Made by a program: the position numbers and the translations under genes. The notes beneath the pieces are model-generated. The model was not told where the DNA came from, made no database searches, and was given only the letters and a program-made list of their open reading frames with translations. Shown piece by piece: positions 1 through 39,125 of a stretch of DNA of 39,125 nt; position 1 is the first letter of the stretch, and the number at the start of each line of letters is the position of its first letter. Origin of the DNA: Candidatus Woesearchaeota archaeon (GTDB lineage: Archaea > Nanobdellota > Nanobdellia > Woesearchaeales > UBA11576); contig JAFGJH010000016.1 in NCBI GenBank assembly GCA_016929255.1, forward strand, positions 1-39,125, in the 5' to 3' direction.

Positions 1-78
1 CCGTAGGGGGCTTCCCCCTTGTCAGAGTGAATATCTCAGCGTTAGACGCTTCGCATAACCTGCGGTGGTGCTGCCGGA
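1..78 (-). repeat. palindromic element, truncated by window edge (copy E0)
   Basis: Read on the minus strand, this stretch starts with an arm like those of the other elements (complement of GCGGTGGTGCTGCC at 62-75). It ends at the window edge with a core (complement of 1-25) that closely matches the core of the insertion inside metG at 1615-1640. Arm, a GCGAAGCG-like middle and core come in the same order and nearly the same spacing in both. The closing arm would lie left of base 1. No gene is visible in 1-146 apart from the metG promoter. Confidence 0.6.
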
Positions 79-115
79 AAAGAGCTAAACAAATACCTAT
101 TAAAATACCAAAAGC

Positions 116-124
116 TATTTAAAA
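116..124 (+). promoter_or_regulatory. TATA box of metG
   Basis: TATTTAAAA lies in an A/T-rich patch, with its centre about 27 bases before the metG ATG. At the usual archaeal spacing, transcription would begin at or within a few bases of the start codon, so the mRNA is probably leaderless. No Shine-Dalgarno sequence precedes the ATG, which fits. Confidence 0.6.
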
Positions 125-146
125 CAATGCAGACTGAAACACCTGC

Positions 147-2495
147 ATGGCAGATAAGATACTCATAACCAGCGCATTGCCTTACGTGAATAACGTGCCT
201 CATCTGGGCAACATCATAGGCTGTGTCCTTAGCGCGGATGTCTTTGCCAGGTTCTCCAGGGCGAGGGGGAATGAGACGCTCTTCATCTGCGGGACTGATG
301 AGCATGGCACGGCAACTGAGACCAAGGCTTTGGAGGAGGGCCTGACCCCTAAGCAGATCTGCGATAAGTATTACAAGATACACAGGGAGATATACGAGTG
401 GTTCGGCTGCTCTTTTGACGCTTTCGGACGCACCTCCACTGATACCCATACTGAAGTTACTCAATCCATATTCAGGCGCATACATGAGAATGGCTTCATA
501 ACAAAGGGTGAGCTTGAGCAGACCTACTGCCCCAAGTGCGACAAGTTCCTCGCAGACAGGTTCGTGGAGGGCACCTGCCCGCACTGCGGGTACGAGAACG
601 CGCGCGGCGACCAGTGCGAGAGCTGCGGCAGGCTGCTCAATCCTGTCGAGCTCCTTAACTCAAGGTGCAAGGTTTGCGGCTCCAAGCCGGTGGTGAGGAA
701 GTCAGACCATCTTTTCCTTGACCTGCCGAAGATAGGGCCTGAGCTTGAGAAGTGGTCTGTGCAGCAGTCCGGCAGTGGTTTCTGGACGCAGAACGCGGTC
801 ACTGTGACCAATGCCTGGTTCAGGGAGGGGCTGAAGGAGAGGTGCATCAGCAGGGACCTCAAGTGGGGCGTCCCTATCCCGCTCGAAGGATACACTGGCA
901 AGGTGTTCTATGTCTGGTTCGACGCGCCTATCGGCTACATAAGCATCACAAAGCACGCGTTCCCGGATGCATGGGAGTCCTGGTGGCATGGCGGCGGCGT
1001 GAAGCTCTACCAGTTCATGGCCAAGGACAACATCCCTTTCCACACGATAATATTTCCCGCGTCACTTATCGCGACCAGGGACGCGTGGACCATGCTGCAT
1101 CACATCGACTCCACAGAGTATCTCAATTATGAGGGCGGGAAGTTCTCCAAGAGCGCGGGCACAGGCGTGTTCGGCGACGATGCAAAGGGCACAGGCATAC
1201 CTGCGGATGTCTGGCGCTACTACCTGCTGAGCAGCAGGCCTGAGGGCGCTGATTCCTTTTTCAGCTGGAAGGAGTTCCAGGACAAGAACAACAATGAGCT
1301 GCTCGCGAACCTGGGCAACTTCGTGAACCGCACACTCACATTCACGCAGAAGTATTTCGGGGGCAGGGTGCCTGAGAAGGAGCTGGAAGGCAAGGATGAC
1401 AGGCTCATCCAGGATGTCAGTTCGCAGATAGCGAAGGTGATAGAGCTCCTCGAGAATGTCAGGGAGCGTGATGCGCTGAAGGAAGTGATGCAGATATCCC
1501 GTCTCGGCAACCAGTACTTCCAGGAGAACGCGCCCTGGAACCTTGTCAGGCCGGCGGCATCGAAAAGTGCGGTGCCGCCTTCTGGCGTAGCGCAGAGCGG
1601 CAAGGTCTGCGGTCCTGACAGGGGGAAGTCCCTTACGGGGATGTCAGGTCTTGGCGATAGCGGTCAGGGCGCGGAGCTTGGCGGCACCCGGCAGGATGCC
1701 GAGCTTTTCGATGACGCAAACATGAAGAGATGCGCCACAGTGCTCAATGTCTGCTGCAACCTTGTGCGGACCCTTGCTGTCATGATAGAGCCTTTCCTGC
1801 CCCACACTTCAGGGGATATATTCGCGCAGCTGGCTCTCGACGGAAAGGGGCCGAGGCTGGAGTACAAGATGCATCTCGACCTCGAGCCAGGCCACGCTAT
1901 TGCGGAGCCGAAGGTGCTTTTCCGCAAGCTCGAGGACAGGGAGATTGATGATTTCAGGAGGCGCTTCGGCGGCAGGAAGAAGGAGGCGAAGAAGGAGGCT
2001 CCCGTCGAGAAGCTTGAGGAGTTCCCTGCTGACCTGAGGGTCGCGAAGGTGCTTTCAGTGGATGACCATCCTGACGCGGGCAAACTCTATGTCCTGAAGA
2101 TAGACCTCGGAACTGAGCAGAGGCAGCTCGTCGCCGGTCTGAAGGCTTACATCCCGAGGGAGAACCTGCTCGGGAAGCATATCATAGTCGTGTGCAATCT
2201 CAGGCCTGCGAAGCTGCGAGGCATAGAGAGCAGGGGCATGCTGCTGGCTGCCGACGACGGCAAGAAGGTCGTGCTGCTCGAGGCCCCTGATTCCGATCCC
2301 GGCGACGAAGTGACGCTCAAGGGCGTGCCGAACACGGAGCCTTTCAGGGAGCTCAGTGTCGACGAGTTCTTCAGGCTGGGCCTTGTCGTCGATGATGCGG
2401 GCCATGTTGTCTGCGAGAACTTCAGGAAGGAGCTGAAGACGCCTGTGGAGTTCGTGGTGGCGAAAGGCATCGGCGCTGGTGCCAAGGTCAGGTGA
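147..2495 (+). CDS. metG: methionyl-tRNA synthetase with in-frame palindromic insertion
   Basis: Class I synthetase that charges initiator and elongator tRNA-Met in the cytoplasm. Visible signatures are the HIGH-type motif HLGN (residues 19-22), a long Cys-knuckle zinc region with four CxxC pairs (about 130-180), and the KMSKS-type motif KFSKS (332-336). The C-terminal OB-fold of the EMAPII/Trbp111 type starts near residue 628 (RVAKV, then LVAGLKAYI and NLRPAKLRGIESRGM). The start is set by the HLGN distance and the TATA box 27 bases upstream. Length (782 aa) is above that of a usual two-domain MetRS. Part of the excess is about 52 residues (about 471-522, Ser/Gly-rich) between ENAPWNLVR and the helix with CATVLNVC, where homologs have a short loop. 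This stretch is encoded by a palindromic repeat (see 1558-1713). Identity is very sure. Confidence 0.97.
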   Translation: MADKILITSALPYVNNVPHLGNIIGCVLSADVFARFSRARGNETLFICGTDEHGTATETKALEEGLTPKQICDKYYKIHREIYEWFGCSFDAFGRTSTDTHTEVTQSIFRRIHENGFITKGELEQTYCPKCDKFLADRFVEGTCPHCGYENARGDQCESCGRLLNPVELLNSRCKVCGSKPVVRKSDHLFLDLPKIGPELEKWSVQQSGSGFWTQNAVTVTNAWFREGLKERCISRDLKWGVPIPLEGYTGKVFYVWFDAPIGYISITKHAFPDAWESWWHGGGVKLYQFMAKDNIPFHTIIFPASLIATRDAWTMLHHIDSTEYLNYEGGKFSKSAGTGVFGDDAKGTGIPADVWRYYLLSSRPEGADSFFSWKEFQDKNNNELLANLGNFVNRTLTFTQKYFGGRVPEKELEGKDDRLIQDVSSQIAKVIELLENVRERDALKEVMQISRLGNQYFQENAPWNLVRPAASKSAVPPSGVAQSGKVCGPDRGKSLTGMSGLGDSGQGAELGGTRQDAELFDDANMKRCATVLNVCCNLVRTLAVMIEPFLPHTSGDIFAQLALDGKGPRLEYKMHLDLEPGHAIAEPKVLFRKLEDREIDDFRRRFGGRKKEAKKEAPVEKLEEFPADLRVAKVLSVDDHPDAGKLYVLKIDLGTEQRQLVAGLKAYIPRENLLGKHIIVVCNLRPAKLRGIESRGMLLAADDGKKVVLLEAPDSDPGDEVTLKGVPNTEPFRELSVDEFFRLGLVVDDAGHVVCENFRKELKTPVEFVVAKGIGAGAKVR
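1558..1713 (+). repeat. palindromic element inserted in frame within metG (copy E1)
   Basis: A 156-bp nested palindrome, exactly 52 codons long. Its outer arms are CATCGAAAAG (1558-1567) and CTTTTCGATG (1704-1713). Its middle arms are GGTGCCGCC (1571-1579) and GGCGGCACC (1680-1688). Its core stem is CCTGACA (1614-1620) and TGTCAGG (1642-1648). All three are perfect inverted repeats. The encoded peptide is low in complexity and lies at a surface loop position. The arms resemble those of the intergenic copy at 28669-28775, and the core resembles copy E0 at the left edge. Confidence 0.75.
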
Positions 2496-2503
2496 TCATG
2501 TTA

Positions 2504-2650
2504 ATCAAGCAGTGCCGCCGCGCCTGCGTCGGTCTGCATTATGGGCGGAGACTGGCGCTTGCTCAGGCATATGCGGTCAGGCGTAAGCCTCAAGCGGCGG
2601 ATGATGCGCAGTTTGCCGGCAAAGCAGGCTAGCTGCGCGGCACTGCTGAT
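2504..2650 (+). repeat. palindromic element after metG (copy E2)
   Basis: This element fills most of the 203-base gap after metG and begins nine bases past the stop codon. The closing arms are GCAGTGCCGC (2509-2518) and GCGGCACTGC (2637-2646), extended by A-T and, past one bulged base, by three more pairs. Inside are a second stem (CGCTTG 2556-2561 with CAAGCG 2591-2596, plus AGGC/GCCT) and the palindrome TTGCCGGCAA (2613-2622). That palindrome recurs in the copy at 38745-38883. I see no promoter here, so the next gene may be read from the metG promoter. Confidence 0.7.
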
Positions 2651-2687
2651 TATGCACTGTGGTGCTGCGGTTTTTCAGAATGTTGGG

Positions 2688-2692
2688 GGAGG
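2688..2692 (+). promoter_or_regulatory. Shine-Dalgarno site that sets the TTG start at 2699
   Basis: GGAGG, inside GGGGGAGGG, lies six bases before TTG at 2699. No ATG or GTG in the same frame is close by, so this site supports TTG as the start of the 476-aa gene. Confidence 0.55.
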
Positions 2693-2698
2693 GCATCA

Positions 2699-4129
2699 TT
2701 GGTCATTGATACTGTTGTTTTGAAGGCGAGCTATGACCTCATGACTGAATGTGAGGCGTACGGTTCCATGGTCAGGAAGTTCGCGTCTGATGTCATGAGG
2801 GGCAGTGAGCTCAGGACGCTGAAGCTGAACCGTTTTGTCGACTCTGAGGGGTATGACTTTCTCAAGTTCAACTTTCCTGTGTGCGGCAACCTGTCTTCTG
2901 CGGACCTGATGGTGATTTACTGCGCCATGGAAGGTTTTGACACTTATGTCGTCGGGAATGCTGAGCGGGGCAGGCGCGACAGGGTCATCCGCGGGGCATT
3001 GGGGCTTGATAACATATTCTCTGTGCCTGAGCTTGATATCCCTGTCGAGCATGGTGCTGCTGCCATGTCGATGGGGATGCTGAGCTTCACGAACACCCAG
3101 GAGAGGGGCTTTTCCGCGATACCCGGGCTCGGCGGCCGTGAGCTGGTGCTGGAGGTGGCTGCTGACCAGCCTTTGATGTATGATTTCTACCGCCATGCCA
3201 TCGAACTGTCGAGGCGTGATGATGTTGATTTTGCCGTGAATCTCAACGCGGTCAGCCTGATGAAGGGGCTTGTGCCTTCTTTCTCGCGGAACGGCTATGA
3301 TAAGGTGGTCAACTCACTTGGCAGGGAGGTTGTCGTGAAGGAGAACAACAATTTTGCGCAGGACCTGGTCTCTGTGCGCCACAACCGCCCGGTGTTCAGG
3401 TTCATCTATGAGAACAGGAATGGGGGCAGCTATTTCGCCCCTCAGCATCTTCTCAGGAGCATGGGTGTCGGGCCCGCTTTAGGGCGGCTTGGCAGGCTGT
3501 TGGTGGAGTGCTGCCGTGTGGGCGGGGATGATGCCGGCGCTTTTCTCGGCGAGCTTGAGGATTATGCCCGCGAGCGCGGGGGGCTCGGGCGCGCCATACC
3601 TTACTCTGTGCTGGTGGGTGTGTTCAGCATACTTTTCTCTCCGGATGTTTTCAGGCGCCGTGTGCATGTCGATGCCACGAATGATGACATCTTCTCGTGC
3701 TGGGACATGGACGGGCTGAACAATGATTTCCTCAGCTACCGTTCGCTGTTCAGGAGGAATTTTTCAGGCCTTGGCAGGATACTTCCGTTTTCCGAGGAGG
3801 TATACCGTGTCGATGCTGCGCTGGAGGATGCGGGGAAGACTGGAGGTGTCATGGCCTGCTCGGTGTTTGATACCCGCTACAGGTCTTTTGTGAATGGGCT
3901 CATATGGCGCCTCAGGAATCCTGATTACCTGTGTTCGCTCGGCCTTGATGGTGATGCTGTTGACATGGTCAGGGATGTTGCCGGTTCGGGTCTTGAGGAG
4001 TCGCTTGTTGCTGGTGAGCTTTCGGATTACTCTGCTGTTGAGCGGCTTGAGGGGCATCTTGCCTTCCATTGTCTGCCGCGGTACGCGAATGACTGCGGGG
4101 TGTATGACCGGTTCCGGAGGGTCGCTTGA
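2699..4129 (+). CDS. hypothetical protein, 476 aa, TTG start
   Basis: I do not recognise this protein. It looks soluble: no signal peptide or clear membrane segment, a mixed alpha/beta pattern, and many Arg/Asp and Phe residues. The stretch 60-80 (NLSSADLMVIYCAMEGFDTY) suggests a Rossmann-like or helical start, but no catalytic motif stands out. The gene follows metG by 203 bases, filled by a palindromic element, and has its own good ribosome site before the TTG codon. Third positions use T (GTT, TTT, CTT, GGG) more than metG does, which may mean a different expression level or origin. Continuous coding over 476 codons with a sensible ribosome site makes it a real gene; the function is open. 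Confidence 0.8.
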   Translation: MVIDTVVLKASYDLMTECEAYGSMVRKFASDVMRGSELRTLKLNRFVDSEGYDFLKFNFPVCGNLSSADLMVIYCAMEGFDTYVVGNAERGRRDRVIRGALGLDNIFSVPELDIPVEHGAAAMSMGMLSFTNTQERGFSAIPGLGGRELVLEVAADQPLMYDFYRHAIELSRRDDVDFAVNLNAVSLMKGLVPSFSRNGYDKVVNSLGREVVVKENNNFAQDLVSVRHNRPVFRFIYENRNGGSYFAPQHLLRSMGVGPALGRLGRLLVECCRVGGDDAGAFLGELEDYARERGGLGRAIPYSVLVGVFSILFSPDVFRRRVHVDATNDDIFSCWDMDGLNNDFLSYRSLFRRNFSGLGRILPFSEEVYRVDAALEDAGKTGGVMACSVFDTRYRSFVNGLIWRLRNPDYLCSLGLDGDAVDMVRDVAGSGLEESLVAGELSDYSAVERLEGHLAFHCLPRYANDCGVYDRFRRVA

Positions 4130-4237
4130 AAGATCCTGTCAGGTATTTTTTTCACTTCCCAGTAGTTTCTCGTCGGTATTCTGTGTTTGGCTATATTATT
4201 GTCTGCTTTATTGTCTGCTGGTTGTTTATTAACCTGA

Positions 4238-4267
4238 TTTATAAACAAGACAGAAAGGTTTATAAAC
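4238..4267 (+). promoter_or_regulatory. tandem TATA boxes for the surface-protein operon
   Basis: TTTATAAAC occurs twice, at 4238-4246 and 4259-4267, in the A/T-rich 243-base gap before the gene at 4373. The second box would start transcription near 4290, leaving a leader of about 80 bases. The leader holds an imperfect direct repeat (about 4271-4297 and 4310-4337). It is the only clear promoter before the run of nine genes that ends at 27403. Confidence 0.55.
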
Positions 4268-4270
4268 AAA

Positions 4271-4337
4271 TAAAAGTTTGGTCTTTCTCTAAGGGGGAAT
4301 ATAGGAAGCTAAAAGTTCGGGGTTTCGCTAAGGCGAA
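4271..4337 (+). repeat. imperfect direct repeat in the operon leader
   Basis: Two units share the pattern AAAAGTT-GG--TTTC-CTAAGG-GAA, at about 4271-4297 and 4310-4337. The second unit forms a clean hairpin, TTCGC-TAAG-GCGAA; the first forms only a weaker version with G-U pairs. The units lie between the TATA boxes and the start codon at 4373. They could be a leader regulatory element or a regulator's operator. Neither use is shown by sequence alone. Confidence 0.45.
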
Positions 4338-4372
4338 GAGTATTCACGTCAAAAAAGAGTGGGTAATCAGTA

Positions 4373-5344
4373 ATGGCTGAAAAAAGGGGTAATGCTAAAC
4401 ATAAGAGTGGAACGACAGCTTCCCACAAGTCTGGTTCTAAAAAGGCCTCTGTAAAGCGCAGGCTGCCTGGAAAGGCAGGCCCGAAGAAAAGACGCCTCTT
4501 TCCGAAGATCGCCAAGCCGGAGCTTGTCGAGGAGAGCATCAAGAGGGCTCCGCATGAGCTTGAGGAGGAGTTCTTCGTACCCTCGCCGATACACCGCGGC
4601 AGGTACAGGATACCCCTGGGCATAAGGTTCCTGTTAGGCTATCTGGGCTTTCTCTCGGTCCTGTACATAATCTCTTTCCTGTACGGCATAACATTCCCCA
4701 CGACGATACTCTTCGGCAAGATGATAGCCGGCTCAAGGGCCATGATAATCAATGCGGTGCTCCTGGCGCTCATACTGTTCATGGTGTACGGCTTCTGGAA
4801 AAGGAAGGCCTACACATTCGACCTCTCTGTCGGGTTCTTCAGCTTCACCGCGCTCAACGCCACGATCTCGCTGCTGATGTTCGAGTCCGCAGAGCATCCC
4901 ATGTTCAGGAATCTCCTGCTTCTGTCTTTCGTATCTCTTGTCATCATGGACATCATAGTCATCTGGTACATACTGCATGAGAGGAAGTACTTCTATTCAG
5001 AGCGGTTCAAGGACAGGCCGTTCCACCACAGGGACAAGGTCTTCCTGTACATGATAATAACCTTCTGGACCGTCGCGCTCCTGATAGGCATAACCATCGG
5101 AGTGCAGTTCTACAAGGACACGACAAGGATGATAGACAGCACCATCGTCGAGCTTAAGGGGGACTACTACCGCGGCCAGCTGGTCTGCGAGCAGAAGCAG
5201 GGTCCTGACAGGGACGTGTGCACGCTTGTCGTGGCGACAGCGCTGAGCACGCAGGACAGGCCTGAGTCAGAGATGCTCGGGCTGTGCAACTCAATACAGT
5301 CAGACTTTTACCGTTTCACATGCATGAGGTCGATATCCGGTTGA
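4373..5344 (+). CDS. polytopic membrane protein with Lys/Arg-rich N-terminal tail, 323 aa
   Basis: First gene of the envelope operon. Residues 1-50 are strongly basic (Lys, Arg, Ser, Gly) and probably cytoplasmic. They could bind nucleic acid or acidic lipid surfaces. Five hydrophobic segments follow: about 83-110, 122-140, 150-170, 180-205 and 225-247. The C-terminal 75 residues hold four Cys (VCEQKQG, DVCTL, LGLCNS, FTCMRS) and probably lie outside, where they could form two disulfides. I do not recognise the family. ATG at 4373 follows a leader with tandem TATA boxes; no strong ribosome site is visible. The next gene starts 18 bases after the stop. Confidence 0.85.
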   Translation: MAEKRGNAKHKSGTTASHKSGSKKASVKRRLPGKAGPKKRRLFPKIAKPELVEESIKRAPHELEEEFFVPSPIHRGRYRIPLGIRFLLGYLGFLSVLYIISFLYGITFPTTILFGKMIAGSRAMIINAVLLALILFMVYGFWKRKAYTFDLSVGFFSFTALNATISLLMFESAEHPMFRNLLLLSFVSLVIMDIIVIWYILHERKYFYSERFKDRPFHHRDKVFLYMIITFWTVALLIGITIGVQFYKDTTRMIDSTIVELKGDYYRGQLVCEQKQGPDRDVCTLVVATALSTQDRPESEMLGLCNSIQSDFYRFTCMRSISG

Positions 5345-5362
5345 GATATCAACGATACTAAC

Positions 5363-7600
5363 ATGACTGTCAAGATGTCATCAAAAAGAGGTGCATTCGC
5401 GGGCAGGAGGGCCCAGATAACAGTGTTCATGATAGTGGGCATCATACTCCTGTTCTCGTCAGCGTTATTGTTTTACATAAGAGGGCAGATCGTGGAAGGC
5501 ATACCTGAGGAGTTCATACCGACGATTGAAGAGGTGCCGCTGGAGGCGCAGCCCGTGAAGGTCTTCGTGGAGGACTGCATGAAGAGGATGGGTGAAGTTG
5601 CGTTCAGGCAGGCAGGCCTGCATGCTGGCTATATCGACCCTTCAGACAGCGGCATGAGTGGCAGGGAGTTTATGGTCGGCATTGAGCCCACAGAGTCGGA
5701 CGCCCTCATGATGATGGGCAGCGATAACTCGAGGGTGCCTTACTGGTGGTATCTCAAGAGCAGAAACACCTGCTCAGGCAACTGCGAGTTCGGCTCATTG
5801 CGTCCTGCATTGGGCAAGGGCGGCGGTGATGCTTCTGTGGAGGCGCAGGTCGACAGGTATATCGAGAGGAACCTGAATGCCTGCCTGCAGGACTTCAGCA
5901 GCTTCCGTGATCAGGGGTTCACAGTTACCGTCATGGGCCCGATGAAGTCTGATGTGCGCGTCGCTGAGAAAGAGGTCATTCTCCTGCTGGATTATCCTAT
6001 AAGTGTCGAGCTGCAGGGCAGGAAGACTGACATCAGCCAGTTCTATACCAAGCTGGACCTCAACTTCAAGGAGATATACAATTTTGCCACTGAGATAACC
6101 AATTCGGAGATCGAGATGTTCTTCCTGGAGCTGCATACCATGGACCTGATATCCATGTACTCATGGCCGTCGAGCATGGAGAAGCTCCCGCCTATAGCTG
6201 ATGTGAAGATTGGCTTGGGGGATTATAGGATTTGGACAAGGGCTGAGACTCAGCGCAAGATGGAGAGCTTCGTGCTTCCTCCGGGCATTGCTATGCTGCA
6301 GATAGACCAGTCCAGGGATTTCAGCAGGAGGATAATGCTTGAGCAGGACAGCAAAGGCAATTATGCTTATGACCGGGTGGCGCAGGGCCTCGCTGACAAG
6401 ACGATCGTCGCCTTGAACAACACGCAGGAGTTCAGGAGGCTTGCTGCTGACTTCACATACCTTGACTGGTGGCCCATCTATCTTAATATAAATAACCAGG
6501 AGGTTGTTGGGCCGCGCAGCGTCCAGGGTTTTGACATCCTGAGTTTCATAGGCGTGAATGAGTACAGGACGTGGTATGATGTGTCATTCCCTGTTATGGT
6601 GACGGTCATGGATTCTGACGCTTTTGCAGGGAAGGGGTATACGTTCAGGTTCGCGCTTGAGGCCAATATAAGGGAGAACAACCATACCTCCCCGACTTAT
6701 GTTAACCTTGCGCAGGATTCGGGAAAGAAGCTTGCCTGCAACCTGAACCAGCGCAACAGCGGCATTTATGATATTGAGACTGTCGACAGCGTTACCGGAG
6801 AGCCGGTCACGGCAAGGGTTGACTTTGTCCTGGGGAATGAGGCCTGCTTCGTAGGGTTCACTTCGCCGGACGGGGAGAACAGGACGCGGCTCGTCGCTCC
6901 TTTGCCTGTGGGGTTCGGCGCGCTGAGGGCAAACAATGAGAGCTATCTCATGAATGAGCAGAGGATGTTCACGTCCGACGGTGTCGGCGGCAACATGACT
7001 GTCAGGATGATGCCTTACCGCTTCATAAACGCGAGCGTCTTCGCCAGGGGTCTGAGCTATGATGTGATGTCTGCGGGCTATGTTCTGCCGGGCGGCGCCC
7101 CGCCTTCTGCGCTGTCGCCGCAGGCTGAGAAGGCGATGCTGATGTTCAAGAGGGTGGATGATGATGTGCTTTCCGGATTCACCACTTTCCTTATAGCGTA
7201 TAACTCGAGCAGCACGTCTGTCCTGAAGATTGTGCCTGGCAGGTATGAGGTCAGCGGCTACATATTCTATGAGAGCAAGACAAACCCCATCAGGATTCCT
7301 GAGGAGCACATAACTTATGAGGTGCCTTTCTCGGATGATGTCACTGTGGACCTGAATGAGAGCCTGTTCGACCAGTACCAGAAAGGGGGCATGATACTTG
7401 ACAACGAGACAGGCTACCTGGAGATAACAGAGGACCAGCTGTTCGGCAGCGACCGGGTGGTATTCTACCTCTTGCGCTTCCCTCCGCCGATAACGCATTC
7501 GGAGGGGCTGAAGAACGCTCCCGGGCTGGAGCAGCTGGGCAAGCTCAAGGAGTACTCTGCGATATACAAGGAACAGTTGCAGCCCGACTGGCTGACATAA
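5363..7600 (+). CDS. single-anchor surface protein with RAQITVF pilin-like start, 745 aa
   Basis: The N-terminus is a short basic stretch, then RAQITVFMIVGI and a long hydrophobic segment (about 17-43). This is arranged like an archaeal class III (prepilin-type) signal, but Phe stands where pilins usually carry Glu at +5. The remaining roughly 700 residues should be outside the cell and contain many N-x-S/T sites. The protein is a clear paralog of the 691-aa protein at 13496. Both have VPYW followed by a YIE/D-NL-CL-F segment near residue 170, and both have PVMV followed later by GYTFRFA or GYVFRFA in the middle. That shared design marks two copies of one module. Whether it is cleaved and polymerised like a pilin or stays as an anchor is not known. 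A second in-frame ATG lies at 5375. Confidence 0.85.
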   Translation: MTVKMSSKRGAFAGRRAQITVFMIVGIILLFSSALLFYIRGQIVEGIPEEFIPTIEEVPLEAQPVKVFVEDCMKRMGEVAFRQAGLHAGYIDPSDSGMSGREFMVGIEPTESDALMMMGSDNSRVPYWWYLKSRNTCSGNCEFGSLRPALGKGGGDASVEAQVDRYIERNLNACLQDFSSFRDQGFTVTVMGPMKSDVRVAEKEVILLLDYPISVELQGRKTDISQFYTKLDLNFKEIYNFATEITNSEIEMFFLELHTMDLISMYSWPSSMEKLPPIADVKIGLGDYRIWTRAETQRKMESFVLPPGIAMLQIDQSRDFSRRIMLEQDSKGNYAYDRVAQGLADKTIVALNNTQEFRRLAADFTYLDWWPIYLNINNQEVVGPRSVQGFDILSFIGVNEYRTWYDVSFPVMVTVMDSDAFAGKGYTFRFALEANIRENNHTSPTYVNLAQDSGKKLACNLNQRNSGIYDIETVDSVTGEPVTARVDFVLGNEACFVGFTSPDGENRTRLVAPLPVGFGALRANNESYLMNEQRMFTSDGVGGNMTVRMMPYRFINASVFARGLSYDVMSAGYVLPGGAPPSALSPQAEKAMLMFKRVDDDVLSGFTTFLIAYNSSSTSVLKIVPGRYEVSGYIFYESKTNPIRIPEEHITYEVPFSDDVTVDLNESLFDQYQKGGMILDNETGYLEITEDQLFGSDRVVFYLLRFPPPITHSEGLKNAPGLEQLGKLKEYSAIYKEQLQPDWLT

Positions 7601-7601
7601 G

Positions 7602-10600
7602 ATGGTAATCAATATGGCTAAGAAAGAAGCAATTGTCAACATCGCGATGTTCATGATTTTCCTTATAGTGACTCTTCCGATACACTCTTCAGTCGTGTTC
7701 GGCGCGGTCATCAATTCTGCGCAGGGCACAGGCTCGCTGGGCATACCTGGCTTCAGGGCGCGCACAGACACGACTGTCGTGAATCTCTCTGTCACAGTGC
7801 CGGAGGATCCTGACCTTTCGAGCGGTCAGGTGAAGATACTTGAGGACCCGACAGTGCCTTTTGAGTGCCAGCTGGTCGACGGGGTGACGCAGACCTTCAG
7901 CTGCAGGCATGAATACCCTGAGATACTCCTGCCGTCCACCATAGGTGTGATGACATTCACTGTGCAGGTGTTTGATGATGCGGGCGCACCCATATCCCCT
8001 CCTAAGCAGGGCTCTGTCACTGTCGATTCCCTCCCTCCGAAGGTGCTTGATGTCAATTATTCCGCGAAGCCTGGTGGGGCTGTCGAGGCCGCGTTTGACG
8101 TGAAGGACTTTGCCTGCGAGAAGCCTGAGTGCAGCGGCAGGTGCGCCGGCGTGGAGAGTGTGAAGTTCACTGTCGCGGGGATCAGTGTCGGGCATAACTC
8201 GAGCTTCGGCACGGGCTGCCAGCATAAGGGGACGCTGAACCTCACAGGCCTGACTGTCGGCGGCGAGGTGGTCACGAAGCACATCTGCATAGAGGCGACT
8301 GATAAGCTGGGGCAGACAGGCACGCAGTGCAGTGATGTTGTGATAGACACCAAGCCTCCTTTCGTCTCAGGCATAGGCCTTTTCGACGGGAACAACAAGC
8401 CCCTGCTTTACACCAACGGCCAGCCGATTGGTGGTGTCAGGCTCAAGATGAACATAACAGAGGAGTCTAAGTTCTTCAATCCGAAGAACGGCGCAGAGCA
8501 CCAGGTGTGGGTCAACGCGTCTGAGATGAGCGAGAGGCCTGAGCACAAGGCTGTTTTCGGCAGCAGGCCTGCCCAGTGCTCTGATGCCCCTGTGGCAGAG
8601 GACACTTATGAATGCATTGTCGACGGGCTTTTCCTAATAGCGACGGCTCCCAGGACTATCTCGATAAGGATTGAGGCGAAGGATGAGCACGAGAACATCC
8701 TGAACGAGACAAAGTCCCTTTCAGTCACATTTGATAACACGCCTCCTGTCGCGACAAAGATATATTCCGGTTTCGCGGATGACAAGGGGGATTTCTGGGT
8801 CAGGGAGGACAACAACACGATATTCATGGACATCGCAGAGACCGGCGCGGGAATGGGCAACAGGTATGTGTTCCTTGACTTCTCCAGCTTCGGGGTGCAG
8901 GACTCGCCCGGAAGCGTCGCCAACCTGGCGCCCAACTTGTGCGAGGCGGGGTGGAAGTGCAGCTGGAACTGGATAAGGACCGGCCAGCCTGACAGCACAA
9001 GGCTTTCGCTGGCTCCTGGTCTGGGGTCTAAGGATGACGCGAACAATGCGTTGCAGCCGGTTACTGGTGTGATGCGTGTCGACAGGAGCAGGCCTGAGGC
9101 AGTGCCTGGCGTCTCCAACATGACAGGCATCGGCGAGGGGCATGACGAGATGACGCTGCTGACCGGCGGGGACATGGTCACCATACACCTTTATGTCAAG
9201 GATTACTCAGGCGTGAAGGCTGCTTATGCGAACTTCTCAGAGCTGATTGACGGCGGCGATGAGGCCGCGCAGGCAGAGTGCACCGAGAATCAGATAGTGC
9301 CTGGCGAGCCGATGAGGATGTTTGACTGCGTCTGGTCCGCTGGCCCGATAAACGAGGGATACCTCGGTCCTGTCGCGAATAACGCGCCGTCAGTATATTT
9401 CAGGTTTGAGGATAACACCAATCACACAGGTGAGTATGAGTGGAAGGACATAGAGATACTTGCGAGGGAGAATGTCACGACAGCGTCTTGGGATGTCGGA
9501 AAGATAACCTACTCTCCTGAGCTCGGCCTTGACAGGCTGAGCTGGAAGCTTCAGCAGCCCAGGATGTATTATCAGGTCCCTTTCAAGGCAAAAGGGGGGA
9601 GGAATCCCATCCCTATTTCTTTCCAGATCGACAAGCAGAGCTGCACCAATCTTGATTATGTCAACATTGATTCCTTGACGAATGACATTTCCATAAGCCT
9701 TCTGGGGTTCCCTGTCTACGAGTCGAACCCGTCGCCTCCTTTCACTGATGTTGTTGAGATAAGGTTCAACCCTGACAGTGTCCCTGAGGTTGAGATGGTG
9801 GATGAGAGGAACCGCACCACTCCCCTGGATGCTTTTGACATCAACTGCACCATAATTATCACATCCATCGTCACTACAGGCACTCCTGGCGCGGAGCGTG
9901 CTCTTACCTTGCCTGAGGAGCTGAATGTCTCTTTCCATGTCCCTGTGTACAATAATCCTCTGGGGCAGAACATCGGCAACATAAAGGATCAGATAAAGGC
10001 GATGCAGGACGCCAATGATGACTTCAAGTGGCTGACCATTACCAGGCAGGTATTCGATTACGCCCAGGCAGTGTGCGACCTGGTCAAGACGCTCATCCAG
10101 GTTGATTCCGCGATAGCCGCTGTCAAGGACGTATTCGGGGCTGAGTGCGGAGCTACAGGGCATACCTGTTCCATCTCTGAGGGCCTTGGTGACGTGATGG
10201 ACAACGATGACACTATAATTCCCGAGTTCATAAAGGAGGTGTACCAGTTCTGCGGCCTGTTCATCTCATGCAGGGTGTCTCAGCAGCCCAGGGCCACCTG
10301 CGGGAGCGCGACTGGTTCTGAGAGGACATGGTGTAATGTCCAGGAGACCTATGGCAGGATAGCGAGCGCTTATGCCCGTGCGTTGAATTCAATCTCAACT
10401 GATTTCATCCAGGTGAACGGGACTGGCTTCTTCAACACCGCCAGCTTCGACCCGAAGAAGAGCGTGTTCGCGAGCGCGGCATCCCTTTGCTTACCGGGCC
10501 TCATATCCAATCTTGAGAAGTTCAGGCAGCTGCACTGCAAGAAGATACTGTGCTATAAGCTGGATGTGGCGCAGGGCAGGCCTGTCTGGAGGTGTGATCA

Positions 10601-10976
10601 GGAGTACAGCTATCTTGTCTGCACGCACCTGGTGGGCCAGGCTTTTGCAGCGATACCTCTTGTGCAGTACATCAGCGACGTGGGAGGCATGATTGAGGGG
10701 ATATTCAGGAACCCTTACGGCCTTGCAGGCATGGTCATAGACAAGCTCTGCGCCGTGGTGTGCTCAGCAGGGAAGAGCACCACCTGCACTGTCTGCCGCG
10801 GCGTGACATTCATCCCTGCTGCCATAACAATAATTGCAGACCTTGTGGAGAGCACTGGTCCGAGGTTCAAGATGGCGAAGTTTGACATGTGCGAGGAGGC
10901 ATTGAAGGACGAGCCTGACTACAGCAACGTGAAGCCGCCGGTGCCTGCGACAGGGACGAGCGCAGCAGGTGATTGA
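7602..10976 (+). CDS. giant secreted protein with Ig-like domains and Cys-rich C-terminus, 1124 aa
   Basis: An N-terminal signal peptide (hydrophobic core about 13-36, likely cut after FGA) is followed by several Ig-like beta domains marked by recurring D-PP-V boundaries (near residues 145, 250 and 380). The last 350 residues change character: Cys-rich and partly hydrophobic, with LHCKKILC near residue 980. The giant protein at 15573 carries a very similar LFCDRVMC, so the two share a domain. Hydrophobic helices near 1010-1030 and 1075-1095 could pack against the membrane. The gene starts one base after the previous stop; ATG at 7614 is an in-frame alternative. It probably acts at the cell surface. 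Its binding partner cannot be read from sequence. Confidence 0.85.
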   Translation: MVINMAKKEAIVNIAMFMIFLIVTLPIHSSVVFGAVINSAQGTGSLGIPGFRARTDTTVVNLSVTVPEDPDLSSGQVKILEDPTVPFECQLVDGVTQTFSCRHEYPEILLPSTIGVMTFTVQVFDDAGAPISPPKQGSVTVDSLPPKVLDVNYSAKPGGAVEAAFDVKDFACEKPECSGRCAGVESVKFTVAGISVGHNSSFGTGCQHKGTLNLTGLTVGGEVVTKHICIEATDKLGQTGTQCSDVVIDTKPPFVSGIGLFDGNNKPLLYTNGQPIGGVRLKMNITEESKFFNPKNGAEHQVWVNASEMSERPEHKAVFGSRPAQCSDAPVAEDTYECIVDGLFLIATAPRTISIRIEAKDEHENILNETKSLSVTFDNTPPVATKIYSGFADDKGDFWVREDNNTIFMDIAETGAGMGNRYVFLDFSSFGVQDSPGSVANLAPNLCEAGWKCSWNWIRTGQPDSTRLSLAPGLGSKDDANNALQPVTGVMRVDRSRPEAVPGVSNMTGIGEGHDEMTLLTGGDMVTIHLYVKDYSGVKAAYANFSELIDGGDEAAQAECTENQIVPGEPMRMFDCVWSAGPINEGYLGPVANNAPSVYFRFEDNTNHTGEYEWKDIEILARENVTTASWDVGKITYSPELGLDRLSWKLQQPRMYYQVPFKAKGGRNPIPISFQIDKQSCTNLDYVNIDSLTNDISISLLGFPVYESNPSPPFTDVVEIRFNPDSVPEVEMVDERNRTTPLDAFDINCTIIITSIVTTGTPGAERALTLPEELNVSFHVPVYNNPLGQNIGNIKDQIKAMQDANDDFKWLTITRQVFDYAQAVCDLVKTLIQVDSAIAAVKDVFGAECGATGHTCSISEGLGDVMDNDDTIIPEFIKEVYQFCGLFISCRVSQQPRATCGSATGSERTWCNVQETYGRIASAYARALNSISTDFIQVNGTGFFNTASFDPKKSVFASAASLCLPGLISNLEKFRQLHCKKILCYKLDVAQGRPVWRCDQEYSYLVCTHLVGQAFAAIPLVQYISDVGGMIEGIFRNPYGLAGMVIDKLCAVVCSAGKSTTCTVCRGVTFIPAAITIIADLVESTGPRFKMAKFDMCEEALKDEPDYSNVKPPVPATGTSAAGD

Positions 10977-10978
10977 GG

Positions 10979-12502
10979 ATGGCTAAACTATACTTAAGAG
11001 GATTAAGATTTGTTTTTGTTGTTGTCTTTTTGTTATTTGTATTGCTGTTCTCATCAAGAGAGGTAGAAGCAGAATCTTCCGCAGCCGCTGCCCCTCCAGT
11101 TGTGCCCGGAACTGTTCCTCCCGGAGGTCAGGCGGTGCCAAATTCAAGATTTAGCATAGTCACTTCAGGCCATGGTGGAAACGCTTACACTATTTATGGT
11201 GCTGATGGTAATGCGATTGGTACTGTCAGGCGAGATTTAAATGGTGTTCTGCTTTACACCCCAACGGGTGACAGTGAAACGAGTAGTCTTCCTGTAGGTC
11301 TGCCTGTAGCTTATTTGGAAGCGCACACCTACTACACTGCGCCTCCAGCGACAGCAACTGCGCTGCATTATGATTTTGGTCATGATGTGACTGTCCCGAG
11401 CGGTTTGACATACTACTGCGTCGGCACTGGCTGCGGTGTTCCTGACACTGATGCAGAAGGTTCCAGCGACCAGACTTATTATGCAGTGGACAGTGATGGG
11501 ATAGTATATGAAGTTAATTGTCTGGGTAATCCTACGACTGACAGGGTTGAGGGCATGTCTTTGGAGAGGCTCAACGAGATGCACACTGCAAAGGTTCGCG
11601 CGGAAGGCGCTACGGATATAACCCCTGTCGTGACATGGGGGAGCAGCCATCCTCCTGGGGAGCCCCCTGGTTTCGCGTGGCCCAGCGCTGCTCAGCTGGT
11701 GAATGCCGCCCGTCGTGCAGGCGGATGGTTCAACTTCTGGCTCGGTGAGCAGGAGAACCAGCGCTTTGCGAGGATGGTGAGCAGGTGGGCTGGTTATGAT
11801 GAGGACAATCCTCTCTGCCCGCACTGTGTGGAGTGGCTGCACAAGGTGTTCGGCTATGATGCCTGGGCTGACATGGCTTGCAGGAAGAACCTGATGAGCG
11901 GGGAGTACGGCACCACGTTCGTCTCCAGGAGCGGTTTCACCTCTTTTGACATCGAGGGTGAGAGGAAGATTGTCTTCCCTTGCGGTGAGGCGGAGACCAG
12001 GGAGTCTTTCCCGCTGCCTAACGGAAGCACCAGGAACTGCGCTCCGTATTATGACTACAAGGTTAGCGGAGGGGCTGTCCCTTCTGAGACTGACATGGAG
12101 TTCAAGGTCTACCTGAACGCAGAGGGGACAGGGACTGGTTTTGATGCTCTCCAGGATCTGAGCGTCTATTATGATGAGCTTACTAACGAGTCCGCGAACA
12201 TCAAGCTGAACAGGAGCGGGGAGCCGTGGAGCCTTTCAGGCCCGAACATGTTTGTCTATCAGTCGTATGTCGCGTATGACAAGGCGTGCCTGCAGTTCAC
12301 GGATGATACCATAGACAAGATCCAGAACATAATCCCTTCATTCTATGATGAGAACAACCCTTACTGCAACACGATAAGTGAGGCATATGTCTCGCAGAGC
12401 ATAAGCGAGGAAGAGTCAGGGAGCGTGGCCGCGAGGACGGTGGCCGCAGCCGGAGGGGGCACTGCTGGTCCTGGCGGCGGAACTGTCGGGCCGGGAGGAT
12501 AG
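10979..12502 (+). CDS. secreted protein with Gly/Pro-rich tail, about 507 aa
   Basis: I prefer ATG at 10979 over TTG at 10973, because it gives a compact signal peptide (MAKLYLRGL, then a Val/Phe/Leu core, cut near EVEAES). A Pro/Ala-rich linker follows, then an outside domain with paired Cys (YYCVGTGCG, CPHCVEW). The protein ends in a Gly-rich tail with two GGGT/GPGG units. The first 500 bases are richer in A/T and T-ending codons than the rest, as if the signal and linker part had a different origin or were kept weakly structured. It follows the previous stop by two bases, so it is co-transcribed with the 1124-aa surface protein. I do not recognise the family. Confidence 0.8.
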   Translation: MAKLYLRGLRFVFVVVFLLFVLLFSSREVEAESSAAAAPPVVPGTVPPGGQAVPNSRFSIVTSGHGGNAYTIYGADGNAIGTVRRDLNGVLLYTPTGDSETSSLPVGLPVAYLEAHTYYTAPPATATALHYDFGHDVTVPSGLTYYCVGTGCGVPDTDAEGSSDQTYYAVDSDGIVYEVNCLGNPTTDRVEGMSLERLNEMHTAKVRAEGATDITPVVTWGSSHPPGEPPGFAWPSAAQLVNAARRAGGWFNFWLGEQENQRFARMVSRWAGYDEDNPLCPHCVEWLHKVFGYDAWADMACRKNLMSGEYGTTFVSRSGFTSFDIEGERKIVFPCGEAETRESFPLPNGSTRNCAPYYDYKVSGGAVPSETDMEFKVYLNAEGTGTGFDALQDLSVYYDELTNESANIKLNRSGEPWSLSGPNMFVYQSYVAYDKACLQFTDDTIDKIQNIIPSFYDENNPYCNTISEAYVSQSISEEESGSVAARTVAAAGGGTAGPGGGTVGPGG

Positions 12503-12507
12503 GTGAT

Positions 12508-13461
12508 ATGGGTGATGATGTGTCTTGCTGGAAAGGGGAATGGCGTCATTTTCTGGATTCCTTCAGCGCCAGCGCAGACAGGAGGCTGTTGTACGTCGCG
12601 CTCCTTGAGGTGCTGCTGGTTGCCCTGGTGTTCTCAGGATATTACATGCTCGGATTGAGCCTGGACAGGCTCTCTCCCCAGATTGCAGGCATAACTGAAT
12701 CACTTTCCGCAGGCATACCTTCTGCTGACCTGTTCCTGCTGCAGGGCTCTCAGGAGCAGATGGTATTGTTCTACAGGGCTGTGATGGCGAACGTGGCTGT
12801 GTTTGCGGTTTTCGCTTTGCTCTCGTTCTTCTCGGTAAAGTTTTTGATATACTGTGTGGTCAGCAGGGTGAGGCCTTCGCTTGCGCTGTGGTGGAGGTTC
12901 CTTGTCGCGGGTGTTGTCTGGTCTTTCATCTTCGTGGCTGTAGTGCTCGCGGTGCAGTACCTGCTGGGCATGATGCTTTTCAAGGTGGCCGTGACCAATC
13001 TGTTGAGCCAGCTTTTTGTCGTCATGGTCACTGCTTTTGTCCTCTTGTCCCTTTTCTATCTCACTGTTGCGATTTTCACGCCGCTCACCCTGCTGTGCAG
13101 CATCAAGGGTGCTGTAAGGTCGTTCTGCGGCGAGGGGCTGAGGCGCCTTTTCAGGGCTTTGCCTGCTGTGCTGTTCGGCCTCCTTATGTTCGCGCTGCTC
13201 AACCTTGTCATGTTGGTGCTCGTTGGCCTGCCCGCTGCAGTTTTTGTCGTGTTCACGACGCTCCTCCTCCTTGCATACTTCGTCTGGCTGCGCTTCTACA
13301 ACACCGCTGTGTGGCGCAGGATAATGGATGGGCGGGTGGCTGCCCATGCGGGCGCTGCTGATGCGCACGGTGCCCGCGCGCACGCCCATCATGCTGCGGC
13401 AGAGGCTGTTGTCAAGAGGATGAGAGCGCCGGGCAGGGCTGGGGCGGCCAAGAAGAAATAG
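12508..13461 (+). CDS. six-helix membrane protein with Ala/His-rich tail, 317 aa
   Basis: Hydrophobic segments lie at about 26-49, 91-117, 127-150, 160-188, 213-232 and 235-262. The first loop (50-90) is long and likely outside. The C-terminal 45 residues are Ala/His-rich and end in basic residues, so they should be cytoplasmic. The layout (short polar start, helix, long first loop, helices, charged end) matches the protein at 26501, and both close a module of surface genes. It may be a membrane partner or an export or assembly factor for the secreted neighbours; this is inferred from position only. GGTGA just before ATG at 12508 can serve as the ribosome site. Confidence 0.82.
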   Translation: MGDDVSCWKGEWRHFLDSFSASADRRLLYVALLEVLLVALVFSGYYMLGLSLDRLSPQIAGITESLSAGIPSADLFLLQGSQEQMVLFYRAVMANVAVFAVFALLSFFSVKFLIYCVVSRVRPSLALWWRFLVAGVVWSFIFVAVVLAVQYLLGMMLFKVAVTNLLSQLFVVMVTAFVLLSLFYLTVAIFTPLTLLCSIKGAVRSFCGEGLRRLFRALPAVLFGLLMFALLNLVMLVLVGLPAAVFVVFTTLLLLAYFVWLRFYNTAVWRRIMDGRVAAHAGAADAHGARAHAHHAAAEAVVKRMRAPGRAGAAKKK

Positions 13462-13495
13462 CGGGCATGGTGGATGGGGCAAAAAAGAGGTAATT

Positions 13496-15571
13496 ATGGT
13501 TGATGTTTTCATCGGAAGGAAAGCGCAGATCACCGTCTTCATAATCATAGGCATAATAATACTGTTCTCTGTGGGCATATTCAGCTACATGAAGTATTCA
13601 GGGGTGAGCCCTGTCAGCATCCTTCAGCCCAAGGCACCTCCTGTGGTGGAGTTTGTTGACGCGTGCATTGAGCGCACTGCTGTGGAGGCGATAAAGGCGA
13701 TGGGTGACCAGGGCGGCTACATTGTCATCCCGCCGGGCATCGCTTACAACCCTACAAGGCATGTCTCTCTTGTGCCTGGTGTGGGCGGTGAGTTCGCGCC
13801 GAAGGTGCCTTACTGGTATTTTGACGGGAAGACAGAGATTCCGAGCCTCAGGTACATGGAGGTTGAGGTCGAGCATTACATCGACACGAACCTGAAGTAC
13901 TGCCTGGACAGCTTCAGCGCGATGCGCGACGAGTATATCATAACCGAGCTGAGCAACTACTCGTCCAGCGTTGTCTTCACAGACAGGGAGACCATCATCG
14001 GCCTCGACTATGTGATTGACATCCAGCCGAGGGGCAAGGACGAGACGACAAGGCGCGAGCAGTTCGTCGTGAAGCTTGACGTCCCTCTCAAGAGGATGTG
14101 GGAGCTGGCAAAGGAGATTCTCGAGGCTGAGAACCGCATGACGTTCTACGAGAACATGACGCTCAACATCATGGCTTCGCACCCGTCTGAGGACATCCCT
14201 TTCACGGGCATGGAGTTCCATTGCGGCAGGCTGCAGTGGCTCCTGTCCAACATCAAGAAGAAGGTCATCTACGCGGTCGAGCCTGCTGTCTCTGCAGTGA
14301 GGTTCAAGAACACTGACCATCCGCCGTTCATGGCAAAGGATGATGCTTACCGTGCGGTGCACAACGCAGTCGCTGGCTGGAAGGAGAGTGAGGTGTACAA
14401 GCCCCTTGTGCTGCCGAAGAACATCCCTGAGGACTCCTATGATTACTTCCAGTACTACTTCCAGTTCACTGAGAATGACAGGGACTACAGGGCGTTCAAG
14501 GTTGTCTCGTCCTTCAAGGAGGACTGGGGCATGAACCTGCTCGCGACGCCCAACCAGTACGGCGTCCTCAAGTCAGGCGTGCAGGACCTGAAGTCCCAGA
14601 TCATGGGCTTCCTGTGCCTGAACACATATCATTTCGTGTATGACCTGACTTATCCTGTGATGGTCAGCATAAACGACCCGAACGCCCTGCACAGGACTGG
14701 CTATGTGTTCAGGTTCGCGTTCCCCGTGCAGATATTCCACAACAACCCTGACCGCTCTCTGCTTCCGACGAGGATAATCGAGCCGACAGAGTTCGCCCTC
14801 AACTACTGCGACTACTACGCGCCGGAGGACCACACGATAATAGCGAGGGATGTGGTGACGAATGCCGAGCTGTCGAAGGTGAACCTTACGTTCAGGTGCC
14901 TGAGGGAGCAGTGCATCCTGGGCACCACGAGGAGCGACAACCGGCATCTGCAGTGGAGCGGGAAGTTCCCTGACGGGTGCGCGGGGGCGCTGATAGAGGC
15001 ATACATGTCAGGCTACGTGCTGGCTGAGAAGCAGTATGACGGCACCGAGCCTTTCTACATTGACATGTACCCGACGCAGCCTGTCGTGTTCGACGTGAAA
15101 AGGCATCCTGAGAATTCGCCTGACACGTCGAAGTTCCTTGCGCCTGACATGTATGCCATACTCCAGCTGGACCTGAGGGAGCCGCGCATACCTGGTTCCC
15201 TGACTGTATTTGATGTCTTCGGCCAGCAGGACATCTTCAACAGGACAGACACGTTCGAGCTGCTGCGCGCCGACGCTGTCTATGATATCAATCTCATGCT
15301 TATGCAGAAGATCAGCAAGGACGAGGACCGCATGATAGGCGGCTGGATAGGCAACTGGACAGTGAAGCTCGGTGAGATACTTGACGCGAAGAAGGTCGTT
15401 TTCCACATCCCGCAGAAGGTCCCGACCCCGAGGACTGATGAGGAGGTCATCGCTGTGTATGAGCTCATGACCAACAGGTCATTGTTCCCTGACATAAAGC
15501 CGGAGATAATAAGGGCTGATGAGTATGCAGGGGAGCAGGACGCGGCGGGTACAGAGGAGGTGGCCGGATAG
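13496..15571 (+). CDS. single-anchor surface protein with KAQITVF pilin-like start, 691 aa
   Basis: Paralog of the 745-aa protein at 5363. It starts with GRKAQITVFIIIGI and one membrane helix (about 8-32), with Phe again at the place of the pilin Glu. The body is outside the cell and carries many potential N-glycosylation sites. Shared blocks are VPYW near residue 103, a YIDTNLKYCLDSF block near 123, a short D/E-R/K-E block leading into LDY, and the PVMV...GYVFRFA block near 385-405. The C-terminal third diverges from the paralog. GAGGT at 13486-13490 lies five bases before ATG at 13496, so the start is well supported. The next gene begins one base after the stop. Confidence 0.86.
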   Translation: MVDVFIGRKAQITVFIIIGIIILFSVGIFSYMKYSGVSPVSILQPKAPPVVEFVDACIERTAVEAIKAMGDQGGYIVIPPGIAYNPTRHVSLVPGVGGEFAPKVPYWYFDGKTEIPSLRYMEVEVEHYIDTNLKYCLDSFSAMRDEYIITELSNYSSSVVFTDRETIIGLDYVIDIQPRGKDETTRREQFVVKLDVPLKRMWELAKEILEAENRMTFYENMTLNIMASHPSEDIPFTGMEFHCGRLQWLLSNIKKKVIYAVEPAVSAVRFKNTDHPPFMAKDDAYRAVHNAVAGWKESEVYKPLVLPKNIPEDSYDYFQYYFQFTENDRDYRAFKVVSSFKEDWGMNLLATPNQYGVLKSGVQDLKSQIMGFLCLNTYHFVYDLTYPVMVSINDPNALHRTGYVFRFAFPVQIFHNNPDRSLLPTRIIEPTEFALNYCDYYAPEDHTIIARDVVTNAELSKVNLTFRCLREQCILGTTRSDNRHLQWSGKFPDGCAGALIEAYMSGYVLAEKQYDGTEPFYIDMYPTQPVVFDVKRHPENSPDTSKFLAPDMYAILQLDLREPRIPGSLTVFDVFGQQDIFNRTDTFELLRADAVYDINLMLMQKISKDEDRMIGGWIGNWTVKLGEILDAKKVVFHIPQKVPTPRTDEEVIAVYELMTNRSLFPDIKPEIIRADEYAGEQDAAGTEEVAG

Positions 15572-15572
15572 C

Positions 15573-18500
15573 ATGGCGGGCAGGGCAATTGACCAGCATG
15601 TTTGCAGGGTTGCGCTTTTCATAGCGTGGCTCATGGTTCTGACTCCTGTCTATTCTGCGAGCGCCCTCCAGCTGACTTTCAATCCTGATTCAGACGTGAC
15701 TGTGGATGACATATCCGCGGTCATCAATTTCACTACTGACGAGCCCGCCACGGCGCGGGTCAGGTACGGCCTTGAGGGCCGCATCACCGAGTCTGCTGAG
15801 AGCAAGCCTGCGAAGACAGGGCACTCTGTCCTGATCAGGGGGATAGCGTCCAGCACAAGGTTCCAGTATTATATAGAGGCGAGCAACGCCAGCGCGACTG
15901 TGAGGAGCCCGCTTGACGGCGGCGACTTCCATTACTTCACCACTGAGGCTCCGAGGGACAGGTCCCCTCCGAATGCGGTGAGGGGCCTGGCTGCTCCGAC
16001 GATAACAAGGGACAGCATCTCGCTTGTGTGGGAAAGCAGCCCTGCTGACACGGACATTGACGGCTACTATGTGTTCAGGAACGGCACTCTTGTGGGTGAC
16101 CTTGTCAGGGAAAAGTCTTTCACTGACTCAGGCCTGTATTATGAGACTGAGTATGAGTACAAGGTGGGTGCGGTCGACCTTGCGGGCAACAGGGGCGTGA
16201 ACACCAGCGTGAAGGCGACCACCAGGGCAGAGTCTTATACTGCCATAGCGATATCAAGTTTCACTGCCGAGGCCACGGGCACGAGCGTCTATGCCACCTG
16301 GACCACGAACATGGAGGGCCACACCAGGCTGAAGTACAGCCAGAACCCGCTCCTGCTCGACCAGAAGAAGGAAGATCCTGAGATGGTCATGCAGCACAAC
16401 ATGACGCTTCCGGACATGCCTGCCAACTCAAACATCACTGTCATGGCGGAGTCCTGCACTGCCGAGGGCGCGTGCGCGAACTCAACCCCTGTAACGGTCC
16501 ACACGACCCAGAAGATCGAGCTCGCCCTCTCGGTCGACGGCATGGACTGCGACCCGGGCACAATCACTTATGCCAACACCAACAGGCTGACTGTGAAGGG
16601 CACCGCCTCTCCCGGCGCTGACCTGGAGGTGTACGTCAACGGGAAGAAGGAGAGGTTCAAGCGCATCACGTCGACAGGTGACTTCAATTTCGCAGGCATG
16701 GACCTTGACGCGAACAGGGCGCAGAACGACATAAGGGTGTTCGCGTCCGACCATTCTTCTCCTGACAAGGAGTGCCTTGACACTGTGATGCTCGACTACA
16801 TGGCGCCTGAGGTGCATTTCAACAACCAGACCGCCAATCTCACTTTCGCCACGCAGTCCAGCGTGCAGCTGGGCGGCAACCTGACTGACGAGCACAAGGT
16901 CACGCTGTACATCTCTGTGCAGGGCGTCGACGACACAGTCGCGCCTCCTGCCCCGCAGAACATCTCTGACAAGGCTGTCGCTGCGAATTCGGTGACGATA
17001 AGGTGGGACTCGCTTCCGGGAGAGGTGACTGACGCCTACAAGCTGTTCATTTACAGGTCTGACGTGCCCGGCGGCCCGATTGCTTTCACAGAGCCTTCTG
17101 TCACAGAGTATGTCGACAGCAATGTCAGCACTGCCACGACTTACACTTATCAGGTCAGTGTCATCGACCGTGCGGGCAATGAGGGTGCGAGGTCTTCCCC
17201 GTTCTCTGTCACTACGCTGCCGAACGGCACTGTAGCGGCTCCGATAAGCCATATAGTCCCGCCCAGCCCCGGCCTCCTGCTGACCAAGGATTACAGTCCC
17301 AACAACCAGTCTGTGCAGTTCACCGAGACGGTCACGAACCTGTTCGACGGCAAGAACATAATAACGCTCAAGTTCGTCGATGAGGCGGGCAACATGGCTG
17401 AGGAGAAGCTTGAGGTGACCTATGAGAAGGAGCCTCCGCGCATAATCACCCCCACCGCAGCAGAGATACAGTCCCAGTACTCCCCGACCTACATGAGCGA
17501 GCTCGTGATAAGGGGGCAGGTGAACAAGCCTGTCGGCGAGGTCTGGGTGTGGGTGAACCCGAGGACAGCATCATTCACGATCAGTGCTGACGGCAGCATG
17601 ACTATGGCGTCCTTTGAGGCGGCTTATCCTGAGGAGCCCGTGACCAAGGTGGAGCTTCAGGAGAACGGGACTTTTGAGGCTGATGTCGCGCTCGCCACCT
17701 CTATCGGCGCTGCGATTTCAGGCACATTCACGGGAAGTGTCGACAGCGGGACAGTCTCAGGCACCGGCACGACTTCAGCTTCTGGTGTCAGCACCGCGGG
17801 TACGGGCGGAGCCGGAGGCCAGAACACGATAGTCATGGTCGCTTTTGACCAGTACGGCAGGCCTTCCCAGCCCGTGCAGGGGACCGTGCTTTATACCCCC
17901 TGCGGCGAGAATTATTACTGGACTGTCAAGCTCAATGAGGGCGGCAATGTCCTGAACACGAGGGAGCTTCTTGAGGGCCTGGCAGCTTATGGCTTCGGCT
18001 ATGAGCTTGAGTGGATAGGCGGCGGTGACGCCACCAAGGCCAAGGCGCAGAACGTGGTTGTGAGGAAGGCGACTGTCGGCGCGAAAGAGCGTGAGAAGTA
18101 TGACTTTGACTGGCTCTCTGCCGAGCCGAGGGTGCTGACGCAGAGGGGCAACGCGACAAAGGGATTCATCATGATCAATTTCGCCCCGCAGAACCCTCCG
18201 GGCGAGACTTATCTTGAGAGGGAGCAGAACCTGAGCGGGCACAGGCGCGGCGAGTGCTGGCCTCTGGCCGGCTGCATACACCTGCTACTCGAGATGGAGA
18301 TAACCTCTGATTCCGCGCCTCTTACGGGCATGTACAACGCTTCGGCCGGAAACCCTATGCCTGTCGGCATGCAGGCGATACAGCCGCAGAAGCAGTGCAT
18401 CGACATCAAGATAATGCTCGACGAGAGGATTGACTTCGCGAGCAGCGACTTCGTCAAGGGCCTGCTCGAGGCTTCGCTCGTGGCCATAAACGCCACGATA

Positions 18501-21500
18501 AATTTCATAGAGATGATAGAGAAGCCGATAAAGTATGCCACGCAGATCACTTTGGGCATCTGCCTCCTGACCTACATCTCTAAGTTCATCGTGGACGCGA
18601 TGAAGAGCTATTACTGCAAGTGGAACAGCGCGCTCAAGGAGCTGAGCAAGGGCGGTATCAGGGGCATCGCCGGTTCTGCCGCCGAGATTGCGCAGGGCAA
18701 GATAGAGAAGGTCGCCGGCATGCACAATGAGATAGAGGGGGATGGGGCATGCAATGTCGAGTTCCCGCCGAATGTTGACGACACAAAGGAGGCCAATGAA
18801 GCCTGCAAGCAGTGCGCTGATTGGATTGGCAAGGCGCAGTGGGTGACTGACAAGTGGCACCTGTTCTGTGACAGGGTGATGTGCCCGTCTGTCCCTTCAC
18901 TGCAGCACTATATCAATACTCACTATACTGCGGGAAGGAGGAGCCTGTGGAGGCCTGGCGGTGATTCTGCCGCTGCACAGGCCACAGGCACGTGCACTCC
19001 TTTCAGCGATAGTGCCGCGGTCGACAACAGGAAGATAACCTCGCCGTGCAGCTGCGGGACCGGCACTTGTCAGGCCTCTGCAGGCGAGGCTGCCAGGGTG
19101 TGCAGGGGCAATGCCTGCGTCGACGTGACCCAGACCTGCAGGCCTTATTCTGCTTCATCTACTGCAGTGCTTGCCGCCGCAGACCTTGACAGCAACGGCC
19201 TTTGCAGGTGCGGAGACCTTGTCTGCATAGCAGGCCAGACCTGCGACATGACTGCGGGAAGGTGCGCAGGGCATACTGCGACGGCAGCGCCTGCTGAGGC
19301 TGCTGCTCCAATGCCTGCTGGTGCGCATCCCTGCGATGACAACCGTGTTGGCTGGAGCTGCCAGGACAAGTCGGATGCTTGCCCTACAGGGACTGCTGCT
19401 GTCTGTGCTACAACCCAAGGTTGTGTGCAGAATCAATGCCGAGCAGACGCCGCAAAAGTACTCTGCTGCCCGAACCCGTCTCCTGCAACACCTATTACGG
19501 GAGGTCCGACTCCTCCAGGGACTTCACCGCCGCTGATAATACAGGACATCAATGCCGAGTCCTTATCCCTGCCAACTCCTTCAGGCAGCGCTCCTCAGGT
19601 TCCTTTGATTACAGGGTTCACGGCTGGTGGCACGTCTGCCGGCAGTGCATCTTCACCGGCTCCTGCTGCAGCTTCTTCTGCTGACGGCTCCCGTGCCGGC
19701 GCTCCCAGGAATCCTGTGTATAATGATATTGCCGAAAAGTATACTGTTCAAAACACCTGGAAGCGCACTGACCTGAAGAACGCGAAGTCTGACTGCGAGT
19801 TCGCTGAGATGGGCCGCGGCCCTATCAGCGAGATGTTCAAGTTCTACGATGAAAACAAGGAGACTGACCTTGGCAGGATCTGCGAGGCAGGCCACATCCC
19901 GCAGGCTGCCTGCTGCCCGTTCGAGTACATGCAGGAGTGGGGATGGGGCATGTTCTGGTCCAATGAGGTGAAGATGTCCTACTGCCTTGCCGAGCCCGGA
20001 GCTGAGGAGTGCGGCATGGGCGAGACCATCCAGCGCGGCGTCACCGGCATCTGCCAGCCGAGCGGCAATGCTCCGCGCGCAGTGCCTGTGATACTTGACA
20101 GGCTGAAGTGGAGGTCTGATTATCCTTCTTCAAGCCTTAATATGGTCAATGATAATGTTGTCTACCTGGTTGATATCGACGAGAGCGGCAGCGCCAGGAG
20201 CGTCAGGCGAGGGTATTTCTCCAAGAGCGAGGTCGCCGAGGTGACCGGTGTGGTTGAGGCCTCGGGCAGGGTGGAGATATCGACCGGCAGCTATTTTGTG
20301 CCTGAGAATGAGTTTGATTCTGAAGACATGTCTACCTGGTTCCCTGAAAGGGACAACGCTGACCTGAGCAGGGATTCTGACGCGTTTCAGGAAGGTCTTA
20401 CCGCCTTCAAAACAAACCTCAGGCAGAGCATAGAGCGCGGTGAGATACAGCCGAGAAGCACGGGTTTTGTCATAAACGATGCTGCTTATGAGGAATGGTA
20501 CCGCCAGATATACGGCCTGCTCGGCGACCCCGGAAGGCAGTATCTTGCTCAGCCTGCGGGCAGCTTCATACAGTCGATACTCACTCTCTGCCTTTCAGGC
20601 ATACTTTCATGGATCGTGCAGTTCAAGCACATGCTTCAGCTGCTGCAGCAGTGTTTCCAGACCATTCTTGTCACCGGCGACGGCAGCTCTGGCCAGTGCC
20701 AGGCGCTGATAAGCCAGTACATCTGTGACTTGATAAAGGAGGCGATAAGCTGCCTTGTGAACAGGCTTGGCGGCGGCGCCAGCGCAAGGACCGGAATGGG
20801 CGGCATCAGCGGCATATTCGCGTCTATATCTGATGCTTCGAGGGGCATAACTGCTGAGGCGCAGTCAAGGTATGGCGACAGGAACCTGTTCGGCACTACC
20901 TTTGCTGCAGAGAATGTCCTGCATGACGCGTGCATATTCATGTTCACGGGCGAGTGGCCGACTGACTGGATGCAGGTGTTCGAGACCGCGGCCTACCTGC
21001 CGATAAACAGCACTGTGTTTGTCTTCCCTGTGACCAGGCGGTGGCAGGCTTATGATCCTGCGACAGGATACTCAAGGTATGTCTACAGGGTGGCGTATTC
21101 GTTCTTTGCCGGCGCGAACGTCCATTATGATGTTAAGCTGCACTGCTCCGGCCCGAATGAGATGTGCACCACTATCGACGGCGGCACAGAGCCCTGCGAC
21201 TGCAGCCATGATGATACAGGGCTCGCAAGGTATATTACTCAGGGAAGGCAGGTCGACATGCCGATACTGAGGCACCAGAGCGGCAACTGTCCTGAGAGCG
21301 GCGACATGACGCAGGGCCAGTTCTGCTCCGACGAGATACTGTTTGTCGGCGAGGGATTCCAGCCGCTGAGGTATGACAAGGTGGTCATAGATTACAGGCC
21401 CACCCAGCAGATGGGTGTGGGCAGCGCCGGCGGGATGTCCGCGACAGGCGGCTTCGGCGGCACTATCGCGTCGCCTCAGGCGGTGACCGGGAGGGGTGAA

Positions 21501-24500
21501 GGAACTATCCGCGAGATCGGCGGCCCTCCGCCTGGCCTGTGCAGGTTTGACATCGGCCAGCTTGCGTTCAGGTGCGGCATCGAGATCCCGCCTCTGGGCT
21601 ATGCCAGGTTCATCAGCGAGCCTCTGCTTGTCAAGGAGGCGAACCAGCCTTACACTATAGGTGACAACCTGATTGTGAGGGCGCAGATCCAGCAGGAGCT
21701 TCCTGCTGATGCGTCTTCATGCTCCGGCGACTGCCAGTTCACGAAGTACTTTGTGATAAAGGAGATTCTTAACCAGCAGAACGCACGCATCTACCCCCGG
21801 TCGAACAAGGAGGTGGTCGGTGAGCGCCTCAATGAGAACAGGGTGTATGACTTCACTATCTTCGACGAGAGGCAGTTCCCGCAGCACGTGAGGGAGAACG
21901 GCGAGGCGTTCCGGATAAAGGAGGAGCATTTCAGCATGAGGTCTTCCGGCACTGAGCGCATAACCGCGAAGCAGCCTTTCACAGGCCGCTGGACTTCTGG
22001 TTTCGTCAGGACGCCGATAATCGGTGAAGGGGTGGAGCCTCCGTACGCCATCAACTTCAGCTATCATGGAGGGGCTTTCTATTTCACTGTCCTCAATACA
22101 GAGGTGAACCTTGCTACCGGCGGAACAAGGACTGCTTTCACTCCTGCGGGGGCTGAGCAGCGCTGCGAGGTCCAGCCTGCGGTCATCGACCTGAATTCAG
22201 GGACCAATCCTGAGCTCGTTTGCGGCGGCATGAGGTTCAGCCTCAACCTGATGTCGATTGCCAACACTGTCAGGCGTGTCTCTGCAGGCACTGCGGGCTC
22301 TGCTCCGTCGTCAACAGCCATGCCTGAGGGGTCGCTGGTCATACACTGGGAGCAGCAGACCGGCGGTTCTACGACCGCGACCTGCACAGATGCTGAGCAG
22401 ACCTGGAAGATGACGCTTGAGATACGCGGCGCTGACTCTGTGGGCGGCGGCGGCTACCAGATGGGTACAGGCCCGATAAGCGACTATGAGACCAATGTCG
22501 AGCAGAAGAAGACTGTTGAGTTCAAGGTTGTATGCCGCGGTGGCCAGACAGGCCCTGCTGCGGGCTCGCTTTCTGACCTTGCGCGCATGTCTGCTGTCGT
22601 GAGGGCGGAGAACACCGCAGCCAACAAGACTTTCGGCCTTTGGGTTGATGACGCGACGCCTCTCGGACCGACAGAGGAGATCCGCGTGGGTGATTTCGTG
22701 TGGGTGGAGCCGGGGCCTCCGCCTGTCAGGCAGTCGGGCTTCAGGGTGAACATCGACTCCACTGCGCAGTTTGCGATACTGAACATGGATGTCGGCAGGA
22801 TGGATCTGATACCTGGCGATGACCTGAACATCTACAAGGCGGGGCAGCTGCTGATGCGCTGCGGGGAGGCGCCGTGCATAGAGAGCACAGGCGATTCGAA
22901 CAACCGCGTGATAAGGATAAGGCTGAGCGCCGGCGACCCGATATTTGAGTTCACAGGATTCAGGGCTGCTGCAGGCATTGAAGGGCTGCCTGCTGGGGGG
23001 GTTGTGCTGAGCAGGACAAACCCAGCCTATCCTTCAGCCACAGAGCCTTCGATAATGCTTCGTGAGCCGATACCTTCAGATGTGCGTGTCACTCTCAGCA
23101 GCTTCAGGCAGAATGATGATGGCTTCTCTATAATGTGCAACACTACCCCTGCGACCATGATTGACCCTGTGACTGTCGGCTTTGACTTCGACAGGATAGG
23201 GTATTCAGCGGCAGGGACTGTCTCTGTGGAAGGCATGACGCCGTGCAGCGGGACTGCGGGTGGTGCTGCTGTGCCTGCTGGTGGGGGTTCTCATGATTGT
23301 TTTGATAGTGCTGGTGTTGGGCGTGTCTGTTATTGTGGACCTGGTACTGGTGAAGGTGCTCTTCTGTGCGCGCCTAATCAGGTATGTCATGAGTGTGTTT
23401 CTGGCGAGTCTGGCTGTCATAGTAACAACTTCAAATGTGTTTCAGCAGGCGATGCCGGCGGTGCCGCAGTCACCGACATCCACTCTGAATCCTCTTCCCT
23501 CCCTGTTCCTTCAGCTCCTGCTCAGGGTGCCCCCCTGATCACCGGGTTTGCTACAGGGGAACAGCCGGGTGCGCCTCCGTCTCATGCAGGCACCAACACT
23601 TTGAGCGGTAACAGTGTGTCTGGCGGTTCTGGCCCTGCTTATGGTTTCTTTTCAGGCGGCGATACTGTATGGGTTGACCAGTCAGGCGCTACCCTGTCAG
23701 GCAATGTGGTTGTTAGAATCACTTGGGCAAGCAGCGCAGCGTCTCTTGTAGGGCATTTTGCTGCTTTGCGCAACGGCTACAGTTGCGGGACAGATACTAC
23801 TCAGGCTGCTGCTGAGGCCAAGTTTACAGGCTGTACTGCGGGGCCTTCTGCTTCAACATCAGGTGGCGGTGCTGCTTCATCTTCAGGCTCCGGTGGCGGT
23901 TCTCCGGGTGCAAGCGTCGCTGGTTCCATTCCTGCGGGCTCGCAGGACTGCTACGTGGTTGAGGGGAATTTGGTTTTTGTGAAGAGCCGTGGTGCTACTG
24001 GTAGGACAATAAGGGTCACAGGTCTGGTTGCGAAGGCTGCCACTGCCATCGCCAAGCTTTCTGACGCTGTGGGAAGGACTGTGGTTCTCACTTCACCCAG
24101 GCCTGAGCAGTACGGCGTGCGCGCTTCAGGGCTCTCGGGCGAGGGCCAGGTCATGATGAGGGACATCAGGATGGGCAGCGACAGCATCAGCATGAATGTA
24201 ACTGTCACGCAGGAAGGTGGGGCTGAGCTGTCGATTGAGCTGCTTCCGATGAGATTGAAAGCTGAGGCAGGGACCATGGTCGAGGCTGCGGGTGCAGGCG
24301 CGCTCATGGACTGCAGTGCTGGCCCGACCACTCCGCCGGGCTGTGTTGTCGCTCGCCAGACAGACAGGATAGTGTTCAGGCTGGACAGGCTGGCATCTCC
24401 TCTTGCGCTCAGGATTAGCGGGCTGGGCTCGACAACTAATGAGTGCGCCGATAAGCTGGCTGGTGAGTCCTGCTCCAAGGGCACGTGCTGGGAGCCGAAC

Positions 24501-25616
24501 ATACCTGGAATGAGCAAGGAATGCTACAGCCAGTGCAGGCAGCAGTATGTCAATGAACACCGTGATGCTATAATATCCAACCCGAGCAGCCTGCCTGGTG
24601 AGGGCAGCTTCTGCATACCTTCAAACGGCGCTTGCAATGTCCCAAAGACACCAGGGCTTTGTGCTGATTCGACGAGGATGTGCTGTTCTGATGGTAGTGG
24701 AGGTCCTCCTGTTTACCACGGATCTGCGCCTGCTGCGCCTGCTGCTGCTGCTGCTCCGCTTGCAAGCGGGACTTGTGAATACAGGGATTTTTTTGACCCT
24801 GATGCTGTTCTGATAGGCACTTGCAGGTATAACTGTCCTTTAGGAGGTATAGTCCCTTATGACCAGAAAATAAGGGATTGTGAGAGTGACGGTTACTGCT
24901 GCAGTGCGCCTTCAACTTGCACCGGCACTATTAGAGGCGGTACTTCTGTGATTTCGGGTGTGTGTGTGGATGAGTGTCCTTCTTATTTTATGGAGCTGGA
25001 AGAAAGTGATACTAGCACGTTCTGTAGACTGTTTGAGGGGGCTAAATGTTGCGGTGCTACTATAGCTGCAGGCTGCCCTATGGCTCCTATGGGTCCATTC
25101 CAGGTTTGTCCTCCGGGGTGCGATACTCAATGCGGTTTTCAATGTCAGGGTGACCTTAAGGAGTTGGTGTTGATTGATGGCAAGATGACTTGTGTTTATT
25201 ACTGCCAGTTTAATGCGCAGGCTGCACAGTCTAATTTGCCTTGCCTTTGCGGAAGCACTAAGATAACGACTGCGGGCGACTGGTGCTGCCAGGGGCTGAC
25301 GAGCGGAGCTTCCAATTACAGGATGTCCGCTGGTGATGCGGGGCACATAAGGAATAATTTGGGCACTTCTACCACTCCATGCGGAACCTGCGTTTATGCT
25401 GCAAGCCATGCTTGTTCACATTCGGCAGTGAATCCTGACGAGGATAAGTGCGGGTGTTATTTTGCCATGGCTGGAAATATATTTGAGGAGGAGTTGCTTT
25501 GCAGGAGTAACCCATGCGGTTTTAGGGAATGCCTGCAGTCGCACACGTTTACCTGCCCTGCATCATCTCCAAGCTGTACTCAGGGCGATTTCAGGTATTG
25601 CGTGAATAAGGCTTAA
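15573..25616 (+). CDS. giant Cys-rich surface protein with FnIII and Ig-like domains, about 3347 aa
   Basis: I choose ATG at 15573, one base after the previous stop, with GGAGGTGG at 15555-15562. It gives a proper signal peptide (core VALFIAWLMVLTPVYS), whereas ATG at 15519 adds a basic stretch before it. Order: FnIII-like domains (about 30-550, with DxxGNRG and DRAGNEG turns), Ig-like domains (to about 800), and a helical, partly hydrophobic part with LFCDRVMC (about 960-1110). Then come a Cys-rich part (1135-1310), a Ser/Pro/Gly linker with LITGF, a large mixed middle (1380-2560), a second Cys and linker part with LITGF (2570-2660), and a Cys-rich tail (2950-3347) with at least three CC motifs. 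No final membrane anchor is visible; inner hydrophobic segments or partners must hold it. It is likely a surface adhesin or scaffold, which is inference. Confidence 0.88.
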   Translation: MAGRAIDQHVCRVALFIAWLMVLTPVYSASALQLTFNPDSDVTVDDISAVINFTTDEPATARVRYGLEGRITESAESKPAKTGHSVLIRGIASSTRFQYYIEASNASATVRSPLDGGDFHYFTTEAPRDRSPPNAVRGLAAPTITRDSISLVWESSPADTDIDGYYVFRNGTLVGDLVREKSFTDSGLYYETEYEYKVGAVDLAGNRGVNTSVKATTRAESYTAIAISSFTAEATGTSVYATWTTNMEGHTRLKYSQNPLLLDQKKEDPEMVMQHNMTLPDMPANSNITVMAESCTAEGACANSTPVTVHTTQKIELALSVDGMDCDPGTITYANTNRLTVKGTASPGADLEVYVNGKKERFKRITSTGDFNFAGMDLDANRAQNDIRVFASDHSSPDKECLDTVMLDYMAPEVHFNNQTANLTFATQSSVQLGGNLTDEHKVTLYISVQGVDDTVAPPAPQNISDKAVAANSVTIRWDSLPGEVTDAYKLFIYRSDVPGGPIAFTEPSVTEYVDSNVSTATTYTYQVSVIDRAGNEGARSSPFSVTTLPNGTVAAPISHIVPPSPGLLLTKDYSPNNQSVQFTETVTNLFDGKNIITLKFVDEAGNMAEEKLEVTYEKEPPRIITPTAAEIQSQYSPTYMSELVIRGQVNKPVGEVWVWVNPRTASFTISADGSMTMASFEAAYPEEPVTKVELQENGTFEADVALATSIGAAISGTFTGSVDSGTVSGTGTTSASGVSTAGTGGAGGQNTIVMVAFDQYGRPSQPVQGTVLYTPCGENYYWTVKLNEGGNVLNTRELLEGLAAYGFGYELEWIGGGDATKAKAQNVVVRKATVGAKEREKYDFDWLSAEPRVLTQRGNATKGFIMINFAPQNPPGETYLEREQNLSGHRRGECWPLAGCIHLLLEMEITSDSAPLTGMYNASAGNPMPVGMQAIQPQKQCIDIKIMLDERIDFASSDFVKGLLEASLVAINATINFIEMIEKPIKYATQITLGICLLTYISKFIVDAMKSYYCKWNSALKELSKGGIRGIAGSAAEIAQGKIEKVAGMHNEIEGDGACNVEFPPNVDDTKEANEACKQCADWIGKAQWVTDKWHLFCDRVMCPSVPSLQHYINTHYTAGRRSLWRPGGDSAAAQATGTCTPFSDSAAVDNRKITSPCSCGTGTCQASAGEAARVCRGNACVDVTQTCRPYSASSTAVLAAADLDSNGLCRCGDLVCIAGQTCDMTAGRCAGHTATAAPAEAAAPMPAGAHPCDDNRVGWSCQDKSDACPTGTAAVCATTQGCVQNQCRADAAKVLCCPNPSPATPITGGPTPPGTSPPLIIQDINAESLSLPTPSGSAPQVPLITGFTAGGTSAGSASSPAPAAASSADGSRAGAPRNPVYNDIAEKYTVQNTWKRTDLKNAKSDCEFAEMGRGPISEMFKFYDENKETDLGRICEAGHIPQAACCPFEYMQEWGWGMFWSNEVKMSYCLAEPGAEECGMGETIQRGVTGICQPSGNAPRAVPVILDRLKWRSDYPSSSLNMVNDNVVYLVDIDESGSARSVRRGYFSKSEVAEVTGVVEASGRVEISTGSYFVPENEFDSEDMSTWFPERDNADLSRDSDAFQEGLTAFKTNLRQSIERGEIQPRSTGFVINDAAYEEWYRQIYGLLGDPGRQYLAQPAGSFIQSILTLCLSGILSWIVQFKHMLQLLQQCFQTILVTGDGSSGQCQALISQYICDLIKEAISCLVNRLGGGASARTGMGGISGIFASISDASRGITAEAQSRYGDRNLFGTTFAAENVLHDACIFMFTGEWPTDWMQVFETAAYLPINSTVFVFPVTRRWQAYDPATGYSRYVYRVAYSFFAGANVHYDVKLHCSGPNEMCTTIDGGTEPCDCSHDDTGLARYITQGRQVDMPILRHQSGNCPESGDMTQGQFCSDEILFVGEGFQPLRYDKVVIDYRPTQQMGVGSAGGMSATGGFGGTIASPQAVTGRGEGTIREIGGPPPGLCRFDIGQLAFRCGIEIPPLGYARFISEPLLVKEANQPYTIGDNLIVRAQIQQELPADASSCSGDCQFTKYFVIKEILNQQNARIYPRSNKEVVGERLNENRVYDFTIFDERQFPQHVRENGEAFRIKEEHFSMRSSGTERITAKQPFTGRWTSGFVRTPIIGEGVEPPYAINFSYHGGAFYFTVLNTEVNLATGGTRTAFTPAGAEQRCEVQPAVIDLNSGTNPELVCGGMRFSLNLMSIANTVRRVSAGTAGSAPSSTAMPEGSLVIHWEQQTGGSTTATCTDAEQTWKMTLEIRGADSVGGGGYQMGTGPISDYETNVEQKKTVEFKVVCRGGQTGPAAGSLSDLARMSAVVRAENTAANKTFGLWVDDATPLGPTEEIRVGDFVWVEPGPPPVRQSGFRVNIDSTAQFAILNMDVGRMDLIPGDDLNIYKAGQLLMRCGEAPCIESTGDSNNRVIRIRLSAGDPIFEFTGFRAAAGIEGLPAGGVVLSRTNPAYPSATEPSIMLREPIPSDVRVTLSSFRQNDDGFSIMCNTTPATMIDPVTVGFDFDRIGYSAAGTVSVEGMTPCSGTAGGAAVPAGGGSHDCFDSAGVGRVCYCGPGTGEGALLCAPNQVCHECVSGESGCHSNNFKCVSAGDAGGAAVTDIHSESSSLPVPSAPAQGAPLITGFATGEQPGAPPSHAGTNTLSGNSVSGGSGPAYGFFSGGDTVWVDQSGATLSGNVVVRITWASSAASLVGHFAALRNGYSCGTDTTQAAAEAKFTGCTAGPSASTSGGGAASSSGSGGGSPGASVAGSIPAGSQDCYVVEGNLVFVKSRGATGRTIRVTGLVAKAATAIAKLSDAVGRTVVLTSPRPEQYGVRASGLSGEGQVMMRDIRMGSDSISMNVTVTQEGGAELSIELLPMRLKAEAGTMVEAAGAGALMDCSAGPTTPPGCVVARQTDRIVFRLDRLASPLALRISGLGSTTNECADKLAGESCSKGTCWEPNIPGMSKECYSQCRQQYVNEHRDAIISNPSSLPGEGSFCIPSNGACNVPKTPGLCADSTRMCCSDGSGGPPVYHGSAPAAPAAAAAPLASGTCEYRDFFDPDAVLIGTCRYNCPLGGIVPYDQKIRDCESDGYCCSAPSTCTGTIRGGTSVISGVCVDECPSYFMELEESDTSTFCRLFEGAKCCGATIAAGCPMAPMGPFQVCPPGCDTQCGFQCQGDLKELVLIDGKMTCVYYCQFNAQAAQSNLPCLCGSTKITTAGDWCCQGLTSGASNYRMSAGDAGHIRNNLGTSTTPCGTCVYAASHACSHSAVNPDEDKCGCYFAMAGNIFEEELLCRSNPCGFRECLQSHTFTCPASSPSCTQGDFRYCVNKA

Positions 25617-26494
25617 TGAACATGGACGGAAACAGCGATTATCCAAAAGGAATTGCCAGGCAGCAGGGGTCTCAGCAGATCCAACAGGAAAGACCTGCTG
25701 CTGCAGGGGGCGCTCCTGCGCAGGTGCAGCAGTATCCTGAATCCCTGCCGCAGCAAGCTTCGCCAAGAAGTGTTTTTCACATACTTGACAGGCGTATGAT
25801 TATTCCTCTCGTGATCATCATATTTTTGATTGTTGCCGCAGGTGTTGTTTTTTTCAACCGTGGCTTTTTGTCGGGTGGCGGTTCCAAAGAGCTGGTCGAA
25901 TCAGCACCTTCAGCTTCAGGTGTTTCATCAGGCTCTGCAGGTTCGGGTCAGGGCATCGTTGAGGATTCTTTTGACAGGCGTGATGCCGCGGACGTTGAAA
26001 AGGCAGCAGGTTCTGTGGAATATCTTCTGGACGGGTGGTATCTGCAGGGTTCGGGATACCTTTCTTTGGATTCCTTCACCGGGCTTCGCAGGGATTCTGA
26101 GGCGAAGAACGGTTTCCAGGCAGGTTTTATCAGTCAGTTTTCGCGGGATATGCATGATGAGTACGCAAAGAAAGTCCTGAGTGTTTCCGCTTGCCGGTAT
26201 GGTTCTGGAGAAGGCGCCTTGTCGCAGATGCACGAAATTTACAGGATTTATTCATCCGGCGGAGGGGGTGATCAGGCGTTCGAGCCGGTCGCGATTGAGG
26301 ATTCTCCGGGGGAATCAAGCACCGCATTCATGTTGGTTTTCAGCAAATTTCCTGAGGTTGACGGTGAGATGTTCAGGTCAGTTTCAATCCTGTTCGTGGA
26401 AGGAAGTTACTTGTTTCAGGTCAGCGTCCAGGGATACACTGCAGGCATTGAAGAGGTCAGGGAGATTGCAGACCTGGTTGAATCGACGTTATAG
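25616..26494 (+). CDS. single-pass membrane protein with external domain, 292 aa
   Basis: The start codon overlaps the previous stop by one base (TAATG), a sign of coupled translation. Residues 1-55 are Gln/Pro-rich and cytoplasmic. A membrane helix runs from about 62 to 82 (MIIPLVIIIFLIVAAGVVFF), followed by a Ser/Gly linker. An outside domain of about 180 residues ends with a strand-helix pattern (FRSVSILFVEGSYLF, then a final helix) like small stress or lipid-linked alpha/beta domains. I cannot name the family. It takes the same place in module 2 as the 507-aa secreted protein does in module 1. Confidence 0.82.
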   Translation: MNMDGNSDYPKGIARQQGSQQIQQERPAAAGGAPAQVQQYPESLPQQASPRSVFHILDRRMIIPLVIIIFLIVAAGVVFFNRGFLSGGGSKELVESAPSASGVSSGSAGSGQGIVEDSFDRRDAADVEKAAGSVEYLLDGWYLQGSGYLSLDSFTGLRRDSEAKNGFQAGFISQFSRDMHDEYAKKVLSVSACRYGSGEGALSQMHEIYRIYSSGGGGDQAFEPVAIEDSPGESSTAFMLVFSKFPEVDGEMFRSVSILFVEGSYLFQVSVQGYTAGIEEVREIADLVESTL

Positions 26495-26500
26495 GTGTTC

Positions 26501-27403
26501 ATGATGAGCAGTTCAAAACCCTCCCTCATCGACTCCATCATCACTGACATAGAGGAATCGCGCCTGCTCAGGCTGGTCGCATCTTCGTTCAGGGCGTGGT
26601 ACACGAACTGGCCCTGGATCCTTCTCAGCGTGCTGGTGGATTTCCTTTTCCTCATCTCGGTGGGTGTCATAATAACCCTTATCCAGTTCACTCTCCTGGA
26701 GCATCTTGAGGCCCTGATGACCATGGCCGGCGAGGCCACCGGCGGGCTGATGAACATCTATAATGATTCTGCCGCGGTCGCCTCAGGCATGGGCATTGTG
26801 CAGGGCATGGACTTCCAGTACCATCTCGGCATAATCTTCAAGTATCTGGCGATCATGATAATTTCCTCGTTCGCCCTCTGGCTTGTCTTCCAGGGTATCA
26901 GCTGGTACATCGCTTACAGGATGTCCTCTGGCCCTAAGCACAGGCTTTCTTTCCTGGTATTCTGGAAGAACTTCGCTCTTGAGTCCCTGCCTTTCTATCT
27001 CCTTTCGATCGTCTGGATATTCCTTTCCATAAGGGTGCTTTTTGCGATAAAGATAAGCATGGTCCCTTTGATGAGCGAGGGTACGCTGAACTTCCTGTTC
27101 GTCCTCATGATACTCATAACATGGTATTTCGGCACGCTGTGCTACACCCTGGCCCGCAGGGATGCCTGGCAGAACTTCAGGCAGTGCTTTGTGTATGGCA
27201 TCATGAGGTTCCCTAAGGTGATACAGAGCTTCCTGTTCATGGCTGTCCTGTTCATCGTCATAGACCTTTTCCTGCGCATAGGCTTCATCAGGAGCGACCC
27301 TTTCGTCCTCATGGTCATAGGCACGATACTTTTCATGCCTGCGGTGGTCTTCGCAAGGATACTTCTGTTCAGGACGGCGCAGGAATACTGGGACAAGAGA
27401 TGA
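26501..27403 (+). CDS. six-helix membrane protein, about 300 aa
   Basis: Last gene of the + strand operon. ATG at 26501 is preferred to GTG at 26495, which touches the previous stop; ATG at 26504 is also possible. Hydrophobic segments: about 36-64, 108-136, 158-178, 190-212, 236-256 and 263-285. The first loop is long, as in the protein at 12508, and the spacing of the helices is alike, so the two are probably distant paralogs. The convergent DUF58 gene ends 370 bases away, across a gap filled with palindromes. Confidence 0.84.
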   Translation: MMSSSKPSLIDSIITDIEESRLLRLVASSFRAWYTNWPWILLSVLVDFLFLISVGVIITLIQFTLLEHLEALMTMAGEATGGLMNIYNDSAAVASGMGIVQGMDFQYHLGIIFKYLAIMIISSFALWLVFQGISWYIAYRMSSGPKHRLSFLVFWKNFALESLPFYLLSIVWIFLSIRVLFAIKISMVPLMSEGTLNFLFVLMILITWYFGTLCYTLARRDAWQNFRQCFVYGIMRFPKVIQSFLFMAVLFIVIDLFLRIGFIRSDPFVLMVIGTILFMPAVVFARILLFRTAQEYWDKR

Positions 27404-27607
27404 TTCTGCAGGCAGAATGCCGCGGCAGTATGCTGCAGGAGGCTTGCGGAGATGGGTGTCTACATTTTATTGCGGTGTAGTCACCTCATCTTGTGCGTCT
27501 TCCTGAATTGCGGGACCAGGAGTCTCAGGGTCGGCTTGGCGTCTCCCGTGTCGTCATACTCCTGGAGGCATGCATTCGGCTGCTGCTGCGCTGCTGCGCT
27601 ACAGGAG
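27404..27607. other. intergenic stretch rich in hairpins, no gene seen
   Basis: This holds several inverted repeats: TGCCGCGGCA (27418-27427) flanked by CTGCAG on both sides (27406-27411, 27433-27438), a strong hairpin at 27451-27490, and a run of CTG-like triplets near 27573-27598. No open frame with a ribosome site and no T-tract terminator was found. It lies between two convergent operons, so it may help end transcription from the + strand. Confidence 0.5.
27451..27490. repeat. long hairpin after the + strand operon
   Basis: GATG-GGTG-T-CTACA (27451-27464) pairs with TGTAG-T-CACC-T-CATC (27476-27490): thirteen base pairs with one mismatch and one bulge, around an eleven-base loop. No T-run follows, so it is not a standard terminator in either direction. 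Confidence 0.55.
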
Positions 27608-27763
27608 GCTGCAGCCACGCTGCTACTGGTTAAGTAGGCTGCTAATCGCTGATTGCACCGACCGTGCTTGCCTGCGGCTTGCGCAATAAGTGCAGATTAC
27701 AGATTAAGTGCAGCCCCATCCGCTGCTCTCACTTGAGGACACGCAAAAAGCGGTGGCTGCAGC
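27608..27763 (-). repeat. palindromic element after the DUF58 gene (copy E4)
   Basis: The closing arms are GCTGCAGCCAC (27608-27618) and GTGGCTGCAGC (27753-27763), perfect over eleven pairs. On the minus strand it begins nine bases after the DUF58 stop codon. It aligns along its whole length with copy E5 after moxR; shared blocks include CACGCTGCTA, TTGCGCAATA, AAGTGCA and GAGGACACGCAA. A small inner stem pairs CCGCT with AGCGG near the right end. Confidence 0.75.
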
Positions 27764-27772
27764 GTCCCATCA

Positions 27773-28645
27773 TCACATTATCGCCCTGTCGTCGCTGCCG
27801 AGCAGGGTGTAGAATGCGTCGAAGACAGGCGTTTCCGTCGACACGGACAGGAACTTCACGTTCATGCTGTCGCATATCTTCTTGAGGTTGTATATGTGGT
27901 CGAGCAGCTTTTCGGAGTAGTTCTCTATGAGCCTGTTGCTTATGAACGTGCGCATGCTGTCAGCCGTCTCTGAGTCGTGGAGTATGATGTCGCCCTCGAG
28001 CGCAAGCTCCCTCTCTGATGAGTCCAGCACCTGGAGGACCATGACCTCGCTCTTCTTGTACCTGTAGAGCGTGTTCCTGAGCTCTTCCGGGTCGAAGAGG
28101 AAGTCTGATATGATTATGACCATCGCCTTTGTCCTGATGGCTGTCTTGTACTTCTCGAGGCTCTCCCTGAACCTGGAGTGGCCTTTGGGCGTTATCCTGT
28201 TGAGCGTGTCCACGACGCCGATGAGCTTGTTCATGCCCTTCTTCGCCTTGAATATGCTGAGATCCTCTGCGAAGGTGCTGACCTCGAAGCTCTCGTTGTT
28301 CCTGAGTGCCATGTAGCAGAACCCTATGCCCATCATTGATGCGTACTCGAACTTCTTGAACTTTGTGCCGAAGTTCATCGAGGCCGAGGCGTCTATGACG
28401 ACGTGGATGCGCATGTTCCTCTCCTCCTCGTACCTGCGGATGTAGAAGTCGTCTGTCCTTGCGTATACCTTCCAGTCTATCGCCCTGAAGTCGTCGCCCG
28501 GCACGTAGTCCTTGTAGTCGTAGAACACGAGCCCTGTGCCGTAGTTCTTGCTCTGCCTGGAGCCTGCGTAGTTCGATATCACGCGCTTCTTCAGCACTAC
28601 GTCGAACCTGTCCAGCTGCTTCAGGAATGATAGGTCGATTGCCAT
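27773..28645 (-). CDS. DUF58 family protein (VWA-like), 290 aa
   Basis: The family signature is clear: an N-terminal helix, then VPGDDFRAIDWKVYART (about 48-64), then a VWA-like fold with a DASAS-type metal site (about 85-89). DUF58 proteins almost always sit beside MoxR ATPases and are thought to act with them in the assembly or activation of partner complexes; the exact partner is unknown. The protein seems cytoplasmic, without a membrane segment. AAGGA about ten bases upstream may be the ribosome site. In most genomes the gene touches moxR. Here a 294-base gap with two palindromic elements separates them, which is unusual inside an operon. Confidence 0.92.
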   Translation of the reverse strand: MAIDLSFLKQLDRFDVVLKKRVISNYAGSRQSKNYGTGLVFYDYKDYVPGDDFRAIDWKVYARTDDFYIRRYEEERNMRIHVVIDASASMNFGTKFKKFEYASMMGIGFCYMALRNNESFEVSTFAEDLSIFKAKKGMNKLIGVVDTLNRITPKGHSRFRESLEKYKTAIRTKAMVIIISDFLFDPEELRNTLYRYKKSEVMVLQVLDSSERELALEGDIILHDSETADSMRTFISNRLIENYSEKLLDHIYNLKKICDSMNVKFLSVSTETPVFDAFYTLLGSDDRAIM

Positions 28646-28668
28646 TGTTGTTTGTCCTTCTTGTTAAA

Positions 28669-28775
28669 GCGCCGCCAATGCCAGCCTGCGACGCCACGGA
28701 ATCATGTGCGGCTGAAAAACATCTTGGTGTAAGCAGCGGCCAGATAGTAACGCAGGAGCGCTGCTTTGGCGGCGC
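28669..28775 (-). repeat. palindromic element before the DUF58 gene (copy E6)
   Basis: Perfect ten-base closing arms, GCGCCGCCAA (28669-28678) and TTGGCGGCGC (28766-28775). The arm sequence is close to the middle arms of the insertion in metG (GTGCCGCC and TTGGCGGCAC). It ends 24 bases before the DUF58 start codon, so on a shared transcript it would lie in the leader of that gene. Confidence 0.65.
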
Positions 28776-28788
28776 GACCAAGACTGTC

Positions 28789-28930
28789 GCAGCGCCACGC
28801 TGCTATCCCGCAGCCGGTTGCTATCCGCTGATTCATCAGACTGTGCTTGCGCAATATCTGCTGTTTGTCGTCGAAGTGCAACCCCTTCCGCTTCTCTTGT
28901 CCGAGGACACGCAAGGAGCGGTGGCGCTGC
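28789..28930 (-). repeat. palindromic element after moxR (copy E5)
   Basis: Closing arms GCAGCGCCAC (28789-28798) and GTGGCGCTGC (28921-28930). On the minus strand it begins nine bases after the moxR stop. It is the best partner of copy E4. Compared with E4, both arms have changed in matched pairs, so the stem is kept while its sequence differs. Confidence 0.75.
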
Positions 28931-28939
28931 TCATATTGC

Positions 28940-29899
28940 TCACAGCTTATCCAGCAGCTGCGTTATCGCGTCGTCGGTCGTCCTTCCCTCGCGCTCTGCC
29001 TTGAAGCTGAGTATTATCCTGTGCCTGAGCACAGGGTATGCCATCTTCCTGATGTCCTCCATGGACACGTATGTCCTGCCGTTTATGAGCGCGTGGGCCT
29101 TCGATGCCAGGACTATCCCGAGAGATGCCCTTGGTGACGCCCCGTACTCGATGAGGTCCTTGCTGGTCCTTGTCTTGTTGACCAGCGTGACTACCTTCTT
29201 CTTGAGGTCATCTGATATCGGGACCTGCCTGCAGTACTTCTGGAGGTTGAGCAGGGAGTCCTTTGCCATGATCTTCTTGACCGTGGGCATGTCTGCCTGC
29301 GTGGTGTACCTTTCTATTATCTCGAGCTCTTCCTTGTCTATCGGGTAGTCCACCTTGATCTTGAGCAGGAACCTGTCTGTCTGCGCCTCCGGAAGGGGGT
29401 ATGTGCCTTCCTGGTCTATGGGGTTCTGAGTGGCCAGCACGAAGAACGGCGGGTCGAGCTTGAACGTGCTGTTGCCGACGGTGACCTGCTTCTCCTGCAT
29501 CGCCTCCAGCAGCGCTGACTGGGTCTTCGGCGTCGCCCTGTTTATCTCGTCCGCGAGCACGATGTTGGCGAACAGGGGTCCCTGCTGGAACTTGAACTGC
29601 TTCTCGCCCCTCTTGTCCTCCAGTATGTACGTGCCTGTTATGTCCGACGGCATGAGGTCGGGGGTGGACTGGATCCTCGCGAACTTGAGGTCCATTATCT
29701 GCGACATGGTCTTGACCATCAGCGTCTTTCCCAGCCCGGGGTATGACTCCAGGAGGGCGTTGGCGTCGCACATTATGGCGACGATTATCTGGTCTATGAC
29801 CTCGTCCTGGCCCACGATGATCTTGCCTATCTCCTTCTTCAGGTTAGCGAACATGTTCTTTATGTTCTGCACTTGCTGCAGGTGTACTGCGGGTGACAT
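28940..29899 (-). CDS. MoxR family AAA+ ATPase, 319 aa
   Basis: ATP-driven chaperone-like ATPase. Walker A is the GLGKT motif in YPGLGKTLMVKTM (about 54-66). Walker B is VLADEINR followed by ATPKTQSALLEAMQE (about 111-133). Sensor 1 lies in FVLATQNPIDQEGTYPLPEAQ (about 152-172). The C-terminal lid domain follows and is of normal length. MoxR proteins work with VWA-domain partners, as encoded on both sides here, and are linked to assembling or activating enzyme or envelope complexes. ACCTCC at 29907-29912 on the + strand reads AGGTGG-type complement GGAGGT before the ATG, overlapping the end of the preceding gene, so translation may be coupled. Confidence 0.95.
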   Translation of the reverse strand: MSPAVHLQQVQNIKNMFANLKKEIGKIIVGQDEVIDQIIVAIMCDANALLESYPGLGKTLMVKTMSQIMDLKFARIQSTPDLMPSDITGTYILEDKRGEKQFKFQQGPLFANIVLADEINRATPKTQSALLEAMQEKQVTVGNSTFKLDPPFFVLATQNPIDQEGTYPLPEAQTDRFLLKIKVDYPIDKEELEIIERYTTQADMPTVKKIMAKDSLLNLQKYCRQVPISDDLKKKVVTLVNKTRTSKDLIEYGASPRASLGIVLASKAHALINGRTYVSMEDIRKMAYPVLRHRIILSFKAEREGRTTDDAITQLLDKL

Positions 29900-29912
29900 T
29901 TTGTTTACCTCC

Positions 29913-30692
29913 TTATCCTGTTTCCTTAAGCTTCAGGTTGTATGCTATCGCGATCTTTGACTCCTTTGGCAGCTTCTCCTCGCTGGATGCGTCAGCCACA
30001 GCAGCCATCTCTGTAGGGAACGTGCCTTTCTCGAACTCTTTCTCCTCCGGCTCCTTGATGCTCTGGAAGCTCATCTCGTTTATTGACGGGCTGATGTGGA
30101 GCTCGAGGGTTCTGTTGCCCAGGGCTGCCATCTCAGGGTCGCCGTATAGCAGTTCGTCGGTCTCGTTGAACTCGATGGTGTAGAAGTCGAGCCTCTCCCC
30201 TCCCTGCCTCGCGAACCACCTGTAATATGTGTCAGGGTCGAACACTGACTTGGGTATGTGGATGTTGTTTGCGGACACCATGACCACTGAGAAGCTCAGC
30301 AGGCACACGAAAATGACCTTGATGATCAGGTTCTTCTGGTTGAGCAGGGTCCCTGCGGACACGCTTTTCATCTTCTGTATGAGCTCCTCGAACATGGCAA
30401 GCACCATGAAGTTCGTGCCCTCGACATGGTCCCTCGCTGTCCTTAGTATGTCCCTTATCTGGGGGTTCTTCTCCTCTATGTCCCTGAGCGTGGTGCGCTT
30501 CATCCTGTAGAGGATGTCTGCGAGCAGGAAAAGCCCTGACCCTGCGAGGGCTATGTAGAACGTCACGTCCAGGAGCGTGGTTATGTTCAGCGCCACCATA
30601 AAGAACATTATGCTGTCTGTGAAAGCGTGCAGGAATGATATCTTGAACACTTCTATGTACAGTTCAGTGAAAAGCCTCTTGACTTCAGACAT
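29913..30692 (-). CDS. membrane protein of the MoxR cluster, three helices, 259 aa
   Basis: Two hydrophobic segments lie near the start (about 25-42 and 44-62). A charged helical stretch (65-110) is probably cytoplasmic. A third segment (about 122-141) leads to an outside C-terminal part of about 115 residues, rich in Glu and ending in short strands. I do not know a named family. Its place directly before moxR, with the moxR ribosome site overlapping its stop, suggests that it acts with the ATPase at the membrane. GGTGA eight bases before ATG supports the start. Confidence 0.85.
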   Translation of the reverse strand: MSEVKRLFTELYIEVFKISFLHAFTDSIMFFMVALNITTLLDVTFYIALAGSGLFLLADILYRMKRTTLRDIEEKNPQIRDILRTARDHVEGTNFMVLAMFEELIQKMKSVSAGTLLNQKNLIIKVIFVCLLSFSVVMVSANNIHIPKSVFDPDTYYRWFARQGGERLDFYTIEFNETDELLYGDPEMAALGNRTLELHISPSINEMSFQSIKEPEEKEFEKGTFPTEMAAVADASSEEKLPKESKIAIAYNLKLKETG

Positions 30693-30725
30693 GGTCTGAT
30701 TTCACCTTTTTGATATGTTCTCTTA

Positions 30726-31301
30726 TCATGGTTTGCAGTCTGGTAAGTCAGCTTTCATCGCTGATGTCAGGCCTGCGTCGTAGTCGTCCAGGAACTCGTC
30801 GATGCATATCTCGGACGCCTCTATCCTGTTGCGGTAGCTTATCACGCTGGCCTCGAGCTGCGCCTTCTGCGACGAGAGTATGGCGTTCTGCTCCTCGAGG
30901 TCCCTGCTTATCTCGAGCTGGTCCTCGTATTCGTTCTTGTACTTGTTCTTGAGCGCGGACTCTTCCTGGAGCGAGAGCTTTGTCTTCTGGAGCGTGGTCT
31001 CGGTCTCCTCGAGGTCTTCCTGCGTGGTCTTGAGCTCCTCTGCCTTGGTCGAGTAGAGCTCATCATACCTCCTTATGTCCTGCGTGGTCGTGTTCAGGGA
31101 CCTCATTGTCTTGTTGAGGTTGAACCTGAAGCTCTCCAGGTCTGCGTTGCACTGGCTCAGGTTGGAAGCGGTGTCATCATACTGGTCGGTGATCCTGTCG
31201 AAGTTCTTCTGGTAGTACACTGATGAGCCTGCCAGCGCGCCCGCGACAAGCAGCACTATGACAAGAAGGAATATGTTGACGTTCTTCTCCATGAAACCCA
31301 T
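30726..31301 (-). CDS. membrane-anchored coiled-coil protein, 191 aa
   Basis: An N-terminal membrane helix (about 9-29) is followed by roughly 125 residues of coiled coil rich in Glu, Gln, Leu and Lys (about 32-160), probably outside the cell. A short Cys-containing end follows (SEICIDEF, LPDCKP). It could act as a spacer or a dimer stalk for the VWA proteins of the same cluster; that is inference. The start at 31301 is favoured over the in-frame ATG at 31292, because GAGGT lies about seven bases before it. A 122-base gap with its own possible promoter separates it from the preceding gene. Confidence 0.85.
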   Translation of the reverse strand: MGFMEKNVNIFLLVIVLLVAGALAGSSVYYQKNFDRITDQYDDTASNLSQCNADLESFRFNLNKTMRSLNTTTQDIRRYDELYSTKAEELKTTQEDLEETETTLQKTKLSLQEESALKNKYKNEYEDQLEISRDLEEQNAILSSQKAQLEASVISYRNRIEASEICIDEFLDDYDAGLTSAMKADLPDCKP

Positions 31302-31357
31302 TTTCCGACCTCTTTTGCCTCTTTTCAGCGCTTCGGGCTATTATCCTTTTTTATCCT

Positions 31358-31367
31358 TTTTTAAGTA
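31358..31367 (-). promoter_or_regulatory. possible internal promoter before the coiled-coil gene
   Basis: On the minus strand, TACTTAAAAA resembles a TATA box, about 60 bases before ATG at 31301. That would give a leader of roughly 35 bases. The gap also holds TTATCCTTTT twice in tandem (31341-31360) and TGCCATGCATG twice in tandem (about 31394-31415). A second start site inside the MoxR operon is plausible but not proved. Confidence 0.35.
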
Positions 31368-31423
31368 TCAGCATTTATTAATATTGCTAATTTTGCCATG
31401 CATGTGCCATGCATGCAGTCATA

Positions 31424-33892
31424 TCATGTCCTGAACCATGTCTCCCTGACCCTTCTTATGACTATCTCAAGCACCAGCAGCGCCAGGGCGATGATCATGA
31501 ATATGCCCCTGAATGAGGTCCTTTCGCTTATGACCCTCTGGGACACTGACTTCACGTGCTCCACTATCTGTTCCACCTGGTCCGGCTCGAAGACCTTGCC
31601 GTTGGTCGATGACACCAGCGTACCCAGTTCAGGGTTGAAGCCCAGCGACTGGTATTCCCAGTCATAGTTCACGCCGTATATCGCCCCGAGCACTGACTTG
31701 AACCCGACTTCAGGGTTGACGTAGTATGCCCTGTATGTGTTCTTGTCTGTCTTGGAGAAGTCAAGGCCCTTGACCTTCGGGAACTTCTGTGTCCTGACTA
31801 TCATCTCCGCGGGCTTGTTCACCCTTGCGTCCCTGACGTCCACGAAGAAGTCGTTCTTCCTCTCAGGGTCTGCTATCACCCAGTTGACTATCCTTGTGAT
31901 GAGCCTTGAGTTCTGCCTGTCAAGCAGCTCGCCGAGGTTGTTGCCTGACGAGAACACCGGCAGGACAGCCACCCTTCCCACGCCGTGCCTCCAGACGACC
32001 AATGCTGGCTCGCCGGCGTCTGTGGTCATGAGCAGGTTCGCGTTCGCCTTTGGGACGACCTGGTTGTAGCCGTACAGCACCGCGGTGGTCTCGAGGTCCT
32101 CTGTGATGAAATGGTATGGGTCCACCACAAAGAGGGAGAACGCGCTCCCCACCTCCTTCTTCTCGGGCTCGCCGAAGAGTATCCTGAGCCTGTTGGAGGT
32201 GTCTGCGTTGAAGTATATCCCTCCTCCTGAAGTGGTCATCTGCCTGAGGAACTTCTCGTCGAGGTTCCTTCCGGTGCCGATCACGTAGACCTTTATCCCG
32301 TAGTTCTTCATCGCATTGACCACGTCTATCGCGTCCTGCCTCACCAGCTCGCTCCATGTGTACCCGTCTGATATGAATATGAGGCTCTTGCTGCCTGTCT
32401 TGCCTCTCAGGAGGTTGAAGGCCCCTTTGAGCCCTGCTGAAAATTCTGTCTGCCCCCCCTTGCCCTGCAGCCTCTCTATCTTGTCGAGTGTCTGGGCCTT
32501 GCTGACGAACAGGGGCTCGAGGTCTGCCACGAGGTATGGCCACTGGTCGAATGCGACGACTCCGACAGAGTTCTTCTCGTTTATGTTGTCTATGACATCG
32601 TAGGCGAGCGCCTTCGACGTGCTGAGCGCCGTGGTTGTGACGCCTTTCTCTGTGAACGACCCTGAGATGTCGATGACTATGACTATGTTGGACTCGCCTT
32701 TCTTGAGCTCTCCCGCGCCCACCTGCACGGGCAGCAGCGACTCGAATGCGCTGCCCTTGTACCCTCCGTTGTCGAAAGAGTTGTACCCTCCCACTGTGAG
32801 GAGGCCGTTGCCCTCTATGACGAAGTCGCTTAGGGCGCTTATGTCCCTGAGCATGTCTATGGGCAGGTCGTTGAGTATGACTGCATAGTACTGGTCGAGG
32901 TCTTTCCTGTCTTTCGGGACTGAACCTGCCTGGGTGACGTCGTAGAGCTCGTCCATCACTGTCTTCAGCGCGGTCTCTGCCTGTGTCACGAGCAGCACCT
33001 TGGGCTTGGGTATCACGTGCGTCGTCTTGTAGAAGACGTTGTTTTCGGGGAAGTGGTCCCTTTCAGGCGCCGTGGGCACCACCCTCGCGACGATGCGGTG
33101 GTAGCCGTCTGTGAAGTTCCAGCTGAACGTGTACTCATCCTTGGTGGTTATCTCGTCGGCTATGACCTCATCGTCCACGCCGACAAGGATCCTGACCGCC
33201 TGCCTGTCCGTCCCTTCAGGAGAGACCCTGCCTATGCTGACCTTGTAGAAGTTCTCGACCTCTGATATGGTCTTGGACGGGCCTTTCACGCTCACTCCTA
33301 TGTCCTCCTGCACAGGGTGCAGGTTTATCGCGCTGATTGAGCTGTTGAGGCTCGCCGCGAAGAGGAGCACATCCATCATGTTTGTGCCTGAGGTGGCCTG
33401 GCCGTCGCTTATCAGCAGCAGGTTCTTGTCCTTCTCGAGGTTGTTGAGTATGCCGTCCCCTATGTTCGATTCCAGGGGCGCTGATATGTAGCTTGTCTTG
33501 ACAGGCAGCCTCTTCTCGAGCTCTGCCTTGAGCGTCGGCACGAACGAGATGTCGAACATCTGCATGGATGTGGAGTTGTCTATGAGCAGGGTTATGGTCA
33601 GGTCTCCCGGCACCTGCTTCTCGACCTGGCCGTACGGGTCTGCCAGCGCTATCAGCAGCAGGGAGAATATGATTGCCCTTGTGATGAATATGAATATCCT
33701 GTACCTCCTCCTTGACCTGGTGAAGTCCTTCTCCTTGAGCCTCCTCTTGTCTATTGCCACGAAGCTCTTGGCCATTATCAGCGCAAGGACTATCATGGTG
33801 GGTATTATTATTAGGAGTATCTCTGGCCTGTTGAACGAGAATGTGCCTGTGCTGATGGCGTTCATGATGTCAGTTACCGAAGATATTGCCAT
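31424..33892 (-). CDS. double-VWA membrane protein with GATase-like middle, 822 aa
   Basis: BatA/BatB-like start with two membrane helices (about 24-46 and 68-90). The first VWA domain has the metal-site start LLIDNSTSM (about 102-110). A beta-rich domain follows, then a class I glutamine-amidotransferase-like fold (about 300-395) without a visible catalytic triad. The second VWA domain has VIVIDISGSF (about 404-413), GGQTEF and FISDGYTW. A last helix near the C-terminus (about 797-815) leaves a basic tail inside. Such proteins sit next to MoxR in many bacteria and archaea and are taken to be its membrane partners or substrates. It starts two bases after the previous stop, with GGTGA inside the end of that gene, so the two are co-translated. 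Confidence 0.9.
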   Translation of the reverse strand: MAISSVTDIMNAISTGTFSFNRPEILLIIIPTMIVLALIMAKSFVAIDKRRLKEKDFTRSRRRYRIFIFITRAIIFSLLLIALADPYGQVEKQVPGDLTITLLIDNSTSMQMFDISFVPTLKAELEKRLPVKTSYISAPLESNIGDGILNNLEKDKNLLLISDGQATSGTNMMDVLLFAASLNSSISAINLHPVQEDIGVSVKGPSKTISEVENFYKVSIGRVSPEGTDRQAVRILVGVDDEVIADEITTKDEYTFSWNFTDGYHRIVARVVPTAPERDHFPENNVFYKTTHVIPKPKVLLVTQAETALKTVMDELYDVTQAGSVPKDRKDLDQYYAVILNDLPIDMLRDISALSDFVIEGNGLLTVGGYNSFDNGGYKGSAFESLLPVQVGAGELKKGESNIVIVIDISGSFTEKGVTTTALSTSKALAYDVIDNINEKNSVGVVAFDQWPYLVADLEPLFVSKAQTLDKIERLQGKGGQTEFSAGLKGAFNLLRGKTGSKSLIFISDGYTWSELVRQDAIDVVNAMKNYGIKVYVIGTGRNLDEKFLRQMTTSGGGIYFNADTSNRLRILFGEPEKKEVGSAFSLFVVDPYHFITEDLETTAVLYGYNQVVPKANANLLMTTDAGEPALVVWRHGVGRVAVLPVFSSGNNLGELLDRQNSRLITRIVNWVIADPERKNDFFVDVRDARVNKPAEMIVRTQKFPKVKGLDFSKTDKNTYRAYYVNPEVGFKSVLGAIYGVNYDWEYQSLGFNPELGTLVSSTNGKVFEPDQVEQIVEHVKSVSQRVISERTSFRGIFMIIALALLVLEIVIRRVRETWFRT

Positions 33893-33894
33893 GC

Positions 33895-35775
33895 TTACAG
33901 GTCACCTCTGAACTTTATCCAGAGCAGCTCCATGAACACCAGCGCCAGGAGGCCTATGAGGAAATGCCTTGTGAGCTCGAAAGGCACCTTCTCCATCTTG
34001 GTGGCGCCTTCCTCGAACACGCCGAGCTTCTTTTCAGGCTCGTCGCCGTTGAGGTCTGACTCCTCCTCGTTGATGAGGTTCGCGACGAAGTTCTTCTCCT
34101 GGCCTCGGTAGATTCCCTGGTGGCTGAGCATTATGGTCTCTGCATTGACGCTGCCGAACGGGGAGACTATCTTCTGCTTGACCAGGAGGTTCACGAGCCT
34201 GCCTGTCTTGAAGTTGAGCTCTGAAAGGTCCTGCTTCTTTATGGCAGTGTCGAACAGCCTCTTCCAGAACACCGGGTAGTATATGTCCTCCTTGAAGTTG
34301 GAGTGGTCGTCCATCATGCCGAAGTAGGCCACCATCCCTTTCCCGTAGCTCTTCATGACTATCATCGAGACGTTGTTGGTTGTGGATGCGAGCGTCGTGG
34401 CGCCGTTGACAGGCACCACCCTGAGGTATTTCTTGACCATTCCAAAGTTGATGTCCTCTGTGATTGTTGTCTCGTAGGTGGGTGTGACCCATACCTCATG
34501 TTCTATGAATACAGGTCCTGAGTTGTCTGCGCGCTCCACAGGCAGCAGGCCCTCGAAGTCTATCGAGAACAGGTCAGGCTGCGCCACGACTATCAGTGCC
34601 GCACCTTCATCGACCTTCTTCCTTATGCTCTTCATGGTGCCCGGCAGGACCAGGTCCTTGTTGATGTTGTTTATCATGATTATCTGGTGGTTGACCTCAG
34701 GGACCTTGGGCGGCGTGCCCCTCTCCACATCCACCGTGCCGATGACTTCAAGGGCTGTCGAGAGGTGCCTCGAGACAGTGTTCGCGATGAGCAGCAGGGG
34801 GACCGACTCTGCTGCGGGCGCCGAGATGTATATCTCATTGTCCAGCGGGAAGTCGTCGCTCCACTGCGCGGGGCGTATGGAGAATTTCGAGAGGGCAGGC
34901 TGTGTCGGGAAGTTGACTACCTCTACAGCCTTAGGCTCTATTGTTATCTCGTCCGTGGTGAGGTTCACGCCCTCCATCTCGAGCCTGACTGTCTCGTTCC
35001 TGTCGTTGTAGTTCTTTATCTGCACGCTGACCTGCTCTTCCTTGACGTCGAGGTCTACTATGCCTATGTTCTCAGCCTTCCTGCTCTCCTGCTGGCGCAG
35101 GTTGATGAACTGGACGATGATGCCTTTGGATTCCAGGATGCTCTTCGCTGCGTTGAAGTCCTTCTGCGTGCCCGTCTCTATGAAGTCAGATATGACGACG
35201 ACCTTGTCCTTCTCATTCACGTAGTTGCTCGCGAATATTATCGAGTCGAATATGCTGGTGGGCGTGTCCCTTGGTTTTATGTGGTTGAGCTCATCCCTTG
35301 CCTTTGAGAGGTCCACCTCGTCTGCTATGAGCTCGGGCACAGAGCTTATGACTATGACTGCGTTGTTGGAGCCGGCGTTCTCCTTGGCTATATCTATCGC
35401 GCGCCCGAACCTTGTCTTGCCGTCGATCTCGAGCTGTGATGAGGCTGACGCGTCCACGACAATGGCTGTCTTCTCCACCAGGACGTCCTCTGCGACTGTC
35501 ATGTATGGCTTTGCTATGGCTATGGCGAACGCCACCAGGACGAGTATCTGGAACAGGAATAGCGGGTCGCGTATGAATCTTCTCAGGAATGATTTCCTGT
35601 CGCTCTTCGCGCTCTCCTTCATCAGGAACATGAGCGCGGGTATTGTCTGCTTCTTGGGTTTCGGCCTTATGAGATAGACCAGAATGAGCGGTATGAGCGC
35701 CAGCAGTGCCCATAGTCCAGCAGTATACATAAGATGCTGGCTAGCTACCCCTTTTAGCAGTTCTAATATCGCCAT
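33895..35775 (-). CDS. BatA-like membrane VWA protein, 626 aa
   Basis: First gene of the MoxR operon. An N-terminal helix (about 15-37, LWALLALIPLILVYLIRPKP) and a second (about 71-90) are of the BatA N-terminal type. The VWA-like domain follows (AIVVDASASSQ about 103-113, the DASAS metal motif; VVVISDFIETG about 193). Beta-sandwich and GATase-like domains fill about 240-480, and a final helix (about 600-618) ends in a short tail. It likely forms a membrane complex with the 822-aa protein that follows. The TATA box at 35801-35810 gives a very short leader. Confidence 0.9.
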   Translation of the reverse strand: MAILELLKGVASQHLMYTAGLWALLALIPLILVYLIRPKPKKQTIPALMFLMKESAKSDRKSFLRRFIRDPLFLFQILVLVAFAIAIAKPYMTVAEDVLVEKTAIVVDASASSQLEIDGKTRFGRAIDIAKENAGSNNAVIVISSVPELIADEVDLSKARDELNHIKPRDTPTSIFDSIIFASNYVNEKDKVVVISDFIETGTQKDFNAAKSILESKGIIVQFINLRQQESRKAENIGIVDLDVKEEQVSVQIKNYNDRNETVRLEMEGVNLTTDEITIEPKAVEVVNFPTQPALSKFSIRPAQWSDDFPLDNEIYISAPAAESVPLLLIANTVSRHLSTALEVIGTVDVERGTPPKVPEVNHQIIMINNINKDLVLPGTMKSIRKKVDEGAALIVVAQPDLFSIDFEGLLPVERADNSGPVFIEHEVWVTPTYETTITEDINFGMVKKYLRVVPVNGATTLASTTNNVSMIVMKSYGKGMVAYFGMMDDHSNFKEDIYYPVFWKRLFDTAIKKQDLSELNFKTGRLVNLLVKQKIVSPFGSVNAETIMLSHQGIYRGQEKNFVANLINEEESDLNGDEPEKKLGVFEEGATKMEKVPFELTRHFLIGLLALVFMELLWIKFRGDL

Positions 35776-35800
35776 TCCCTGCTCTGGCCCAATATGTTTT

Positions 35801-35810
35801 TATTTATAAA
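35801..35810 (-). promoter_or_regulatory. TATA box of the MoxR operon
   Basis: On the minus strand, TTTATAAATA is centred about 30 bases before the start codon at 35775. This predicts a leader of only a few bases and is the main promoter for the six-gene minus-strand operon. Confidence 0.6.
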
Positions 35811-35830
35811 GCTTATTGAATGTGCCTGAT

Positions 35831-35848
35831 AAAAAGAAGAAAAAATTG
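35831..35848 (-). terminator. T-rich terminator after the 228-aa gene
   Basis: Read on the minus strand, AATTTTTTCTTCTTTTT lies about 35 bases past the stop codon at 35880. Archaeal transcription often ends at such T-tracts without a hairpin. It lies just before the promoter of the next operon on the same strand. Confidence 0.5.
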
Positions 35849-35879
35849 GTTGGTGCCGCTTCAGGCTGCCCCGCGCCGC

Positions 35880-36566
35880 TCAGTGGTACGTGTCCTTCTT
35901 GTCAGGGTGGTAGCTCCTGGGTATGTACTGCGAAGCTGTCGACAGCGAGTTCATTGCTTCCTCAATGCTCTTGAACTTCTTCGGCACCTTGAGCGGCTTG
36001 AGAGATTTTGAGTTGTGCTTGCGCGCGTCCCCCAGGTATGCTGCCGCCCCGTCCATGTCTGCGGGGTCCTTGATCTCTTTTTTCAGCAGCGATGTATGCC
36101 TGTATTGGAGGTGCCTGCCTGCCAGCGTGTTGACATATGTCTTGAGTATGTTCTCGATGGTGAGCTCGTTCTCGTTCTTGACCCTCTCGAAGAAGTCATC
36201 CTTGCCCATTCCGCCGAGGTAGTGCGATATCATGTTCTCCCAGGCGTTCTCCCCTTCAGGGGTCTTTGTCTTCTTGAGGTCTTGGACCTGCTGGTCGCTG
36301 AGCTTGAGGTAGTTCTTGGCTATCCTGTCTGCTGCTGTGTCCCACAGCTTGTCTGAGAATTCCCTGTGCGCCTTGTCCCCTTTCTCGGTCCAGTTTACCT
36401 TGCCGTCTATGCTCTTGTTCTTGTGCAGGTATTCTGATGCTGCATGGTGCACGTGGCTCGCGAGGCCGGTGTGGTGCTCATCATCCCCCAGGTCCTGGAG
36501 CTTTCCTACCAGGTCATGGTATTTCTTGTGCTTATCATAAACAGGAGTCTTGTTCTTTTCAGCCAT
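35880..36566 (-). CDS. small helical protein, unknown function, 228 aa
   Basis: Soluble, highly charged and mostly helical, with many His and Lys residues (for example HHTGLASHVHHAASEYLHKN near 30-50). No membrane segment, signal or Cys pair is visible. The start is chosen at ATG 36566 rather than GTG 36575, because GGTGA at 36573-36577 then makes a normal ribosome site six bases before it. I do not recognise the family. The gene is divergent from the nucleotidyltransferase-like gene and ends with its own T-tract, so it is probably a single-gene unit. Confidence 0.82.
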   Translation of the reverse strand: MAEKNKTPVYDKHKKYHDLVGKLQDLGDDEHHTGLASHVHHAASEYLHKNKSIDGKVNWTEKGDKAHREFSDKLWDTAADRIAKNYLKLSDQQVQDLKKTKTPEGENAWENMISHYLGGMGKDDFFERVKNENELTIENILKTYVNTLAGRHLQYRHTSLLKKEIKDPADMDGAAAYLGDARKHNSKSLKPLKVPKKFKSIEEAMNSLSTASQYIPRSYHPDKKDTYH

Positions 36567-36639
36567 TTGCGTCACCTTTTTTATTGATTGTTTTCAGTAT
36601 TTTACCTGTGTTGACAACCTCAGAATCATAAGCTTCAGA

Positions 36640-36649
36640 GCTTATAAAA
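36640..36649 (-). promoter_or_regulatory. TATA box of the 228-aa gene
   Basis: The minus strand reads TTTTATAAGC, about 78 bases before ATG at 36566, which predicts a leader of about 50 bases. A palindromic TTTATAAA at 36710-36717 could serve either direction. Confidence 0.45.
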
Positions 36650-36776
36650 TTTTCGTCTGATTACTAATGACTTTTTTGTCGCACTCCTGATGTTTTTGGT
36701 TTATAAGTATTTATAAATGCGGCTGGCTTCTTATGTGGCATGCCTGTATCAAGGCTCGTTTTAGACACGCTTGAGC

Positions 36777-36785
36777 TATTAAATA
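36777..36785 (+). promoter_or_regulatory. TATA box of the nucleotidyltransferase-like gene
   Basis: TATTAAATA is centred 26 bases before ATG at 36807, nearly the same spacing as in metG, so the mRNA is likely leaderless. A weaker GGGGTG lies seven bases before the start. TTTATAAA at 36710-36717 could give a second, longer transcript. Confidence 0.5.
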
Positions 36786-36806
36786 ACAGTCCCGGGGTGC
36801 TTTTCA

Positions 36807-38708
36807 ATGGCTAAGAAGGAGTATGCGAAGAAGGAGTATAAGAAGGAAGAACATTCAGTGTCAAAGGATGCCAAGGCGCCTTCCAAGGAGTCTGATGACA
36901 AGAAGGCCAAGGACCAGAAGAAGGCTGAGGAAGAGGAGATGATTAAGAAGCTCCCTCCTGAGGTGCAGGAGAAGCTCAAGGAGATCAAGGGCAGGCTGGA
37001 GAAGTTCCAGACAGAGGTCCTTAAGAAGTTTGAGCATTACATCATGGGCATAGCCCTGATGCCTCCGTCCAAGCAGGGGGAGAAGGTGGACAAGGACAAG
37101 ATAAACGTGCTTGTGCTGGTCGATGATTCTGATTCGCAGCGCATGACCAAGCAGGAGCTGAAGGACAAGCTCGGTGCTATAATGGAGAAGATGGCGCAGG
37201 ACATAGACAAGCGCCTCACTCCGCAGACAGTTATACTGTCTGATGTGTGGCAGTCGTGCTATGACGGCAAGTTCGACCTTCTGCAGCTGTTCGCGATGTG
37301 CGCCCCTGTGCATGACACTGGCATGATGTCCGCGCTTAAGATCGGCGAGATACACAAGGAGATGGTGATGAAGAAGTTCGAGAAGTACATCGTCTCTTAT
37401 GTGCTGTTCGGCTCCCTGACAAGGGGTCAGGCGACTTCAAAGTCCGACATAGACGTCGCGATAATAGTGGATGACACTGATGTGAAGAAGATGACGCGCG
37501 CTGAGCTGAAAGACAAGCTGCGCGCGATCATAATCGGCATGGGCCTTGACGCCGGCGACATGACAGGCATCAAGAACAAGCTGAACATCCAGGTGTACAT
37601 ACTGACTGATTTCTGGGAGTCCATCAAGGAGGCCAACCCGGTGATATTCACCGTACTCCGCGACGGCGTGCCCCTGTATGACCGCGGCATTTTCATGCCC
37701 TGGAAGCAGCTGCTGAAGATGGGCAAGATAAAGCCGAGCGCAGAGGCCATAGACATGTTCATGGCCTCGGGCGAGCAGATGGTCTCCAGGGTGAAGACGA
37801 GGCTGAAGCAGGTCGTCGAGACAGAGATCTACTGGTCCACCCTCACTCCGACCCAGGCTGCGCTGATGCTGTACGGCATCCCCCCTCCCACACCTAAGGA
37901 GACGGTGAACCTTGCTGAGGAGATATTCGTCAAGAAGGAGAAGCTTCTTGAGGAGAAGTATATCGAGACTCTCAGGGACATAAGGAAGTACTACAAGGGC
38001 ATCGAGCACGGCGAGATAAAGGACGTGACAGGGAAGGAGATAGATGACCTTCTCGACAAGGCCGACAAGTACCTCAAGAGGCTGAGCAGGCTCTTCACGC
38101 AGATAGAGAAGATGAAGGAGGAGGAGTCCATGCTCCAGGTCTATGAGACTGTCGTGACCATAATAAGGGATGTGCTCATCCTTGAGGGCATAGAGCGCGT
38201 AAAGGACATCGAGGTCATCAGGCATTTCGAGACAGAGCTTGTGCACAGGGGAAAGATCCCTGAGAAGTACCTGCGCATGCTGGACCATGTGGTGAAGGCC
38301 AAGAAGGACTATGACGAGAAGAGGCTCACCAAGGCGGATATAGAGAATGTGAAGAAGGAGTCTCGTGAGCTGGTCAAGTTCCTCGTGGAATACATGCAGC
38401 GCAAGAGGGGCCGTGAGCTTGAGCGCGCAAGGATACGTGTTAAGCACGGCGACAGGTACGGCGAGATACTTCTGCTGGAGGACATGGCTTTCATAATCCA
38501 CGACGTGGACAATGAGGACAGGGAGGTCACCAAGGCGCCTATCAACAAGGACGGCACCCTGGGCCAGATAACCGGCTCAAGCATGGAGGAGCTTGAGGAG
38601 CACCTTGCGAAGTACTCGATCCCGCCCAAGGTCTTCATAAAGGAGCCTGTCTTCGAGAAGATGAAGGAGATATTCGGGAAGGATGTGGAGATACTGGTCA
38701 ATTATTGA
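36807..38708 (+). CDS. tandem nucleotidyltransferase-fold protein, first copy degenerate, 633 aa
   Basis: After a Lys/Glu-rich start (1-60) come two related halves. The second (about 190-305) has the Pol-beta/MNT signature: G202-S203 in FGSLTRGQ and the metal pair D214/D216 in KSDIDVAIIVDD. The first (about 70-185) aligns with it: MTKQELKDKLGAI against MTRAELKDKLRAI, then VILSDVWQS against YILTDFWES. But it has K-I-N in place of D-I-D and lacks the GS motif, so it should be inactive. A long helical part (about 315-545) could be a HEPN-like or nucleic-acid-binding region; a small domain ends the chain. It may transfer nucleotides to RNA or protein. The substrate is unknown. Confidence 0.85.
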   Translation: MAKKEYAKKEYKKEEHSVSKDAKAPSKESDDKKAKDQKKAEEEEMIKKLPPEVQEKLKEIKGRLEKFQTEVLKKFEHYIMGIALMPPSKQGEKVDKDKINVLVLVDDSDSQRMTKQELKDKLGAIMEKMAQDIDKRLTPQTVILSDVWQSCYDGKFDLLQLFAMCAPVHDTGMMSALKIGEIHKEMVMKKFEKYIVSYVLFGSLTRGQATSKSDIDVAIIVDDTDVKKMTRAELKDKLRAIIIGMGLDAGDMTGIKNKLNIQVYILTDFWESIKEANPVIFTVLRDGVPLYDRGIFMPWKQLLKMGKIKPSAEAIDMFMASGEQMVSRVKTRLKQVVETEIYWSTLTPTQAALMLYGIPPPTPKETVNLAEEIFVKKEKLLEEKYIETLRDIRKYYKGIEHGEIKDVTGKEIDDLLDKADKYLKRLSRLFTQIEKMKEEESMLQVYETVVTIIRDVLILEGIERVKDIEVIRHFETELVHRGKIPEKYLRMLDHVVKAKKDYDEKRLTKADIENVKKESRELVKFLVEYMQRKRGRELERARIRVKHGDRYGEILLLEDMAFIIHDVDNEDREVTKAPINKDGTLGQITGSSMEELEEHLAKYSIPPKVFIKEPVFEKMKEIFGKDVEILVNY

Positions 38709-38744
38709 TTAACAATTAATTTCTGTATTTGTTCAGCTGTTTTT

Positions 38745-38883
38745 AGCAGCTCCGCCGCTTTGGCGTCGGTAGTGAAAAAAAATCACGGACCGGCCCAAGC
38801 GGCAAGGATATCATGCTGCGTAGCACTGTCACAAGGACATTGTCGGATTGCCGGCAAAGGGGCATAAGCAGCGCGGAGCTGCT
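38745..38883 (+). repeat. palindromic element after the nucleotidyltransferase-like gene (copy E7)
   Basis: Closing arms AGCAGCTCCGC (38745-38755) and GCGGAGCTGCT (38873-38883), perfect over eleven pairs. The element begins 37 bases after the stop codon. Inside is a stem of CCGCTT-type pairing with AAGCGG around a CGGT-GTGA / TCAC-ACCG hairpin with an A-rich loop. A small TGCT-GCGT-AGCA hairpin and the TTGCCGGCAA palindrome shared with copy E2 follow. Confidence 0.72.
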
Positions 38884-38949
38884 GAACAAATACAAATTTT
38901 TTATTTCTCTTTGTTGTGTTTCTCAAGGAATTCTTCCCTGCTCATGTTT

Positions 38950-39125
38950 ATTGAAAATGGCGCAAGGCCTACTCTTTCAAGAAGGGGGTGTAGCGCCTAA
39001 TGAAGCGTTCTGCGCCATTTTCAATTCCGCAGACTCGCCTGTCAGAAGCGAGTCCCGTAATACCGCGCCCTCTATCACTTACTTCGTGCGTGAAAGCCTT
39101 CAAGGAAACCTTGAAGTTTAGGGCG
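38950..39125 (+). repeat. palindromic element at the right window edge (copy E8)
   Basis: A perfect fifteen-base inverted repeat, ATTGAAAATGGCGCA (38950-38964) and TGCGCCATTTTCAAT (39011-39025), encloses a further AGGC-CTAC / GTAG-C-GCCT stem. CTTCAAGG-AAA-CCTTGAAG (39098-39116) forms another hairpin. Between them, the stretch around 39039-39060 partly matches the metG insertion core (CTG-CAG, then AGTCCC-TA). The element may run past the window end. Confidence 0.5.

Follow-up and report, generated by a model that had tools for sequence, protein, structure and literature searches.

Genomic setting of metG

The window (the whole stretch of DNA analysed here, 39,125 nucleotides) is contig 44 of a draft genome of a Candidatus Woesearchaeota archaeon (1.208 Mb in 60 contigs, estimated 93% complete; G000 hereafter). 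Since the SSU rRNA is missing from the draft, the archaeal host was settled with ribosomal protein L32e, which is present and which among the control genomes occurred in archaea only. The gene metG encodes the sole methionyl-tRNA synthetase (MetRS) found in this genome (Table 1); the next match was a distant class I synthetase (E 7e-10). This type of MetRS is common to spirochaetes, some other archaea and, in a PDB search, the human cytoplasmic enzyme, a distribution that, judged from sequence, suggests inter-domain transfer. The gene is under purifying selection: in comparison with the sister species G001, dN was 0.074, dS 0.65 and dN/dS 0.11, and the amino-acid changes, polarised with G005 (a genome of the same family but of another genus), numbered 22 on the G000 lineage and 21 on that of G001; these values and counts also cover the time before the insertion described below. 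Elsewhere in the window, a 3365-aa open frame with a fibronectin type III match (15519-25616) encodes a probable giant surface protein; a DUF58/VWA gene is flanked by 81-nt direct repeats that are 75% identical (27677-27757 and 28845-28925), and a palindrome at 28669-28775 lies near the second of these.

Table 1. Coordinates of metG, of the repeat copy that it contains, and of a second copy in the window.
Feature	Position	Strand	Remarks
Upstream of metG: second copy, incomplete at the contig end	1..75	-	R1 40.3 bits, model positions 1-74
metG, methionyl-tRNA synthetase, 782 aa	147..2495	+	Pfam tRNA-synt_1g (3e-156), tRNA_bind, Anticodon_3
Whole element copy in metG	1554..1717	+	164 bp, outer arm to outer arm; R1 match 1565-1693, 85.4 bits, E 6e-13 (partly by construction)
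Outer arm A, GCGGCATCGAAAAG	1554..1567	+	Other copies have similar terminal inverted repeats (GCGTTATTGAAAAG, GCTCTGTAGAAAAC)
Middle arm B, GGTGCCGCC	1571..1579	+	Perfect 9-bp arm; covaries in 65 sister-species copies
Unpaired motif 1, conserved; family form AATnTGCGnAGCG	1580..1592	+	Ten-copy alignment A1 and copy listing
Inner arm D, CCTGACA	1614..1620	+	Perfect 7-bp arm; covaries
Conserved loop, GGGGGAAGTCCCTTACGGGGA; family form GGGGGAYGYCCCYTACGGGGA	1621..1641	+	Copy comparison, alignment A1
Inner arm D', TGTCAGG	1642..1648	+	Pairs with D; covaries
Conserved motif 2; family form AGCGnAGCCT	1669..1679	+	Copy comparison, alignment A1
Middle arm B', GGCGGCACC	1680..1688	+	Pairs with B; covaries
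Small hairpin C (CGGCA-GGA-TGCCG), between B' and A'	1689..1701	+	Typical of most outer-arm copies
Outer arm A', CTTTTCGATGACGC	1704..1717	+	13/14 complementary to A

A palindromic insert in the metG reading frame

Three nested perfect inverted repeats were found within metG where the first-pass annotation had placed them: 10 bp within the outer arms (1558-1567/1704-1713), 9 bp in arms B and B', and 7 bp in arms D and D'. No dinucleotide shuffle out of 1000, and no other 191-base window of the contig out of 381, equalled their nested-arm length of 26 (maximum 22 in both cases), and single-strand folding gave z = -3.2. The observation of a palindromic insert in metG is confirmed; its dimensions had to be revised. 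The 156 bp, or exactly 52 codons, assigned to it earlier correspond only to the distance between the far ends of the perfect 10-bp arms; in full, the arms reach 1554 and 1717, with one mismatch in 14 bp, and the net gain relative to the metG of G001 is 50 codons (150 bp), a multiple of three. The reading frame passes through the inverted repeats without a stop, as a single intact frame of 782 codons.

A repeat family with a conserved fold

Visual inspection and pattern matching first revealed the family core in other copies. A strict core pattern search yielded one extra site only, and plain DNA similarity recovered other copies only as a core of 17-25 bp (GGGGGAYGTCCCTTACGGGG), so that a covariance model was needed; this model, R1, was built on the ten-copy alignment A1, which comprises nine copies elsewhere in the genome and the metG copy. 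R1 matched approximately 24 sites in G000 (1.2 Mb), 42 in the sister species G001, at least 88 in the sister species G003 and 41 in G007, and no copies in G002, G004, G005 and G006; copy number across the taxonomic family thus ranges from 0 to bursts of at least 88. The exact core pattern had no match in viral contigs. Copies share the order arm B, motif AATnTGCGnAGCG, arm D, core loop, D', motif AGCGnAGCCT, B', and the metG copy, unique in sequence among them, retains the full family fold (85 bits with R1, a score partly due to construction since this copy is among the ten in A1). The left-edge copy that had been suspected upstream of metG is a genuine member (Table 1); the palindrome at 28669-28775, credited at that time with similar arms, is not, reaching 3.3 bits with R1 when all filters were off.

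For 65 copies of G001 and G003 that had played no part in building the model, 93.5% of the cells in modelled pairs were standard pairs, against 63.6% in shuffles and 28-60% in slid controls, although the alignment leans toward the model to which it was fitted. Two-sided changes occurred in 15 of 15 modelled pairs, and the covariation score was 0.73 vs. 0.21; the unpaired loops are nearly fixed while the arms change sequence and keep their pairing. These features, together with the intact fold of the metG copy, would be expected if the element were a structured RNA or single-stranded DNA selected for a job of its own, as a processed RNA or as a processing or termination signal, with metG merely hosting one copy; this reading is compatible with mobility. 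Yet covariation alone is no proof of RNA function, since template switching can homogenise the arms of DNA palindromes and thereby mimic it; moreover, the element had no match in Rfam, and a copy number between 0 and at least 88 within one family fits a required RNA gene poorly. A selected function of this kind is possible but rather unlikely.

Several related palindromes were noted. Directly 3' of metG, a different palindrome (2508-2647) has similar end arms (GCAGTGCCGCCGCG / CGCGGCACTGC) and another interior, and scores 9.9 bits with R1; its partial copies in the genome, at least 15 and several of them at contig ends, mark it as a second high-copy repeat family. At the corresponding place after metG, the sister species G001 carries an intergenic R1-type copy whose core loop holds a nested insert (L212:9600-9790). 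Nested, hairpin-forming inserts of approximately 50 nt in the core loop GGGGGA..CCC were also seen at L286:2196-2375, L272:2106-2284, L260:2607-2781 and contig 37:20291-20468. Three copies without outer arms lie inside a second, larger palindrome with the same arm type (L276:2240-2450, L278:2520-2730 and L283:120-340) and look as if elements nest in one another.

Two end types and target duplications

Roughly one surveyed copy in two extends into further outer arms (GCTCTGTAGAAAAC, GCGTTATTGAAAAG and sequences like these; 15 bp is typical), and most of these copies also have a small hairpin with a GRA-type loop that separates B' from the outer arm. The outer-arm type includes the metG copy (GCGGCATCGAAAAG / CTTTTCGATGACGC, with hairpin C). 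Adjoining direct repeats of 8-10 bp, such as CTGCTTGTCT, GTGTGGTTG and CCCTATTTT, reached a score of 8 or more in 7 of 44 outer-arm copies, where re-pairing of left and right flanks predicts 0.13; target duplications were found at none of 42 copies without outer arms. With these 8-10 bp target-site duplications, outer-arm copies behave like MITEs. The metG copy has the corresponding build (164 bp, no transposase gene, 14-bp terminal arms of which 13 positions pair); target-site duplications characterise the outer-arm copies as a group, and none is visible at the metG copy itself. At contig 38:11240, an outer hairpin stands alone between CTTACCAAC repeats, as though the rest of the element had been deleted.

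The 60-contig draft of G000 yielded no Y1, IS4/IS5-type or IS6-type transposase; the IS481-like gene of G003 has ends that differ from those of the element. When G000 was scanned for genes flanked by pairs of inverted repeats, only noise came back, and the stretches examined contained no long copy in which two halves of the element enclose a gene. Palindromic elements derived from IS200/IS605 (PATE or REP) have a Y1 (HUH) transposase as partner and make no target duplication; an origin of this kind is not supported, given that the G000 draft yielded no Y1 transposase and that outer-arm copies have target duplications.

An empty site in related genomes

The MetRS of G001, approximately 90% identical to that of G000 before the site, reads NLVK-QDAGEEG-MRR where G000 has NLVR-[...]-QDA-ELFDDAN-MKR, and G005 reads LIRE-ESGSEG-KTR without an insert; the empty site is therefore known from two relatives. 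The approximately 50 residues are likewise missing from every aligned MetRS homolog of related and distant genomes, the outcome anticipated for an insertion when the palindrome was first noticed. With this empty site, the genome-wide family and the open frame, the proposal that a palindromic repeat has entered metG in frame is supported.

At the junction, 11 bases of hairpin C (GCAGGATGCCG, encoding Gln-Asp-Ala) are identical to the uninterrupted gene of G001; unless this match is a coincidence, the insertion was no simple addition. The same 11 bases, and a loop in G001 that is 4-5 residues longer than in more distant homologs, could also be taken to mean that the insert is ancestral and that the sister species lost it, leaving the short footprint QDAGEEG. 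However, G005, of another genus and free of the element by R1, has a loop of the same length (EESGSEG), so that the longer loop itself looks ancestral, and the G000 copy is intact and undecayed; loss from the sister species is very improbable.

Probable read-through and its predicted consequences for the protein

Alternatively, the insert could be an archaeal intron, excised by the splicing endonuclease at a bulge-helix-bulge and absent from the protein, an option that the first-pass annotation had already placed second. Archaeal pre-mRNA introns exist (cbf5; PMC2738675), and the palindromic arms would bring the two junctions together; yet a scan for the hBHBh' motif at the two junctions (5' sites 1525-1600 by 3' sites 1660-1740; 3-nt bulges, 4-bp central helix, flanks of at least 3 bp) found no match, the net gain is a multiple of three with the frame open, and the same element sits intergenically elsewhere, which leaves splicing with a slim chance. 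That a repeat copy was stitched into metG during assembly, as might happen in a draft metagenome assembly with repeats of this family at contig ends, is scarcely credible for a copy of unique sequence that has the same gene on both flanks and leaves the frame intact over 782 codons; a random join would rarely be in frame and stop-free, the metG frame being open in 25 of 72 copies.

The other five frames are open in 8-23 of these copies. With the metG frame open at this rate, an open insertion in frame needs no special design. Stop-free frames through other copies were considered as real genes and discarded, as by eye they were GC-rich chance frames without conserved proteins. A copy was counted as lying in a gene when its open frame led into recognisable protein at both ends; by this test, all 88 other copies surveyed in three genomes lie outside conserved genes, and the family is accordingly no specialist for coding genes. 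The search for the element in further coding genes, advocated when the insert was first noted, thus ended with metG as the only case among 89 surveyed copies, and coding insertion is known for this one copy only.

An AlphaFold2 model of the MetRS (26 aligned sequences, mean pLDDT 86.5) places residues 471-520 below 50; this segment coincides exactly with the insert and is flanked by helices 470-475 and 523-547 of the anticodon-binding domain. The insert is thus predicted to form a disordered loop linking two anticodon-domain helices. In human cytoplasmic MetRS (5gl7), which by sequence is the nearest solved structure, no more than a short connection spans the position of the insert; together with the modelled disorder between helices, this makes an added loop at this site plausible.

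Proposed origin of the insert

The insert is very probably a MITE-like, non-autonomous mobile hairpin element that entered metG after the split from the sister species and is now read through as a tolerated loop of about 50 residues. Under this scenario, the short hairpin-forming element would have been moved by an outside transposase, possibly of the DDE type with a staggered cut of about 9 bp; the transposon supplying this enzyme would be expected to have ends GGCTCTGTAGAAAAC or GGCNTTATTGAAAAG and to generate a 9-bp target duplication. The element would have landed in the loop-coding part of metG, and would be read through because by chance it has no stop in the metG frame and does not shift that frame. 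The mRNA would presumably remain unspliced, so that the approximately 50 extra residues would be present in the protein as a disordered loop in the anticodon-binding domain, which the enzyme would tolerate.

A further and more tentative idea, for which we would claim little confidence, concerns the family as a whole: one folded core, whose unpaired loops are fixed while its arms change freely, may move with two end types, one producing target duplications of about 9 bp and the other none. The folded RNA or single-stranded DNA would then be the selected unit, recognised by an outside factor, and one copy of it would now be translated in an essential tRNA synthetase.

Comparison with known repeat elements

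Rickettsia palindromic elements (RPEs) are palindromes of 105-150 bp with terminal inverted repeats that occur in frame in conserved housekeeping genes, including those for enzymes, where they are tolerated (PMC10969869, PMC2229807). The metG copy, a palindromic in-frame insert of about 50 codons in a conserved gene, resembles them in these respects. In contrast, RPEs enter genes recurrently, whereas here 1 of 89 surveyed copies lies in a gene; and each RPE has an open frame with a conserved peptide (PMC10969869), whereas the six frames of the archaeal family are open in 8-25 of 72 copies and none is kept. The likeness to RPEs drawn in the first-pass annotation therefore remains an apt analogy for the metG locus, but membership fails, with no other copy in a conserved gene and no frame kept; the earlier interpretation is partly supported. 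Its further statement that no archaeal case had been described does not hold, since palindromic repeats of Methanocaldococcus jannaschii have been reported as fused into protein genes (Suyama, Lathe and Bork, 2005, as cited in PMC2229807). As described in that citation, these repeats are likewise archaeal, palindromic and repetitive, with some copies fused into protein genes; they belong to another archaeal group, and the likeness is drawn from this cited description.

Bacterial MITEs that form hairpins, namely ERIC (RU-1), YPAL (RU-2) and NEMIS/Correia elements, measure approximately 100-170 bp and are mostly intergenic, with occasional in-frame fusions (PMC2759123, PMC2229807); the present family shares the length range, the hairpin form and the mostly intergenic location with an occasional in-frame fusion, but it is archaeal, and has widely varying arms with kept pairing and loops, and two end types on one core. 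In Haloquadratum, MITEs with target duplications occur beside short mobile repeats (SMRs) of approximately 110 bp that have inverted ends and no target duplication, some of them nested in palindromes (PMC3119063). The outer-arm copies described here share inverted ends and target duplications with the former; the copies without outer arms, which lack target duplications and in some cases are nested in palindromes, resemble the latter. Unlike in Haloquadratum, both end types carry the same structured core, and a partner transposon is not known. After M. jannaschii, this woesearchaeon represents a second archaeal lineage whose palindromic repeats can enter proteins. The protein affected here is essential, and a sister species offers a clean empty site. 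The case also brings to light a large family, so far uncatalogued, that covaries exceptionally in structure, has no counterpart in Rfam and shows a burst of copies within one species; compared with known systems, it is unusual in that two end types share one strongly covarying core.
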